Shown: positions 1 through 64,000 of the stretch, piece by piece
Layout of the letters: every line of letters starts with the position of its first letter
How positions within the stretch are numbered: the stretch's first letter is position 1
Program-made: the position numbers and the translations under genes
Assembly: GCA_021741355.1 (NCBI GenBank)
Contig: JAIOXZ010000002.1
Location: forward strand, 62,001-126,000
Reading direction: 5' to 3'
Source: Caulobacter sp.
GTDB lineage: Bacteria > Pseudomonadota > Alphaproteobacteria > Caulobacterales > Caulobacteraceae
DNA: 64,000 nt
The notes under the pieces: generated by a model
Database searches by the model: none
What the model was told of the DNA's origin: nothing
What the model saw: the letters and a program-made list of their open reading frames with translations, nothing else

Positions 1-300
1 ACACCGCTGGGCGATAAGGTCAAGCGCGACGGGGAGATCGATCCGATCGAGTTCGTCCGCACTGTCGCCGTTGCGCGGCTGGTCTGCCCCAAATCGATGG
101 TCCGTCTGTCCGCCGGCCGCGACGACATGAGCCGCGAGACCCAGGCCCTCTGCTTCCTCGCCGGCGCCAACTCGATCTTCATCGGCGGCAAGCTGCTGAC
201 GACGCCTCTGCCGGGTCAGGATGAGGACAGCCTGCTGCTGAAGGACCTGGGGATGAAGCCGATGGGGATGGGGGCGGGGGCGCCCCTTCCTCTCCCGTGA
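1..300 (+). CDS. bioB: biotin synthase BioB, C-terminal part (5' end outside window)
   Basis: The last 99 codons of a radical-SAM biotin synthase, which inserts sulfur into dethiobiotin in the cytoplasm. The core CSAM and cluster-binding N-terminus lies upstream of the window. The visible part has the very conserved MVRLSAGR stretch, which in BioB carries the arginine ligand of the auxiliary [2Fe-2S] cluster, followed by [18 protein letters not shown]. After about residue 90 of the visible part, the tail (Met/Gly-rich, then APLPLP) is not BioB-like. It is encoded by the start of a palindromic repeat that also supplies the TGA stop, so the native C-terminus may have been replaced. Confidence 0.93.
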
Positions 301-445
301 GGGAGAGGGGGACCATGCGGAGCATGGTGGAGAGGACAGAGCCGCAAGGGCCGGAAGAGCCTGAATTCGGATCTTTCTGACCAGCGCCAGCGCAGCCCCC
401 TCCACAATGCTCCGCATGGTCCCCCTCCCCTTTGCAAGGGGAGGA
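285..445. repeat. palindromic intergenic repeat (GGGGACC...GGTGGAG family), copy 1
   Basis: Two inverted arms. The left arm, around 304-334, reads GAGGGGGACCATGCGGAG then CATGGTGGAG. Its complement recurs at about 399-428 (CTCCACAATGCTCCGCATGG then TCCCCCTC). Small hairpins (CCTCTCCC/GGGAGAGG and CCCCTTTGCAAGGGG) flank the element. The left end overlaps the stop codon of bioB. A second copy of the same design is at 54833-54949. Confidence 0.8.
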
Positions 446-455
446 ACGCCTTAAG

Positions 456-590
456 CTCATCCTGGCCAGCGTGCCGGACGGGTCAGGTTGGTCAAGGGTG
501 GCCCTCCGGGCCATCGCTCCGCGACGCGCAGCGCCCTTGAGCAACCTGAGCCGCCCGGCGAAAGTCTTGCCATGAGATAAAGGGTGGGGA
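456..590. repeat. palindromic repeat with GCCGGACGGGTCAGGTTG arms, copy 1
   Basis: A hairpin-forming element: GCCGGACGGGTCAGGTTGG then TCAAGGG on the left, and CCCTTGAGCAACCTGAGCC then GCCCGGC on the right. The second copy at 58471-58612 matches almost base for base, including the downstream GCCATGAGAT and AAGGG stretch that runs up to the GTG start of a small membrane-protein gene in both places. With the preceding repeat it fills the whole 290-nt gap between bioB and the next gene. Confidence 0.8.
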
Positions 591-911
591 GTGGGTGATT
601 TGACGACGCAGGCCTTCGAATGGCTCCTGAATCACGCCTCGATCCTGATCGGAACGACCCTGGGCGTCTGGGTCTTGTCGCTTCTCACGGTGATCTTCAG
701 CACGAAATTCCGCCGAAAGCTCTGGTGGGGCCTCTGCTGCTTTGTGAGCCTGGGTTGGAAACTCGAAACGGCGGACATGGTCGCGCTGGTTGGTCTGCCG
801 ATCGGGGCCGTGTTCGTTCTAGCGGTGGCGATGTTCGGCCCAACACCGACGCCAAAGGAGCAGGCTGCCACCGCCAACGAACCTAAGGATACAGTAGACG
901 GCTGGTGGTAG
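591..911 (+). CDS. small putative membrane protein, unknown function
   Basis: A 106-residue protein that I do not recognise. Two hydrophobic segments (about residues 16-35 and 62-83) are separated by a basic stretch (KFRRKLWW), and the tail is polar (PTPTPKEQ...DTVDGWW). The GTG start follows GGGGA directly. The whole leader is part of a repeated palindromic element, so expression would depend on a promoter and ribosome site carried by the repeat. Base composition is less GC-rich than that of neighbouring genes. It could be a lineage-specific orphan or a spurious frame; the membrane-like pattern favours a real gene. Confidence 0.45.
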   Translation: MGDLTTQAFEWLLNHASILIGTTLGVWVLSLLTVIFSTKFRRKLWWGLCCFVSLGWKLETADMVALVGLPIGAVFVLAVAMFGPTPTPKEQAATANEPKDTVDGWW

Positions 912-946
912 CAGACACGCACCCACTGTAAGCGTACGAGCGCCCC

Positions 947-1219
947 CTACCGCTCCTCGTCGAACCGGTTCTCGACCAGCTCGGCCAGCGCCGCCACCGC
1001 CTCGGCAGCGTCCGCGCCCTCGGCCGAAATCTCGATGGTCGAGCCGATGCCGGCGGCCAGCATCATCAGGCCCATGATCGAGCGGGCGTCGACGGTGGAG
1101 CCGTCGCGCGACACCGACACCTCGGCGTCGAAGGTCGAGGCCAGCTTGACGAACTTGGCCGAGGCGCGGGCGTGCAGCCCGCGCTCGTTGACGATTTCGA
1201 CGGTGCGGCGCTCGCTCAC
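947..1219 (-). CDS. ptsH: HPr family phosphocarrier protein
   Basis: 90 residues, the normal length of HPr. The active-site histidine is H16 in NERGLHARASAKF, and the regulatory serine phosphorylated by HPr kinase is S47 in ARSIMGLMML. It takes phosphate from enzyme I and passes it to the EIIA encoded just upstream. No sugar permease component is visible, which fits the regulatory rather than transport role of PTS proteins in many alphaproteobacteria. The GTG start overlaps the EIIA stop (GTGA), so the two are translationally coupled. Last gene of the chvI-chvG-hprK-EIIA-HPr run. Confidence 0.95.
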   Translation of the reverse strand: MSERRTVEIVNERGLHARASAKFVKLASTFDAEVSVSRDGSTVDARSIMGLMMLAAGIGSTIEISAEGADAAEAVAALAELVENRFDEER

Positions 1220-1620
1220 TTCTCGCCGGCCAGCACGTAGGAGGCGACGGAGATGTACTTGCGGCCGGCCTCCTGGGCGTGGTGGACGCAGGCTTCGAGT
1301 GGTTCGCGGGTGCGCAGGGAGGCCAGCTTGATCAGCATCGGCAGGTTCAGCCCGGCGATGACCTCGGCGCGGGTCTGTTCCATCACGCTGATGGCCAGGT
1401 TGCTGGGCGTGCCGCCGAACATGTCCGTCAGCAGGATCACGCCCTGGCCGCTGTCCACGGTTGCGCAGGCCTTGAGGATGTCCTTGCGGCGCTTTTCCAT
1501 ATCGTCATCGGGGCCGATGCAGATGGCGGCCACATCGGTCTGCGGACCGACGACATGCTCCATGGCGAAGACAAACTCCTCCGCCAGCCGCCCATGGGTA
1601 ACGATAACGAGGCCGATCAT
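1216..1620 (-). CDS. PTS EIIA component, mannose family (regulatory PTS)
   Basis: 134 residues covering a single EIIA-Man domain. The phosphorylated histidine is H9 in VIVTHGRLAEEF, and the family signature LLTDMFGGTPSN is at 63-74. There is no EIIB, EIIC or EIID domain and none is encoded nearby, so this is a stand-alone EIIA that probably acts as a phosphorylation-state sensor. Overlaps the HPr gene by 4 nt and lies 87 nt downstream of hprK. The start ATG is at the first methionine of the conserved N-terminal strand. Confidence 0.95.
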   Translation of the reverse strand: MIGLVIVTHGRLAEEFVFAMEHVVGPQTDVAAICIGPDDDMEKRRKDILKACATVDSGQGVILLTDMFGGTPSNLAISVMEQTRAEVIAGLNLPMLIKLASLRTREPLEACVHHAQEAGRKYISVASYVLAGEK

Positions 1621-1707
1621 GCGCGAGCCTGAAACCCTGTCTCGGTCAAACCGGGAACCCCTGCCCGATGGGCGCGGCCCTGCCGCGAAGGCGCCTAGAT
1701 ACGCCCG

Positions 1708-2142
1708 TTAATGTGCGGCTCCAAGATGCTCGATGCTGCGGCGCAATTTCGCAGGGGCGGCGGGATCAAAAGGCCACAGGGGGCGCAGCGGAAGGGTCTG
1801 TCCCGCGAGGTCCAGGGTTTCGCCCGCCGGGCAACGCGCGACGGCCTCGGGCGAGGCCTCGCAGCGAATCGCCAGATCGATGCGGCAGAAGGGGATGGCC
1901 GCCTGCGGCAAGACGCCCACGCCGCGGCTCTCCAGGAGTCCGGAGAGGGCGTCCGGCGCGCGGCCCCAGAGCCGGCCGCCCGAGGACCAGACGATCACCC
2001 GGTCATCGGCCACCAGCCGGAAGCCCTCGCCGAGCGCGCGCAGGGCCAGGTCGCTCTTGCCGCTGCCGGATGGGCCTTCGATCAAGACCCCGCGCCAGGC
2101 GCCGCCCAGCGACAGGGCCACCAGACCGGCGTGGCGGATCAT
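1708..2142 (-). CDS. hprK: HPr kinase/phosphorylase, short alphaproteobacterial form
   Basis: 144 residues, against roughly 310 in Firmicutes. Only the C-terminal kinase/phosphorylase domain is present, as is typical of alphaproteobacteria. The P-loop is GPSGSGKS at 23-30, a VADDRV motif is at 44-49, and ESRGVGVLP at 71-79 matches the HprK signature. It would phosphorylate or dephosphorylate S47 of the HPr in the same cluster. The ATG overlaps the chvG stop (ATGA). The N-terminal domain is absent by family design and the sequence shows no frameshift. Confidence 0.93.
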   Translation of the reverse strand: MIRHAGLVALSLGGAWRGVLIEGPSGSGKSDLALRALGEGFRLVADDRVIVWSSGGRLWGRAPDALSGLLESRGVGVLPQAAIPFCRIDLAIRCEASPEAVARCPAGETLDLAGQTLPLRPLWPFDPAAPAKLRRSIEHLGAAH

Positions 2143-3719
2143 CCGCCGCGTTCCGGCAGATGGACGATGAACCGCGCGCCGACGACGCCGCCGTCGGGGC
2201 CGGGACGATTCTCGGCGCGGACGTCGCCGCCGTGCGCCTCGATGATCTGGCGGGCGATGGACAGGCCAAGTCCGGAGTTGCCGCCGAACGCCGTGCCCTT
2301 GGGCCGGGAGGTGTAGAACCGCTCGAACACCGTCTCGAGATTGTCCGGCGGAATGCCGGGCCCGTCGTCCTCGACGGTCACCTCGATCCGGCCGCGTGTG
2401 CTGGAGAGGTTGACCCGCACCTCGCCGCCCGGCGCGCTGAACGAGCGGGCGTTGTCGATCAGGTTGCGGAACACCTGGCCCAGCGGTCCTTCGCGACCCG
2501 CGACCACCAGGCCCTCGTCTTCCGCCGGTCCGACAATGCGCACCGTCGGCTCGGTCGGCTTGAGCGCGGCGCCGTAGACCTGGACGATGTCGCCGATAAG
2601 CCGGACCAGATCGACCCGCCGGGGCTCGTCGCGCGACAGTTCGGCGTCCAGCCGCGAGGCGTTGGCGATGTCGGTGACCAGCCGGTCCAGTCGGCCAACA
2701 TCCTGCTTGAGAATCCCGGTCAGCCGCTCCCGCGCCGGGCCGTCGCCGACCAGATCGAGCGTCTCGACCGCCGAGCGGATCGAGGTCAGGGGATTGCGGA
2801 TCTCATGGGCCACATCGGCGGCGAACCGCTCGATGGCGTCCATCCGCTCCGACAGGCTGTCGGTCATCTGTTCCAGCGAGCGGGTCAAATCGCCGATCTC
2901 GTCCGGACGCGCGGCCAGATCGGGCATGGAGATCGACCGCGCCCGCGCCTGCTGCACCCGGTCGGCCGCCCGCGCCAGCCGCAACACGGGCCGCGCCACC
3001 AGGGCGTAGATCAGGAAACTCGAGAGGCTGGTGACGCCGAGCGCGATCAGGACGAAGGGAATCAGGGCGGCCCGTTCGGCGGCGATGATCGCGTCGACAT
3101 CGCCCGCTTCGAGCGTCAGCACGCCGACCACCGCCCGCACGCGCCGGATCGGCAGGGAAACCGAGACCAGTTGTTCGCCGCCTTCGCCGATGCGCCGGCC
3201 CTTGACCTGTTCGCCGCGCAGGGCGGCGTCCAGCTCGGCCTTCAGCGCTCGGGCGGCCCGTTCAGCGGTCGGGTTGCGTTCAGGCGCCGGCGGCTTCTGG
3301 CCCGGCTTGCGCGCCGGCGGCAGCGGTTTCCAGTCGACCCGGTCCGCGACATCGTAGGAATCGGCGATCAGTCGCCCGTCCTTGTCGAACAGCCGCACGC
3401 GCTGGCTGCGCGGCAGATGCAGCAGCTGCAGCAGCTGGGCCGCGCGCTGGGGCTGGAGCGCCGGCTCCGGCTCGCCGACAGTGGCCGCTTCGTCGATCAG
3501 CCGCGCCACCCAGACACCCTGGGTGATCAGACTCTCGATCCGGGCGTTGACCAGGCCCCGACGCATCTCGTTGAGCGTCAGGGCGCCGATGACCAGGATC
3601 GCCAGTCCGAGGAAGTTCAGGGCGATGATCAGCCGGCCAAGGCGCGATCCCTGAGGCCAGAGGCGGCGGCGCGCGGGCGCCTCCGTCTCAGGACTCGCGG
3701 TAGCGGTATCCGACGCCAT
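2139..3719 (-). CDS. chvG: sensor histidine kinase ChvG/ExoS type
   Basis: 526 residues from the start chosen at 3719 (MASDTA). A longer in-frame start at 3812 would overlap chvI by 125 nt and adds a Ser/Arg-rich unnatural leader. Transmembrane segments lie at about 30-49 and 219-241 and flank a periplasmic sensor. A HAMP segment follows, then the dimerisation box with H305 ([11 protein letters not shown]), the N box ([11 protein letters not shown]), [18 protein letters not shown] and [13 protein letters not shown]. It partners the ChvI regulator, whose gene end it overlaps by 32 nt. In Agrobacterium, Sinorhizobium and Caulobacter this system responds to acid or envelope stress. Confidence 0.92.
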
Positions 3720-4395
3720 AGAGGGTCTCGATCGCATCGAAGGTCGAATCGACCTGGCGGAACTTCTTGCGCATCCGCTTGATATGGCTGTCGATGGTGC
3801 GGTCATCGACATAGACCTGATCGTCGTAGGCGGCGTCCATCAGGTTGTCGCGGCTCTTCACGAAGCCGGGCCGCTGGGCGAGGCTCTGCAGCAGCAGGAA
3901 TTCGGTGACTGTCAGGCGGACGGGCTTGCCGTCCCAGAGGCTGTCGTGCCGCTCCGGGTCGAGGGTCAGCTTGCCGCGCTTCATCGATTTGGCGCCCGTG
4001 TCGACCGGACCGCCGGCCTTGATCGCCTCGTCGATGCCGCCGCGCCGCAGCACCGCCTTGACCCGCTCCAGCAGCAGCCGCTGGCTGAAGGGCTTGTGGA
4101 TATAGTCGTCGGCGCCGAGGTTGAAGCCGAGGATCTCGTCGATCTCCTCGTCCTTGCTCGTCAGCATGATCACCGGAATCTCGGACGTCTGGCGCAGCCG
4201 GCGCAGCAGCTCCATGCCGTCCATGCGCGGCATCTTCACGTCGAGAATCGCCAGGTCCGGAGGATTGTTCTGCAGGGACTCGAGGCCCGCGACGCCATCG
4301 TGGCAGGCCGTCACGGTATGGCCATGGCTTTCAAGCGCCAGTGAAACGGAGGCGACGATGTTCTCGTCGTCGTCCACCAGGGTGATGTTGGCCAT
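3688..4395 (-). CDS. chvI: OmpR-family response regulator ChvI
   Basis: 236 residues. The receiver domain has acidic residues D8-D10, phospho-acceptor D52 ([12 protein letters not shown]) and K101 ([11 protein letters not shown]). A winged-helix DNA-binding domain covers about 135-232 ([18 protein letters not shown]). The start is placed at 4395 because the AAGGA ribosome site lies just upstream and the homologous core begins with [10 protein letters not shown]. First gene of the cluster, divergent from the unknown gene at 4535, so the 140-nt gap should hold its promoter. Confidence 0.95.
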
Positions 4396-4534
4396 TTCAG
4401 TCCTTCGTCTTGACGGGTCTTGCGGGCTGAAACCTAACGGTGTTCCGGCCCGGCGCAAGGCAATCACCCGCCAGCATGGCCCCATTGGGGCGAATTCGCA
4501 TCGTAAACACGACCTTAGGGCCTTTCCCCCATAG

Positions 4535-6256
4535 ATGCGGGATATGGAACGGGGCCAGGTCCACTACGAGCTCTTCGTGCGCCGCCAGCCCGGGTCGGGC
4601 TGGTCGCTGGAGATTGCGACCGAAGATCGGGCGCGCGCCATCGAGACAGCGGAGCATGCGCTGGAAGATGGCCGCGCCGCCGCCGTGCGCGTCACCAAGG
4701 AAACCCTCGACCCGGAAACCCGGGAATTCCGCTCGGTGACCATTCTCAGCAAGGGCGCGCCGGAACGCACGAAGTCCCGCAAGGTCCGCGAGGACACCGA
4801 GCCGCTCTGCGTCAGCCCTTCAGACCTCTACACCTGCCACGCCCGCGAGCGGATCGGACGGCTGCTCGACAACTGGCTGGTGCGCAACAAGGCGACGCCG
4901 TTCGAGCTGTTGCACCGCCCCGATCTGGTGGAGAAGCTGGAGGCGTCGGGCATCGAGCTGCAGCACGCGATCCAGAAGGTCGCCATTCCCGAGGCGCAGG
5001 CGCGCGGGCTCGGCGTGCATGAGATCATCCGGTCCTTCCAGCAGCTGGCCGAACGGGCCATCGAGCGGCTGATGAAGGACCATCGCAAGGGTCTGCTGCC
5101 GAACCTCGACAAGGAGGGCTTCGCTGCCGCCGCCGAACGGCTGGTCGCCGAACCCGACCGCGCCTACCTGCTGGGCGCGGGCGTCGCCGCGGCGATCGCG
5201 CCGGCGAAGACCTGGGGCGAGAAGGTGGGGCGACTGCTCGACCTCGCCGACGCGGCCCCGACAGAGCCGCAAGCCCGCGCGGCGGCGCTGCAGGTTTTGG
5301 AACAGCCCCTGGCGGAAATTCTCGGGTCGCGCGCCGGTCTGGCGGACCTGCTCGGCGCGGATCTCGACCTCGGCGGCCAGCTCGCCGCCATGACCCGCGT
5401 CGCCGGCGGCGAGTCCGTCGAGGCCCTGATCGGCATTGACGCCAAGGTCGGGCGCATCATGCCGGCGCTGTCGGAGTCAGCCTCGCGCCTGGCGACCTGG
5501 TTGTCCGCGGCGGCGTTCGAAAGCTGCAGCGCGGCGATCGCCCAGCGGGTGCTGCGCGAACTGACCGGTCCCCGCCGTCTCAAGCCGGGCGACGCGGACG
5601 CCGAGATCGACCTGCTGCGCGCTCTGGCCATGGCCCTGACCGCCGCCGGTGACCGGGTGCTGAGCCTGGACGACATTCACGAAGCCTTTTCCGCCCGGTC
5701 GCGCATGCTGGTCACCAGCGACTTCGTCGAGGCGCTTCTTGGCGACACCATGACCGCTCGGGAGGAAGTCGAGGCGCTGATCCGGCTGGCCGAGAATGTC
5801 ACCGGAGCCGCCAACAAACGGCAGGCCGCCCGCTACCTGGCCGCCAATGTCTCGGCGCTGCGGTTCGAGAAGGAGCAACGCTACGGCCCGGACTCGCCCG
5901 CAACCCGCATGGCGGGCCTGGCGGTGCTTCAGAAGGCCATCCTGAGGGCCGGTCTGGTCACCGAGGACGCCGCGCCGGTCCAGGCCAGGATCGGCGAAAT
6001 CGGCGGGCTGATCGAGGCCGACGGCAAGATCGTGACCCTGATTTCCCGCGCGCCGGCGCCGGCCGTGCATCGGCTGAACCTGCTGTTGCGGATGGCCGTC
6101 GGCGAGGCCTCGCCGCTCGGCCCGGCCGCTGATCGCGCCCGCAGTGAAGCCCTCAAGCTGGTGCGCAACCCCGACCTTCGCGAAGAGCTCAGCCGCTCGC
6201 CCGAGGCCGTCGAGAAGGTCCGCGGGATGATGCAGACCGCCGGCATGGCGGCGTAG
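4535..6256 (+). CDS. conserved hypothetical protein, mostly helical, unknown function
   Basis: 573 residues, and I recognise no domain. The N-terminal 90 residues look like a small alpha/beta unit ([22 protein letters not shown]...), and the rest is predicted helical with many Ala/Leu/Arg/Glu. No signal peptide, membrane segment or obvious catalytic motif is seen, so it is probably cytoplasmic. A second start at 4544 ([11 protein letters not shown]) is equally plausible and neither has a strong ribosome site. Divergent from chvI and convergent with flmB (4-nt gap), so it is transcribed alone. Codon use matches the neighbours. Confidence 0.85.
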
Positions 6257-6259
6257 CGG

Positions 6260-8535
<2,276 letters not shown>

Positions 8536-8562
8536 TCAACCATGTTCGCGCGATGATGACGC

Positions 8563-8958
8563 ATGGATCGCCGCCTCGCCCTCGCCGCCGCCCTCGCCCT
8601 GCTGCCGACCGTCGCCGCCGCGAGCGGCGGGGAGGAGAAGAAAAAGGGCGGCGGGGTTCAGTTTCTGCAGATCAAGGCGATCGTCGCGACCATCCTGCGG
8701 CGCGACGGCAGCCGTGGCGTGGTCACGGTCGAATGCGGCCTGGACGTGCCGGACGAGAAGCTGCGCGCCCTGGCCGAACAGTCCCAGCCGCGCCTCCGGG
8801 CGGCCTTCGCGGGTTTCGTCCAGGCCTACGCCGGCGGCCTGCCCGCCGCGGCGGTTCCGGATGCCGACTACATCGCCCGCGAACTGCAGCGCCTGACCGA
8901 CAGCACCCTGCACAAGAAGGGCGCGAAGCTGCTGCTGGGCACGATCCTGGTGAACTAG
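8563..8958 (+). CDS. small secreted protein, loosely FliL-like
   Basis: 131 residues. The Sec signal peptide has a basic start (MDRRLAL) and cleavage near AAAS (about residue 20). The mature part begins with a charged GGEEKKKGGG linker followed by QIKAIVATIL and VVTVECGLDVPDEKL. An alternation of beta strand and helix ends in a short strand (LLLGTILVN), and this order resembles the periplasmic FliL domain. The resemblance is weak. Position next to flmA supports a flagellum-related role but does not prove it. It is transcribed away from flmA. Confidence 0.75.
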   Translation: MDRRLALAAALALLPTVAAASGGEEKKKGGGVQFLQIKAIVATILRRDGSRGVVTVECGLDVPDEKLRALAEQSQPRLRAAFAGFVQAYAGGLPAAAVPDADYIARELQRLTDSTLHKKGAKLLLGTILVN

Positions 8959-9009
8959 GGACGCAATGTCCGGAGAGCAGGCCCGCTCGGGCACGCCACA
9001 ACATCCGAA

Positions 9010-9612
9010 TCAAAGCAACGGTGGATCCAGTATCCGCAAATTGAATAACGCCTGAAATATATTGCTCGCTGCCATTACGAAAAATGACATTGCGATGACT
9101 ACAATGACAACGAATATTCTAATTCTTCTGTCATTTTCAGGTCTTCCTTCGGCATGCGCGCGCTCAAAGGCATGCTCTAGGTGCCAAACAGCTTCGATGA
9201 CCCGCCGGTAGAATCGGCCTGCTATTTCGATATCTTCATCTACGCTGCCACCTGCTCGCTCAGATCCGTCAAACGAGGCGGTAGCATCCGAAATTGCCTC
9301 ATAGACTCGCTTTGGCGGCAACGGGTCGACTACATCCGCGACGACGTCAAACCTAAGCAACGGATGGCGATCAAGCTGTTCTGCTCGCCGAGAGAAGTCA
9401 ATTTTGCTCGCCTCGAGCGCCATCATAGCAATTTGGCGAGTAAGTAGATTTTCCTCCTGATCGGCCGCGATCTTGGAAAGATCAATAGCTCGCTGCCACT
9501 TTGCTTCATTTCTTCGCGAGATTTCGTTGTACAGATATAGTATGCTTCCGACTAGCACAGTTACTATTCCGGAAAGAATACTTATTATCGCCCAGGCCGC
9601 TTCACTCGTCAT
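9010..9612 (-). CDS. AT-richer membrane protein, unknown function
   Basis: 200 residues. One N-terminal membrane segment (about 5-28, AWAIISILSGIVTVLVGSIL) and one C-terminal segment (about 165-188, IRIFVVIVVIAMSFFVMAA) flank a polar, charged, probably cytoplasmic region with YNEISRRNEAKWQRAIDLSK and a coiled-coil-like helix. I recognise no domain. The gene is clearly poorer in GC than everything around it (some 60-nt stretches are near 40 percent), and its codons (ATA, AAT, TCT, CGA) are unlike the neighbours, which points to recent horizontal acquisition. Confidence 0.75.
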   Translation of the reverse strand: MTSEAAWAIISILSGIVTVLVGSILYLYNEISRRNEAKWQRAIDLSKIAADQEENLLTRQIAMMALEASKIDFSRRAEQLDRHPLLRFDVVADVVDPLPPKRVYEAISDATASFDGSERAGGSVDEDIEIAGRFYRRVIEAVWHLEHAFERAHAEGRPENDRRIRIFVVIVVIAMSFFVMAASNIFQALFNLRILDPPLL

Positions 9613-9775
9613 GCCTTCGCCGCCCAGCCGTCACGCAAAAGTCCTACAGCCGAGGACTCGCTTACATTCCTAGCAGACTGTGAATTACCCGCGAAGCGTT
9701 CACATTGCCGAGATGCGACTGTCGAGTTGCAGCCCGACACCGGTTGTGAACATCGGTATTCGGCTACTTTCTTCC

Positions 9776-10417
9776 CTACTCGAAGATCAGGTCCGTCGCC
9801 GCGGACAGTTCGGCCAGGGCCTGGTCGACGCCGCCGACCTTGATCGCGCGCATGCCCAGCATCGCCGCCGGCTTGCAGTTGATGCCGAGGTCGTCGAGGT
9901 AGACGCAGTCCGCCGGATCGACTCCCAGCTGTTCGCACATCATCTGGTAGATGCGCGGGTCGGGCTTGCGGACGCCGGCCTTCGAGCTCTCGATCACCAC
10001 GTCGAACATCGCCATGACCCCGGCCACCTGGATCGCCTTGTCAGAGGTGCCGGCCATGCCCGCGCCGTGGCCGGTCTGGACGTTGTTGGTGATGCAGCCG
10101 ACCTTGAAGACCTCCTTGCAGGCCGCGAGCGCGGCGACCATGCGCGGCCGCACGTCGCCGGACAGGCGGGGCAGGATGTCGGCGCCGCGCACCGCGTGGC
10201 CGAGCGCCGTGGCCTCCTCGAGGAACTTCACGTCGAAGCCGGCCGTATCGATCTCGTTGCGCTCAAACAGGGCCCAGGCGTTGGAGTCGGGGTTGGTCGA
10301 GTTGACCCGCCGAATGAAGTCGCGCGGCAGGGCGCGCTCTTCCTCGAACCGGTTGAACGCCTCGAACGGCGAGGAGGTGATCACCCCGCCGAAATCCCAG
10401 ATCACTGCTGCAACCAC
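9776..10417 (-). CDS. HAD-superfamily hydrolase (epoxide hydrolase-phosphatase domain-like)
   Basis: 213 residues from a GTG start at 10417, chosen because AAGGGGG lies just before it and the family begins directly with VIWDFGGVIT. A longer ATG start at 10474 would add 19 residues. Motif I has D8 as nucleophile (WDFGGV), motif II is CITNN, motif III includes KPDPRIYQ and motif IV is YLDDLGINC. This is a HAD subfamily IA phosphatase or haloacid-dehalogenase-like enzyme. Substrate unknown. Divergent from the VanZ gene; no operon partner. Confidence 0.88.
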   Translation of the reverse strand: MVAAVIWDFGGVITSSPFEAFNRFEEERALPRDFIRRVNSTNPDSNAWALFERNEIDTAGFDVKFLEEATALGHAVRGADILPRLSGDVRPRMVAALAACKEVFKVGCITNNVQTGHGAGMAGTSDKAIQVAGVMAMFDVVIESSKAGVRKPDPRIYQMMCEQLGVDPADCVYLDDLGINCKPAAMLGMRAIKVGGVDQALAELSAATDLIFE

Positions 10418-10524
10418 GACGTTCGCCCCCTTTTCGCGCCGCGTCGCGCGAAACCTGTTCCACTGACTGATCAACGCGCTCTAGAGACGGGTGGTCCAGG
10501 ACGCAACCCGCAGGCTCCAACCGC

Positions 10525-10893
10525 ATGCTCCCCCGCCCACCACGCATCGCCGTCTTCGCTCTCGCCTGCGGGGTGATCGGCGCGCTGTCGGTGGTCCCCA
10601 CCGCCACGATCCCCGGCATGTTCTCCCTTTGGGACAAGATCGAGCATGCTGGGGCCTATTTCGGACTGACCCTGCTCGGGGCTTACGCCTTTCCGCATCG
10701 CCTGGTCCGGCTGGCGATCAGCCTGCTTCTGGGCGGGATCGGCGTCGAGGTCCTGCAGGCGACGATGGCGTTCGGTCGCCAGGGCGATCCCGCCGACGCC
10801 CTGGCCAACACCATCGGCATCGTCGTGGGCCTCCTGCTGGCGCTCGCGATCCGCGAACGCAACAGGGTTAAGTCTCCCGCCGGGGGTGAATAG
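10525..10893 (+). CDS. VanZ-like family membrane protein
   Basis: 122 residues with four hydrophobic segments. The VanZ-like signature is present: DKIEHAGAYFGLTLLGAYAFP, then GVEVLQATMAFGRQGDPADALANTIGIVVG. Such proteins are inner-membrane proteins of mostly unknown role, some linked to glycopeptide resistance or exosortase. Here it stands alone, between a divergent HAD hydrolase and a lipoprotein gene 61 nt downstream. Confidence 0.85.
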   Translation: MLPRPPRIAVFALACGVIGALSVVPTATIPGMFSLWDKIEHAGAYFGLTLLGAYAFPHRLVRLAISLLLGGIGVEVLQATMAFGRQGDPADALANTIGIVVGLLLALAIRERNRVKSPAGGE

Positions 10894-10954
10894 CCGGGCG
10901 AAAAGCGGCCTGCCCGCCTAGGATGACGTCCTGATCTCCATCGGAGAGACCTTG

Positions 10955-11485
10955 ATGTCCGTTCGGCTGACCCTGCTGGCCCTGTCGACGCTGATCCTCA
11001 GCGCCTGCGACGGCAATCCGCTGCAGACCGCTGCGCGCGAGACCTGCTGCTGCGACCGCTGCCCGACGACGGCCGCGCCCGCCGCGCCGGCGGCCAAGCC
11101 CGCAAAGGCCCGTCCCGCCGAAACCCGCACCGCCGCCCGCACGGTGCGCGTGCGCCACGAGCGCACGGTGGTCCGTGAAGATCGCGGCTACGCCTACAGC
11201 GAGACCGTCTCCAGCGGCTACGGCGGCAGGTACGGCGCAACCTACGCCGGCGGCGCGGTCCAGCAGACGGGAGGCTACGCCTACAGCGAGTCCTCCAGTG
11301 GCTATGCCTCAGGCGGCGGCTATGGCTACGCGCCGGTCGCCGGCCCCTGCTGCGTCGGCGGCGCGCCCGTTCCGGCCCCGGGGCCCTGTTGCGCGCCGGG
11401 CGGCCAGGGTGGTCCGCGTGGCTATCGCTCGGCCAGCACCGACCGCGACGGCTACCTGACCTGGCCCGGCAAGGTCGAGGACTAG
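10955..11485 (+). CDS. Cys-rich, Gly/Tyr/Ser-rich lipoprotein
   Basis: 176 residues. The lipobox LSAC (C about residue 18) predicts a lipidated envelope protein. The mature chain starts with a Cys cluster (ETCCCDRC), then an Ala/Pro/Lys linker, an Arg-rich patch (RTVRVRHERTVV), two repeats of GYAYSE within a Gly/Tyr/Ser-rich low-complexity region, and two more Cys pairs (PCCVGG, PCCAPGG). No enzyme motif. ATG at 10955 follows GGAGAG; a TTG one codon earlier is unlikely. The stop codon overlaps that of modA (CTAG). Confidence 0.75.
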   Translation: MSVRLTLLALSTLILSACDGNPLQTAARETCCCDRCPTTAAPAAPAAKPAKARPAETRTAARTVRVRHERTVVREDRGYAYSETVSSGYGGRYGATYAGGAVQQTGGYAYSESSSGYASGGGYGYAPVAGPCCVGGAPVPAPGPCCAPGGQGGPRGYRSASTDRDGYLTWPGKVED

Positions 11486-12258
11486 GCCGGACGCCCCGGC
11501 GCGCCGAAGCCGTAGCGCCTGAAGATCGCCGCCGCCTGCGGGCCCTGCAGAAAACCGAGGAACGCCGCCGCGCCACTGTGGCGTGAGGCCGAGGTCACCG
11601 CGCCGGGATAGACGATCGGCGGATGGCTGGAGGCCGGGAACGTCCCGACCACCTTCACCTTCGGCTCCGCCCTGGCGTCGGTCGCATAGACGATGCCGAA
11701 GGGGGCTTCTCCCCGGGCGACATAGGCCAACGTCGTGCGGACGTTCTCCGCCGGCAGCAGCCTGTCCTTGACGGACTCCCAGACGCCGAGCGCAATCAGG
11801 GCGGCCTTGGCGTACTTTCCGGCCGGCACGGCGGCCGCATCGGCCACGGCCAGCCTGCCCGCGCCAAGCGCTCTTGCCAGAGGAAAGCCCGGCGCGACCG
11901 TCAGGTCGACCTTCGCGCGCGCCGGCGCGATCAGCACCAGCCGGTTCGAGAGCAGGCGACGGCGGGTGGCGGGAACAATCCCCCCCTTGCCGGCCAGCCA
12001 GTCCATCCACTCTTCATCGGCGGACAGGAACAGGTCCGCCGGCGCGCCCTGGTCAATCTGGCGCGCCATCGCCGACGAAGCGCCGAAGCTGAAGCGTACC
12101 GGTACGCCGGACTTCGCCGTCCAGGCGGCGCCGGCGGCCGTCAGGGACTCCTGCAGGGATGCGGCGGCGAACACTGTCAGCGGCCGCGCGGCCCATGCGA
12201 CGGCGGGAAGCAGAAGCGTCGCCGCGCCGGCCAGGACCAACCGTCTGTTCTGCATCAT
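11482..12258 (-). CDS. modA: molybdate ABC transporter substrate-binding protein ModA
   Basis: 258 residues from 12258. Signal peptide about 1-23 (MMQNRRLVLAGAATLLLPAV). The mature domain has the ModA hallmarks TVFAAASLQESL, FSFGASSAMARQI, GAPADLFLSADEEWMD, and later GIVYATDA and YPGAVTSAS. It binds molybdate or tungstate in the periplasm. The usual modB and modC genes do not follow, so the permease must be encoded elsewhere or this is an orphan binding protein. Upstream in-frame codons to 12360 lack signal-peptide features and were not used. Confidence 0.9.
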   Translation of the reverse strand: MMQNRRLVLAGAATLLLPAVAWAARPLTVFAAASLQESLTAAGAAWTAKSGVPVRFSFGASSAMARQIDQGAPADLFLSADEEWMDWLAGKGGIVPATRRRLLSNRLVLIAPARAKVDLTVAPGFPLARALGAGRLAVADAAAVPAGKYAKAALIALGVWESVKDRLLPAENVRTTLAYVARGEAPFGIVYATDARAEPKVKVVGTFPASSHPPIVYPGAVTSASRHSGAAAFLGFLQGPQAAAIFRRYGFGAPGRPA

Positions 12259-12331
12259 GCGCTCCGCGGGCGTGGCGTGGCCCTTGCGATCCATCTGCTC
12301 GCTGGATCGAAACGGGACAAGGGGAGACCAC

Positions 12332-12436
12332 ATGCGTTCGCCAAACGGGCCACTTTTCAAGACCTACGAGATTGTCGCCATCGTGGCGTTCCTGACCGCC
12401 GCGGCCGCCTGGGCCGGTCTGAAGCTGGTCTACTAG
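12332..12436 (+). CDS. 34-residue single-pass membrane protein
   Basis: The reading frame begins at ATG 12332 directly after an AAGGGGAGACC ribosome site and encodes 34 residues: a short polar start (MRSPNGPLFKTYE), then a continuous hydrophobic segment (IVAIVAFLTAAAAWAGLKLVY) to the TAG. The strong Shine-Dalgarno sequence and membrane-helix composition support a real small protein. Function unknown. It is divergent from modA and precedes an AsmA gene. Confidence 0.55.
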   Translation: MRSPNGPLFKTYEIVAIVAFLTAAAAWAGLKLVY

Positions 12437-12571
12437 AGGCCTGAACACAGGGAACCGCTTCGGCTTCCCCGCGCTTTAGCGCGTGGGGCCGCCGGAGATT
12501 CAAGCTTGCCGATCCGCTGGCCAACCGCCGCGACCGCCGCGCTGACCCAGCCTGCCTCAGGCTGGAACGCC

Positions 12572-14569
12572 ATGTCCCGGCGCGCCCGCATCGGTCTTTC
12601 GGCCGTCAGCCTCTTCATCCTGACGCTCATCGTTCTGCTGGTCATATTCGACTGGAACTGGCTGCGCGGCCCGGTGGGCGCGGCGGCTTCGGTGCGGCTT
12701 GGCCGGACCGTCGAGATCGTCGGAGATCTCAAGGTCCACCCCTGGTCGTTGTCCCCAAGCGCCGAGGCCTATGACGTGCGCATCGCCCAGCCGGCCTGGG
12801 TGAAAAGCGACGCCGACATGGCCCGGATCGGCAAACTGGCGGTCCAGCTCGAGATTCCGCCGCTGTTCGCCGGGCGAACGGTGTTGCCGATGCTGGAAGT
12901 CATCCGCCCACGCCTCGAGCTGGTGCGGCTGGCCGACGGCCGTGCGAACTGGACATTCGGCGGCAAGGGCGGCGACAGAGGTCTGAAACTGCCGGCCATT
13001 CGACGCTTCGTCATCACAGACGGGCGGATCAATCTGAATGACCTCATGCGCCGCACGCGGTTCTCCGGCACGGTCTATACCGACGAGACCGCCGACGGCG
13101 CGGATCGCGGCGAGTTCGCCCTGCGCGGTGAGGGCCGGCTGAACGGCGCGCGGTTCATCGCCAGCGTCACCGGCGACCCGCTGCTGAACGTCTCGCCGAA
13201 CCGCCCCTGGCCGTTCCGCGCCGACGTACGCGCCGGCGCGACGCGGATCCAGGCCAACGCGCGGATCGTGAAGCCGTTCGATCTGGGCCGGTTCGAGGGC
13301 TCGGTGACCCTCACCGGCGCCGACCTCAACGACCTTTACGGGCTGACCGGCCTGACCTTGCCGAACACGCCCCCCTACTCGGCGTCCGGTCAGATCGCCC
13401 GCCGTGGCACACTCTATCGCCTGGAACGGGCGACCGGCCGGATCGGCGACAGCGACCTGTCCGGCGACCTGTCGGTCGAGACGCGCGGCGAGCGCCCTTT
13501 CCTGACCGCCGATCTGCGCTCGCGGCGGCTGGACTTCGATGACCTCGGCAGCCTGTTCGGCGGCCCGCCCGCCACCCGACGCGGGGAAACCGCTTCGCCG
13601 GAACAGGCGGCCATGGCCGGCCGTCTGCGGCGGGCGGCCAGGCTGTTTCCAGACGCGACCCTTCAGGTCGAGCGCATTCGGGCCATGGACGCGAAGGTGA
13701 CCTATCGGGCCGAGACGGTGAATGCCCCCGGCCTGCCGCTGTCGAAGGTGGCCCTGACGCTGGACCTCAAGGACGGAATGCTGACGGGCGACCCCGTCGC
13801 CCTGACCTTCTCTCGCGGATCGATCAGCGGTCTGGTGCGCCTGGACGCGCGTGGCGAGCAGCCGCGCACGGACGTTGACCTGCGCCTGACCGGCGCGCGG
13901 CTCGAGGACTGGATCAAATTCGGCGCCGCCGGTGGACAGCCGGCCATCGAGGGCCAGATCGTCGCCCGCGCCAGGCTGACCGGCCACGGGAACTCCGTCC
14001 GCAAGGCCGCGGCCAGCGCGGATGGAACCCTGACCATCGTCAGCCCGCGCGGCGAAATCCGTCAGGCCTTCGCCGAGCTGCTGGGCGTGAACGTCTTCAA
14101 GGGGCTCTACCTGCTGCTGTCGGAAGATCCGCGGCAAACCGCGATCCGCTGCGCCGTGGCCGATTTCCAGGTCAAGGACGGCATCGCCCGGTCCAACCGT
14201 ATCGTCATCGACACCGGCGTGGTGCTGGTGACCGGCTCGGGCGTGATCAACCTCAAGACCGAGCGTCTGAACCTGCTGTTCGAAGGCGAGAGCAAGAAGC
14301 CGCGCCTGCTGCGGCTGTACATCCCGATCCGGGTCGATGGCCCGCTGGTGAAGCCCGGCGCGACCCTGCAAACCGGCAATGCGGTGGCCCAGGGCGGGGT
14401 CGCCGTCGCACTGGCCTCGCTGTTGTCGCCACTGGCCGCGATCCTGCCGTTCGTGGAGGCCGGTCTGGCGGAGGACGCCAACTGCGCGGCGCTGGTCGCC
14501 CGGGGCCGGGCGAAGGGCGCGCCCGTGCGCGGCGGGACGACCCCGGCCAACAAGGACGCTGACCGCTAG
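12572..14569 (+). CDS. AsmA family protein
   Basis: 665 residues from ATG 12572 (MSRRARIGLSA). A TTG start at 12506 would add 22 residues. A transmembrane anchor at about 7-27 is followed by a long beta-rich body with AsmA features: VRLGRTVEIVGDLKVHPWSL near the N-terminus and a C-terminal AsmA_2-like region (GVLVTGSGVINLKTERLNL, then LLRLYIPIRVDGPLVKPGA). AsmA-like proteins are inner-membrane-anchored periplasmic proteins thought to bridge lipid transport to the outer membrane. No operon partner is evident. Confidence 0.88.
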   Translation: MSRRARIGLSAVSLFILTLIVLLVIFDWNWLRGPVGAAASVRLGRTVEIVGDLKVHPWSLSPSAEAYDVRIAQPAWVKSDADMARIGKLAVQLEIPPLFAGRTVLPMLEVIRPRLELVRLADGRANWTFGGKGGDRGLKLPAIRRFVITDGRINLNDLMRRTRFSGTVYTDETADGADRGEFALRGEGRLNGARFIASVTGDPLLNVSPNRPWPFRADVRAGATRIQANARIVKPFDLGRFEGSVTLTGADLNDLYGLTGLTLPNTPPYSASGQIARRGTLYRLERATGRIGDSDLSGDLSVETRGERPFLTADLRSRRLDFDDLGSLFGGPPATRRGETASPEQAAMAGRLRRAARLFPDATLQVERIRAMDAKVTYRAETVNAPGLPLSKVALTLDLKDGMLTGDPVALTFSRGSISGLVRLDARGEQPRTDVDLRLTGARLEDWIKFGAAGGQPAIEGQIVARARLTGHGNSVRKAAASADGTLTIVSPRGEIRQAFAELLGVNVFKGLYLLLSEDPRQTAIRCAVADFQVKDGIARSNRIVIDTGVVLVTGSGVINLKTERLNLLFEGESKKPRLLRLYIPIRVDGPLVKPGATLQTGNAVAQGGVAVALASLLSPLAAILPFVEAGLAEDANCAALVARGRAKGAPVRGGTTPANKDADR

Positions 14570-14572
14570 ATG

Positions 14573-14690
14573 AGCCCCCCGGGTCCGCGCGAGGGCCGAG
14601 GCCTCGGTGCGGTTCGCGGCGCCGATCACGGCGATCAGGTGCGCCACATGGGTCTGCAGGGCGGAGCGGCGGCCGGGTGAATCGGCGGAC
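14573..14690 (-). pseudogene. possible remnant of a LuxR-type helix-turn-helix domain
   Basis: Read on the minus strand, this stretch encodes SALQTHVAHL, then IAVIGAANRTEASALARTRG. This resembles the recognition helix and tail of LuxR/NarL regulators (typical pattern: TVxTHVxxIxxKLGVxNRTEAxxLA). No start codon, upstream HTH helix or regulator domain precedes it, so it could only be a decayed fragment. The match is short and was made by eye; chance is possible. Confidence 0.25.
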
Positions 14691-14772
14691 GACCGGATTC
14701 TCCCGCGGGTTGTGTTCGGGTTGACGCCTCCGGCAACGGCTGCATACCGTCGTTCGTCGGGAGGGGCCGGGG

Positions 14773-17058
14773 ATGAACATCATCGCGATTGGCCGGCCGC
14801 TACTGGCGGCTCTCGTCTGCCTCGCCGTTGTCTCGTCGGTGACGGCCGCCCGCACCCAGCCGGGCGGATTGACCCTCGAGGCGTTCGCCGCCTCCGTCGA
14901 CCAGGGGGACAACGCGGCGGTCAGGCTCGCTCTCGCTGACGGCGTCTTCCGGGCCAGGATCGAAACCGCCGATCAGACCGTGCCGCTGCTCCAGGCGGTC
15001 GGCGCGGCCGAGACCCTCGACCCGGAGCTCCGCCGGACGGTCTGGCAGGACGCCCTTCGCGAGGCCCGGCGGCAGGCCGACCTGCCCGCGCCGGCCGAGG
15101 TCGTCGGCTTCCGCAAGGCCGCCCTGTTCGAAGTCTCCGGCCAGTACCGCGCGTTCCTTCAGGGCGAGTATCTGCTGTTTCGGTTCGCCACCCTGGCCGG
15201 ACCGGGCGACGCCAACACCGCGAACATCCAGACGCTCGTGGCCGTTCGCGACGACATCCGGCGGCTCTTCAACCAGGCCTACGGCGGCATGGCTGCTTGC
15301 GACGCCGGCACCGCCTGCGACGGACGCCGAAGCGCCCTGCGGGCCGAGCAGGCCGCGTTCGACTCCGGGGCTGTCGCCCGGTCGATCGAGCTCATGGCGC
15401 GCGCGGCGGCGTCTGAAGAGCGGGCCTATCGGCTGTTCAAGGTCTACGACCCCGGGCAGCGGGGCCGCACGCGGGCGTTCGAGGCGTCCCGTGACACCTT
15501 CCTCGAGGCCGCCGGCCTCTATGGCCAGGCCCGCGACCAGCTGCGCTCGGCCGGCGCCGACGACGCGGCCGGACGGGCGGAGGCCTATCGTCTCAGGGCC
15601 ATCGAGCGGGCCGACTGGGCTGACGACCAGGTCAGGGACATCGGCCGCGACATGGTCGATTCCACCGTTCCGCCCCCGCCGCCGCCACCGCCTCCGGTGA
15701 TGCTGGCCGCGCCGGCGCCGCCCCCGCCTGCGCCGCCCCCGCCACTGCAACCGGCGCCGCCCGGCCGTGCCAGCGACCTCGCCCGGGACGAAGGCAAGTC
15801 GGCGGTCTATCTCACGCCCTACGAACAGGAATGCCTGCGCAAACGCACCGCGGCAGGCACCCTGGAGGACCCCAACAGCGCCGAAGTGGGCGTCTACTAC
15901 GCCACCAGCCGGCAGGGCGTGACACCCGACCCGGCCCGCGACCGCTACTTCGGCGCGCGGTCGGAACCGTTCGCCGGCGACCGCGTCCGGCTCAACTTCG
16001 GCCTCGCCCAGGTCAACGTCCCCTGTATCCGCAAGCGCGGCGAGCTGGAGCGTCCGGACGAATTCCTGCTCATCCAGTTCGAGACCGCGCACCCGAACAA
16101 TCACTTCATCCTCGAGGGCGTGACGCGCTTCGACAGCCGGGACGCCTGGCTCGCGGCCATCGACGGCGACGTCGGCCGGTCGCGCCGCAAGGAAGCCCTG
16201 CTTTACGTGCACGGCTACAACAACAGCTTCGCCGACGCCGCCTATCGCGCCGCCCAGCTGCATGCGGATCTGTCGATCGACGGCGCCACGGTGTTCTATT
16301 CCTGGGCCTCGAAGGAAAGCCTGCTGTCCTATTTCGCCGACCGCAGGACGGTCGAGCGGAAGGAGGAGATCGAAGCCCTCGCCGACACGCTGATCGCCCT
16401 GCGCAAGAGCGGCGCGACGCGGGTCTATGTCGTCGCCCATTCGATGGGCAACCGGCTGACCCTCGCCGCGCTCCAGCGGATCGCCCTGCGCGCGGACCGG
16501 CCCGACAGGCCCTTCGACGAGCTGGTCATGGGCTCGGCCGACATCGAGAAGGCGCTGTTCGAAACCTACTGGCAGTCGGCCTCGCCGCTGGTGACGCGGA
16601 CGACCCTGTACGCCTCCAGCCAGGACAAGGCGATGCTCGGGGCCCGCCTGCTCCCGGGCGCGCAGCGGCTGGGCGACGCCTTCCCGGCGCCGATGACCTT
16701 CCCGCGTGTCCAGACCATCGACACCAGCCTGGTCGGCGGCGCCGGCCTTGGTCACAACGACTACAGCGGTTCGGGCCTGGCCGACGTGCGGGCGACGCTC
16801 TGGCTCAGCATGGCGCCGGACGCCCGGTGCATCCTCGAGGCCGACCAGAGCGGCGGGTACTGGCGGATCCGGGCCGAACGGGTCGGCGAGGTCGAATGTT
16901 CCGACGACGCGTTCGACGACGCGGTCCAGCTCAGCCGCCTGAAGGGCTCGCCCGCCGAGGCCCAGCTGTGGATCGACAGCCGCGCCCGCGCCACCCCGGG
17001 GAACTCCTACCTCGCAAGGCTACGGCAGCTGGTCCTGAAGCTCGTCGGACGGACGTAG
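14773..17058 (+). CDS. secreted alpha/beta hydrolase of the DUF900 type with proline hinge
   Basis: 761 residues. Signal peptide about 1-25 ([21 protein letters not shown]). An N-terminal helical region spans about 30-295. A strongly proline-rich hinge follows (about 298-335: [20 protein letters not shown]). The C-terminal DUF900-type hydrolase domain has [29 protein letters not shown], the nucleophile elbow AHSMGN (serine near 557) and a late GHNDY that may hold the catalytic histidine. Probably exported. Substrate unknown. The N-terminal domain is not one I recognise. Confidence 0.85.
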
Positions 17059-17165
17059 CCGGCGCGTCGCGGCGCAGCGGACGGGACCCGAAACCCGGCG
17101 GCGTCAGGTCACCGAGCCGATCACCCGGCACACCCCGCCGCCGCGCACCGACCTTCAACCGCGAA

Positions 17166-17242
17166 TGGCGCACCCGACACGATTCGAACGTGTGACCTTT
17201 GCCTTCGGAGGGCAACGCTCTATCCAGCTGAGCTACGGGTGC
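17166..17242 (-). tRNA. tRNA-Arg (anticodon CCG)
   Basis: 77 nt including an encoded CCA. The acceptor arms GCACCCG and CGGGTGC pair fully. The D arm (AGCTCAGCTGGATAGAGC) and T arm with TTCGAAT are normal. The anticodon stem TTGCC/GGCAA encloses loop CTCCGAA, giving anticodon CCG, which reads CGG. The gene lies between the DUF900 hydrolase and the purine permease. Confidence 0.96.
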
Positions 17243-17288
17243 GGATCGCTGGCGGAGGCGGGTCAATAGCGGAAAGATTCGCCGCGCG

Positions 17289-18608
17289 CTACCCCGCCGC
17301 CAGCCAGATGAAGCGGGCGGCGAACAGGGCCGCCAGCAGGTAGAGCATCCAGTCGCCCGGGCGGGCCTGGCCGCGGGCCAGTTTGAGCAGGACGTAGGCG
17401 ATGATCCCGAAGGCCAGGCCGTTGGCGATCGAGAAGGTCAGGGGGATGGCGATCAGGGTCAGGAAGCCGGGGATGGCGACCAGCGGGTCGTCCCAGTCGA
17501 GCTGGGCCAGCGGGGCCATCATCAGCGCGCCGACCAGGATCAGCGCCGGAGCGGTCGCCGCTGCGGGGATCAGCTGGGCGAACGGAGCGAACAGCAGGGC
17601 GACGAGGAACAGCAGGCCTACCACCACGGCGGTCAGGCCGGTGCGCCCGCCGGCCGCGACCCCGGCGGCGCTGTCGATGTAGCTGACGGTGGTGGTCGTG
17701 CCGGCCACCGAGCCGACGATCGCCGCCGCCGAGTCCGTGGCGAGGATCCGGTTGAGCCGCGGGATCGTCCCGTCCGGCGCCGCCAGGCCCGCGCGCTCGG
17801 TCACCGCGACCAGGGTGCCGACATTGTCGAACAGGTCGACGAACAGCAGCACGACGATGATCTCGATCAGCGCCAGCGCCGCGCCCTTGCCGCCGATCCC
17901 CAGGGCGCCGGGAATGTCGAGCCGGAAGGCGGTGCTGGTCAGGGCCTCCAGGCTGTAGTCGACCGGCGTCCACTGCATCGCGCCGACAGCCCAGGCCAGC
18001 GCCGTGGTGGCGAGGATCCCGACCAGCATCGCCGCGCGGATGCGCCAGACCAGCAGGGCCCCGGTCAGGACCAGTCCGAACAGGGTCAGGCCGGCGGTCG
18101 GGGTCGTCAGGTCGCCGAGGGTCACCGTCGTGGCCGGGCTGGCGACCACCAGTCCCGCGGCGCGCAGGCCGATGAAGGCGATGAACAGACCGATCCCGGC
18201 GGCGATCGCCGCATACAGCGAGCGCGGCACGGCGCCGACCAGCAGCCGCCGCACGCCCGAGACCGTCAGGATCAGGAACAGCACGCCCGACAGGAAGACA
18301 CAGCCCAGCGCCGTCTCCCACGGCAGGCCCATCCCCTTGACCACGGTGTAGGTGAAATAGGCGTTCAGCCCCATACCGGGCGCCAGCGCGATCGGGAAGT
18401 TGGCGAACAGCCCCATCATGATCGAGCCGAAGGCCGCCGCCAGACAGGTGGCGGCCGCCGCGCCGGCCATCGGCATCCCGGCATCGGCCAGGATCGTCGG
18501 GTTGACCATGATGATGTAGGCCATGGTCAGGAAGGTGGTCACGCCCGCGAGCACCTCAGTGCGCACGGCCGTGCCGTTCTCCTTCAGCCTGAAAAGACGC
18601 TCCAGCAT
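17289..18608 (-). CDS. NCS2-family purine permease (AzgA/PbuG-like)
   Basis: 439 residues with 12 or more hydrophobic segments. N-terminal signature RTEVLAGVTTFLTMAYIIMVNP, then FANFPIALAPGMGLNAYFTY and LFVDLFDNVGTLVAV, as in the AzgA/GhxP group of adenine/guanine/hypoxanthine:H+ symporters. Inner membrane. Single gene; no riboswitch-like structure was seen in the short leader. The exact purine cannot be read from the sequence. Confidence 0.92.
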   Translation of the reverse strand: MLERLFRLKENGTAVRTEVLAGVTTFLTMAYIIMVNPTILADAGMPMAGAAAATCLAAAFGSIMMGLFANFPIALAPGMGLNAYFTYTVVKGMGLPWETALGCVFLSGVLFLILTVSGVRRLLVGAVPRSLYAAIAAGIGLFIAFIGLRAAGLVVASPATTVTLGDLTTPTAGLTLFGLVLTGALLVWRIRAAMLVGILATTALAWAVGAMQWTPVDYSLEALTSTAFRLDIPGALGIGGKGAALALIEIIVVLLFVDLFDNVGTLVAVTERAGLAAPDGTIPRLNRILATDSAAAIVGSVAGTTTTVSYIDSAAGVAAGGRTGLTAVVVGLLFLVALLFAPFAQLIPAAATAPALILVGALMMAPLAQLDWDDPLVAIPGFLTLIAIPLTFSIANGLAFGIIAYVLLKLARGQARPGDWMLYLLAALFAARFIWLAAG

Positions 18609-18686
18609 CGCCTGACCTCCCCCGCCCCCGGGAGGGCGAGGTTAGCGCGCCCGCGCGGGGCCGCAAGCGGCGCGCGCCAGCGACCC

Positions 18687-19958
18687 TCAGGTCATCCGGT
18701 AGCGGATCGGCACCGACTTGGGCCCGCAGACGAAGCTGGCCTCCATGCGTTTCGGCGCGCCGTTCAGCTCGACGCTCTCGAGGCGCGGCAGCAGCTCTTC
18801 CCAGAGGACCCGCATCTCCATCCGGCCCAGATGCTGGCCGAGACAGACGTGGGCGCCGTAGCCGAAGGCGACGTGCTTGTTGGGCGTGCGCTGGATGTCG
18901 AATTTGAACGGATCGGTGAACACCGACTCGTCCCGGTTGCCGGACGGGTAGCTGAGCATGATCCAGTCGCCCTTGGCGATCTTCTGGCCGGCGATCTCGG
19001 CGTCGGCCGTGGCGCTGCGCATGAAATGCTTCACCGGGGTCTCCCAGCGGATCGACTCCTCGACCAGCCCGGGGATCAGCGACAGGTCCGCCTTCACCTT
19101 CGCGAACTGCTCAGGATTCTGGGCCAGGGCCCACATGGCGCCGGACGTCGTGTTGGAGGTCGTGTCGTGCCCCGCCGTTGCGGCGATGATGTAGTAGCTC
19201 ATCGCCTCGAGGTGGCCGAGCGGCTTGCCCTCGATCTGGCCGTTGGCGATCACGCTGGCCAGGTCCTGGCGCGGATTGGCCCGGCGGTCCTCGGTCATGG
19301 CGTTGAAGTAGGTCATGAAGTCCATGACCGTGGCCTGCAGGTTGGCCAGGCCGGTGTCGACGTCGGTCACCGCGCCGCCGCGGTTCAGTTCCGGGTCGGC
19401 GCTGCCGAACAGCTCCTGGGTCAGCTTCAGCATGCGCGGCTCGTCGATCTCCGGCACGCCGAGGACCTCCATGATCACATGCAGCGGATAGAGGAAGGCG
19501 ACGTCGCGGGCGAAGTCGCAGCGGTCGCCCATGGCGGCCATCCGGTCGATAAAGCCGCGCGCGATCTCGCGGATGCGCGCCTCGAGACCGCGGATGTTCT
19601 GCGGCAGGAACCAGGCCTGGGTCAGGCGCCGGTAGTTCATGTGGTCGGGGTTATCCATCTGGACCAGCGAGCGGACCAGATGCGGCGAACCGCCGGTCAT
19701 CTGCCGGACACGCTTGTCGACCTCGATCGGCGTGACGACGGTGGCCAGGTCGCCGTTGTGGAACAGATCGTTCTGCTTCTCGATCTCCTGGATGTCGGCG
19801 AAGCGGGTCGCGACCCAGAAGGGATCAAACCCCTCGGGCTGAGCCTTCGCAAACGGCGCGTTGGCGCGCAGCCAGCGGAACGCCTCGTCGACCCGATGGC
19901 CGTCGGCATAGGCCTTGGGATCGACGATGGTGTTGGCCACGTCCTGGGGAATCATCAT
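18687..19958 (-). CDS. cytochrome P450
   Basis: 423 residues from the ATG pair at 19958 (AGGAAG ribosome site just upstream). The I-helix oxygen-binding motif AGHDTT is at 262-267, the K-helix ExxR is E301-R304 (ESIR), and the heme loop FGYGAHVCLGQ has the thiolate C372. A soluble bacterial class I P450, so it needs a ferredoxin or rubredoxin-type donor and a reductase. A rubredoxin gene is divergent from it 180 nt away, a suggestive but unproven partner. Substrate not determinable; bacterial P450s of this general type often hydroxylate terpenoid, steroid or alkyl compounds. Confidence 0.93.
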   Translation of the reverse strand: MMIPQDVANTIVDPKAYADGHRVDEAFRWLRANAPFAKAQPEGFDPFWVATRFADIQEIEKQNDLFHNGDLATVVTPIEVDKRVRQMTGGSPHLVRSLVQMDNPDHMNYRRLTQAWFLPQNIRGLEARIREIARGFIDRMAAMGDRCDFARDVAFLYPLHVIMEVLGVPEIDEPRMLKLTQELFGSADPELNRGGAVTDVDTGLANLQATVMDFMTYFNAMTEDRRANPRQDLASVIANGQIEGKPLGHLEAMSYYIIAATAGHDTTSNTTSGAMWALAQNPEQFAKVKADLSLIPGLVEESIRWETPVKHFMRSATADAEIAGQKIAKGDWIMLSYPSGNRDESVFTDPFKFDIQRTPNKHVAFGYGAHVCLGQHLGRMEMRVLWEELLPRLESVELNGAPKRMEASFVCGPKSVPIRYRMT

Positions 19959-20041
19959 CGCAAGTCTTCCTGTCCGGTCCCGCGCCGCCTGTCTCCAGCG
20001 GCTGCGAGACATGCTGTTGCCTCGCCCGCACTACGGACCAA

Positions 20042-20060
20042 CAATTCGGCGGTTGAATTG
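20042..20060. promoter_or_regulatory. candidate operator: inverted repeat CAATTC-N7-GAATTG
   Basis: Perfect 6-nt arms CAATTC (20042-20047) and GAATTG (20055-20060) around GGCGGTT, in the 180-nt divergent region between the P450 and rubredoxin genes. AT-rich arms in a GC-rich genome and the divergent position suggest a regulator-binding site, but no regulator gene is adjacent. Confidence 0.35.
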
Positions 20061-20139
20061 ACGTGGATCAGTTCACGGCGATTGGGCGTCAATCAGGCTG
20101 GGGATCACCCCCTCAGGACCTCTCACCGAAGGACGACCG

Positions 20140-20328
20140 ATGGCCGACGCCCTGCCCTACAAGACCTGGCAGTGCCGGACTTGCGGCTACCTCTACGATG
20201 AGGCCGAGGGCGATGTCGGCGAGGGCCTGGCCCCGGGAACGCGCTGGACCGACATCCCTGCAGACTGGATCTGTCCGCTGTGCGGCACGGCCAAGGCCGA
20301 CTTCGACATGGTCGAGCTGGAGCTCTGA
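20140..20328 (+). CDS. rubredoxin
   Basis: 62 residues. Four cysteines bind one iron: C12 and C15 ([14 protein letters not shown]) and C45 and C48 (CPLCG). The core also has the [16 protein letters not shown] segment usual in rubredoxins. A cytoplasmic one-electron carrier, classically serving alkane hydroxylases; here its divergent neighbour is a P450, so it may supply electrons to it. Full length, with the start at the normal position. Confidence 0.96.
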
Positions 20329-20398
20329 GGGGGGGCGCAAGATTGCACGCCAGCATACCGGATGCTGGTACGCCCTGAAGCCCTTGATGGAATGGTTC

Positions 20399-20491
20399 GC
20401 TCCGGACGGTGACCTTGGTCAAGGACCGCCTCCGGCGGCCGCGCAGCGGCGAGGCCTTCGGCCTCGTCCTTGACGAAGGTCCCGCCGGAGC
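20399..20491. repeat. palindromic repeat with GTCAAGGAC arms, copy 1
   Basis: Inverted arms GCTCCGGACGG...GGTCAAGGAC (left) and GTCCTTGACGAAGG...CCGGAGC (right) enclose GGCCGCGCAGCGGCG. The same design is at 31887-31977 with the central GGCCGCGCAGCGGCG identical. It lies in the 219-nt gap between rubredoxin and the convergent ABC ATPase, which otherwise holds only a small GCATACCGGATGC hairpin. Confidence 0.75.
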
Positions 20492-20547
20492 AAGAATGCT
20501 CATCAAGACATCAGGACGAACTCCGCCGTGAAGGCGGGAACGAACCC

Positions 20548-21510
20548 TCAGTCCTTCGTCGGGTCCTTGCCGTCGGCCGCGCCGTAGGTCAGGGCGAGGA
20601 AGACGTCCTCGAGATCGGGGTCCTCGGTGGCGATGTCCTTGATGTGCAGGCCGCTGGCCCGCACGGCCGCCAGCACCTGTTCGACGCTCGACTGGCCGGT
20701 CTTGTAGGTCACCGAGAACGAGCCGCCGCTGCGCAGCTTCGCGTCAAAGCCGGTCAGGTCCGGGGCCGTGGCGACCGGCTCTTCCGGCGTGACGATCACG
20801 TTGCGGGTGTCCAGCCGCTGCAGCAGGGTCGAGGTCGGCTCGCAGGCGACGACCTCGCCGCGGTTGACGATGGCGATCTGGTCGCAGAGCTCCTGCGCCT
20901 CCTCGAGATAGTGGGTGGTCAGGACGATGGTCACGCCAAGTCTGTTCAGGCCGACGACGTAGTTCCACAGCTGGCGGCGCAGCTCGACGTCGACGCCGGC
21001 GGTCGGCTCGTCGAGGATCAGCACCGGCGGATTGTGCACCATGGCCTTGGCCACCATCAGCCGGCGCTTCATGCCGCCCGACAGCTGACGGACATAGGCG
21101 TCCGCCTTGTCGGTGAGGCCGAGCGCGGCGAGCAGCTCGTCGGTGCGGCGCTCCTTCTTCGGCACGCCGTACATCCCGGCCTGGGTCTCCAGCGACTCGC
21201 GCGGCGTGAAAAAGACGTCAGCGGCCAGTTCCTGGGGCACCACGCCGATCGCGGCGCGGGCGTCACGCGGGCGCTCGTCGATGTCGCGGCCCCAGATTTT
21301 CACCGTGCCACTGGTCTTGCGGGTCAGGCCGGCGAGGATGTTGATGAAGGTCGACTTGCCCGCCCCGTTGGGGCCCAGCAGACCGAAGATCGAGCCGCGC
21401 GGAATCTTCAGATCAATGCCGTTCAGCGCGGTCTTTTCCGGCGTGGTCTTGGTGGCGGCGTAGGTCTTCACGAGACCGGTAGCCTCGATGGCGTGGTCGG
21501 GCAGGTCCAT
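20548..21510 (-). CDS. ABC transporter ATP-binding protein (orphan)
   Basis: 320 residues. Walker A GPNGAGKS at 46-53, signature LSGGM at 143-147, Walker B LILDEPT at 164-170, and an H-loop in TTHYLEEA. C-terminal extension of about 90 residues with an acidic end, as in drug or polysaccharide exporters of the ABC-2 type (CcmA/NodI-like). Such ATPases normally sit next to an ABC-2 permease gene, but the neighbours are rubredoxin (convergent) and a zinc-finger gene (divergent), so the membrane partner must be elsewhere. Confidence 0.92.
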   Translation of the reverse strand: MDLPDHAIEATGLVKTYAATKTTPEKTALNGIDLKIPRGSIFGLLGPNGAGKSTFINILAGLTRKTSGTVKIWGRDIDERPRDARAAIGVVPQELAADVFFTPRESLETQAGMYGVPKKERRTDELLAALGLTDKADAYVRQLSGGMKRRLMVAKAMVHNPPVLILDEPTAGVDVELRRQLWNYVVGLNRLGVTIVLTTHYLEEAQELCDQIAIVNRGEVVACEPTSTLLQRLDTRNVIVTPEEPVATAPDLTGFDAKLRSGGSFSVTYKTGQSSVEQVLAAVRASGLHIKDIATEDPDLEDVFLALTYGAADGKDPTKD

Positions 21511-21618
21511 TCGGGCTTTCTGGCGGGCTTGCGGTCAATTGACGCCCCGGCGGGGCCTCGCATAGGTATGCCTGACAGGCCGCATCGCCAAGGGCGGCTT
21601 TACCCGGGAACGATCCAA

Positions 21619-21906
21619 ATGGCGCGCAAGGCCTCCGCAAAATCCGTCAACGGGACGACCCCGACGGCCACGCCGCCGCAGGCCGCGGCCTTTCCGCCGC
21701 CCGAGACGGTGACCGTGCGCTCGCACCGCATCGCCTGTGACGGCGTCGGCGGGGCGCTGGGTCACCCGCGCGTCTGGCTGGAAATGGGCGGCGCGGGCTT
21801 TGTCGACTGCCCCTACTGCGACCGCCGCTTCGTCGCGGCGACCGCGGCCGGCGATGAGGACGAACGGCTGGCGCCGGGCGTCTACGAGGGCTCCGGCGGC
21901 CATTGA
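21619..21906 (+). CDS. zinc-finger protein, zf-CHCC type (NDUFS6-like)
   Basis: 95 residues from ATG 21619. A low-complexity Ala/Pro/Thr N-terminus (1-30) leads into one zf-CHCC domain with ligands C40, H49, C64 and C67 (ACDGVGGALGHPRVWLEM...FVDCPYCDRRF). The fold matches the mitochondrial complex I accessory subunit NDUFS6, whose homologues are small zinc proteins in alphaproteobacteria. Divergent from the ABC ATPase gene, 60 nt upstream of the next gene. Confidence 0.88.
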   Translation: MARKASAKSVNGTTPTATPPQAAAFPPPETVTVRSHRIACDGVGGALGHPRVWLEMGGAGFVDCPYCDRRFVAATAAGDEDERLAPGVYEGSGGH

Positions 21907-21966
21907 GGTCCGATTCCCGCCACCGGCGGGGCTGACGATCCGGCAGGGCGGTTCTAGTCTGGCGTC

Positions 21967-22767
21967 ATGACCGATCACGCCAAGACCTTCCGCCGCCTGC
22001 ACGCGGGCCCCGACCTTTTCATCCTGCCCAACGCCTGGGACGCCGGCAGCGCGCGAGTCATCGAGACCCTCGGCGCAAAGGCCGTGGCGACGACCAGCGC
22101 GGCCGTCTGCTGGAGCCATGGCTACGCCGATGGCCACCATCTGCCGGTGGAATTCCTGGTCGCGACGGTGCGGGAGATCACGCGGGTCATCTCCATTCCG
22201 CTGACTTGCGACTTCGAGGGCGGCTATGCCGACGATCCGGCGACGGTCGGCGAGAATGTCCGCAAGGTGATCGACGCCGGCGCGGTGGGGATCAACATCG
22301 AGGACGGCGGCGGCGATCCGGAGCTGCTGGCGGCCAAGATCGAGGCTGTGCGCAAGGCCGCCGACGGCGCCGGGGTCGACCTGTTCATCAACGCCCGCAC
22401 CGACATCTACCTGCGCCGGATGGCCGAGGGCGAGGCGGCGGTCGCCGAGGTGCTGCGGCGGGCGGCGCTGTACCGGTCGGCGGGCGCTGACGGACTGTTC
22501 GCGGCGGGCGTCTCGATCCCGGGCGAGATCAGCGCCATCGCGGCCGGCTGCGGTCTGCCGCTGAACGTCATGGCGAAGGCGGGTCTGCCGAAAGGGCCGG
22601 AGCTGCAGGCGCTGGGCGCGCGGCGGATCAGTTCGGCCACGGGCCTGGCCCGCGCGGCCCTGGCGGCGCTGAATGCGGCGACCGTGGATTTCCTCGCGAC
22701 CGGCGATTCCGACGCCCTGGCCGCGGCCGACCGGATCGGCGGCAACTACAACGACCTGTTCAGATAA
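21967..22767 (+). CDS. isocitrate lyase/PEP mutase family protein
   Basis: 266 residues, one alpha/beta barrel. The start LPNAWDAGSARVIETLGAKAVATTSAA and metal-site aspartates in LTCDFEGGYADD (D82, D89-D90), then GINIEDGG (E112, D113), mark the family that includes PEP phosphonomutase, methylisocitrate lyase and carboxyvinyl-carboxyphosphonate mutase. The isocitrate lyase KKCGH motif is absent. The substrate cannot be assigned; oxaloacetate hydrolase or 2,3-dimethylmalate-type lyase activity is possible. Overlaps the convergent ldcA end by 8 nt. Confidence 0.87.
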   Translation: MTDHAKTFRRLHAGPDLFILPNAWDAGSARVIETLGAKAVATTSAAVCWSHGYADGHHLPVEFLVATVREITRVISIPLTCDFEGGYADDPATVGENVRKVIDAGAVGINIEDGGGDPELLAAKIEAVRKAADGAGVDLFINARTDIYLRRMAEGEAAVAEVLRRAALYRSAGADGLFAAGVSIPGEISAIAAGCGLPLNVMAKAGLPKGPELQALGARRISSATGLARAALAALNAATVDFLATGDSDALAAADRIGGNYNDLFR

Positions 22768-23596
22768 GGCCGAATGGCACGATCCGGTTGTCGGCGTCGT
22801 GGCCGATCTCGGCGCGGCCGAGGTACGGAATGCCGGAGCGCTCGCACCAGTGACGGCAGACCTCTTCGGCGGTCATGCCGAAGTCCGGGTCGTTCTCGGG
22901 AATGTCGCTGCAGCGGCCCAGACGGATGCCCGCGACCTTGCGGATGCCCGGGTTGCTGGTGAGGTGGAACAGCGACCGGTCCAGCCGGTACATGTATTCG
23001 CCGACATCCTCGAGCAACAGCACGTGGCCGGTCAGGTCGGGCTGCAGGTCCGTGCCGAGCAGCTGGCTCAGGACGGTGATGTTGAACGCCGCCGCCTTCT
23101 GGCCCGGCTTCAGGCCGGGCTCCAGGGCGGTGCGGTCGCCGTCGACGATCCAGGCCAGCGACCGCGCGACGGCCGCCTCACCGCCCGCCCGGCGGATGTC
23201 ATGCGCGGCCGGACCATGCACCGGCCGGCCGATCCCCTGCCTGTGGAGTCCTGCCAGAACGAAGCCGAGGTCGCTGTAGCCGAGATAGACCTTGTCCCGC
23301 GCGGCGGACGTCAGACCGGCCAGCACCGCGTCGGCGATACGGTTGGAGCCATAGCCGCCGCGGGCGATCCACAGCGCGTCGAACGTCGGGTCATTGGCCA
23401 CCCGCAGGAAGCCCTCGGCCCGCGCCGCGTCGTCGCCGGCGAAGTGGTTGTGGGTCAGGAAACACTGCGGATCAAAGACGAGCTGGACCCGTCCGTCGGG
23501 GTACAGCCGGGCAACCAGGGCCTCGACTTCGGCCGGCACGGCGGGGTCGATGCGCGAGGCGGGGGCGACGACGCCGATCCTGACCGGTTTGACCAT
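22760..23596 (-). CDS. ldcA: LD-carboxypeptidase (muropeptide recycling)
   Basis: 278 residues, family S66. The catalytic triad can be read as S108 (YLGYSDLGF), E196 (LLLEDVGE) and H266 (AEIGHDADN), with the oxyanion loop WIARGGYG at 77-83. The enzyme removes the terminal D-Ala from cytoplasmic murein tetrapeptide to give L-Ala-D-Glu-mDap. Divergent from the Mur-ligase gene (59-nt gap), whose product would reuse exactly that tripeptide. No signal peptide, as expected for the cytoplasmic enzyme. Confidence 0.9.
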
Positions 23597-23655
23597 CTGC
23601 TCGCGGACCTGTCGGGCGGTTTGTCACCCTGTCCCTGACCGTATATTTCCCAAGG

Positions 23656-25059
23656 ATGATTCAGGACAGACCCTACTTCTTTTGCGGGATTGGCGGCAGC
23701 GGCATGCTGCCCCTGGCCCTGATCGTCCAGGCGACCGGCGCCACCGTCGAAGGCTCCGATCGCGCCCTCGACCAGGGCCGTACGGCGCCCAAGTTCGAGT
23801 TCCTCAAGGCGCGGGGCATCGGCCTGTTTGCGCAGGACGGCAGCGGCGTCACCCGGCCCGAGCAGATCATCGTCGCCACCGCCGCCGTCGAGGACACCGT
23901 GCCGGACGTGGTCGCCGCGCGGCGGGTCGGCGCGACCCTGATGTCGCGCGCCGAACTGCTGGCCGACCTGTTCAACGGCGCGCCGCAGTCGGTGGGCGTG
24001 GCCGGCACCAGCGGCAAGTCGACGACCACCGCCATGATCGGCTGGATCCTGCACCGCACGGGCCGCGATCCGACAGTGATGAACGGCGCGGTGATGAAGA
24101 ACTTCGTCACCGACGACACCCCCTTCGCCAGCGCCCTGGTCGGTCAGGGCGGGCTGTTCGTCAGCGAGGTCGACGAGAGCGATGGCTCGATCGCCCGCTA
24201 CTGGCCGCAGGTGGCGGTGATCAACAACATCAGCGAAGACCACAAGACGATGGACGAGCTGCGGGTCCTGTTCCGCGACTACGCCCTGAAGGCCCGGACC
24301 GTGGTGCTGAACCTCGACAACGACGAGACCGCCCGTCTGGCCGCCGAGCTGCCGCGCGAGCGACAGCTGACCTGGAGCTTTGAGGACCCCTCGGCCGATC
24401 TGTATACGGACGATATCACGCCCGCGCCGGACTCGATCGGCTTCCGGCTGCGGGAACAGGCGGGGAATGCGACCGTGTCGGTGCGGCTGAGAGTTCCCGG
24501 CCGGCACAATGTCGCCAACGCCCTGGCGGCGCTGGGCGCGGTGCTGGCGCTGGACGTTCCGCTGGCGGACGCGGTGGCGGCCATCGAGGGCTATGACGGC
24601 GTCAAGCGGCGGCTGGAGGTGGTCGGCGGCAAGGGCGGGATCACCGTCATCGACGACTTCGCCCACAACCCCGACAAGATCGCCGCCACGCTCGACACCC
24701 TGCACGCCTTCCCCGGCCGGTTGCTGGTGATGTTCCAGCCGCACGGCTTCGGCCCGCTGCGGCTGATGCGGAAGGAGTTCGTGCGCGGCTTCGTCGAAGG
24801 TCTTTCGGAAGCCGACGTGCTGCTGATGCCGGAACCGGTCTATTTCGGCGGCACGACGATCCGCGAGGTGACCAGCGAGGATATCGCCGCCGACATCCGC
24901 GCCGGCGGCCGGAGCGCCGAAGCCCTGCCCGACCGCCCGGCCTGCGGCGACCGGCTGGTCGCGCTCGCCCGGCCCGGCGACCGCATCATCATCATGGGCG
25001 CGCGCGACGACACCCTGTCGGTGTTCGCGGCCGAGGTGCTGGAGCGGCTGGGAGGTTAG
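23656..25059 (+). CDS. mpl: Mur ligase, probably murein tripeptide ligase Mpl
   Basis: 467 residues with the three Mur-ligase domains. The N-terminal nucleotide-fold starts [14 protein letters not shown], the ATP loop is [12 protein letters not shown] at 117-128, the central domain has [15 protein letters not shown], and the C-terminal domain starts at [10 protein letters not shown]. MurC-like at both ends, but it stands next to ldcA rather than in a division cluster, so Mpl (UDP-MurNAc plus the tripeptide) fits better than MurC. ATG at 23656 follows AAGG. The stop overlaps the stop of the convergent gene (TTAG). A degenerate copy of its 3' end lies at 26136-26187. Confidence 0.85.
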
Positions 25060-26075
25060 GGGGCAGCCGGCGCCTCGACTCGGGCCTCAGGCGCGAGGCT
25101 GAACTTGATCGGCACCTTTACCCGCGCCCCGGCCACCGGGCGGCCTTCCGGGGTCCAGAGGTCCATCTGCATGACACTCACCGCGGCGACGGCGGAGAGG
25201 CCAAAACCCATGTCCGCCGGGGCTTCGCGAGAGACCCGGCAGTCGGCCATCTTGCCGTCAGGAGCCACCAGGCAGTCAGCGACACCGACCCCTTCTCCCA
25301 CGCCCGCGTCGGCCGCCTTGCTCGGATAGAGTGCGACGACCTTGTCGGGATCGATGGTGACGATCCAGTCTGGCTTCTCGACCTTCATGGCCTGCCCGGC
25401 GGGGGAGGCCGGGTTGTAAAAGCGGAAGCTTACGGCGATGTCGGCGCCAGCGTATTTCCTGGCTTCTTCCGGCGTCGCCTTCAAACGGAGCTTGTCGATG
25501 AGCGTGCGCGCCGCTGCGCCGAAGGGTGATCCCTTGGGCACCTGGCCGGCAATCGTGCAGTTGGTCAGCTTTCCGCTACCACTCGGTGCCACGGCACAGC
25601 GCAACACCGAGGTTCCAACCGCCAAGTCGCCGGCTGACTCCGGCCAGGCCGCTCTCATGTCATCGAACGTGGGCGCCTGCTCCCACACAGCTTCAGTAAT
25701 CACATAGCGAGCGGTCGGGCTGGGCGACTGAAAGCTCAGCGGAATCTGGATCCACATGCCATCGGCAGGCTTGCCGTCAACGCGGCCGGGCTTGAACCGG
25801 AATTCCCGATCCGCGAGGGCCAGCGAAGCCTCGCCGAAGCCCATGCCAGCCGGTGATTCCTTTACGACCAGGCAGTCTTTCGCCCGGCCGTAGAGCGTCA
25901 CCCGGCACTTTATGACGGTTACTCCGCTGATGCTCTGGTCGGTAGCCTCGTCCGGATAGTACTTGGCTACCTGATCGCCCGTAGGCCTCTTGTCCCAGTC
26001 CGGCGCGACCTCGGTCTGCGCTGAAGCTGCGCTCCAGATCCCTGTCAGCAAGATTCCCAACAACAACCCTCGCAT
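25056..26075 (-). CDS. periplasmic protein with three TonB_C-like repeats
   Basis: 339 residues from ATG 26075 (ribosome site GGTGAGG). Signal peptide about 1-19 ([19 protein letters not shown]). Three tandem domains of roughly 100 residues each contain a spaced Cys pair: [30 protein letters not shown] and [14 protein letters not shown], each followed by a G-F-G or P-F-G turn and a final strand such as WIQIPLSFQ or VKVPIKFSL. This is the TonB C-terminal fold without a TonB membrane anchor, so it is unlikely to be an energy transducer. Function unknown. It lies between mpl and a decayed copy of the mpl 3' end. Confidence 0.8.
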
Positions 26076-26135
26076 CACCTCACCCTCACTGCTCAACCCT
26101 ACAGTGGCAGCGGCCAGGCGCGTCGCAAAGCCCCC

Positions 26136-26200
26136 TGCGACCGGATCATTGTTGTGGGCGCGCTTTGCGACACCCTGTCGGAGTTCCCGCCGAGGCGTAG
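26136..26200 (+). pseudogene. degenerate copy of the mpl 3' end
   Basis: About 40 of 52 bases match mpl positions 24976-25027 without gaps (offset 1160). Read in the matching frame it gives CDRIIVVGALCDTLSEF against [17 protein letters not shown] in Mpl. After that the similarity fades. No complete gene surrounds it. It lies on the far side of the TonB_C-like gene from mpl. Confidence 0.6.
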
Positions 26201-26278
26201 GAGGAGCCATGGAAAAGGGCCGCCCTCGGGAGAGAGCGACCCTGAACGATCCGCGAGCGGTTACGGGGTCCGCAAAGG

Positions 26279-26698
26279 CTAGCGGCAGCCTTCCTTCGAC
26301 CAGCTGATCCTGGCGAAGTTCAGCGACAGCGACTCGGATGGCGCAGCCCCGCCGGTCGCCGAGGAGATGATGACGTCCTTCAGCTTGTAGGTCAGGGCCG
26401 TGTCCCCGCCCGTCTTCCGGAGATGGAGCGTCGCCTGGGGGATTCGCGTCCCGGGCGTGACGCCGCGGAGGCCGGCGCCGGAGACCATCAGCCGGCCGGC
26501 GCCGGATTCCCCGCTGCAGCCTTCGGTCCGCATCGGCGAGCCCCAACGGACGCTGGAAACCTCGAGGTTCCCGCGAGCAGCGGCCGATTCGCCATCGACG
26601 CCTTCGAACTTGAGGAAGCCGGCGGCGACGGCCGGGGCGGCGATGGCCAGGGCGATGGCGGTGACAGCCATGGCCAGTGTGGTCCTGGTAATTTTCAT
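26279..26698 (-). CDS. Sec-exported Hcp-like protein (type VI tube-protein fold)
   Basis: 139 residues. Signal peptide 1-26 (KITRTTLAMAVTAIALAIAA then PAVAA). The mature chain begins GFLKFEGVDGESAAARGN, like Hcp's FLKIxGIxGES, and ends with ALTYKLKDVIISSATGG and SESLSLNFARISW, the Hcp C-terminal strands. Two cysteines (C about 80 and 138) could form a disulfide. Hcp of type VI systems has no signal peptide and lies among tss genes; none is here, so this is a periplasmic or secreted Hcp-fold protein of unknown use. A proline-rich secreted protein gene is 50 nt upstream on the same strand. Confidence 0.82.
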   Translation of the reverse strand: MKITRTTLAMAVTAIALAIAAPAVAAGFLKFEGVDGESAAARGNLEVSSVRWGSPMRTEGCSGESGAGRLMVSGAGLRGVTPGTRIPQATLHLRKTGGDTALTYKLKDVIISSATGGAAPSESLSLNFARISWSKEGCR

Positions 26699-26748
26699 TG
26701 GGGTCTCTCCTGCTGACGGACTCGCCGTCGCTGTTTGAGGCGCGCGTT

Positions 26749-27012
26749 TCACTTGGGGCGGGGCGCCGGCGCGGAGTCGCGGGGCATCTGGATCGCCGGC
26801 AGCAGCGGCGTGGGCGGCCTGGTCGCCGGCGCGAGCCCACCGGACGGCGCCGGAGGCGTGCCGGGCTTGCCCTGGTCGGAGGTCCCGTCGAACACCTTGA
26901 TGTGCGGGCCGCTGCCGCTCTGGGGCCTGGGCGGCGGAGGCGGGGGCGGCGGGGCGGGCTTGGGCGGCGTTGAGGCGAGGATCAGCGCCCCGGCCATTGC
27001 AGTGATAATCAT
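26749..27012 (-). CDS. short proline-rich secreted or anchored protein
   Basis: 87 residues. A brief hydrophobic start (MIITAMAGALILAST) is followed by an almost pure proline stretch ([15 protein letters not shown]) and a Gly/Pro/Ser-rich tail. CAGGGAAGAACGACC precedes the ATG, giving a fair ribosome site. Probably exported, possibly a linker-like partner of the Hcp-like protein encoded downstream on the same strand. No domain known; low-complexity composition leaves some chance of a false frame. Confidence 0.5.
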   Translation of the reverse strand: MIITAMAGALILASTPPKPAPPPPPPPPRPQSGSGPHIKVFDGTSDQGKPGTPPAPSGGLAPATRPPTPLLPAIQMPRDSAPAPRPK

Positions 27013-27192
27013 GGTCGTTCTTCCCTGTCGGTCGAGCGGCTCGGCGCCGCCTCTCTGCGGGGGCTAATGAGGCCTGGGCGACGATGCGGTGAGATGCAGC
27101 GGACGGCGGCGAACGGCGCCGTCGGGATGTCAAAGTTGCATTTCGATGCACGCGACTGGCGAACCGGGGCGAACGCGGGTTAGGCTGACGCC

Positions 27193-28059
27193 ATGACCGA
27201 AAGCCACTTCGGCGCGAAACTCGACCTGGTCCTGAAGGCCTTCTCGATGAGTCGCGCCCAGCTCGCCGCCGACCTCGCCGTCGACAAGTCGCTGGTCGGC
27301 CGCTGGGTGGCCGGCGCGGTCAATCCCTCGGCCCACAATCTCTCGGCCCTGACCCGTTATGTCGCCGTCAGGACGCCCGGCTTCACCATGCTCGACTGGG
27401 ACCGCGAGCGGGGCGACTTCGCCCGACTGTTCGGCGTGGCCGCGCCCGCGACAGGCCCCGAACCGCTCGACGGCATTCCCCTGCCGCTGATGGGCGTGGT
27501 CAGGGCGTCCACCGCCGACCGCGCGGCGGATCTGGAGTGCTTCTTCCGCACCACCCGGCCGGCCGAGGCGGCGCCGGGCCGTTTCATGCACGACCAGGGC
27601 ATGCTGCGGTCCCACCCCAACGGGCTGCTCGAGTTCCGCATGGGCGTGCGCGAGACGGTCTATCAGGGCTGGCTGCTGCCGGTGCGCGGCCAGATGTTCT
27701 GCATCGCTACCGACGACACCAACGGGGCCCTGGTCTACGCCCTGTTCAGCAGCATCCCGCCGGGCAAGGTCCAGCGGCTGGACGGCATCTCGCTGGGCGG
27801 CGGCAACGGCTCGCTCCCCGGCGTGACGGCCGCGCCGATCGTGCTGGACCGCATCGGCGATCTGTCGGGCGACCGCGAGGCCGACGACCGGCGCTACCGC
27901 GAGCTGCTCGGCCAGGACCCGCTGGCGCCGGTGGGATCGGTGCCGGCCGACGTCCTGGCGCTGATGTCGCGCGACTACGGACCGTCCCAGTTGGCGGCCG
28001 GCGGCGACTGGCTACTGACCATCCCGTTCCACCGCTCGCTGTCGCGGGGGGTGGTGTAG
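27193..28059 (+). CDS. helix-turn-helix (XRE-like) regulator with unknown C-terminal domain
   Basis: 288 residues. An N-terminal helix-turn-helix (about 5-60: KLDLVLKAFSMSRAQLAADL, then DKSLVGRWVAGAVNPSAHNL) resembles XRE regulators. The remaining 220 residues form an unrecognised, probably sensory alpha/beta domain (FRMGVRETVYQGWLLPVRGQ). Divergent from the proline-rich/Hcp-like genes, 180 nt away, so it may regulate them, but no operator repeat was seen in the gap. Confidence 0.82.
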   Translation: MTESHFGAKLDLVLKAFSMSRAQLAADLAVDKSLVGRWVAGAVNPSAHNLSALTRYVAVRTPGFTMLDWDRERGDFARLFGVAAPATGPEPLDGIPLPLMGVVRASTADRAADLECFFRTTRPAEAAPGRFMHDQGMLRSHPNGLLEFRMGVRETVYQGWLLPVRGQMFCIATDDTNGALVYALFSSIPPGKVQRLDGISLGGGNGSLPGVTAAPIVLDRIGDLSGDREADDRRYRELLGQDPLAPVGSVPADVLALMSRDYGPSQLAAGGDWLLTIPFHRSLSRGVV

Positions 28060-28100
28060 CTGAACCTGGCTATTGCGCCGAAGGCCGAGTGTTTTGAGGA

Positions 28101-28847
28101 CTACCGCAGGTGGGCGGTTGGGTCAGCCGGATTGGTCAGTCTGATACTCACGATGATGTCCGAACCGACCAGGTCGCCGCCCGCTGCGCCCATATCCACC
28201 CGATAGGCCGGGGCGAGGGTCAGGGCTGCGCGACCAAGATCTGACTGCCACGGCACTTCACCCGCGACCCGGCAGTTCGAAAGGCTGCCGTCGGCCTCTA
28301 CGCGACACCGAAGTGCGGCTGATCCCCGCCTTGTGTTTGCAAGCGCCTTTGGCCAAGCCATCCGGAGGGCCTCTCCGGACGGGACCTGCGCCCATGGTGC
28401 CTCGGTGACGGCGGCCGGACCAGCAATCGGCGCCGCCACGGAATAGGAAAAGCGAATTTCATCGCCGGTGACCGTCCCTGACACGCGACGCGGGATAGTC
28501 TTCCATTGCGCCTCCACCTGCTGCACAGCGACCCGACCAAACCCCATGCCTTCGGGGACCTCCTGATCTGCCCGGCACACCTCAAGCTTCCTGCGCGCGA
28601 ACCGGCAGACGACAACGACCTCCCCGCTGACGGTCAGATCAAGCGCCTCACGCGGATAGGTGTCCGGCGCTATGCGGCGGCCGGACGACCGTGGCTCGTA
28701 CAACAGCCGTGACACGCTCCTTTGCCGCACCTCCGTCCAGGATGGCGCCGGAGGGGACCGCGGCTGGCCTGATTGGGCCCAGGCAATAGTTGTAGCGCCG
28801 CCGCCAAGGGCGAAGCACGCCAACACGATCAATCCGGCGCGCTTCAT
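28101..28847 (-). CDS. periplasmic protein with two TonB_C-like domains
   Basis: 248 residues from ATG 28847 (GGGGGAC ribosome site). Signal peptide about 1-24 (MKRAGLIVLACFALGGGATTIAWA). Two domains of the same kind as in the gene at 25056-26075, each with the Cys pair (VVCRFARRKLEVC; LRCRVEADGSLSNC) and a G-F-G or D-L-G turn followed by a helix and a strand. No transmembrane anchor remains after cleavage. A paralogue of that gene, 2 kb away. Function unknown. Confidence 0.78.
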   Translation of the reverse strand: MKRAGLIVLACFALGGGATTIAWAQSGQPRSPPAPSWTEVRQRSVSRLLYEPRSSGRRIAPDTYPREALDLTVSGEVVVVCRFARRKLEVCRADQEVPEGMGFGRVAVQQVEAQWKTIPRRVSGTVTGDEIRFSYSVAAPIAGPAAVTEAPWAQVPSGEALRMAWPKALANTRRGSAALRCRVEADGSLSNCRVAGEVPWQSDLGRAALTLAPAYRVDMGAAGGDLVGSDIIVSIRLTNPADPTAHLR

Positions 28848-28950
28848 CACGTCCCCCACCCACTCGCCCTACAGTCGCAGGCTCCCCGCTGTTGGCAAGA
28901 GCCGCCAATCCACGGATGACCACCGCCGCGCGGCCCACTATCCTCTCCCG

Positions 28951-31839
28951 ATGACTGACACCGACGCCCCCGCCCTGCCCGACCGCCCCCTCACCCAGGA
29001 CGGGCCGCCCGTGCGGCTCTATCTGATCGACGGGTCGGGCTACATCTTCCGCGCCTTCCACGCCCTGCCGCCGCTGACGCGCAAGTCGGACGGCCTGCCG
29101 GTCGGGGCGGTGCAGGGGTTCTGCAACATGCTGTTCAAGCTGCTGCGGGACATGAAGGAGGACGGGCCGACCCATCTGGCGGTGATCTTCGACCACTCCG
29201 ACAAGACGTTCCGCAACACCCTGTATCCCCAGTACAAGGCGCACCGCCCGCCGCTGCCCGAGGACCTGGTCCCGCAGTTTCCGCTGGTGCGCGAAGCGAC
29301 CCGCGCGTTCGGCGTGCCGAGTATCGAGCTGGCCGGCTACGAGGCGGACGACCTGATCGCTGCCTACAGCTGCAAGGTGCGCGACGCGGGCGGCGAGGTG
29401 ATCATCGTCTCGTCCGACAAGGATCTGATGCAGCTGATCGGCGACCGGGTGTCGATGCTCGACACGATGAAGAATGTGCTGATCGGCCCCGACCAGGTGT
29501 TCGAGAAGTTCGGCGTGGCGCCGGAAAAGGTCGTCGAGGTCCAGGCCCTGTGCGGCGACAGCGTCGACAACGTCCCCGGCGCGCCCGGCATCGGCGTCAA
29601 GACCGCCGCCCTGCTGATCAACGAATACGGCGACCTGGAGACGCTGCTCAGCCGCGCCCACGAGATCAAGCAGGAGAAGCGGCGCGAGACCCTGATCAAC
29701 TTCGCCGACCAGATCCGCCTGTCCCGGCAACTGGTGCAGCTCGACTGCGACACCCCCCTGCCCGAACCGGTCGAGGACCTGGCGGTGCGCGATCCGGACG
29801 GCCCGACCCTGGCCGCCTTCCTCGAACAGATGGAGTTCCGCAGCCTGGCCCGCCGGGTCGGGGATGCGGCGGCCGGCAACGGCATGCCCGCCGCGCCGAT
29901 GCCGAAGATGGGCGCGCCCCGACTCGCCCCCAACGGCGGCTTCAGCGCCGGCGAGCGCGAGGCCGCCGCGCCGGTCGAGCCTGTCCAGATCGACACCACG
30001 AACTATGTCTGTGTCCGCGATCTGCCGACCCTGGAAGCCTGGGTCAGCCGCGCCACGGAGATCGGCGTCGTCGCCTTCGACACCGAGACCGACGCCCTCG
30101 GCTCGGCTGTCGCCGGCCTCTGCGGCGTCTCGCTGGCCGTCGCGCCGGGCGAGGCCTGCTACATCCCGCTCGGCCACTGCGAGAAGGACGAGGGGCTGTT
30201 CGGCGGCGAGAGCGGCGCGGACCTGACCCAGATCCCGCTCGACCAGGCGCTCGCTGCGCTCAAGCCGATGCTGGAGGACCCGTCGGTCCTGAAGGTGGCG
30301 CAGAACGCCAAGTACGATATCGCCGTCCTGACCCGCTACGGCATCGACGTCACCCCGATCGACGACACCATGCTGCTGAGCTCGACGCTCGAGGCGGGCC
30401 TGCACGGGCACGGCATGGACGAGCTCAGCGAGCTGTGGCTTGGCCACAAGCCAATCCCGTTCAAACAGGTCTGCGGGACCGGCAAGAGCGAGATCAGCTT
30501 CAAGCACGTCGCCCTGGAGCCCGCGACGGCCTACGCCGCCGAGGACGCCGACGTTACCCTGCGGCTGTGGCGGATCCTGCGGCCGCGGCTGGCGCGCGAG
30601 GGCATGCTGACCGTCTACGAGACCACCGAACGCCCCCTGCCGCCGGTGGTGGCGCAGATGGAGAACGCCGGCATCAAGGTCGATCCCGACTTGCTGCGCA
30701 GCCTCAGCCACGAGTTCTCCATGCGGATGGTCGACCTCGAGGCGAAGGCCCACGTACTGGCCGGGCGGCCGTTCAATCTCGGCAGTCCCAAACAGATCGG
30801 CGACATCCTGTTCGGCGAGCTCGGCCTGGAGGGCGGCAAGAAGACCGCCACCGGCCAGTGGGCCACCGACGTCGACGTGCTCGAACGCCTGGCGGCCAGC
30901 CACGACCTGCCGCGCACCCTGCTCGACTGGCGCCAGCTGGCCAAGCTGAAGGGCACCTACACCGACAACCTGATCGCCGCGATCAACCCCGCGACCGGCC
31001 GCGTGCACACCTCCTACAGCCTGGCGGCGGCCAACACCGGGCGCCTCGCCTCGACCGACCCCAACCTGCAGAACATCCCGATCCGCACCGAGGAAGGCCG
31101 CAAGATCCGCAAGGCCTTCATCGCCGAGCCGGGCCATGTGCTGATCAGCGCCGACTACAGCCAGATCGAGTTGCGCCTGCTCGCCCATGTCGGCGACATC
31201 CCGCAGCTGAAGCGGGCCTTCAAGGAGGGTCTGGACATTCACGCCATGACCGCCTCGGAGATGTTCAACACCCCGATCGAGGGCATGCTGGCCGACGTGC
31301 GGCGCCGCGCCAAGGCGATCAACTTCGGCATCGTCTACGGCATCAGCGCGTTCGGCCTGGCCAACCAGCTGGGCATCGACCAGTCGGAGGCCGGCGCCTA
31401 CATCAAGACCTACTTCGAGCGCTTCCCGGGCATCCGCGAGTACATGGACCGGATGCGGGCCGAGGTGCGCGAGAACGCCAGCGTCACCACCCTGTTCGGG
31501 CGCAAGATCAACATCCCCGACATCCGCGGCAAGGCCGTCGGCATGCGCCAGTTCGCCGAGCGCGCGGCCATCAACGCGCCGCTCCAGGGCGCGGCCGCCG
31601 ACATCATCCGCCGGGCCATGGCGCGAATGCCGGCGGCGCTGCGGGACGCGGGGCTGAGCTCACGGATGCTGCTGCAGGTGCACGACGAACTGGTCTTCGA
31701 GGCGGCCGTGGCCGAGACCGAAGAGACCATCCGCGTGGCCAAGGCGGTGATGGAGAAGGCCGCCCTGCCGGCGGTGGAGCTGTCGGTTCCGCTGGTGGTG
31801 GAAGCGCGCGCGGCGAGCAACTGGGACGAGGCGCACTAG
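28951..31839 (+). CDS. polA: DNA polymerase I
   Basis: 962 residues, all three domains. The 5'-3' exonuclease starts at YLIDGSGYIFRAFHALPP and contains YEADDLIAA and the helix-hairpin-helix GVKTAALLINEYG. The 3'-5' exonuclease keeps its acidic residues: FDTETDAL near 376, NAKYD near 453 and YAAEDADVT near 531, so proofreading should be active. The polymerase domain has DYSQIELRLLAH near 734, the fingers helix RRRAKAINFGIVYGIS and the VHDELVFE motif near 910. ATG 28951 follows CCTCTCCCG; in-frame codons further upstream do not look coding. Confidence 0.97.
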   Translation: MTDTDAPALPDRPLTQDGPPVRLYLIDGSGYIFRAFHALPPLTRKSDGLPVGAVQGFCNMLFKLLRDMKEDGPTHLAVIFDHSDKTFRNTLYPQYKAHRPPLPEDLVPQFPLVREATRAFGVPSIELAGYEADDLIAAYSCKVRDAGGEVIIVSSDKDLMQLIGDRVSMLDTMKNVLIGPDQVFEKFGVAPEKVVEVQALCGDSVDNVPGAPGIGVKTAALLINEYGDLETLLSRAHEIKQEKRRETLINFADQIRLSRQLVQLDCDTPLPEPVEDLAVRDPDGPTLAAFLEQMEFRSLARRVGDAAAGNGMPAAPMPKMGAPRLAPNGGFSAGEREAAAPVEPVQIDTTNYVCVRDLPTLEAWVSRATEIGVVAFDTETDALGSAVAGLCGVSLAVAPGEACYIPLGHCEKDEGLFGGESGADLTQIPLDQALAALKPMLEDPSVLKVAQNAKYDIAVLTRYGIDVTPIDDTMLLSSTLEAGLHGHGMDELSELWLGHKPIPFKQVCGTGKSEISFKHVALEPATAYAAEDADVTLRLWRILRPRLAREGMLTVYETTERPLPPVVAQMENAGIKVDPDLLRSLSHEFSMRMVDLEAKAHVLAGRPFNLGSPKQIGDILFGELGLEGGKKTATGQWATDVDVLERLAASHDLPRTLLDWRQLAKLKGTYTDNLIAAINPATGRVHTSYSLAAANTGRLASTDPNLQNIPIRTEEGRKIRKAFIAEPGHVLISADYSQIELRLLAHVGDIPQLKRAFKEGLDIHAMTASEMFNTPIEGMLADVRRRAKAINFGIVYGISAFGLANQLGIDQSEAGAYIKTYFERFPGIREYMDRMRAEVRENASVTTLFGRKINIPDIRGKAVGMRQFAERAAINAPLQGAAADIIRRAMARMPAALRDAGLSSRMLLQVHDELVFEAAVAETEETIRVAKAVMEKAALPAVELSVPLVVEARAASNWDEAH

Positions 31840-31886
31840 CTTTCGCCCAAGGGCACACCCCGCCCTAAGTCCATGGCGGCGAGCTT

Positions 31887-31977
31887 GCTCCGGTCTCCGG
31901 ACGGGTCAAGGACCGCTTCGCGGCCGCGCAGCGGCGGGCCCGCAGGCCCCGTCCTTGACGCGACCGGAGACCGGAGC
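31887..31977. repeat. palindromic repeat with GTCAAGGAC arms, copy 2
   Basis: Left arm GCTCCGGTCTCCGGACGGG then TCAAGGAC, right arm GTCCTTGACGCGACCGGAG then ACCGGAGC, loop with GGCCGCGCAGCGGCG, which is identical in the copy at 20399-20491. It fills part of the 388-nt gap after polA. Confidence 0.78.
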
Positions 31978-32036
31978 TCCAATTCTACCAAGGCCTTAAG
32001 GGCTTCCCAGCATCCCAACGGATGCTGATTTCCCAC

Positions 32037-32153
32037 TGTCATCCCGGAAGGCGCGCAGCGGCTATCCGGGACCCAGATCGAATCCCATCCACGGCGCTTG
32101 AAGCCGAATCTGGGTCCCGGCTCTCCGCGCGTTGCGCTGCGGCCGGGATGACA
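32037..32153. repeat. palindromic repeat TGTCATCCCGG...CCGGGATGACA
   Basis: Arms TGTCATCCCGG (32037) and CCGGGATGACA (ending 32153), with internal inner arms TCCGGGACCCAGAT and ATCTGGGTCCCGG. Only one copy in the window. With the element at 31887-31977 it explains most of the non-coding stretch between polA and the sulfotransferases. Confidence 0.75.
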
Positions 32154-32227
32154 GAAGGCGGGCGGCCTTGAACCCCTGCCCCCTCCGTCGCATAACACCG
32201 GTCTCATCGATCCGGGGGGACACTCAC

Positions 32228-33175
32228 ATGCTTAGCCGCGCGCCCGTGGCGCCCGTTCGGGACTGGTATTGCGACTCCGCCCACTGGGACCAGTTCACCC
32301 CTCGCGACGGCGACGTGATCATCGCCACCGCCCCCAAGGTCGGCACCACCTGGACGCAGCAGATCGTCAACCTGCTGGTGTTCCAGAACCCCGAGCCGCG
32401 CCAGCTGGGCGCGCTGTCGCCGTGGCTCGACTGCCGCCTCCAGATGCCCTTGCCAGTGGCGTTGCAGGTGCTGGAAGCCCAGCCACACCGACGGTTCGTC
32501 AAGTCGCACCTGCCGATGAGCGCCCTGCCGATCTGGGACCAGGTGAACTACATCCATGTGGCGCGGGACGGGCGGGACGCCTGCATGTCCTATCTCAACC
32601 ACATCAACGGCTACACGCCCTTCACCTGGAGCAGGCTGGACGCGGTCGGCGAGAGCGACCCGCTGCTGCCGGGCGCCAAGCCCCGGCCACCGCGGACGAC
32701 GCGGGAGTTCTTCCACCACTGGATCGAGCCGGGCGGCACGCGAAAGGCCGAGCTGATGGCCGACGCCTTCTTCGAGATCGAGCGCTCGTTCTGGGCCTAG
32801 CGCGCCCGGCCCAATGTGCTACTGCTGCACTACAACGACATGAAGGCCGATCTGGATGGCGAGATGCGCCGCATCGCCGCCTTCCTGGGCATTCCGGTCG
32901 ACGAGGCGATCTGGCCCGACCTGGTCGCCGCCGCTGATTTCAGCGCCATGCAGCGGGACGGCGGGACCCTGATGGCCGGGGTCGATGTGGCCTTCGAGGG
33001 CGGCCACACGACCTTCCTCAACAAGGGGACCAACGGCCGCTGGCAGACCGAGCTGACCGCCGAGGACCTGGCCCGCTACCGGCAGCGCGTCGAGACCGAA
33101 TTGTCCCCGACGCTGGCCCACTGGCTGGAGCACGGCCGCCTTGTGGCCGGCGATCCGCGCGCCACGGCGGACTGA
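32228..33175 (+). pseudogene. sulfotransferase interrupted by an in-frame amber codon
   Basis: A full-length 315-codon sulfotransferase frame is broken by TAG at 32798-32800, after 190 residues. The cofactor (PAPS) phosphate loop TAPKVGTTWTQQIV (34-47) and the 3'-phosphate site HVARDGRDACMSYLNH are upstream of the stop. The remaining 124 codons (from RARPNVLLLHYNDMK) continue in the same frame and align with the intact paralogue immediately downstream. There the equivalent codon is GAA (ERAFWAERTRSN), so the stop probably came from a GAG-to-TAG transversion. A 190-residue fragment might be made; readthrough or sequencing error cannot be excluded. Confidence 0.85.
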
Positions 33176-33185
33176 CGACAACGCC

Positions 33186-34133
33186 ATGCTCAGCCGCCCA
33201 CCCATCGCACCCGTCAGGGGCTACTACTGCGACAGCAGCCGCTGGGCCCCCTACGTCCCGCGCGACGGCGACATCGTCATCGCCACAGCGCCCAAGGTCG
33301 GCACCACCTGGATGCAGCAGATCGTCAGCCTGCTGGTGTTCCAGTCCACCGAGGCCAAACCGCTGCACTTCATCTCGCCCTGGCTGGACTGCCGGCTGCG
33401 GGACAACCTGGGCGAACAGCTGGCGCTGCTGGAGATGCAGACCCACCGGCGGTACATCAAGTCACACCTGCCGTTCAGCGCCCTGCCGGTCTGGGACGAG
33501 GTGAAGTACATCCATGTGGCGCGGGACGGCCGCGACGCCTGCCTGTCCTACCTGAACCACAACAACGCCTACACCGCGGGCGCCTGGGCCCGGCTGGACG
33601 CGGCGGCCGAGGCGGACCTCGACCTGCCCGCGCCCGCGCCGCGCCCGCCGCGCGACGCACGGGGCTTTTTCCATCACTGGATCGCGCCCGGCGGCACGGC
33701 GGCGGCGGAGCAGATGGGCGACGGCTTCTTCGAGATCGAGCGGGCCTTCTGGGCGGAACGGACCCGTTCAAACCTGCTGCTGGTCCACTACGCCGACCTG
33801 AAGACCGACCTCGACGGCGAGATGCGGCGGATCAGCGCCTTCCTGGACATCCCCGTGGACGAGACGATCTGGCCGTCACTCGTCGAGGCCGCGGACTTCG
33901 AGTCGATGAAGGCGGCCGGCGCAGACCTCATGCCCGGGGCGGAGATGTCCTTCGAGGGCGGCCACAACACCTTCCTCAACAAGGGGACCAACGGCCGCTG
34001 GCAGACCGAGCTGACCGCCGGGGACCTGGCGCTGTATCAGCAGCGTGTGGCGACGGAGCTGTCCCCGTCGCTCGCCCGCTGGCTGGAGCACGGCCGCCTC
34101 GCCACCGGCGACCCGGTGACAGCCGCCGACTGA
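33186..34133 (+). CDS. sulfotransferase (intact tandem paralogue)
   Basis: 315 residues, exactly the length of the broken copy that ends 10 nt upstream. The 5'-phosphosulfate loop ATAPKVGTTWMQQIV is at 33-47 and the 3'-phosphate motif HVARDGRDACLSYLNH follows. The C-terminus keeps the GGHNTFLNKGTNGRWQTEL segment shared with the other copy. Cytosolic-type sulfotransferase fold using PAPS; acceptor unknown. Its ATG lies just after the stop of the first copy, so both were probably co-transcribed after a tandem duplication. Confidence 0.92.
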   Translation: MLSRPPIAPVRGYYCDSSRWAPYVPRDGDIVIATAPKVGTTWMQQIVSLLVFQSTEAKPLHFISPWLDCRLRDNLGEQLALLEMQTHRRYIKSHLPFSALPVWDEVKYIHVARDGRDACLSYLNHNNAYTAGAWARLDAAAEADLDLPAPAPRPPRDARGFFHHWIAPGGTAAAEQMGDGFFEIERAFWAERTRSNLLLVHYADLKTDLDGEMRRISAFLDIPVDETIWPSLVEAADFESMKAAGADLMPGAEMSFEGGHNTFLNKGTNGRWQTELTAGDLALYQQRVATELSPSLARWLEHGRLATGDPVTAAD

Positions 34134-34192
34134 CCGGAACCTCGCCCCGCGCCCGACGTTGGTCCGACGGGCTGTTGCGTAAAGGGCTGACG

Positions 34193-34282
34193 ATGAAACG
34201 GTTGATGTACTGGACGTTCGCCATCCCCATGACGGCCATCGCGGCGCTGGTCGTGCTGAAACTGATGCAGGCGGCGATCTGA
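34193..34282 (+). CDS. 29-residue putative membrane peptide
   Basis: ATG 34193 to TGA 34282 encodes [12 protein letters not shown] then [17 protein letters not shown]: a basic start followed by one hydrophobic helix. AAAGGG lies 6 nt upstream. It lies between the sulfotransferases and tRNA-Ala. Short length and a modest ribosome site make this tentative. Confidence 0.35.
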
Positions 34283-34297
34283 ACGATCACCGCATCC

Positions 34298-34373
34298 TGG
34301 TGGAGCCGAGGGGAATCGAACCCCTGACCTCCTCATTGCGAACGAGGCGCTCTACCATCTGAGCTACGGCCCC
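34298..34373 (-). tRNA. tRNA-Ala (anticodon CGC)
   Basis: 76 nt including encoded CCA. Acceptor arms GGGGCCG and CGGCTCC pair with a G3-U70 wobble, the alanine identity element. The anticodon stem CCTCG/TGAGG encloses TTCGCAA, giving anticodon CGC (reads GCG). The T arm contains TTCGATT. Confidence 0.96.
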
Positions 34374-34515
34374 CTCCCAGGAAGAGGGAAGCGGCGCACA
34401 TATGGCCGGGTCGCCTTGCCTGTCAAGGCTGGCGGCGCGTAAGGCGGTCGCCGCGCCTTGCCGTGATTCAGGGGCCCGGATAGAAGCGGGGTTCACCAAC
34501 ACCGGAACCCGCTCC

Positions 34516-34830
34516 ATGGCCGCCATCATTGGCTTCGTCTTCTTCATCATCAACAGCCTGCTGGGACTGCTGGTCCTGGCGCTGGTGATCACGGCGATCC
34601 TGTCCTGGCTGGTGGCCTTCGACGTGGTCAACCTGCGCAACAACGCCGTCCGGCAGATCTACTACACGCTGGAGCGGATCACCGAGCCGCTGCTGACGCC
34701 GATCCGCCGCTTCGTGCCGCCGCTGGGCGGGGTCGACCTCAGCTTCATCGTGCTGTTCCTGATCATCCAGGGCATCCGCAACTACCTGTCGCCGGCCCTT
34801 CAGGTGGCCCTGCTCGGGCTCGTCGGCTAG
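34516..34830 (+). CDS. YggT family membrane protein
   Basis: 104 residues from ATG 34516. Two hydrophobic regions (about 3-34 and 73-103) flank the signature LERITEPLLTPIRRFVPPLGGVDLS of YggT proteins, which in several bacteria are linked to osmotic or division-related membrane functions. It forms an operon with the DUF167 gene 5 nt downstream, a common pairing (yggT-yggU). Confidence 0.93.
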   Translation: MAAIIGFVFFIINSLLGLLVLALVITAILSWLVAFDVVNLRNNAVRQIYYTLERITEPLLTPIRRFVPPLGGVDLSFIVLFLIIQGIRNYLSPALQVALLGLVG

Positions 34831-34834
34831 GCGG

Positions 34835-35119
34835 GTGCGCCTGGCCGTCCGCCTGACGCCGCGCGGCGGCCGGGACGCCATCGACGGCTGGGCCAGCGGC
34901 CCTGACGGTCGCCCCTATCTCAAGGCGCGCGTCTCCGCCCCGCCGGTGGAGGGCGAGGCCAACGCCGCCCTGACTGTGCTGCTGGCGAAGGCGCTCGGCG
35001 TCAGCAAGTCGAGCGTGCGCATCGCCGCCGGCCAGACCGGCCGGCTGAAATCGGTGGAGGTCGAGGGTCTGGACCCCGCCGGCCTCGCCGCCGCCTTTGG
35101 TCCACCCCCGGGAGCCTGA
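34835..35119 (+). CDS. DUF167 (YggU) family protein
   Basis: 94 residues from GTG 34835. Single small domain with the family pattern LAVRLTPRGGRDAIDGW, LKARVSAPPVEGEANAALTVLLAKALGVSKSSVRIAAGQTGRLK. Function unknown; nearly always next to yggT. Two nucleotides separate it from the next gene. Confidence 0.93.
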   Translation: MRLAVRLTPRGGRDAIDGWASGPDGRPYLKARVSAPPVEGEANAALTVLLAKALGVSKSSVRIAAGQTGRLKSVEVEGLDPAGLAAAFGPPPGA

Positions 35120-35121
35120 TC

Positions 35122-36033
35122 ATGGCCGGAAGCCAGGACTTCGCCGCCGACCCGCGCAACGCCACCGCGCGCATCTGGCTGAACGGCGAGATGGTCACGC
35201 GCAAGAACGCCAGGGTCTCGGTGTTCGACGCTGGCTTCGTCGTCGGCGACGGCGTCTGGGAGGGGCTGCGCCTGCACAAGGGCCGGCTGATGTTCCTCGA
35301 CGCGCATCTGGACCGGCTGTTCCAGGGCGCCGACGCGATCGGCCTCGACATCGGCATGAGCCGCCAGCAGGTGACCGAGGCGCTGAACGACCTGCTGGCC
35401 TTCAACCGGATGGAGGACGGCGTCCATCTGCGCCTGATGGTCACGCGCGGCGAGAAGACCGGCGCCAACCAGGACCCGCGCAACGCGTTGGGCAAGCCGA
35501 CCGTGGTGATCCTCGCCGAATGGAAGGTCCCCAGCCCGGCGATCGTCACGCGCGGCCTCTCGCTGGCCACCGTCGGCATCCGCTGCACCCCGGCGCACAT
35601 GTTCGACATGCGGCTCAACAGCCATAGCCGCCTGAACCTGATCATCGCCCTGCAGGAGGCCATCCGCGCCGGCGCGGACGAGGCGCTGATGCTCGATCCG
35701 GACGGCTACGTGTCCAGCTGCAACGCGACCAACCTGTTCTGGGTCAGGGATGGCGAGGTCCGCACCTCGACGGGCGAGTTCTGCTTCAACGGCGTGACCC
35801 GGGCCAATGTGATCAAGCTGTGCGAGGCCAACGGCATCCCGCTGCGGCTGGGAAACTTCCCGGTGGAAGACATCCGCGAGGCCGACGAGGCCTTCGTCAC
35901 CGGCACCTTCGGCGGGCTGACCCCGGTGCGGGAGATTGACGGCAAGCCGCTGCCCCAGGCGCTGCCCGGCTATCGCACCACCATCCTGCGCGAGCTCTAC
36001 GACGGGCTGAAGGACGCGGAGGCCGCGCGGTGA
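35122..36033 (+). CDS. class-IV aminotransferase fold protein lacking the PLP lysine
   Basis: 303 residues with the overall class-IV pattern: WLNGEMVTRKNARVSVFDAGFVVGDGVWEGLR near the start, GADEALMLDPDGYV around 184-197, and FVTGTFGGLTPVREIDG near the end. However, there is no lysine at all between K135 and K232. The expected Schiff-base lysine, around residue 167, falls in DMRLNSHSRLN. The glutamate that normally contacts the PLP ring nitrogen (GYxSEG) is replaced (GYVSSCNATNLF). A standard PLP transaminase reaction is therefore unlikely. The start of the sulfotransferase-like gene overlaps its stop by 4 nt, so the two products probably act together. Confidence 0.85.
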   Translation: MAGSQDFAADPRNATARIWLNGEMVTRKNARVSVFDAGFVVGDGVWEGLRLHKGRLMFLDAHLDRLFQGADAIGLDIGMSRQQVTEALNDLLAFNRMEDGVHLRLMVTRGEKTGANQDPRNALGKPTVVILAEWKVPSPAIVTRGLSLATVGIRCTPAHMFDMRLNSHSRLNLIIALQEAIRAGADEALMLDPDGYVSSCNATNLFWVRDGEVRTSTGEFCFNGVTRANVIKLCEANGIPLRLGNFPVEDIREADEAFVTGTFGGLTPVREIDGKPLPQALPGYRTTILRELYDGLKDAEAAR

Positions 36034-36758
36034 CCGTCCGCATCGCCATGTGGTCTGGCCCGCGCAATATCTCCACGGCGATGATGCGGGCGTTCGAGAA
36101 CCGGCCCGACACGGCCGTCAGCGACGAGCCCTTCTACGCCGCCTATCTCGCCGGGACCGGGCTGGACCACCCGATGCGGGAGGAGGTTCTCGCCAGCCAG
36201 CCGACCGACTGGCGCCTGGTCGCCGACGCCATGGCCGGCCCGGCGCCCGGCGACGCGCCGGTCTGGTACCAGAAGCACATGACCCATCACATGCTGCCCG
36301 GCTTCGGCATGGACTGGGCGGGCGCCTGCCGCAGCGCGTTCCTGATCCGCGCGCCGGAGGCGGTGCTGGCCAGCTACACGGTCAAGCGCGAGCAGGTGAC
36401 GCTGGACGACATCGGCTTTGTCCAGCAGCGCGAACTGTTCGAACGGGAGGCCGACCGCCTCGGCGCCGCGCCGCCGGTGATCGAGGGCCGTGATGTGCTG
36501 GCCGATCCGCGCGGGACCCTGGGCAAGCTGTGCGCGGCGCTGGGCATCGCCTTCGACGACGCCATGCTGGCCTGGCCGGCGGGCCGGCGGGACAGCGACG
36601 GCGTCTGGGCGCCGGCCTGGTACGACGCCGTCGAGGCCTCCACCGGCTTCGGCCCACCCCGGTCCGAGGCCGGCCGCGACGACCTGAACGACGACCTGCG
36701 CCGGATCGCCGACGCCGCCCGCCCGCACTACGAGCGGCTGGCGGCCTTCAAACTGTAA
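36030..36758 (+). CDS. sulfotransferase-like P-loop protein coupled to the preceding gene
   Basis: 242 residues. The N-terminus IAMWSGPRNISTAMMRAF occupies the position of a sulfotransferase phosphosulfate-binding loop, and FLIRAPEAVLASYTVKREQVT resembles the 3'-phosphate site. Other conserved-looking blocks are SDEPFYAAYLAGTG and WYQKHMTHHMLP. It starts inside the last codons of the lysine-less class-IV protein (GTGA overlap). From memory, animal proteins named branched-chain-aminotransferase-like combine these two domains in one chain; this was not checked. Substrate unknown. Confidence 0.8.
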   Translation: MTVRIAMWSGPRNISTAMMRAFENRPDTAVSDEPFYAAYLAGTGLDHPMREEVLASQPTDWRLVADAMAGPAPGDAPVWYQKHMTHHMLPGFGMDWAGACRSAFLIRAPEAVLASYTVKREQVTLDDIGFVQQRELFEREADRLGAAPPVIEGRDVLADPRGTLGKLCAALGIAFDDAMLAWPAGRRDSDGVWAPAWYDAVEASTGFGPPRSEAGRDDLNDDLRRIADAARPHYERLAAFKL

Positions 36759-36826
36759 CAATCTCTCGTCATCTGTGCTCGCCTCGTCCTATCGGCCGTC
36801 ACAATCGGCGGGTAGGGTGGCCGCCC

Positions 36827-37483
36827 ATGGACGCTCCCCAGACCCACTATCCGACCGCCGGCGCGAAATGCGCGGATCTGGTCGTGCACATCGTCGGTCT
36901 GGCGCTGGCGCTGTTCGGCGGCGGGACCCTGCTCGGACTGGCCGTCGGCGCGGGCGGCGCGGGGCTGACCGCTTCTGTGGCAGTCTACGCGCTCGGCATG
37001 GCGGTGATGCTGGGCTGCTCGCTGGCCTACAATTTCGGCAAGGCGCCCTGGCGGCCCCTGCTGCGCCGGTTCGATCACGCCGGCATCTTCCTGATGATCG
37101 CCGGCAGCTATACCCCGTTCACGACCCAGAGCCTGACGGGCGGCTGGGCCATCGGCATGACGACGGCGGTCTGGAGCCTGGCGCTGCTCGGCGTGGCCGG
37201 AAAGCTGCTCCTGCCGGGCCTCGGCAAGGGCTTCTGGGTGGCGCTCTACCTGGCGCTGGGCTGGGCCGTTCTGATCGCGCTCAAGCCGATGATCGAGGGT
37301 GTGTCCTGGGTCTCGCTGATGCTGCTCGGCATCGGCGGGCTGCTCTATTCGGTCGGGGTGATCTTCTACCTGATGAAGCAGTTCAGGTTCCGCCGCGCGG
37401 TCTGGCACGGCCACGTGGTCGCCGCCGCGGCGGTGCAGTACGCCGCGGTCCTTCTGGGCGTGGTCCTGGCGGGCGCGCACTAA
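36827..37483 (+). CDS. hemolysin III/PAQR family membrane protein
   Basis: 218 residues from ATG 36827 (AGGGTGG upstream). Seven hydrophobic segments and the HlyIII residues RFDHAGIFLMIAGSYTPFTT (helix with Asp/His/Ser) and the late AVWHGHVVAAAA, the histidines of which would bind zinc. Inner membrane. The bacterial members are of uncertain role; the name hemolysin III is historical. Stands alone. Confidence 0.9.
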   Translation: MDAPQTHYPTAGAKCADLVVHIVGLALALFGGGTLLGLAVGAGGAGLTASVAVYALGMAVMLGCSLAYNFGKAPWRPLLRRFDHAGIFLMIAGSYTPFTTQSLTGGWAIGMTTAVWSLALLGVAGKLLLPGLGKGFWVALYLALGWAVLIALKPMIEGVSWVSLMLLGIGGLLYSVGVIFYLMKQFRFRRAVWHGHVVAAAAVQYAAVLLGVVLAGAH

Positions 37484-37622
37484 AGGTCCCCGATCCGGGG
37501 CGCGCTGTGCTAGGGTGAAAAGGCTACGGCATGCGGGCGCGCCCGCTCCGGATTTCCACATGCGTCTCTACGCCGGATGGGCTCGCGCTGCGCGAGGCCG
37601 CGGTGAACGTGGACCCTGCACC

Positions 37623-38672
37623 GTGTCAAACGCCACCATCCGGGCCGCTACGGCGACCAGCCTGGCCCGCACCCTGCTCGAAACCTCACATCTGCCGCTC
37701 CTGTTGTTCGATAGCGACCTGCAGGTGGTCTCGGCCACACGGTCGTTCTTCACCGCGTTCGACCTGCGGGCCGACCAGGTCGAGGGGCGCCGACTGGGCG
37801 AAATCGGCCAGGGGGAATGGGACACCACAGAGATTCACGGCCTGCTCGACACCTGCGTAAAGGGCGGGACGACGCCGGGCGACTATGAAACCGATCTGGT
37901 CCGCCCGGGAGTCGATCCGCGGAAGCTGGTCATCAACGTTCAGAACATCGTCTACGACGACAAGCTGAACGCCCGGGTCCTGCTGACGGTCAACGACGTC
38001 ACCGAGGTGCGGCGCATCGCGGCGCTGAATGTCGCCCTGCTGCTGGAAAAGGACGCCCTTCTTCGGGACCGCGAGGTCCTGATGCAGGAAATGCAGCACC
38101 GGATCGCCAACAGCCTGCAGATCATCGCCAGCGTGCTGATGCTCAAGGCGCGGACCGTGACCTCCGAGGAGACCCGCCTGCATCTGCGGGACGCCCATGA
38201 TCGCGTGATGAGCGTGGCGGCCGTCCAGACCCTGCTTCAGGCGACGCTGGGCGACGTTGAGGTCGGCCCCTACCTGACCAAGCTCTGCGAGAGTCTGGCG
38301 GCCTCGATGATTCGCGACTCCCGCCCGCTGGCGCTGACCGTGCAGGCCGACGTCGCCACCGTGACCTCCCAGGAGGCGGTCAGTCTGGGTCTGGTGGTCA
38401 CCGAGCTGGTGATCAACGCCCTCAAGCACGCCTTCCCCGGGGATCGGGGCGGCAAGGTCGAAGTTGCCTACGAGAGCGACGCGGCGGGCTGGGCCCTGTC
38501 CGTCGCGGACGACGGCGTCGGGCGCAATCCGGTTATGGCGTTGCGCAAGGGCGGGCTGGGAACGGTGATCGTCGGGTCGCTGGCCAAGCAGCTGGGCGCC
38601 CTGGTGGTGATCACCGACAATCAGCCCGGCACGCGGGTGACGCTGGAAAGCCTCGCCGCGATCATCGAATAG
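37623..38672 (+). CDS. PAS-domain sensor histidine kinase (HisKA_2 type)
   Basis: 349 residues from GTG 37623. In-frame starts at 37515 and 37560 are possible and none has a strong ribosome site. A PAS-like input (about 10-120: LPLLLFDSDLQVVSATRSFF, then LTVNDVTEVRRI) leads to the HisKA_2 box LMQEMQHRIANSLQIIASVLMLKA with the phospho-histidine, and an HATPase domain (LVVTELVINALKHAFPG; VADDGVGRNP; KGGLGTVIVGSLA). This type often works in general-stress-response or light/redox pathways of alphaproteobacteria. No membrane segment and no adjacent response regulator. Confidence 0.88.
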   Translation: MSNATIRAATATSLARTLLETSHLPLLLFDSDLQVVSATRSFFTAFDLRADQVEGRRLGEIGQGEWDTTEIHGLLDTCVKGGTTPGDYETDLVRPGVDPRKLVINVQNIVYDDKLNARVLLTVNDVTEVRRIAALNVALLLEKDALLRDREVLMQEMQHRIANSLQIIASVLMLKARTVTSEETRLHLRDAHDRVMSVAAVQTLLQATLGDVEVGPYLTKLCESLAASMIRDSRPLALTVQADVATVTSQEAVSLGLVVTELVINALKHAFPGDRGGKVEVAYESDAAGWALSVADDGVGRNPVMALRKGGLGTVIVGSLAKQLGALVVITDNQPGTRVTLESLAAIIE

Positions 38673-38893
38673 CCGTCGCCAAAGTCGCCAGATCCGGCCG
38701 CTGTCCCCCGCTGGGCGGCGTCGGGGCGTCGATCCGGGAAGGCCAGCCGCCCGCGCCGGGCCTTGTCGCCTCGGAGTGCATCATCTTCCGCCGCATGATC
38801 CGGCTGTCGACGACGCAGTGCGAAGCCTCCCCGCGCAAGCCGTCTGATGATCGCCAGGCGGCGCCCTCGGCCGGTCGTCATGTCGGAGAGAAG

Positions 38894-38969
38894 TGGTGCC
38901 GCTTAGGTGACTCGAACACCTGACCCCATCATTACGAATGATGTGCTCTACCAGCTGAGCTAAAGCGGC
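38894..38969 (-). tRNA. tRNA-Thr (anticodon CGT)
   Basis: 76 nt including encoded CCA. Acceptor arms GCCGCTT and AAGCGGC pair fully. The anticodon stem CATCA/TGATG encloses TTCGTAA, anticodon CGT (reads ACG). The T arm contains TTCGAGT. The 222 nt between the kinase gene and this tRNA show nothing I can identify. Confidence 0.96.
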
Positions 38970-39001
38970 CCTTGTGGGGCGTGTGGCCCCGGAAGGAGCG
39001 C

Positions 39002-40528
39002 CTATTTAGCGGCGCGAGTCGGGCTTGCCAAGCGGCGCCGACGCGGCGGTGGCGAAGTGGGTGGCGGATCGTCCTGCGGCGGCCGCGCATAGTCGGGCAC
39101 GCCGGGGTCGTCGGGGATCGGCATGATCGCCGCCCCGGCCTCGGCGGCGGCGAGAAACGGCGTCGATTCCACATAGGAGACCGGCAGGTTGGGCAGGTCG
39201 TTGATCGTCCGCTCCTGACGCTCCAGGCGGGGGTGGATCAGTTCGCCAGTCTCGCCATAGACGGCGACCAGGCGGGTCCAGTCCTCGGGACGATAGGCGA
39301 AGGCGCGGCCTTCCGGGTCGAGATCGGACCAGTCCGGCTCCTGCGGCGCGGCGGCGCCCCGCGCGATCCAGGCGCGGGCTTCGTCGACGGCGCCGGCGGC
39401 GTTGGCGGCGCGGGCCTGTAGTCCGGCGAGACGCTGGGTCACCGGCTCGTCGGCCAGGGCGCGGGCGGCCTCGCGGGCGGCGTTCACCTCGCCGCCGATC
39501 AGGGCCTGTTCGACGGTCAGCACGCGACTCTCGCGCGCCGCCGGATTGAGGGCTGCCAGGCCGCCGAGGCGTTTGGCCCGCTCGCGCGGAGTCTCGTCGG
39601 TGCGCAGGTCGCGGTAGGCCAGCCAGAGGGCCGGGTGCGGCTGGCTCTTCCAGGCGCCTTCCAGCAGACCGGACGCGCGGCCGACCTTGCCGTCGGCGGC
39701 CAGCAGGCGCGCGGCCATCACCACGCCCGGCGCGAAGTCGGGCTTCAGCTTGACCGACTGCAGGGCGAACTCCAGCGCCTGGGCGCGCATGCGGTCGTTG
39801 GAATGATTTTCGAGGCTCGCGGCCGAGGCGGCCAGCAGGGCGGCGCGCGTGCGGTCGGCGACCAGCGGCGAGACGACCTTGCGCTCCTGCGCTCCCTGGA
39901 CAAGGTCGAGCGCTGCGGCCCAGTCGCCGGCCTCCAGACGTGAATCGACCAGCGCCCGCCAGGCCCAGCGGGCCGTCTTGGCGAGGCCGTAGGCGCTCTG
40001 CGCGTGGCGCAGGGCCGCGCCCTTGTCGCCTTCGGCCAGGGCGGTCTGCATCAGCCCCTTGAGACCGGCCAGGCGCATGTCGGGGAAGCCGAGCATCGCT
40101 GAATAGGCGGCCTTGGCGGCGGGCAGATCGCCGGCGGCCTCCGCGGCCTGGGCGGCCAGCACCCGGACCAGGGCGGGCGCGTCGTCCGCCAGGTCGGCGG
40201 CCTTCTGGGCGAGGCGGCGCGCCTCGGACCCGTCACCAGCGGCGGCGGCGAGGAAGCCCCGCGCAAGGGCTTCGCCGCCCTGTTTGTGGCGGCTGTCGGC
40301 CTTGGCCCGCGCGGCGCGCTGCGGCGCCTCGAGCAGCCACTTGAGGAAGCTCCAGAAAATCGTCGCCAGCAGGGAGACGAACAGCACCAGCAGCGCCGCG
40401 GCGGCGGCCGTCATGTCCACTCGCCAGCCGCGCCAGACAAGGCTGGCCACGCCCGCGTCGCCGCCCAGGGCGACGGCGGCGACCGCCAGGGCCGCGACGA
40501 GGAACAGGACGATGGCGGTGCGGATCAT
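39002..40528 (-). CDS. hemY: HemY-like membrane protein with TPR region
   Basis: 508 residues. Two N-terminal membrane segments (about 3-20 and 42-66) match the HemY_N domain, followed by a long alanine-rich TPR-like helical region and a proline/arginine-rich tail (PPPTSPPPRRRR). Despite the name, this family is not protoporphyrinogen oxidase; it is an inner-membrane protein found at the end of heme clusters. ATG overlaps the stop of the mitofilin gene (ATGA), the last gene of hemC-hemD-mic60-hemY. Confidence 0.9.
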   Translation of the reverse strand: MIRTAIVLFLVAALAVAAVALGGDAGVASLVWRGWRVDMTAAAAALLVLFVSLLATIFWSFLKWLLEAPQRAARAKADSRHKQGGEALARGFLAAAAGDGSEARRLAQKAADLADDAPALVRVLAAQAAEAAGDLPAAKAAYSAMLGFPDMRLAGLKGLMQTALAEGDKGAALRHAQSAYGLAKTARWAWRALVDSRLEAGDWAAALDLVQGAQERKVVSPLVADRTRAALLAASAASLENHSNDRMRAQALEFALQSVKLKPDFAPGVVMAARLLAADGKVGRASGLLEGAWKSQPHPALWLAYRDLRTDETPRERAKRLGGLAALNPAARESRVLTVEQALIGGEVNAAREAARALADEPVTQRLAGLQARAANAAGAVDEARAWIARGAAAPQEPDWSDLDPEGRAFAYRPEDWTRLVAVYGETGELIHPRLERQERTINDLPNLPVSYVESTPFLAAAEAGAAIMPIPDDPGVPDYARPPQDDPPPTSPPPRRRRLASPTRAAK

Positions 40529-41400
40529 GGCTGCGCCCGCGAAACGGCCATCAGGTCGGACAGGGCCTGGGCGCGAATCGTCGCCACCCGGCCATCGACG
40601 GCGATGCGCTGCAGGGCGCGGGTGCGCCAGGGCGCCATGGCCTCGGCGGCCTTGGGCGGCAGTCCGCGCAGGACCTTCAGAGCGCCTTCGAGGTCGCCCC
40701 CGGCCACGGCGTCGCCCGCCCGCGCGAGCAAGGCGTCGGGGCCATCGCCGCCGGCGCCGACCCGGCGAATGGTGACAATCGCCGACAGGGCGTGGCCCAT
40801 GCGGGCGAAGAAGCCGGCCCGTTCGCCCGGATCCCGGGCGGCCACCGCAGCGCGGGCGGCGGAGGCGTCAAAATCGGCGGCCAGCGCCGCGCGGCTGGCC
40901 ACGCCATTCTCGGCATAGGGACGCAGGGCGCGGACCTCGCCCGACAGCGGCAGCACGCGCTCCAGCGCAGCCAGTTCGGTTTCGAACGAGCCCGACCCCT
41001 GCGTCGCCTCGGCCAGCGAGGCGGCGGCCAGGGCGGCGGCGGCGGCGTTGACGGTGCGCGCCTGGCTGGTTTCCAGCGCCAGGACACGGGTCTGCAGGGC
41101 GGCGATCTCGGCGGAAGACGCGGCGGCCTCCGCGGCGGGCGCCAGGCCGGCTGCGGGCGCCGTCGCCGGGGCGGGCAGATCAAACGACTCGGCCGGCGGC
41201 GCGGCGGCGGTCGCCGAGGGGACCATCGCGTCCTTGCCCCAGATGCGCGGGGCGAACTTCGTCACCGCGGCGCCGGCGACAACGCTGAGCACGCAGAGGG
41301 CGATGACAGCCCAGAACCCCACGCCGAAGCGGCGCGGACGGCTGTAGACGGCCGGATCGATCGGCGGCGTGATCTCGGCGGGGTCGGGCGCGGCGGTCAT
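40525..41400 (-). CDS. mitofilin-domain (Mic60-like) inner-membrane protein
   Basis: 291 residues. A short cytoplasmic N-terminus with RPRRFG, one membrane segment about 26-46, an Ala/Pro linker, a coiled-coil region (about 95-150: SSAEIAALQTRVLALETSQ) and a C-terminal helical domain. The position between hemD and hemY and this layout are those of the alphaproteobacterial relative of Mic60, the crista-junction protein of mitochondria. Overlaps its neighbours by 4 nt at both ends, so it is translated as part of the heme operon. Assignment rests on layout and context more than on strict motifs. Confidence 0.8.
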   Translation of the reverse strand: MTAAPDPAEITPPIDPAVYSRPRRFGVGFWAVIALCVLSVVAGAAVTKFAPRIWGKDAMVPSATAAAPPAESFDLPAPATAPAAGLAPAAEAAASSAEIAALQTRVLALETSQARTVNAAAAALAAASLAEATQGSGSFETELAALERVLPLSGEVRALRPYAENGVASRAALAADFDASAARAAVAARDPGERAGFFARMGHALSAIVTIRRVGAGGDGPDALLARAGDAVAGGDLEGALKVLRGLPPKAAEAMAPWRTRALQRIAVDGRVATIRAQALSDLMAVSRAQP

Positions 41401-42149
41401 CGGCTCTTCAAACGCCTCGTTGCGGTCCTGGGGGAGGTTCCGGTCGAACCCCCTCTTCCTATCAGATTAAGCAGCGCCGCCTCGATCGGAAACGGGGCGC
41501 GGACAACTTCTCGCACTTTCGTGCGCGCGACCGGCTCCGCCACCGCGGTCGAGAGGCAGAGGAGACGCAGTTTCGGCAGGTCCCGGCCACGCAGCAGCCG
41601 GGCCAGCGCCCGCGCCGCCCTGGGCGAATGAAGCAGCGCCACATCAAGGGTTTCAAGTCTCGCCAGCAACTCAGCCGGCGGCGGCGTCACCACCGAATCG
41701 TACAGCGCCAGGCTCCTCGCCTCGAGCCCTTCGGCGATCAACGTCCCCACGAGGTCGCCGGCGGGTTCGGCGGCGCCCGCATGCAGCACGGTCCCGCGCA
41801 GTTCGCTTTTCCGGGCGGCGATTCGTCCGGCGAGCGCGTTGACGTCCCCCTCGGCCGACAGAATCGCCTTGAAGCCGGCCGCCTTCGCCGCGGCGGTCGT
41901 GCCGGCGCCGACAGAGAAAACCCGCACGTCCCGGCGCGGAGAGGCGCCCGCGAAGGCGCGGACGCCATTGGCGCTGGTGAAGGCGAGGGCCGCGACGCCG
42001 CCCAGGTCGACCTCGATATCCGGCAGGGCCTCGATCCGCAGCAGCGGCGCGACGACCGGCGTATGCCCCAGGGCGGCTACCCGTTCGGCGGTCGCCGTCG
42101 CGCCCGGCTCGGCGCGGGTGATCCAGACAGTGAGGGGTGGCGAAGCCAT
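41397..42149 (-). CDS. hemD: uroporphyrinogen-III synthase
   Basis: 250 residues from ATG 42149; a TTG at 42185 that overlaps the hemC stop is an alternative start. Two-lobed HemD pattern: TVWITRAEPGATATAERVAALGHTPVVAPLL, LAFTSANGVRAFA, FSVGAGTTAAAKAAGF, ALLHSPRAARALARLL and a final LCLSTAVAEPV. Closes hydroxymethylbilane made by HemC, the product of the gene just upstream, to uroporphyrinogen III. Weakly conserved family, but the operon makes the assignment firm. Confidence 0.9.
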   Translation of the reverse strand: MASPPLTVWITRAEPGATATAERVAALGHTPVVAPLLRIEALPDIEVDLGGVAALAFTSANGVRAFAGASPRRDVRVFSVGAGTTAAAKAAGFKAILSAEGDVNALAGRIAARKSELRGTVLHAGAAEPAGDLVGTLIAEGLEARSLALYDSVVTPPPAELLARLETLDVALLHSPRAARALARLLRGRDLPKLRLLCLSTAVAEPVARTKVREVVRAPFPIEAALLNLIGRGGSTGTSPRTATRRLKSR

Positions 42150-42181
42150 GGCCTGCACCCTGACGCCCGCCCGGTCGGGGA

Positions 42182-43132
42182 TCAATCCTTCAGCAGGATA
42201 TCCGCGCCGCCTTCGATCCGGATCGCCTCGCCGAGACGCAGGCCCAGGTCGCGGGCGTCAGCCTCCGCGTCGGCGCCGAGGTCGACCGCGTCTTCGCGGC
42301 GATAGCGTCGCGCGCCGTCCGGCGTCAGCGCCTCGACGATCAGGCTGAGGCGGCGACCGTCGAGCCGGGCATGGGCGCCGACGGCCGTCCGGCAGGACCC
42401 TTCGAGCGCCACCAGGGCCCCGCGCTCGGCGGCGACGGCGATGGTCGTCGCCTCACAGCGCATGGCGGCGACCCACTGCGCATTCGCATCCTCGACGCGG
42501 GTCTGGATCGCGAGAGCGCCCTGTCCAGGGGCGGGCGGCGCCGCGACGGGATCGAGGAACCCGCGCGGCACATGGCCGAGCCCGAGCCGGTTCAGACCGG
42601 AGGCGGCCAGCAGGATGGCGTCCGCCTCGCCAGCGGCCAGCTTCGCCAGCCGCGTGTCGACGTTGCCGCGCAGCATGAATATCTCGAGATCGGGCCGCAC
42701 ATGCAGCGCCTGGGCCTGGCGGCGCAGGCTGGCGGTGCCGAGCTTCGCGCCCTGCGGCAGTTCGGCCAGCGACGCGTGGTGGGTCGAGACGAAGGCGTCG
42801 CGCGGGTCCTCGCGCTCGGGGATGGCGGCGATCACCAGCCCGGGCGGGTTCTCGGCCGGCACGTCCTTCATCGAATGGATCGCCGCGTCGATCCGGCCAT
42901 CGAGCAGCGCTTCCTCGATTTCCTTGGTGAACAGCGCCTTGCCGCCGATCTCCAGCAGGCGGCGGTCCTGGATGCGGTCGCCGGTCGTGGTGATGACCAC
43001 CAGCGGGCAGGCCTCTTCCGCACGATCGGATGCGTCGATGGCGGCGGCGACGCGGTCGCGCATCATGCCGCTCTGGGCGAGGGCCAGCTTGGACCCGCGG
43101 GTCCCGATCCGGATGGGCGGTTGCGACGACAC
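42182..43132 (-). CDS. hemC: hydroxymethylbilane synthase
   Basis: 316 residues from GTG 43132 (VSSQPPIRIGTRGSKLAL). The frame stays open far upstream but runs antisense through tsaD, so the extension is not coding. Motifs: GTRGSKLALAQS, IHSMKDVPAE with the catalytic aspartate, GTASLRRQAQ with substrate-binding arginines, and LEGSCRTAVGAHA with the cysteine that carries the dipyrromethane cofactor. Divergent from tsaD, 72 nt apart, a common alphaproteobacterial arrangement. Confidence 0.95.
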   Translation of the reverse strand: MSSQPPIRIGTRGSKLALAQSGMMRDRVAAAIDASDRAEEACPLVVITTTGDRIQDRRLLEIGGKALFTKEIEEALLDGRIDAAIHSMKDVPAENPPGLVIAAIPEREDPRDAFVSTHHASLAELPQGAKLGTASLRRQAQALHVRPDLEIFMLRGNVDTRLAKLAAGEADAILLAASGLNRLGLGHVPRGFLDPVAAPPAPGQGALAIQTRVEDANAQWVAAMRCEATTIAVAAERGALVALEGSCRTAVGAHARLDGRRLSLIVEALTPDGARRYRREDAVDLGADAEADARDLGLRLGEAIRIEGGADILLKD

Positions 43133-43204
43133 GGCGGGGGGGCTACCTCGGGCGGGAACAAGACGCCTCGCTGCTATACGACGGGCGTCCGGGCCGCAAT
43201 GTAG

Positions 43205-44293
43205 ATGACCACGCTCACCGTCCTCGGGATCGAGACCAGCTGCGATGAAACCGCCGCCGCCGTTGTGCGCCGGAGCGCGGACGGGCGCGTCACGGTGCTG
43301 TCCTCGATCATCGCCAGCCAGATCGCCGAACATGCCCCCTACGGCGGGGTCGTGCCGGAAATCGCGGCGCGGGCGCATGTGGAATCCATCGACGGCATCG
43401 TCGCGCGGTCGCTGACAGAGGCGGGGCTCGGCTGGAGCGACCTGTCCGGCGTCGCGGCCACGGCAGGGCCGGGGCTCGTCGGCGGGGTGATGGTCGGGCT
43501 GTCGTTCGGCAAGGCGGCGGCCCTTGCCCGCGACCTGCCGCTGATCGCGGTCAACCACCTGGAAGGGCACGCCCTCAGCGCCCGGCTGGCCGACGACATT
43601 CCCTATCCCTTCCTGCTGCTGCTCGTCAGCGGCGGCCATTGCCAGTTGCTGGAGGTGGCCGGGGTCGGCGCCTGTCGCCGGCTGGGCTCGACCATCGACG
43701 ACGCCGCCGGCGAGGCCTTCGACAAGATCGCCAAGAGCATGGGCCTGGGCTACCCGGGCGGACCGGCGCTGGAGCGGCTGGCCGAGGGCGGAAACCCCGA
43801 GCGCTTCCCCCTGCCCCGCGCCCTGTTGGGCCGGGAAGGGTTCGACTTCTCCTTCTCGGGGCTGAAGACCGCCGCCGCCCGCGCCGCCGAAGGCCTGACC
43901 GCCGACACCGACCGGCGCGACCTGGCCGCCAGCGTGCAGTTCGCCATCGCCCGCCAGCTGGCCGAACGAACCCAGCGGGCCATGGCCGCCTATGCCGAGG
44001 CCCACGACGGCCGGGACCTGCGCTTCGTGGTCGCCGGCGGCGTCGCGGCCAACATGGCGGTGCGTACGCGGCTGGAGCAGGCCTGCGCCACGCACGGCTT
44101 CTCGTTCCACGCCCCGCCGCTGAAATACTGCACCGACAACGCCGCGATGATCGCGCTGGCGGGCGCCGAGCGGCTGGCGCTGGGGCTCGTCGACGGCATG
44201 GACGCTCCGGCCCGGCCGCGCTGGCCGCTGGACGCCGCCGCGGCCAGCGCCAATCCTACCCACGTTCCGGGACGCAAGGGCGCCAAGGCATGA
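43205..44293 (+). CDS. tsaD: tRNA N6-adenosine threonylcarbamoyltransferase TsaD
   Basis: 362 residues. [12 protein letters not shown] at the start, the metal-binding HLEGHALSA (two histidines near 117 and 121), and [26 protein letters not shown] and the C-terminal CTDNAAMIA are all intact. Makes t6A37 in ANN-decoding tRNAs with TsaB/E/C. First gene of a tsaD-gpsA-yciI-Rieske operon; its stop overlaps the gpsA start (ATGA). Confidence 0.97.
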
Positions 44294-45291
44294 GCGAAGG
44301 TTTCAAATACGCCGGCGTGATCGGCGGCGGCGCCTGGGGCACGGCCCTCGCCCAGGTCTGCGCCCGCGCCGGCATGTCGGTGGTGCTGCAGGCGCGTGAG
44401 ACCGACGTGGTCGACGGCATCCGCGCCAACCGCGAAAACGCCGTCTTCCTGCCGGGTGTGAAGCTCGATGAGGCCATCGACGTCACCACCGACCTCGGCG
44501 ACCTGTCGGCCTGCGACATCATCCTGGCGGTCGCGCCGGCCCAGCATCTGCGCTCGACCCTGAACGCCCTCTGCCCGCACGTGCGCGACAACCTGCCGAT
44601 CCTGCTCTGCGCCAAGGGCGTCGAGCAGGGCACGCTGCAGCTGATGACCCAGGTGCTGGCGGAGACCGTGCCCCAGGCCTCACCCGCTGTGCTGTCGGGG
44701 CCCAGCTTCGCCGGCGAGGTCGCCCGCGGACTGCCGACGGCGGTGACCCTGGCCTGCCCCGACGAGGATCTCGGTCGGGCGTTGGCGGAGGCCATCGCCA
44801 CCCCGACCTTCCGGCCCTATCTGTCGATCGACATGATCGGCGCCGAGGCCGGCGGGGCGATCAAGAACGTGCTGGCGATCGCCTGCGGCATCGTCGAGGG
44901 CAAGGGTCTGGGCCGCAGCGCCCATGCCGCCCTGATCACCCGCGGCTTCGCCGAGATGACCCGCATGGCCGAGGCCCTCGGCGGACAGGCGGAAACCGTG
45001 GCCGGCCTCTGCGGCCTGGGCGATCTGGTGCTGACCTGCTCCAGCCCCCAGTCGCGCAACATGAGCGTCGGTCTGGCGCTCGGCGCCGGCCAGTCGCTCG
45101 ATCAGGCGCTGGCCGGAAAGCTGACCGTGGCCGAGGGCGTCGCCTCCGCCCCCGCCGTCCGGGCCCTGGCCCGTAAGCTGGGCGTCGAGACGCCGATCAG
45201 CGAGGCCGTCGCCGCCATTCTCGCGGGCGAGGTGGGGGTGGATGAAGCCATCCTTGGCCTGCTCTCCCGTCCCCTGAAAGCCGAACGTTAG
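44290..45291 (+). CDS. gpsA: glycerol-3-phosphate dehydrogenase [NAD(P)+]
   Basis: 333 residues. Dinucleotide motif [15 protein letters not shown] near the start, then [42 protein letters not shown], the catalytic lysine in [20 protein letters not shown], and [16 protein letters not shown]. Reduces dihydroxyacetone phosphate for phospholipid synthesis. ATG overlaps the tsaD stop, an arrangement shared with many alphaproteobacteria. Confidence 0.96.
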
Positions 45292-45299
45292 GACCTGTC

Positions 45300-45590
45300 A
45301 TGCCGCTCTTCGTCATCCAGTGGAAAGACCGCCTGCCCGACGGCGCCGCCATCCGCGCCGCCACCCGCGAGGCGCATCTGGCCTGGGCCGGCGCGCAGCC
45401 GCTGAAGATCAAGCTGGGCGGGCCGTTCCTGACAGCGGACGAGGGCATGGCCGGCTCGCTGATCATCATCGAGGCGCCGGATCTGGCGGCGGCGCAGGCG
45501 TTCCACGCCGATGACCCCTACACCAAGGCCGGCCTCTACGAGACCTCCAGCGTCGAACCCTGGCGGGTCACCCTGCCGTGGAAAGACTGA
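45300..45590 (+). CDS. YciI family protein
   Basis: 96 residues forming a single ferredoxin-like YciI domain: FVIQWKDRLPDGAAIRAATREAHLAW, GGPFLTADEGMAGSLIIIEA, AQAFHADDPYTKAGLYETSSVEPW. The conserved His (in REAHLAW) and Asp (ADDPY) of the family are present. Exact reaction unknown; some members are dehydrochlorinase-like. 8 nt after gpsA, and it overlaps the Rieske gene. Confidence 0.92.
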   Translation: MPLFVIQWKDRLPDGAAIRAATREAHLAWAGAQPLKIKLGGPFLTADEGMAGSLIIIEAPDLAAAQAFHADDPYTKAGLYETSSVEPWRVTLPWKD

Positions 45591-45937
45591 ACCCGGCCAG
45601 GCCGCCGGCCGGAACGGTCCTCTGCCGCCTGGACGAGATCGCCGATCCCGGCTCGCGCGCCTTCCACTTCCACGCCGGCGACAAGCTGTTTCTCGGCTTC
45701 GTGGTGCGGCGTGGCGAAGTCCTGACCGGCTACGTCGACAGCTGCCCGCACACCGGCCAGCCGCTGGGCGGCCCGACCGGTCGACATGTGACACGCGAGA
45801 ACGACCTGATCCTCTGCACCGGCCACGGGGCGTTGTTCCGGATCGACGACGGCATGTGCACGAGCGGGCCATGTGAGGGGCGGCGGCTGGAGGCGTGGGG
45901 GGTTGTGGTGGCGGACGGCCAGGTGATCACGGCTTAA
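45578..45937 (+). CDS. Rieske [2Fe-2S] protein
   Basis: 119 residues from GTG 45578, overlapping the yciI end by 13 nt. Cluster ligands C56 and H58 (DSCPHTGQPL) and C80 and H83 (ILCTGHGALF) in the normal order. No membrane anchor, so a soluble ferredoxin-like Rieske protein, probably an electron carrier for an oxygenase or a small redox protein. Between the two ligand pairs lies a GGPTGRHVTREND insert. Last gene of the tsaD operon, followed at once by a palindromic doublet. Confidence 0.92.
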   Translation: MERLNPARPPAGTVLCRLDEIADPGSRAFHFHAGDKLFLGFVVRRGEVLTGYVDSCPHTGQPLGGPTGRHVTRENDLILCTGHGALFRIDDGMCTSGPCEGRRLEAWGVVVADGQVITA

Positions 45938-45939
45938 AC

Positions 45940-46025
45940 GGGGACATGTACCAAAGGTACGTGTCCCCTAATTCAGATTCCGCGACAGCTCGATTGGGGG
46001 ACACGTACCTTCGGTACATGTCCCC
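45940..46025. repeat. doublet of GGGGACAYGTACC palindromes
   Basis: Two palindromes face each other. The first, 45940-45968, is GGGGACATGTACC-AAA-GGTACGTGTCCCC. The second, 45997-46025, is GGGGACACGTACC-TTC-GGTACATGTCCCC, and the two are reverse complements except for the loop. The doublet fills the gap between the convergent Rieske and creatininase genes and touches the creatininase stop codon. Related in design to the palindrome at 56096-56148. Confidence 0.85.
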
Positions 46026-46774
46026 TAGGGCGCGACCTCCGCGCCAAACGCGGCCACATCCTCGATCAGGCCCTTGGCCGCCAGCGCCACCAGTTCCCCG
46101 CCCTTTTCCGGGGTCGCCAGCGCGGGATCCGAGCCCATGCGGCCGTCAGCGTAGCGGGCGCGGAAGTCCAACGCCTCGCGGATCGGACCGGTCGGGGCGA
46201 TCTGCGGCGCGTAGTTGGCCGTCTTGATCGCGTCCGGATAGGCCCACTGGGTCACGGCGATCTCGGACGGCGTGGCGTGGCTGCCGTGGCCGACCGGAAA
46301 CTGGCGGTTCGCCAGGCCGTTCACGCCCGACAGGTCCCACCAGTTCTTCAGCTTGCAGGCAAAGCCGCGCGGCTTTCCGGCGAAGCTCGCCTCGGCGTAG
46401 AGCTCGCTGAACGCCGCCTCGATGGTGTGGACGTTCCCGCCGTGGCCGTTGAGGAAATAGATCTTCGTAAACCCGTGGCCCGCCAGCGACCGGCACCAGT
46501 CGCCGATGGCCGCCATGAAGGTCGATGGACGCAGGCTGATCGTGCCGGGGAAGCCCAGGTGATGCTGCGCCATGCCGATGTTGAACGTCGGGGCGATCAG
46601 CAGGTCGTCGCGACCCTTCTGCGCCTCGATGGCGATGATCTCCGGACACATCCAGTCGGTGCCGAGCAGGCCGGTCGGCCCGTGCTGCTCATTCGAGCCG
46701 ATCGGCACGACTACCGTCTTCGACCGTTGAAGGAAGGCCTCGATCTCGGGCCAGGTGGATTTGGCGAGCAACAT
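46025..46774 (-). CDS. creatininase family amidohydrolase
   Basis: 249 residues from ATG 46774 (CGGGAG ribosome site). Metal-binding residues are in [11 protein letters not shown] (E29, H31) and GTDW (D40), and LNGHGGN near 107-113 gives the catalytic histidine. Members hydrolyse creatinine, mycofactocin-precursor or other cyclic or amide substrates. None can be chosen here. Divergent from acs; the stop codon lies in the palindromic doublet. Confidence 0.9.
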
Positions 46775-46857
46775 GGTCAGACTCCCGCAGCGGCATCCTT
46801 GCGCCGCCGACCTCCATCCGCATACTCGCGCACAACAAGAAGGCAAGGGAGTGCGGC

Positions 46858-48798
<1,941 letters not shown>

Positions 48799-48821
48799 TC
48801 GCGCCGGGGAGCGGACAGACG

Positions 48822-49403
48822 ATGCGCCGGATGCTCCCCGCCCTGCTGCTGCTCCTCGCCGCCGGCCCGGCCCAGGCCGACTGGACCCTCGACGGCGCGG
48901 CGCTCCGCCAGCTGTCCCGCGGCGCGGTGCATGCCGAGGTTCATCCCGATGGCGACGGGGTCTCCGGGGTGGTGTTCGGCGCCGTCGAGATCGACGCCCC
49001 GCCCGCCGTGGTCTGGCGCACCATCACCGACTGCGGCCGCGCCGGCCGGATGGCCCCCAGCGTCAAGTCCTGCCGCATCACCACCCGCGATCCGGAGGGC
49101 CGCTGGGACGTCCGCGAGATGATTGTCCGCAGCGGGATCATGCCCGCCTTCCGCACCGAATTCCGCTCCGAGTTCGCCCCGCTGCGGTCGATCCGCTTCC
49201 GCTGCACGGCCGGCGACATCCGCACCTGCAAGGGCGAGTGGCGGCTCGAGCCGCTGGCCGACGGCCGGACCCGGGTGCTCTACGAGAACCGCGCCAGCTC
49301 ACCCTTCCCCGCACCGGCCATCGTCGCCCGGGCCGCCATGCGCCTGGACCTCGCCGACGCCCTGCGGGCCCTGCGGCGCGAGGCGGAGTCCCGCGAACCC
49401 TAG
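48822..49403 (+). CDS. secreted SRPBCC/START-fold protein
   Basis: 193 residues from ATG 48822, chosen because GGGGAGCGG lies just before it and a good signal peptide follows (MRRMLPALLLLLAAGPAQA). An upstream ATG at 48795 overlaps the acs stop (ATGA) and would mask it. The mature part has the SRPBCC pattern: EIDAPPAVVWRTITDCGRAGRM, WDVREMIVRSG, EWRLEPLADGRTRVLYENRAS and PAIVARAAMRLDLADALRALR. Periplasmic lipid- or hydrophobe-binding fold; ligand unknown. The stop shares bases with the convergent hydrolase gene (CTAG). Confidence 0.82.
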   Translation: MRRMLPALLLLLAAGPAQADWTLDGAALRQLSRGAVHAEVHPDGDGVSGVVFGAVEIDAPPAVVWRTITDCGRAGRMAPSVKSCRITTRDPEGRWDVREMIVRSGIMPAFRTEFRSEFAPLRSIRFRCTAGDIRTCKGEWRLEPLADGRTRVLYENRASSPFPAPAIVARAAMRLDLADALRALRREAESREP

Positions 49404-50434
49404 CGGGCGGTCGATTCCCTCGAGGGCGCCGGCCCGAGCCGGCTGTCAAAGAAGGCCACGACCTGCCGGTTGAAGGTCCTGTGGAAGGCCTTGCGGTCAA
49501 ATCCCTTGGGGTCAGCGCAGAGCATCGGCGGCAGGAGCAGCCTGCCGAGGCCGCAGGGCGCCAGGAACGACAGGTGCGCGGCACCCGGGACCCGGTGATA
49601 GTCCGGCGCCGTCGGCAGTCGCCCTCGAACGAGGTCAGTGTTGGTCGCCGAAGGGACCGTGACGTCCTGGTCACCGGCCCACAGCTGGACGGGCGCGGTC
49701 ACCGCCGCCAGGCTCGGGCGGTCAAAGGCGAAGCCAAAGCCGGGCGCCGCGAGCACGGCGGCCTTGACGCGGGGATCATGAGTCCAGCCGAGCGCCGCCG
49801 GTCCGGGCTTGATCAGCTTGCAGACCAGTTCCGGCGTCTTCGCACAGTGGCTCGGAACGAGCCCCATGTCCGGTCGACCACCGAGGACGACAAGCCCCGT
49901 CACACCTCCTGCCGAGAGGCCGAACAGGCCCAGCCGCGCGGGATCCAGACGGGACCGGCCCGACCATTCCCTCAGGAGGAAGTCGTTGACCCGGACGACC
50001 TGCCGCGCCCGGTCCTCGATCCAGCGCGGCGTTCCCACGGCGGAGTCGTCCTGGAAGTTGTCCCCCGGGTGCTGAGGCGCCGCCACCAGATAGCCGGCCT
50101 CGGCCAGGGCCAGGGCAGTGTCCAGGTGGCTAAGGGACCCGCCGCCCGTGCCGTGCGACATGACCACGACCGGCAGGTGGTCGCCCGCGACCGCGCCGCC
50201 CCTGGCCAGCCGTATGGCGCCCGTGCCAGACAGGATCAGTCGGGGCTTGTCTGTGGTCGGATAGATCAGCACCACCGGAATCGGCGGATGGCCGGGATCA
50301 GAGACCATCACCTGGCGGATACCCACTGGGCGGCTCGGCGTCACGGCGGTGGTGAGCACCACGCCGGCCAGCGTCACGGCGGCGAGCAGAGCAAAGGCGG
50401 CCAGAAAGCCGGCGATCCGTAGCGCGATCTTCAT
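49400..50434 (-). CDS. alpha/beta hydrolase of the dienelactone/PAF-acetylhydrolase type
   Basis: 344 residues. An N-terminal membrane segment or uncleaved signal (about 7-30) precedes the hydrolase domain. Oxyanion region VVVMSHGTGGGSLSHL, nucleophile elbow GLFGLSAGG with S174, and the C-terminal HLSFLAPCG with the likely catalytic histidine. Envelope-associated; substrate unknown. Its ATG overlaps the stop of the TetR regulator (ATGA), so it is the second gene of a regulator-enzyme operon, probably repressed by that regulator. Confidence 0.87.
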   Translation of the reverse strand: MKIALRIAGFLAAFALLAAVTLAGVVLTTAVTPSRPVGIRQVMVSDPGHPPIPVVLIYPTTDKPRLILSGTGAIRLARGGAVAGDHLPVVVMSHGTGGGSLSHLDTALALAEAGYLVAAPQHPGDNFQDDSAVGTPRWIEDRARQVVRVNDFLLREWSGRSRLDPARLGLFGLSAGGVTGLVVLGGRPDMGLVPSHCAKTPELVCKLIKPGPAALGWTHDPRVKAAVLAAPGFGFAFDRPSLAAVTAPVQLWAGDQDVTVPSATNTDLVRGRLPTAPDYHRVPGAAHLSFLAPCGLGRLLLPPMLCADPKGFDRKAFHRTFNRQVVAFFDSRLGPAPSRESTAR

Positions 50435-51018
50435 TGAGCGACTCCCCGGTGGTCGGGCGGAAAGGCCCGCAGGCCATTGGCGATGGCCATTTGATAAATC
50501 TCCCGGAACTGGTCCGGACTGCTGAAGCGGCCGGCGCGGTCCATCGACACCAGACCCTGCGCCAGGGCCGACAGGGTCAGGGCGATATCGAGGGATGGCG
50601 CCTCGCTCAGGAAGCCCTGCGCCCGGGCGTCGTCGATGCGGGCGGTGATCCGGCTGATCACCCGCGACGAGCCGCCCGAGAAGTCCTCCGGGAACTGCTT
50701 CGCCCCGCTGGCCCGCAGCAGGAAGGCTGCGTCGAAGCGGTGGGGGTCCTCGACGGCGAAGTCGAGGAAGGCGGCCAGCACCTGCTCCAGCCAGGCCACC
50801 GGATCGGCCTCGTCGACCGCGGCCACCCGGGCCTCCCAGGCGTCGAAGCCGTCCAGCATCAGGGCGTCGAGCAGGGAGTCCTTGGTCGGGAAATGACGAT
50901 AGATGGCCATGGTCGACAGACCGGCGTCCCTCGCCACGGTCCGCATGGACAGGCCGCCCAGGCCGTCCCGCTCGAAGGCGGCTCTCGCGGCCTGGAAGAT
51001 GCGATCGCGCGTTGTCAT
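50431..51018 (-). CDS. TetR family repressor
   Basis: 195 residues from ATG 51018. Classical N-terminal helix-turn-helix: MTTRDRIFQAARAAFERDGL, then TVARDAGLSTMAIYRHFPTKDSLLDAL. The C-terminal ligand domain is of the TetR_C type. Directly upstream of its start is a palindromic operator, so it probably represses itself and the hydrolase gene it overlaps. Codons upstream of 51018 fall in that operator and were not used. Confidence 0.93.
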   Translation of the reverse strand: MTTRDRIFQAARAAFERDGLGGLSMRTVARDAGLSTMAIYRHFPTKDSLLDALMLDGFDAWEARVAAVDEADPVAWLEQVLAAFLDFAVEDPHRFDAAFLLRASGAKQFPEDFSGGSSRVISRITARIDDARAQGFLSEAPSLDIALTLSALAQGLVSMDRAGRFSSPDQFREIYQMAIANGLRAFPPDHRGVAQ

Positions 51019-51021
51019 GCG

Positions 51022-51051
51022 TACACCGTACACAATAGTGCGTACGGTGTA
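51022..51051. promoter_or_regulatory. TetR operator: TACACCGTAC-N10-GTACGGTGTA
   Basis: Perfect 10-nt inverted arms, TACACCGTAC at 51022-51031 and GTACGGTGTA at 51042-51051, separated by 10 nt and followed by GTATAC-like sequence. The site begins 4 nt upstream of the tetR start codon and covers the likely promoter of the tetR-hydrolase operon. The arm and spacing size is typical of TetR-dimer sites. Confidence 0.75.
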
Positions 51052-51124
51052 TACATTTGTTTGCGACGATGTCTGGCAGACCTCATCGCCCGACCTGTTC
51101 GGGCGTTGAGGGAGCAACCTTGCC

Positions 51125-51832
51125 CTAGTGGGTGATCGTCTGGCGGTAGGGGATGTAGAGCGCCAGCTCCAGCGGTCCCGACTGGTACCAGGTCACCGGC
51201 AGGGTCAGGCCCTCGACCACCACGCTGTAGCCCTCGCCAAACGCCCTGGCGGTCTTGTTGGCGTCCGTCGCGACAAGATTGATGATGTCACTGCGATATT
51301 GCCCTGGGCCAATCAGCGTCAGGTCCCAGCCCCCGCTCATCAGCACTTCGGTGCGGCCGGTCTTGGGCGTCCTCTTCACGAAGGCCTCGATGCGGCCGGT
51401 GACCGAGTCATAGGTGTCGGTCGGCAGCACCCGGGTCTTCAAGGTCAGGGTCGCGGTGCTCGTGTCGACCTTGGTCGCCGCGCGGATGATGCTCTCGAGA
51501 TCAGCCGGGTCGAACTTGCGCACAATGTCGTCGTCCTCGACGGCAAGTTCGATGCCGGCGGCCGCCGCGCCCTTCACCAGCGCCTGCAGCGTGGCCTTCA
51601 GCTCCGCCTTCCGCTGGATGAGATCGCGGGTGTCGCAGGTGACCTCAACACGGGTCAGGATGTTGTCCGCCCGCTTCTTCAGCACGATCGCCGGGGTCTC
51701 GGTCGGCTCGTAGTCCTGCATCCGCGAGCCGGTGACGACGATCTCGGAGACATCGCTGTCCTGGGCGACGGCGATCGGACCGGCGACGAGCATCAGACTC
51801 GCGGCCAGGACGGCCAGACGCGTGGCTTTCAT
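51125..51832 (-). CDS. periplasmic protein, possibly SIMPL-like, with TonB-receptor-like N-terminus
   Basis: 235 residues. Signal peptide about 1-23 (MKATRLAVLAASLMLVAGPI). The mature start VSEIVVTGSRM is the phrase seen at the plug start of TonB-dependent receptors, but no plug or barrel follows; total length rules out a receptor. The body (ILTRVEVTCDTRDLIQRKAELKATLQALVKGAAAAGIELA) alternates strand and helix as in SIMPL/DUF541 proteins. Assignment is weak. The single gene lies between the tetR promoter and the M16 protease. Confidence 0.72.
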   Translation of the reverse strand: MKATRLAVLAASLMLVAGPIAVAQDSDVSEIVVTGSRMQDYEPTETPAIVLKKRADNILTRVEVTCDTRDLIQRKAELKATLQALVKGAAAAGIELAVEDDDIVRKFDPADLESIIRAATKVDTSTATLTLKTRVLPTDTYDSVTGRIEAFVKRTPKTGRTEVLMSGGWDLTLIGPGQYRSDIINLVATDANKTARAFGEGYSVVVEGLTLPVTWYQSGPLELALYIPYRQTITH

Positions 51833-51966
51833 GGAAACCTCCCGTTGTTTTGCCGGGAGCTTGGGCGCGGCCCGCGTCGGCGTCCAGCCGCCACATGACA
51901 GGACCGTAAGGTTTCGCCGCCGCGGCCCGGTGCTAGGGTCCGCGCACAGTTCATCCGGAGTTCTCC

Positions 51967-54822
51967 ATGCGCCGTCCGGCCAAGGCCTTCCTGCTCGCCC
52001 TCGCTCTCGCGTCTTCGGCCCTCGCGCCGGTCGCCTGGGCCCAGACCGCTCCCGCTCCGGCCATCGCCTCCGCCGCGGCGGAAGTGCCCCCGATCGCCTT
52101 CAAGAGCCGCGTCCTGGCCAACGGGATGAAGGTCTTCTACTCGGCTGACCGCACCACCCCGAACGTGACCGTCCAGGTCTGGTACGGCGTCGGCGCCAAG
52201 GATGATCCCGCCGGTCGCTCGGGCTTCGCCCACCTGTTCGAACACCTGATGTTCAAGGCCACCCGCGATCTGCCGGCGGAGTCCTTCGACCGGATGACCG
52301 ACGATGTCGGCGGGTTCAACAACGCCTCAACCTGGTCGGACTTCACCAACTACTACGAGGTCGTTCCGGCCAACCACCTCGAGCGCCTGCTGTGGGCCGA
52401 GTCCCAGCGCATCGGCTCGCTCGTGGTCGACGAGGCCACCTTCAAGTCCGAACGCGACGTTGTGAAGGAGGAGCTGCGCCTGCGGGTGCTGTCCGACCCC
52501 TACGGCCGGTTCTTCCGGATCGTCATTCCCGACGCCAGCTACACGACCCATCCCTACAAGCGCCCGGGCATCGGCTCGATCGAGGACCTCGACGCGGCGA
52601 CCGTCGACGACGTGCTGGCCTTCCACGCCACCTACTATCGCCCGGACAACGCGGCCCTGATCGTGGTCGGCAACTTCGACGAGGCCGAGCTGAACGGCTG
52701 GATCGACAAGTATCTCGCCCCGCTGAAGACGCCGACGACGCCGCTGCCGCGCGTCACCCTCAGCGAGCCGGCCCGCACCGCGGAGCGCACCGTCACGGCC
52801 TACGCGCCGAACGTGCCGCTGCCGGCGGTCGCCATCACCTGGCAGGGACCGGCGGCTTCGGATCCGGACGCCGCGGCCCTGGTGGTGCTCGACGCCATCC
52901 TCTCGGGCGGCAAGTCCTCGCGGCTCTACAACAGCCTGGTCTATGACCAGCAGCTGGCCCAGGCGGCCTTCTCCAGCGCCGACCTGAACGCCCAGCCGGG
53001 CCTGTTCTGGGTCGGCGCCATCATGGGCGGCGGCAAGACGGTCGACGAGGGCCAGGCGGCCCTGATGGCCGAGATCCGCCGCCTGCGCGACGCGCCGCCG
53101 ACCGAGGCCGAACTGGCCGAAGCTCGCACCGAGATGATCGCCAGCGCCGTGCGCGACCGCGAAACCATCGACGGCCGCGCCTTCTCGCTCGGCTACGCCC
53201 TGATCATGGAAGGCGACGCGGCCAAGGCCAACACCGGCATCGCCGAGCTGCAGGCCGTCACCGCCGCCGATGTCCAGCGCGTGGCGCGCAAGTACCTGGC
53301 CGACGACCGTCTGGTGGCCATCCGCTACCTCGACGAGAGCCAGCGCCCCGCAGGCGAGGCCGCCCCGGCGCCCGCCCGGGTCAAGCCGGTCATGTCGCCG
53401 AAGTTCAAGGGCCAGGTCTTCACCCTGGCGCCGGAAGCCGAACGCGCGGCGCCTCCGGCGCTGGGAACCCCCGTCGCGCCGGTCCTGCCGCTGGCTTCGG
53501 AGAAGACCCTGGCCAACGGCCTGCGCGTGATCGTCGCGCGCAGCAGCGACCTGCCGCTGGTCACCGCCGAACTGACCGTCCGCTCCGGCGCGGCGGTCGA
53601 TCCGGCCGACCGCGCCGGCGCCTCGGCCATGATGGCCGAGCTGCTGACCGAGGGAACGACCACCCGCAGTTCCGTCGACATCTCCAGCCAGACCGAGGCG
53701 CTCGGCGCGGACCTCTCGGCCGGCTCGGGCTGGGAATCCTCTTCGGTGACGCTCAACGTCATGCCGCAGAACCTCAAGGCTGCCATGGGCATCATGGCCG
53801 ACGTCACCCTCAACCCGGCCTTCGCCCAGACGGAGCTGGACCGCGTCCGCGACCAGTCGCTCGACGGCTTCTCTGTGGCGCTGAAGCGGCCCGGCACGGT
53901 CGCCGGCTTCATCACCCCGACGATCATCTACAGCGGCTCGTCCTATGGCCACGTCGCCGGCGGCACGCCGGCCTCGCTGCCGAAGCTGACCCGCGCCGAC
54001 CTGCTGGCGATCCACAACACCTGGTGGCGGCCGGACAACGCGGTGCTGGTCATCGTCGGCGACCTGACCCCGGAACAGGGCTTCGCCCTGGCCGAGGCGG
54101 CCTTCGGCGGCTGGACCCGTCCGACCGCCCCCCTCCCGGCGCTGCCCACGGCCGACGCCAACCCGCCCGTGCGCAACGTGATCGTCGACATGCCGGGAAC
54201 CGGACAGGCCGCCGTCACCCTGGCCCGTCGCGGCATCGCCCGCAGCGACCCGCGCTACTATGCGGGCGTGGTCGCCAACACCATGCTCGGCAGCGGCCTG
54301 TCCTCGCGCCTGAACCAGGAGATCCGGGTCAAGCGCGGCCTGGCCTACGGGGCGGGCTCCAGCCTGTCGGCGCGCAGGATCGTCGGCGGCTTCACCGCCT
54401 CGACCCAGACCAAGAACGAGTCGGCCGCCCAGGTCGTCGGCCTGATCCGCCAGGAACTGGCCGGCATGGCCACCATCCCGGCGACGCCGGCCGAACTGAC
54501 GGCCCGCAAGTCGGCGCTGGTCGGCGACTTCGGTCGCGACATCGGCACCACCGACGGCCTGGCCGGCATGCTCGGCGGGCTGGCCGTCTACAACATCGAT
54601 CTGGGCGAGATGAACCTCTTCACCGGCAAGGTCGAGGCGGTCACGGCCGAGGAAGTCTCGGCCTTCTCGGCCGATATCCTGGACCCGGCGAAAGCCAGCG
54701 TGATCATCGTCGGCGACGCCGGCAAGTTCGGACCTGACATCAGGACCGCCGTCCCGAACGCCACGGTCATCCCCATCGGCGACCTCGACCTCGACAGCCC
54801 GACGCTGAAGAAGGGGCAGTAA
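51967..54822 (+). CDS. M16 family zinc metalloprotease (two-domain, secreted)
   Basis: 951 residues. Signal peptide about 1-26. The first M16 half has the inverted zinc motif HLFEH (H89, E92, H93) and the distal glutamate in KSERDVVKEELR near 167. A second M16-like half (about 500-930) begins again with VLPLASEKTLANGLRVIVARSS and contains no HxxEH motif, as in pitrilysin-like and Rieske-core proteins with an inactive partner half. Periplasmic or surface peptidase; substrate unknown. Start is preceded by GGAG. Confidence 0.93.
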   Translation: MRRPAKAFLLALALASSALAPVAWAQTAPAPAIASAAAEVPPIAFKSRVLANGMKVFYSADRTTPNVTVQVWYGVGAKDDPAGRSGFAHLFEHLMFKATRDLPAESFDRMTDDVGGFNNASTWSDFTNYYEVVPANHLERLLWAESQRIGSLVVDEATFKSERDVVKEELRLRVLSDPYGRFFRIVIPDASYTTHPYKRPGIGSIEDLDAATVDDVLAFHATYYRPDNAALIVVGNFDEAELNGWIDKYLAPLKTPTTPLPRVTLSEPARTAERTVTAYAPNVPLPAVAITWQGPAASDPDAAALVVLDAILSGGKSSRLYNSLVYDQQLAQAAFSSADLNAQPGLFWVGAIMGGGKTVDEGQAALMAEIRRLRDAPPTEAELAEARTEMIASAVRDRETIDGRAFSLGYALIMEGDAAKANTGIAELQAVTAADVQRVARKYLADDRLVAIRYLDESQRPAGEAAPAPARVKPVMSPKFKGQVFTLAPEAERAAPPALGTPVAPVLPLASEKTLANGLRVIVARSSDLPLVTAELTVRSGAAVDPADRAGASAMMAELLTEGTTTRSSVDISSQTEALGADLSAGSGWESSSVTLNVMPQNLKAAMGIMADVTLNPAFAQTELDRVRDQSLDGFSVALKRPGTVAGFITPTIIYSGSSYGHVAGGTPASLPKLTRADLLAIHNTWWRPDNAVLVIVGDLTPEQGFALAEAAFGGWTRPTAPLPALPTADANPPVRNVIVDMPGTGQAAVTLARRGIARSDPRYYAGVVANTMLGSGLSSRLNQEIRVKRGLAYGAGSSLSARRIVGGFTASTQTKNESAAQVVGLIRQELAGMATIPATPAELTARKSALVGDFGRDIGTTDGLAGMLGGLAVYNIDLGEMNLFTGKVEAVTAEEVSAFSADILDPAKASVIIVGDAGKFGPDIRTAVPNATVIPIGDLDLDSPTLKKGQ

Positions 54823-54832
54823 CACGGCCTCA

Positions 54833-54949
54833 ATCCTCCCCAACGCAGTTGGGGAGGGGGACCGCCGGAGGCGGTGGAGGGGAGTCCGCGCACCGACTCC
54901 CCTCCACCACGCTCCGCGTGGTCCCCCTCCCCGCAAAGCGGGGAGGATA
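54833..54949. repeat. palindromic repeat (GGGGACC...GGTGGAG family), copy 2
   Basis: ATCCTCCCCAACGCAG opens it; inside, GGAGGGGGACCGCC, then GGCGGTGGAGGGGAGTC and its complement GACTCCCCTCCACCACGC, then GTGGTCCCCCTCCCC close it. The same design as 285-445. Between the M16 gene and the aminotransferase (144-nt gap). Confidence 0.8.
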
Positions 54950-54966
54950 GTGTAGAAGATGCCCCC

Positions 54967-56097
54967 ATGACCGCGCAGATCGACCCCTTCCACGCCATCG
55001 CCATCAGCCGGCTGGCGCACCAGCTCAAGGCTGAGGGCCGGTCGATCATCCACATGGAGTTCGGTCAGCCCTCGACCGGCGCCCCGGCGGCGGCGATCGC
55101 GGCGGCCCACCATGTGCTCGACACCGACGGCATGGGCTACTGGGAGAGCCCGGCCCTGCGCGCGCGGATCGTGCAGCACTATCGCGAGACCTACGGCGTC
55201 ACGGTCGAGGAAGGCCGGATCATCCTGACCTGCGGCGCCTCGCCGGCGCTGGTGCTGGCCCTGCTGTCGGCCTTCTCGCCCGGCGAGCGGGTGGCGCTGG
55301 CCCGGCCCGGCTATGTCGCCTACCGCAACACGCTCAAGGCCCTGCGGATGGAGCCGGTGGAAATCGCCTGCGGCGCCGACAGCGGCTACCAGCTGACGGC
55401 GGCCCATCTGGCCGCGCTCGACCCGGCGCCCGCCGGGGTGATCATCGCCAGCCCGGCCAACCCGACCGGTACGATCATTCCCGCCGACGAAATGAGAGCG
55501 ATCGCCGAGGTCTGCCGTACACGGAACATCCGCATTGTCTCTGACGAAATCTACCATGGGCTAAGCTACATCGAGCCCTGCCGGTCGATCCTCGAATTCG
55601 AGCCGACCGCCCTGGTGGTCAACAGCTTCAGCAAATACTTCAGCATGGTCGCCTGGCGGCTGGGCTGGCTGCTGGCCCCGGCGGACCTGATCGCCAGCGC
55701 CCGCGCCTATGTCGGCAACCTGTTCCTCACCGCGCCGTCGCTGAGCCAGCATGCGGGTCTGGCCGCCATGGACGCGACCGCCGAGCTCGACGACCATGTC
55801 GAGGTCTATCGCCGCAACCGCGCCCTGCTGCTGGAGGCCCTGCCGTCACTGGGGCTGGCCGATATCGCCCCGCCGGACGGGGCCTTCTACATCTACGCCA
55901 GCGTCGCCCATCTGACCGACGACAGCCTGGCCTTCTGCATGGATCTGCTGCGCGACACCGGCGTCGCCATAGCCTCGGGCGTCGACTTTGACCCCGTCGA
56001 GGGCCGCCGCTTCATCCGCATCAGCTTCGCCGTCTCGACGGCGGAGGTGGAGGAAGCGCTGAGCCGCTTGCGCCCCTGGTTCGCGGCGCGGCAGTAA
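54967..56097 (+). CDS. PLP-dependent class I/II aminotransferase
   Basis: 376 residues from ATG 54967. GQPSTGAPAAAI near the start, a cofactor region CGASPALVLALLSAF, NPTGT with the PLP-ring-binding asparagine, DEIYHGLSY, and the Schiff-base lysine K223 in NSFSKYFSMVAWRLGW. C-terminal R in RRFIRISF binds the substrate carboxylate. Aspartate/aromatic-aminotransferase-like; amino acid specificity not readable. Followed by a perfect palindrome that begins inside its stop codon. Confidence 0.92.
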   Translation: MTAQIDPFHAIAISRLAHQLKAEGRSIIHMEFGQPSTGAPAAAIAAAHHVLDTDGMGYWESPALRARIVQHYRETYGVTVEEGRIILTCGASPALVLALLSAFSPGERVALARPGYVAYRNTLKALRMEPVEIACGADSGYQLTAAHLAALDPAPAGVIIASPANPTGTIIPADEMRAIAEVCRTRNIRIVSDEIYHGLSYIEPCRSILEFEPTALVVNSFSKYFSMVAWRLGWLLAPADLIASARAYVGNLFLTAPSLSQHAGLAAMDATAELDDHVEVYRRNRALLLEALPSLGLADIAPPDGAFYIYASVAHLTDDSLAFCMDLLRDTGVAIASGVDFDPVEGRRFIRISFAVSTAEVEEALSRLRPWFAARQ

Positions 56098-56148
56098 ATG
56101 GGGACACACACCAATTTCACGTCGTGAAATTGGTGTGTGTCCCCATTT
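56096..56148. repeat. 53-nt perfect palindrome between convergent genes
   Basis: Two 26-nt arms around a single central T: left AAATGGGGACACACACC then AATTTCACG, right CGTGAAATT then GGTGTGTGTCCCCATTT. It starts in the TAA stop of the aminotransferase and ends 4 nt before the stop of the convergent DUF1993 gene. Shares the GGGGACA.../...TGTCCCC design with 45940-46025. Could be a bidirectional terminator, a protein-binding site, or both. Confidence 0.88.
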
Positions 56149-56151
56149 GCC

Positions 56152-56676
56152 TCATCCCTTCAGCTTCAGCTGACCCAGGAAGTAGCGCTTGCCGAGCGGC
56201 ACGCCGTTGGCGCGCAGCACGTCGTAGGCGGTCGAGGCGTGGAAGTAGAAGTTGGGCAGCGAGAACGACAGCAGGAAGCCCTCGGCGGTGAACGGCATCT
56301 TCGTCGGGCCGAACTCGAAGGTCACGTCCTTGCCGGCCAGGGCGTTGACCTCTTCCGGCGTCAGGGCCCGCAGCGCCGCCTGGGTGTCGGCGATAATCTT
56401 GATCAGGCCTTCGTAGGTCTCCGGCATGGCCGGGCCGCCGACCGCCTTGAACAGGCCAACCTTCACCGCCTCGATGGCGCCGATGGAATGGTGGGCGATC
56501 GAGGTGACCTGGAACGCCAGCGGCAGCATGTCGCCGGTCAGGCGCTTGCCGACCAGATCATCCGGGTTCGCGCCCTCGTCGGTGCAGTGCTTCAGGCCGC
56601 GATCGAGGAAGCCGGCGGCCGCGTCGACGGTCTGCAGGAACTGGCCGACGGTGATGTCATAGAGCGAAATGGTCAT
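56152..56676 (-). CDS. DUF1993 family protein
   Basis: 174 residues from ATG 56676 (GGGAGGCG upstream). The DUF1993 pattern: SLYDITVGQFLQTVDAAAGFLDRGLKH, LPLAFQVTSIAHHSIGAIEA, and PFTAEGFLLSFSLPNFYFHASTAYDVLRANGVPLGKRYFLG. Cytoplasmic four-helix DinB-like fold; unknown function. Convergent with the aminotransferase. Confidence 0.9.
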   Translation of the reverse strand: MTISLYDITVGQFLQTVDAAAGFLDRGLKHCTDEGANPDDLVGKRLTGDMLPLAFQVTSIAHHSIGAIEAVKVGLFKAVGGPAMPETYEGLIKIIADTQAALRALTPEEVNALAGKDVTFEFGPTKMPFTAEGFLLSFSLPNFYFHASTAYDVLRANGVPLGKRYFLGQLKLKG

Positions 56677-56759
56677 GGCGATCGCGCCTCCCGGGTGCGT
56701 TGCTTTGTGAAACGGTGGGCACATTGCCCAGCCCGCCGTCCGGCGGCAATCCCCAACCG

Positions 56760-57683
56760 TCAGCCCGCCGCAAAGACCTCGCCGGCGATCTCGCTGATCT
56801 GGTCTCTCAGCCAGGCCAGCAGGGCGTCGCTGCCGCGGTGACTGGCCCAGACCAGGGTCATCTCGTAGTCGCCCCCCGGGAAGGGCGCGGCCGCCAGATG
56901 CAGGCCGAGGGCATCGACGAACCGGGCCGCAAGGGTGCGTGACACGGCCGTCACACCGTCCCCCGCCGCCACCGCCGCAAGCGCCGCCACGAAGCTGGGC
57001 GTGGTCAGGGCGATGCGTCGCTCCAGCCCCTCCGCCGCCAGGACCGAATCGATCAGCGACTGACCATCGCCGAACAGGCTGACCCCGACGTGACTGTGCC
57101 CGGCGTAGCCGGCCAGGGTTAGCGGACCGGCGGACGCCGGATGCCCCTTGCGCATGGCCACGACCATGCTGTCACGGGCGATCGGCGCGCTGACGGCGCC
57201 AGGCGGCAGATGGGCGCCGGTGACCGCGAAGGTGAGGTCGACCTCGCCGCGGGTCATGCGGATCGGCAGGTCGGGACTGTAGGCTTCGATGCGCAAGGTC
57301 AGCCCAGGCGCCTGCCTCGCCAGCCGGGCCGCCAGCGGCGGAACCAGCAGCACGGTGTGGATGTCGCTGGCGACGAGACGGATCGTGCGGGTTTCAGCGC
57401 GAGGATCGAACGCCGGCCGGCGGAACAGGCCCTTGAGGTCTCCGAGCGCGGTCGCCAGCTGGGGAACCAGCGCCTCGGCGAACGGCGTCGGCGCCAGGCC
57501 GCCGCCCTGGCGGATCAGCAGGGGATCGCCCAGCAGATCGCGCAGCCGTCCCAGCGCCCGGCTCATGGCCGGCTGGCTGAGCCCGACATCCGCCGCCGCC
57601 CGGGTGACATTCCGCCGCCGCAGCAGCGCCTCGAGCGGCGGCAGCAGGTTCAGGTCGACGGAGGCCAAATTCACTTCGCGCAT
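56760..57683 (-). CDS. LysR family transcriptional regulator
   Basis: 307 residues from ATG 57683. The winged helix-turn-helix is at about 8-66 (VDLNLLPPLEALLRRRNVTRAAADVGLSQPAMSRALGRL, RDLLGDPLLIR), and a PBP2-like effector domain follows. Divergent from the DUF2306 gene (77-nt gap between starts) with a T-N11-A box between, so it probably regulates that gene and itself. Inducer unknown. Confidence 0.93.
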   Translation of the reverse strand: MREVNLASVDLNLLPPLEALLRRRNVTRAAADVGLSQPAMSRALGRLRDLLGDPLLIRQGGGLAPTPFAEALVPQLATALGDLKGLFRRPAFDPRAETRTIRLVASDIHTVLLVPPLAARLARQAPGLTLRIEAYSPDLPIRMTRGEVDLTFAVTGAHLPPGAVSAPIARDSMVVAMRKGHPASAGPLTLAGYAGHSHVGVSLFGDGQSLIDSVLAAEGLERRIALTTPSFVAALAAVAAGDGVTAVSRTLAARFVDALGLHLAAAPFPGGDYEMTLVWASHRGSDALLAWLRDQISEIAGEVFAAG

Positions 57684-57700
57684 GACCCGGATACAAACTA

Positions 57701-57713
57701 TGCATTTCTGGCA
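57701..57713. promoter_or_regulatory. candidate LysR box TGC-N7-GCA
   Basis: TGCATTTCTGGCA, with arms TGC/GCA, fits the T-N11-A pattern of LysR sites, 18 nt from the lysR start and 48 nt from the DUF2306 start. Short arms, so chance is possible. Confidence 0.4.
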
Positions 57714-57760
57714 TGCGCAAGGCTGTGACACGGTTCAGGCTCGATCGCAGGGAGCCGCCG

Positions 57761-58387
57761 ATGTCCGTCAATACCGCCTCACCCGCCGCCCCGAAGACGG
57801 GCTGGCCGTTCCGGCTCATGCTGGCCGGATCGCTGCTGATCGCCCTGGCCTCGGCGCGATACCTGCTTCCCGGTGCACCGGGCGGGGCCCCGGACATCAT
57901 CACCAACGCCTTTGCGAAGTACGGCGCCCTGACCGTCCACGCCGGCTTCGCCATCGTCGCCCTGACGATCGGGCCGTTCCAGTTCCTGCGGGGCCTCAGG
58001 GCCCGGCGGCCGGGTCTGCACCGCTGGATGGGCCGGACCTATGTGCTGGCCTGCCTCGTCGCGGGCGCCGCAGGGCTGGTGCTGGCCTTCGGCGCGACCA
58101 CCGGACCGGTCTCGACGGCGGGCTTCGGGCTGCTGGCGGTGCTGTGGCTGTTCACGACGACCAAGGCCTGGACCTCGGCGATGAACCGCCGGTTCGACGA
58201 GCATCGCCGCTGGATGATCCGCAGCTTCGCCCTGACCTTCGCGGCCGTGACCCTGCGCCTCTACCTGCCCTTCGCCTTCTTCTCCCCCTTCGGCTACGAC
58301 GACACCTACCGGGCGATCAGCTTCCTCTGCTGGGTCCCGAACCTGGCGTTCGCGGAGGTCTTTGTGCGGATGCGGCCGCGGGTCTGA
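57761..58387 (+). CDS. DUF2306 family membrane protein
   Basis: 208 residues from ATG 57761 (AGGGAG ribosome site). Six or so hydrophobic segments. Family features: HAGFAIVALTIGPFQFLRGLR, LHRWMGRTYVLACL, and DEHRRWMIRSFALTFAAVTLRLYLP, where the His/Arg residues are conserved in DUF2306. Inner membrane; function unknown. Probably controlled by the divergent LysR regulator. Confidence 0.88.
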   Translation: MSVNTASPAAPKTGWPFRLMLAGSLLIALASARYLLPGAPGGAPDIITNAFAKYGALTVHAGFAIVALTIGPFQFLRGLRARRPGLHRWMGRTYVLACLVAGAAGLVLAFGATTGPVSTAGFGLLAVLWLFTTTKAWTSAMNRRFDEHRRWMIRSFALTFAAVTLRLYLPFAFFSPFGYDDTYRAISFLCWVPNLAFAEVFVRMRPRV

Positions 58388-58470
58388 CGCCAGCGAAATT
58401 CTCCGTCATCCTCGGACTTGGGGTACGGCCGTTCTCCTGCCCCGCGCTCTGCGCAGAGAAGTCCCTTTGT

Positions 58471-58612
58471 CTCATGCCAGCCAGCGTGCCGGACGGGTCA
58501 GGTTGGTCAAGGGTGAGCCCTGCGGGCTCATCGCGCCGCGACGCGAAGCGCCCTTGAGCAACCTGACCCGTCCGGCGATGATCTCGCCATGAGATGAAGG
58601 GCGGGGCGGGGC
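58471..58612. repeat. palindromic repeat with GCCGGACGGGTCAGGTTG arms, copy 2
   Basis: CCAGCGTGCCGGACGGGTCA then GGTTGGTCAAGGG, and the complementary CCCTTGAGCAACCTGACCC then GTCCGGC form a long hairpin. Matches 456-590 along its full length including the final GCCATGAGAT and AAGGG just before the next GTG start. Confidence 0.82.
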
Positions 58613-58891
58613 GTGACCAACACTTTAGAGCCAAAGACCGTCCGACGGTCCATCGAGCGACGCAGGCCCGACAAGATCAACCGTAGGATATCCACCCTTG
58701 TCATGTTGCTCTGCGCTACGTTCGGCATTTGGCAATTCGCGACCAGTCTTCCGCTTGTGGGCGAGCTCCTGAGCTCGCTGTCGGCCGACCAGGGCGAAGT
58801 CCTGCTACGAGGCTTCAGCGGCCTAATGCTTGGCTTGTCTGGACTCATCTATCTCACGCGAACGGTGCGCGCGGCCTTCCGGCGCCGTTAA
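58613..58891 (+). CDS. small putative membrane protein, unknown function
   Basis: 92 residues from GTG 58613. Basic N-terminus (KTVRRSIERRRPDKINRR), then two hydrophobic segments (about 27-47 and 65-84) and a basic end (VRAAFRRR). I do not recognise it. Its leader lies in a repeat that also precedes the unknown membrane gene at 591-911; the two proteins are not visibly similar. Its TAA shares two bases with the stop of the convergent Hsp70 gene (TTAA). Confidence 0.5.
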   Translation: MTNTLEPKTVRRSIERRRPDKINRRISTLVMLLCATFGIWQFATSLPLVGELLSSLSADQGEVLLRGFSGLMLGLSGLIYLTRTVRAAFRRR

Positions 58892-60198
58892 CCCGCCCGC
58901 TCACTCCAGTCGTCCAGGTCCTCTTCCGCCCCCAGCAGCGCCAGACCCGTCGCGATCGAGACCAGCTCGGCCCCGCTCTCCAGCTTGCCCGCCCCGAACC
59001 GGCGCTCGAAGATGCCGCGCACCGCCGGCACGAAGCTCGACCCGCCCGTGAGGAACACCCTGTCCACCCCGGCCTCGGTCAGCCCCGCCCGCGCCAGCGC
59101 CTGATCCACCGCCCCCTCTATGGCCGTCAGCTCCGGCTGGATCCAGCGGTCGAAGCTCGACCGCTTCACCGGCCCCTCGATCTCCACCGACCCGCCCTTG
59201 AACGAGAACACCGCCTCCTCCGCCCCCGACAGCGCCTCCTTCAGCCGCGAGACCGACTGGTAGAGCCGGTAGCCGTGGTTGTCGTCGAGCACCTCGACCA
59301 GCCGCTCGAGCTTCTCCGGCTCGACCGCGTCGCGCACCAGCCGGCGGATATCGCGCATGTCCTTCGACGCCCGCAGCAGGGCCAGCTGCTCCCACCGCGC
59401 GAAGGCGGTGAAGTAGCGGTTGGGCAGCGGGATGACGTTGTCGAACGCCTTGTAAAGGCTGCCCTTGCCGAGCCTGGGCGACACCAGATGGTCGATGATC
59501 CGGTAGTCGAACGCGTCCCCCGCCACGCCTACCCCGGCGTTGGACAGGGCCTGCGACTTCACCCGCCCGTCCTGGCGCGTGAACTTCACCAGCGAGAAGT
59601 CGCTGGTGCCGCCGCCGAAGTCGGCCACCAGCACCGTGGCGTCGCCCTCCAGCCGCTTGGCGAAGAAGAAAGCCGCCGCGACGGGCTCGTAGACATAGCG
59701 GATGTCCTCGAACCCCAGCCGGCGGAACGCGGTCTCGTAGCGCGTCAGCGCCAGCGCCGGGTCCGGCCGCAGGCCCGCGAACGCCACCGGCCGCCCGACG
59801 ATCACCCGCTTCGGCAGGTCGGCCAGATCCGCCCCGCCATGCTCGCGCACCTTCAGCAGGAAGGCGCTCAACAGGTCCTCGAAGCTGAACCGCCGCCGCA
59901 GGATCTCGGTGTCGGTGAATAGCGTCGAGGCGGCGTAGCTCTTGAAGGACTGGATGAACCGCGTCTCCAGCGGCTCCTCGACATAGGCGTCGATGGCCCA
60001 GGGCCCGGCCTCGACGACCCGGCCGGCGGGGTCGTCGGCGGGGGCGTGGAAGCTCAGCGCCGAGCGGAAGGCGTTGAACGGCTGGCCGTCATGGCTGAAC
60101 CCGGCGAGGGCCGCCTGGCCGTCGCCCTGGTCGAAGGCGACGACCGTGTTGGTCGTGCCGAAATCAACGCCGATCGCGGCGTCGGGTACGCGCGTCAT
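58888..60198 (-). CDS. Hsp70 family protein (YegD-like)
   Basis: 436 residues from ATG 60198 (AAGGGA ribosome site). The actin-like ATPase fold: phosphate 1 GVDFGTTNTVVAF at 9-21, phosphate 2 VADFGGGTSDFSLV, and adenosine motif FLTGGSSFVPAV. The C-terminal substrate-binding domain of DnaK is absent, as in YegD. Possibly a stand-alone chaperone-like ATPase; no co-chaperone gene nearby. Confidence 0.92.
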   Translation of the reverse strand: MTRVPDAAIGVDFGTTNTVVAFDQGDGQAALAGFSHDGQPFNAFRSALSFHAPADDPAGRVVEAGPWAIDAYVEEPLETRFIQSFKSYAASTLFTDTEILRRRFSFEDLLSAFLLKVREHGGADLADLPKRVIVGRPVAFAGLRPDPALALTRYETAFRRLGFEDIRYVYEPVAAAFFFAKRLEGDATVLVADFGGGTSDFSLVKFTRQDGRVKSQALSNAGVGVAGDAFDYRIIDHLVSPRLGKGSLYKAFDNVIPLPNRYFTAFARWEQLALLRASKDMRDIRRLVRDAVEPEKLERLVEVLDDNHGYRLYQSVSRLKEALSGAEEAVFSFKGGSVEIEGPVKRSSFDRWIQPELTAIEGAVDQALARAGLTEAGVDRVFLTGGSSFVPAVRGIFERRFGAGKLESGAELVSIATGLALLGAEEDLDDWSERAG

Positions 60199-60312
60199 GG
60201 GATTGTCCCTTCGCGGAAAATGGAGTGGCGCGCGCGCCACCCCGGCGAAGGGGGCGCGTCAGGCCTGGAGGATGAAACTCGTCACGGCGCGGCGGATCAT
60301 GAAGCCATGGCC

Positions 60313-62604
<2,292 letters not shown>

Positions 62605-62780
62605 GGCGAAGGGGACGTCCTTGAAACGCTGGGGCGGCGTCACCGGTCGTCAGGCCGGTCGCGTCGGTTGGGCTGAGAGGCGCGCAACCTAACGGGCGGG
62701 GGCCGGTGGGACAACCTGTCGCGCCATCTTCCTTCCCTCCCTGCCAAGAGGCGCACGACCGGGCAGAATCAAAATTTGTC

Positions 62781-62872
62781 GTCATCCTCGCCCTTGTGGC
62801 GAGGATCCATGCGCGGCGACTTTTCCGGAGAGGACTGTGTGCATGGGTCCTCGGGACAAGCCCGAGGATGAC
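62781..62872. repeat. palindromic repeat GTCATCCTCG...CGAGGATGAC, copy 1
   Basis: Arms GTCATCCTCG and CGAGGATGAC, with inner GAGGATCCATGC and GCATGGGTCCTCG. The second copy is at 63825-63916. It lies in the 322-nt gap between maeB and dapB (62605-62926), which otherwise shows only the two promoters by inference. Confidence 0.78.
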
Positions 62873-62926
62873 GGGGTTTGATGCGGCGAGGGTGACGGGC
62901 GCGGAAGCAGGCGCTAATCCTTCCCC

Positions 62927-63712
62927 ATGACCCACACCGCCCCGACCCCCGTGAAGATCGCCGTCGCCGGCGCGCTCGGCCGGATGGGCCGGGCGGTAAT
63001 CGCGCTCTGCGAGGGCCGCGAGGACGTCGCGGTGGTCGCGCGCTACGAACGTCCGGGCGTCGAGGGGGACGGGCTCGTCACGATCGACCAGGCCATCGCC
63101 GCCGCCGATGTGGTCATCGACTTCACCACGCCCGAGGCCTCCGTCGCCCTGTCCGAAAAGGCCGCCGGTCGCGGCGCGGTGGCCCTGGTCATCGGCACCA
63201 CCGGCTTCTCGCAGGACCAGACCCGCCGCATCGACGAGGCCGCCGGCCGCATCGCCATCGTCCGGTCAGGCAGCTTCTCGCTGGGCATCAACCTGCTGCT
63301 CGGCCTCGTCGAACAGGCCGCCCGCGCGTTCGACGCAAGCGACTTCGACATCGAGGTCTTCGAGGCCCACCACAAGCGCAAGGTCGACGCCCCCAGCGGC
63401 ACCGCATTGATGCTCGGCGAAGCGGCCGCGCGGGGCCGGGGCGTCGCCCTGAACGACGTGATCCAGCCCGCGCGACACGGCCTGACCGGCGCGCGACCCG
63501 ACGGCCAGATCGGCTTCTCCGTCCTGCGCGGCGGCGGCATCATCGGCGAGCACAGCGTGACGTTTGCCGGTGAGGAGGAGATTTTGACCATCAGCCACTC
63601 GTCGCGGGACCGCTCGCTCTTTGCGCGCGGGGCGGTGACGGCGGCGCGGTGGGTCGCCGGGCGGGGGGCCGGGGCGTTTGATATGCAGGATGTGCTGGGG
63701 TTGCGGGGGTAG
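62927..63712 (+). CDS. dapB: 4-hydroxy-tetrahydrodipicolinate reductase
   Basis: 261 residues. Nucleotide loop AVAGALGRMGRAV at 12-24, DFTTPEA, VIGTTGFS, SGSFSLGINLLL and the catalytic HHKRKVDAPSGTAL block (near 147-160). Reduces the dihydrodipicolinate precursor for lysine and mDap synthesis. The final residues are Gly/Arg-rich (GLRG). Single gene between two copies of a palindromic repeat. Confidence 0.96.
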   Translation: MTHTAPTPVKIAVAGALGRMGRAVIALCEGREDVAVVARYERPGVEGDGLVTIDQAIAAADVVIDFTTPEASVALSEKAAGRGAVALVIGTTGFSQDQTRRIDEAAGRIAIVRSGSFSLGINLLLGLVEQAARAFDASDFDIEVFEAHHKRKVDAPSGTALMLGEAAARGRGVALNDVIQPARHGLTGARPDGQIGFSVLRGGGIIGEHSVTFAGEEEILTISHSSRDRSLFARGAVTAARWVAGRGAGAFDMQDVLGLRG

Positions 63713-63824
63713 CCCCAAAATTCCGCTCATCCTCGCCCCTTCAGCCGGGGGTAAAATAGCGGAATGAAAGACCAGACACCACGGCGAAACCCCTTGCGGA
63801 GCAAGGAACCGCGCACCCACTCCC

Positions 63825-63916
63825 GTCATCCTCGGGCTCGTCCCGAGGACCCATGCACACTGTCATCTCCGGCGAGATCGGCGTGCATGGGTCGTCGGAA
63901 CAAGTCCGACGATGAC
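63825..63916. repeat. palindromic repeat GTCATCCTCG...CGACGATGAC, copy 2
   Basis: GTCATCCTCGGGCTCGTCCC then GAGGACCCATGCA on the left, TGCATGGGTCGTCGGAAC then AAGTCCGACGATGAC on the right. Same family as 62781-62872, downstream of dapB. The remaining bases 63713-63824 hold nothing I recognise. Confidence 0.78.
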
Positions 63917-63959
63917 GGATATTATTGAAGCAGGCGCTGCAGCGACAGTCAGGACAACA

Positions 63960-64000
63960 CTACCCGCCGCGCGCCACGAACCACTCGTTCAGGAACCGCT
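63960..64000 (-). CDS. possible C-terminal end of a minus-strand gene (cut by window edge)
   Basis: On the minus strand a frame reads RFLNEWFVARGG then TAG (63962-63960). Protein-like composition suggests the end of a gene that continues beyond the window, but only 12 residues are visible, so product and even coding status are uncertain. Confidence 0.3.
   Translation of the reverse strand, partial: RFLNEWFVARGG

Follow-up and report, generated by a model that had tools for sequence, protein, structure and literature searches.

A two-gene unit in the 64,000-nucleotide stretch of Caulobacter sp. DNA analysed here (the window) encodes a protein with an aminotransferase fold whose PLP-binding lysine has been replaced by asparagine, followed by a gene for a sulfotransferase. 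Textbooks present the Schiff-base lysine as the hallmark of PLP enzymes, and it is highly likely that the window protein is something other than an ordinary transaminase. The loss of the lysine is conserved among homologues, the two genes are coupled across genomes, and lysine-less relatives occupy a second genomic context, beside amino-acid-type ABC transporters. We regard the functional coupling of the two proteins as nearly certain.

An aminotransferase fold without its lysine

The first gene of the pair (Table 1) had been predicted to encode a class-IV aminotransferase layout, and its product, read in the very frame proposed, matches PF01063 with 157 bits (cut-off 28.5). Nineteen NCBIfam models also match this product, all of them under their own cut-offs. 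The next gene, originally described as sulfotransferase-like with a 4-nt overlap, does share 4 nt with the first (36030-36033), and its product reaches 244 bits against PF19798 (cut-off 23.2). The neighbours of the module are YggT, DUF167 and an HlyIII-related gene, and no amino-acid ABC transporter operon is present around the pair. Elsewhere in the window, on the forward strand at 32225-34133, lies a tandem pair of PF00685 sulfotransferase copies. The first runs to 32800 in one frame and continues at 32816-33175 in another, and has the appearance of a broken duplicate of the intact second copy at 33186-34133.

Table 1. Features of the gene pair, in positions of the window
Feature	Position	Strand	Basis
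Aminotransferase-like gene, 303 aa, PF01063 fold, lysine-less, N-type	35122..36033	+	ORF, Pfam match, alignment
His102 codon, candidate acid/base (putative role)	35425..35427	+	Residue conservation
Asn166 codon, position of the PLP Schiff-base lysine	35617..35619	+	Alignment to solved lysine enzymes
His168 codon, candidate base (putative role)	35623..35625	+	Residue conservation
Ser199 codon, position of the glutamate contacting the PLP pyridine nitrogen	35716..35718	+	Alignment
Sulfotransferase gene, 242 aa, PF19798 Sulfotransfer_5	36030..36758	+	Pfam match, fold
5'-phosphosulfate-binding-type motif SGPRNIST (S9-T16) of the sulfotransferase	36054..36077	+	Conservation
3'-phosphate-binding-type motif RAPEAVLAS (R107-S115) of the sulfotransferase	36348..36374	+	Conservation

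The lysines of the aminotransferase-like protein stand at positions 28, 53, 112, 125, 135, 232, 275 and 297, which bears out the claim that none lies between K135 and K232. A HMMER alignment with solved lysine enzymes places N166 at the Schiff-base position and S199 at the position of the glutamate, in agreement with the original prediction that the lysine is missing there and that SSC replaces the usual glutamate motif. The broader assertion that both PLP signatures are gone is correct for the window protein, but the putative phosphate cup has been kept and a histidine-bearing sister type, described below, retains the glutamate. This cup, which we take from fold-type-IV enzymes to comprise R65, G224, T226 and T262, is invariant at the first three residues (114/114 N-type rows each) and nearly so at T262 (111/114).

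The lysine-less form is not unique to the window: asparagine occupies position 166 in 115 of 116 homologue rows, of which two (L013 and L098) are one gene counted twice; the sole exception, L122, has both the lysine and the glutamate. Because the loci were drawn from the best 80 of at least 575 confirmed stretches, this set is tilted towards the window's own kind. By their record titles, the named loci among these best 80 belong to Alpha-, Beta- and Gammaproteobacteria, Actinobacteria, Balneola, Neomarinimicrobiota, Verrucomicrobia and Flavobacteriales; a good many are metagenome bins, with taxonomy as deposited. The nearest named relatives among the matches listed are Caulobacter and Phenylobacterium records. 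When L122 and a fragment (L040) are left out, 114 N-type rows are invariant at D10, R12, N13, R50, H62, R65, H102, R104, Q117, N166, H168, S169, N201, G224 and T226.

Residue 199 is Ser in 55 and Thr in 60 of the 115 N-type rows, and the position four residues beyond Asn166 is Arg in all 55 Ser199 rows, the window's group, and Lys in 59 of the 60 Thr199 rows. A conserved lysine placed in the active site by alignment had been named as the observation that would count against the original prediction; no replacement lysine there is common to the N types, and only the Thr199 group has one at +4. Residue 102 is His in all N-type rows (114/114) and in all four H-type rows, and Tyr in 7/7 of the lysine-containing rows read. 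His168 is likewise found in 114/114 N-type rows; the H-type proteins have no histidine there and carry it at 166 instead. At residue 222 all 115 N rows have F, L, M or I, and the four H-types have Thr, Leu, Pro and Pro, which is evidence against a ring bound in the same place in the latter.

It is fair to ask whether a protein with two catalytic residues gone is simply the product of a decaying gene. We consider the chance of this negligible and reject it on conservation and dN/dS: the latter is 0.055 against the closest relative (0.055, 0.28, 0.34 and 0.21 against four), N166 is kept throughout and the frame is intact. The sequence comparisons thus support the idea, already put forward in the original prediction, of a repurposed fold.

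Coupling to the sulfotransferase across genomes

Two surveys establish how closely the genes travel together, and in both the counts are of species and not of independent events. Among 299 evenly sampled genomes of the window's phylum (Pseudomonadota), the aminotransferase model finds 26 at E 1e-60 or better, comprising 25 with N-type proteins and one (G096) with a lysine enzyme (L122). PF19798 is present at E 1e-10 or better in 22 genomes, apparently of the same sample, and all 22 also carry an N-type protein and lie within the 25. The three N-type genomes lacking PF19798 are G318 and two with ABC operons (G285 and G260; loci L107 and L108). Six genomes (G122, G222, G244, G247, G264 and G276) have both genes at separate places, and thus the link exceeds mere neighbourhood.

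The second survey covered 296 genomes from the phylum to which a marine actinobacterium bin (L050, G359) belongs, with matches to the aminotransferase model in 32 and to PF19798 in 35. The PF19798 scores are bimodal: 17 genomes reach at least 137 bits, and the best match in the other 18 is at most 82 bits. The 17 strong genomes comprise 13 with an N-type and four with an H-type protein, such that a lysine-less partner is present in 17/17. The 18 weak genomes are all missing from the aminotransferase list, and the remaining 15 aminotransferase genomes from the 35; the six of these 15 that were read (2.7-3.5 kb each) all encode Lys and Glu. The weaker matches form a PF19798 paralogue group (54-82 bits; for example L234, L235 and L236), several members of which are parts of 626-727-aa reading frames.

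The four H-type proteins (L237-L240) have His at the lysine position in every case and retain the glutamate, and their genes have a sulfotransferase immediately upstream. In a tree of 30 N-type rows (a selected subset), four H-type and seven lysine-containing (K-type) rows, the N rows group together, as do the H rows, and the two groups are jointly split from K with support 100/100. Either a single loss of the lysine with a later swap of its replacement or two separate losses are possible.

The original prediction of a coupled two-gene module is therefore real but not universal, given that a large group of homologues sits with ABC transporters instead. The check that it proposed, whether homologues always pair or fuse, shows incomplete pairing and no two-domain fusion flagged among 115 loci tested. 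Distances between aminotransferase-like proteins and between sulfotransferases correlate moderately (r 0.44, 71 rows). Nevertheless, the mostly joint occurrence with one sulfotransferase means that both proteins very probably handle the same amino-acid-like molecule.

The residues of the sulfotransferase expected to contact its cofactor (R12, S15, T16, R107 and S115) are kept in 75/75 sulfotransferase rows; we presume that SGPRNIST and RAPEAVLAS are the 5'-phosphosulfate and 3'-phosphate motifs. An APS kinase is encoded in the window's genome, which indicates only that PAPS can be made. The fold and motif residues resemble those of known PAPS sulfotransferases (the curacin CurM domain, 4gbm; an olefin-synthase domain, 4gox; and TPST1, 5wrj), but the window protein differs in being a stand-alone 242-aa enzyme with 11-20% identity in structural alignments and in its tie to a lysine-less aminotransferase fold. 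In Foldseek comparisons TPST1 is as close as the elimination-type sulfotransferases, with adenylate kinases next, and therefore the fold gives elimination no preference. No assigned function for PF19798 was found in the literature searched: the available portions of PMC12506393 and PMC11625862 name the family once each, and that of PMC9309667 makes no mention of sulfotransferases.

No general third partner beside the pair emerged among the clusters identified, which were opposite-strand shadows, an acyl-CoA dehydrogenase, an SDR and a dienelactone hydrolase. An enoyl-CoA hydratase-type protein is encoded near the gene in eight loci (five with the sulfotransferase) at variable position. An M24/creatinase-type peptidase gene lies on the opposite strand near the aminotransferase-like gene in five mutually close loci (L029 at 6615-7859 (-), L021, L022, L023 and L033), four of them with the sulfotransferase. 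In six genomes (L162-L167, family f16) the unlinked sulfotransferase gene faces an msrA-type (peptide methionine sulfoxide reductase) gene, identified by Pfam in two and by similarity in the rest; we take this adjacency as synteny. The separated aminotransferase-like gene has no neighbour common to all six genomes. A distant PF19798-like sulfotransferase (32% identity) is encoded on a Dolichospermum plasmid (L129, 8989-9774) near an APS kinase gene (cysC) and a 2OG-Fe(II) oxygenase gene, with no annotated aminotransferase in the stretch shown.

Placement within the genus points to a mobile history. At E 1e-30 the gene is found in only five of 25 genomes of the genus, counting the window's own. 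The YggT-DUF167 pair is present in all 12 other same-genus genomes examined, and the module is absent from the 1.5 kb behind it in every one of these. One genome (G011) carries the module in the same place as the window and another (G019) carries it elsewhere.

A second context beside transporters

Genomic context was compared in 95 loci. Ten with short flanks were dropped, and 34 loci without the sulfotransferase, for which the downstream flank demand was laxer (1.5 kb), were set against 31 with it, each flanked by over 3.5 kb on either side; the other 20 sulfotransferase loci had shorter flanks and went unused. Eight of the 34 loci supplied the neighbour queries and therefore count themselves (L035, L124, L127, L130, L131, L170, L171 and L172). 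A solute-binding protein is encoded in 27 of the 34 loci, a permease in 26 and a GntR regulator in 21, each against 0/31. For the ATPase the counts are 27/34 and 3/31, some of the 27 being distant (such as L125 and L170). Smaller numbers of the 34 loci encode ClC (seven), MmgE/PrpD (six), ProC (five), a sulfatase (three, two of which supplied queries), and OCD, enolase-type and DHDPS proteins (two each); all are absent from the 31.

In an aminotransferase tree of 132 rows built by a quick method, one group of 34 rows holds 29 ABC-linked, four other and one sulfotransferase-linked row, and four other transporter-linked rows fall in a distant Rhodobacterales group. Ten solute-binding proteins form two sets, with 43-75% identity within each and at most 30% identity or no BLAST match between them. 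These dissimilar sets and distant tree groups lead us to conclude that amino-acid-type transporters were recruited at least twice, and this repeated recruitment argues that the substrate is amino-acid-like. One aminotransferase of the transporter clade (L052) adjoins a sulfotransferase. Among 22 genomes with a sulfotransferase-less locus, whose completeness is not given, PF19798 is absent from 17 and encoded elsewhere in five, and thus the aminotransferase-like protein has a use without the sulfotransferase.

The solved proteins nearest to the transporter-linked solute-binding proteins are general amino-acid binders or cyclohexadienyl dehydratase ancestors, which is not decisive on the substrate. 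The MmgE/PrpD partners match IRG1-type decarboxylases and iminodisuccinate epimerase, and the enolase-type partner has one match only, to an uncharacterised protein. For the OCD-type proteins the top-scoring model is that of a pyrroline-2-carboxylate reductase, under its cut-off; the two ProC-type proteins read are above the proC cut-off. In Mameliella a choline-sulfatase gene lies immediately 3' of the aminotransferase-like gene. At L130 (8968-11432), behind an amino-acid ABC transporter, the aminotransferase-like gene overlaps by 4 nt with a gene scoring above the choline-sulfatase cut-off.

A lysine-less relative has already been deposited. Entry 7z79 came into the PDB in 2022 under the title 'Crystal structure of aminotransferase-like protein from Variovorax paradoxus', and its N174K mutant followed in 2025 as 9j32, which implies that the missing lysine had been noticed. 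Like the window protein (E 9e-98), which has the NSHSRLN and SSCN motifs of this subfamily, 7z79 has Asn at the lysine and Ser at the glutamate position. It has the motif DAGYVCGDGVWEGVRL in exactly the form seen at two transporter-linked loci (L044 and L060), and by this sequence match it probably belongs to the transporter-linked clade, although it is absent from the tree. An amino-acid ABC transporter operon is typical of that clade, whereas the window copy sits with a sulfotransferase. No paper on or function for 7z79 or 9j32, and no paper on the gene pair other than the halotolerance comparison cited below, was found in the literature searched. What is new here is the coupling of the sulfotransferase to N-type proteins, its extension to a second phylum that includes the H-type, and the recruitment into an ABC-transporter context.

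Compared with branched-chain aminotransferases and other fold-type-IV PLP enzymes (PF01063; 5mqz and 5e25), the window protein is without the catalytic lysine and the pyridine glutamate. A parallel is offered by ColD and E1 in sharing an aminotransferase fold and a lost lysine, replaced by His exactly as in the H-type sister. ColD and E1 are lysine-less, PMP-dependent 3-dehydratases of the aminotransferase fold that use His and a non-covalent cofactor, and both are sugar enzymes of fold type I. The window protein differs in being of fold type IV and in having Asn at the site. Two plant fusion proteins, At3g05190 and At5g27410, were also considered; no paper under those names was found in the literature searched, and we give them no weight.

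Proposed chemistry, alternatives and significance

The explanation that we favour, and hold tentatively as a whole, is that the pair forms a transferable two-enzyme module in which a PAPS sulfotransferase and a lysine-independent PLP-pocket lyase act on one amino-acid-like metabolite. The sulfotransferase would sulfate a hydroxyl of this small molecule. The fold-type-IV protein would no longer form an internal aldimine, and its intact phosphate cup would hold a phosphorylated ligand non-covalently, most likely PLP or PMP. His102, found in both lysine-less types, might act as acid/base together with His168, or with His166 in the H-type. The lyase step would most likely eliminate the partner-made sulfate ester from the same metabolite to yield an enamine or imine; transporter-linked copies would eliminate a leaving group that the imported solute already bears.

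These parts differ in strength: the fold, the conserved loss of the lysine, the coupling and the two contexts come from computation, and sulfate transfer, PLP or PMP binding, the histidine role and elimination are inferences. A PLP- or PMP-type ligand in the pocket is reasonably probable, being suggested by the retained cup and by the glutamate of the H-type, although PLP may not be the ligand given that the lysine, the glutamate and the +4 residue have all changed in N types. Elimination as the reaction is doubtful. Fold-type-II beta-eliminases use Ser or Thr at the pyridine nitrogen, and in curacin and olefin synthesis a sulfotransferase adds sulfate ahead of elimination. A partner that installs sulfate, together with the anion channel, sulfatases and imine reductases of the transporter operons, would fit a lysine-free lyase working on an activated amino-acid-like solute. 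However, no more than a minority of loci encodes ClC, and the same is true of sulfatase, ProC and MmgE, even with query loci counted; residue 222 of the H-type, its lack of His168 and the moderate correlation of distances also speak against this explanation.

The same partner could serve a different end. If the aminotransferase-like protein makes or handles a hydroxylated zwitterion that the sulfotransferase caps, the product might be an osmolyte comparable to choline-O-sulfate, and no elimination would occur; transporter-linked copies would then sit in organisms that import and consume the sulfate-ester solute. We judge this unlikely, though worth serious attention in view of the Mameliella choline-sulfatase, the sulfatases in three of the 34 sulfotransferase-less loci, and a comparison of halotolerance in six strains, in which clusters 1089 ('Aminotransferase class IV') and 1090 ('Sulfotransferase'), both at 0.81, are among 113 that co-occur with salt tolerance (PMC10040529). 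That comparison, however, has six strains and 113 clusters, and the identity of those two clusters with the present genes is presumed. Nor is an additional solute-biosynthesis gene common to the sulfotransferase loci, among the clusters identified. It is rather improbable that the fold works without any cofactor, with the phosphate cup binding a sulfate or phosphate of the substrate and His, Asn and Ser performing hydrolase, lyase or binding work. The change of lysine, glutamate and +4 around an invariant cup would suit such a protein, as would partner families that transfer or remove sulfate and the loss of the usual hydrophobic residue 222 in three of the four H-types (Thr, Pro and Pro). Yet the H-type glutamate and the hydrophobic residue 222 of every N row are as expected with a PLP-like ring bound.

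A pseudoenzyme has also been considered, in which a dead aminotransferase presents substrate to the sulfotransferase or regulates it (or, in the other context, the ABC transporter). Strict pairing and the loss of both Lys and Glu would be in keeping with this role, but the invariant polar pocket residues H102, H168, S169 and N201 point to catalysis or tight ligand binding, and the 17 genomes that do without PF19798 imply use without a sulfotransferase; we find it distinctly unlikely. Less likely still is a residual transaminase that uses free PLP or PMP. Lysine mutants of aminotransferases can retain slow half-reactions, the fold is fully retained, and the N174K mutant of the relative was presumably made with this possibility in mind. 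Set against this, an asparagine conserved in records of several phyla would be odd for a crippled enzyme, and Glu to Ser or Thr at the pyridine nitrogen disfavours transamination.

Returning to the favoured sulfotransferase-lyase explanation, its fullest form, a sulfation-elimination route outside polyketide synthases run by a new lysine-free class of fold type IV with a separate catabolic life in transporter operons, is unlikely, though we take it seriously. More immediately, the database name 'aminotransferase' is probably wrong for these proteins. It is carried by 18 of 20 plasmid matches, the other two being an unannotated record and one without a gene there. A widespread family with Asn, or in its sister type His, in place of the PLP lysine, and tied to one sulfotransferase family, offers a concrete way into lysine-free PLP-pocket chemistry and into PF19798. 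Because a crystal structure of a relative exists, ligand screening could begin at once, with sulfated or otherwise activated polar amino-acid-like solutes as the suggested substrate class. If the proposal is true, sulfation would turn a metabolite hydroxyl into a leaving group for elimination by a lysine-free fold-type-IV enzyme, outside polyketide synthases.
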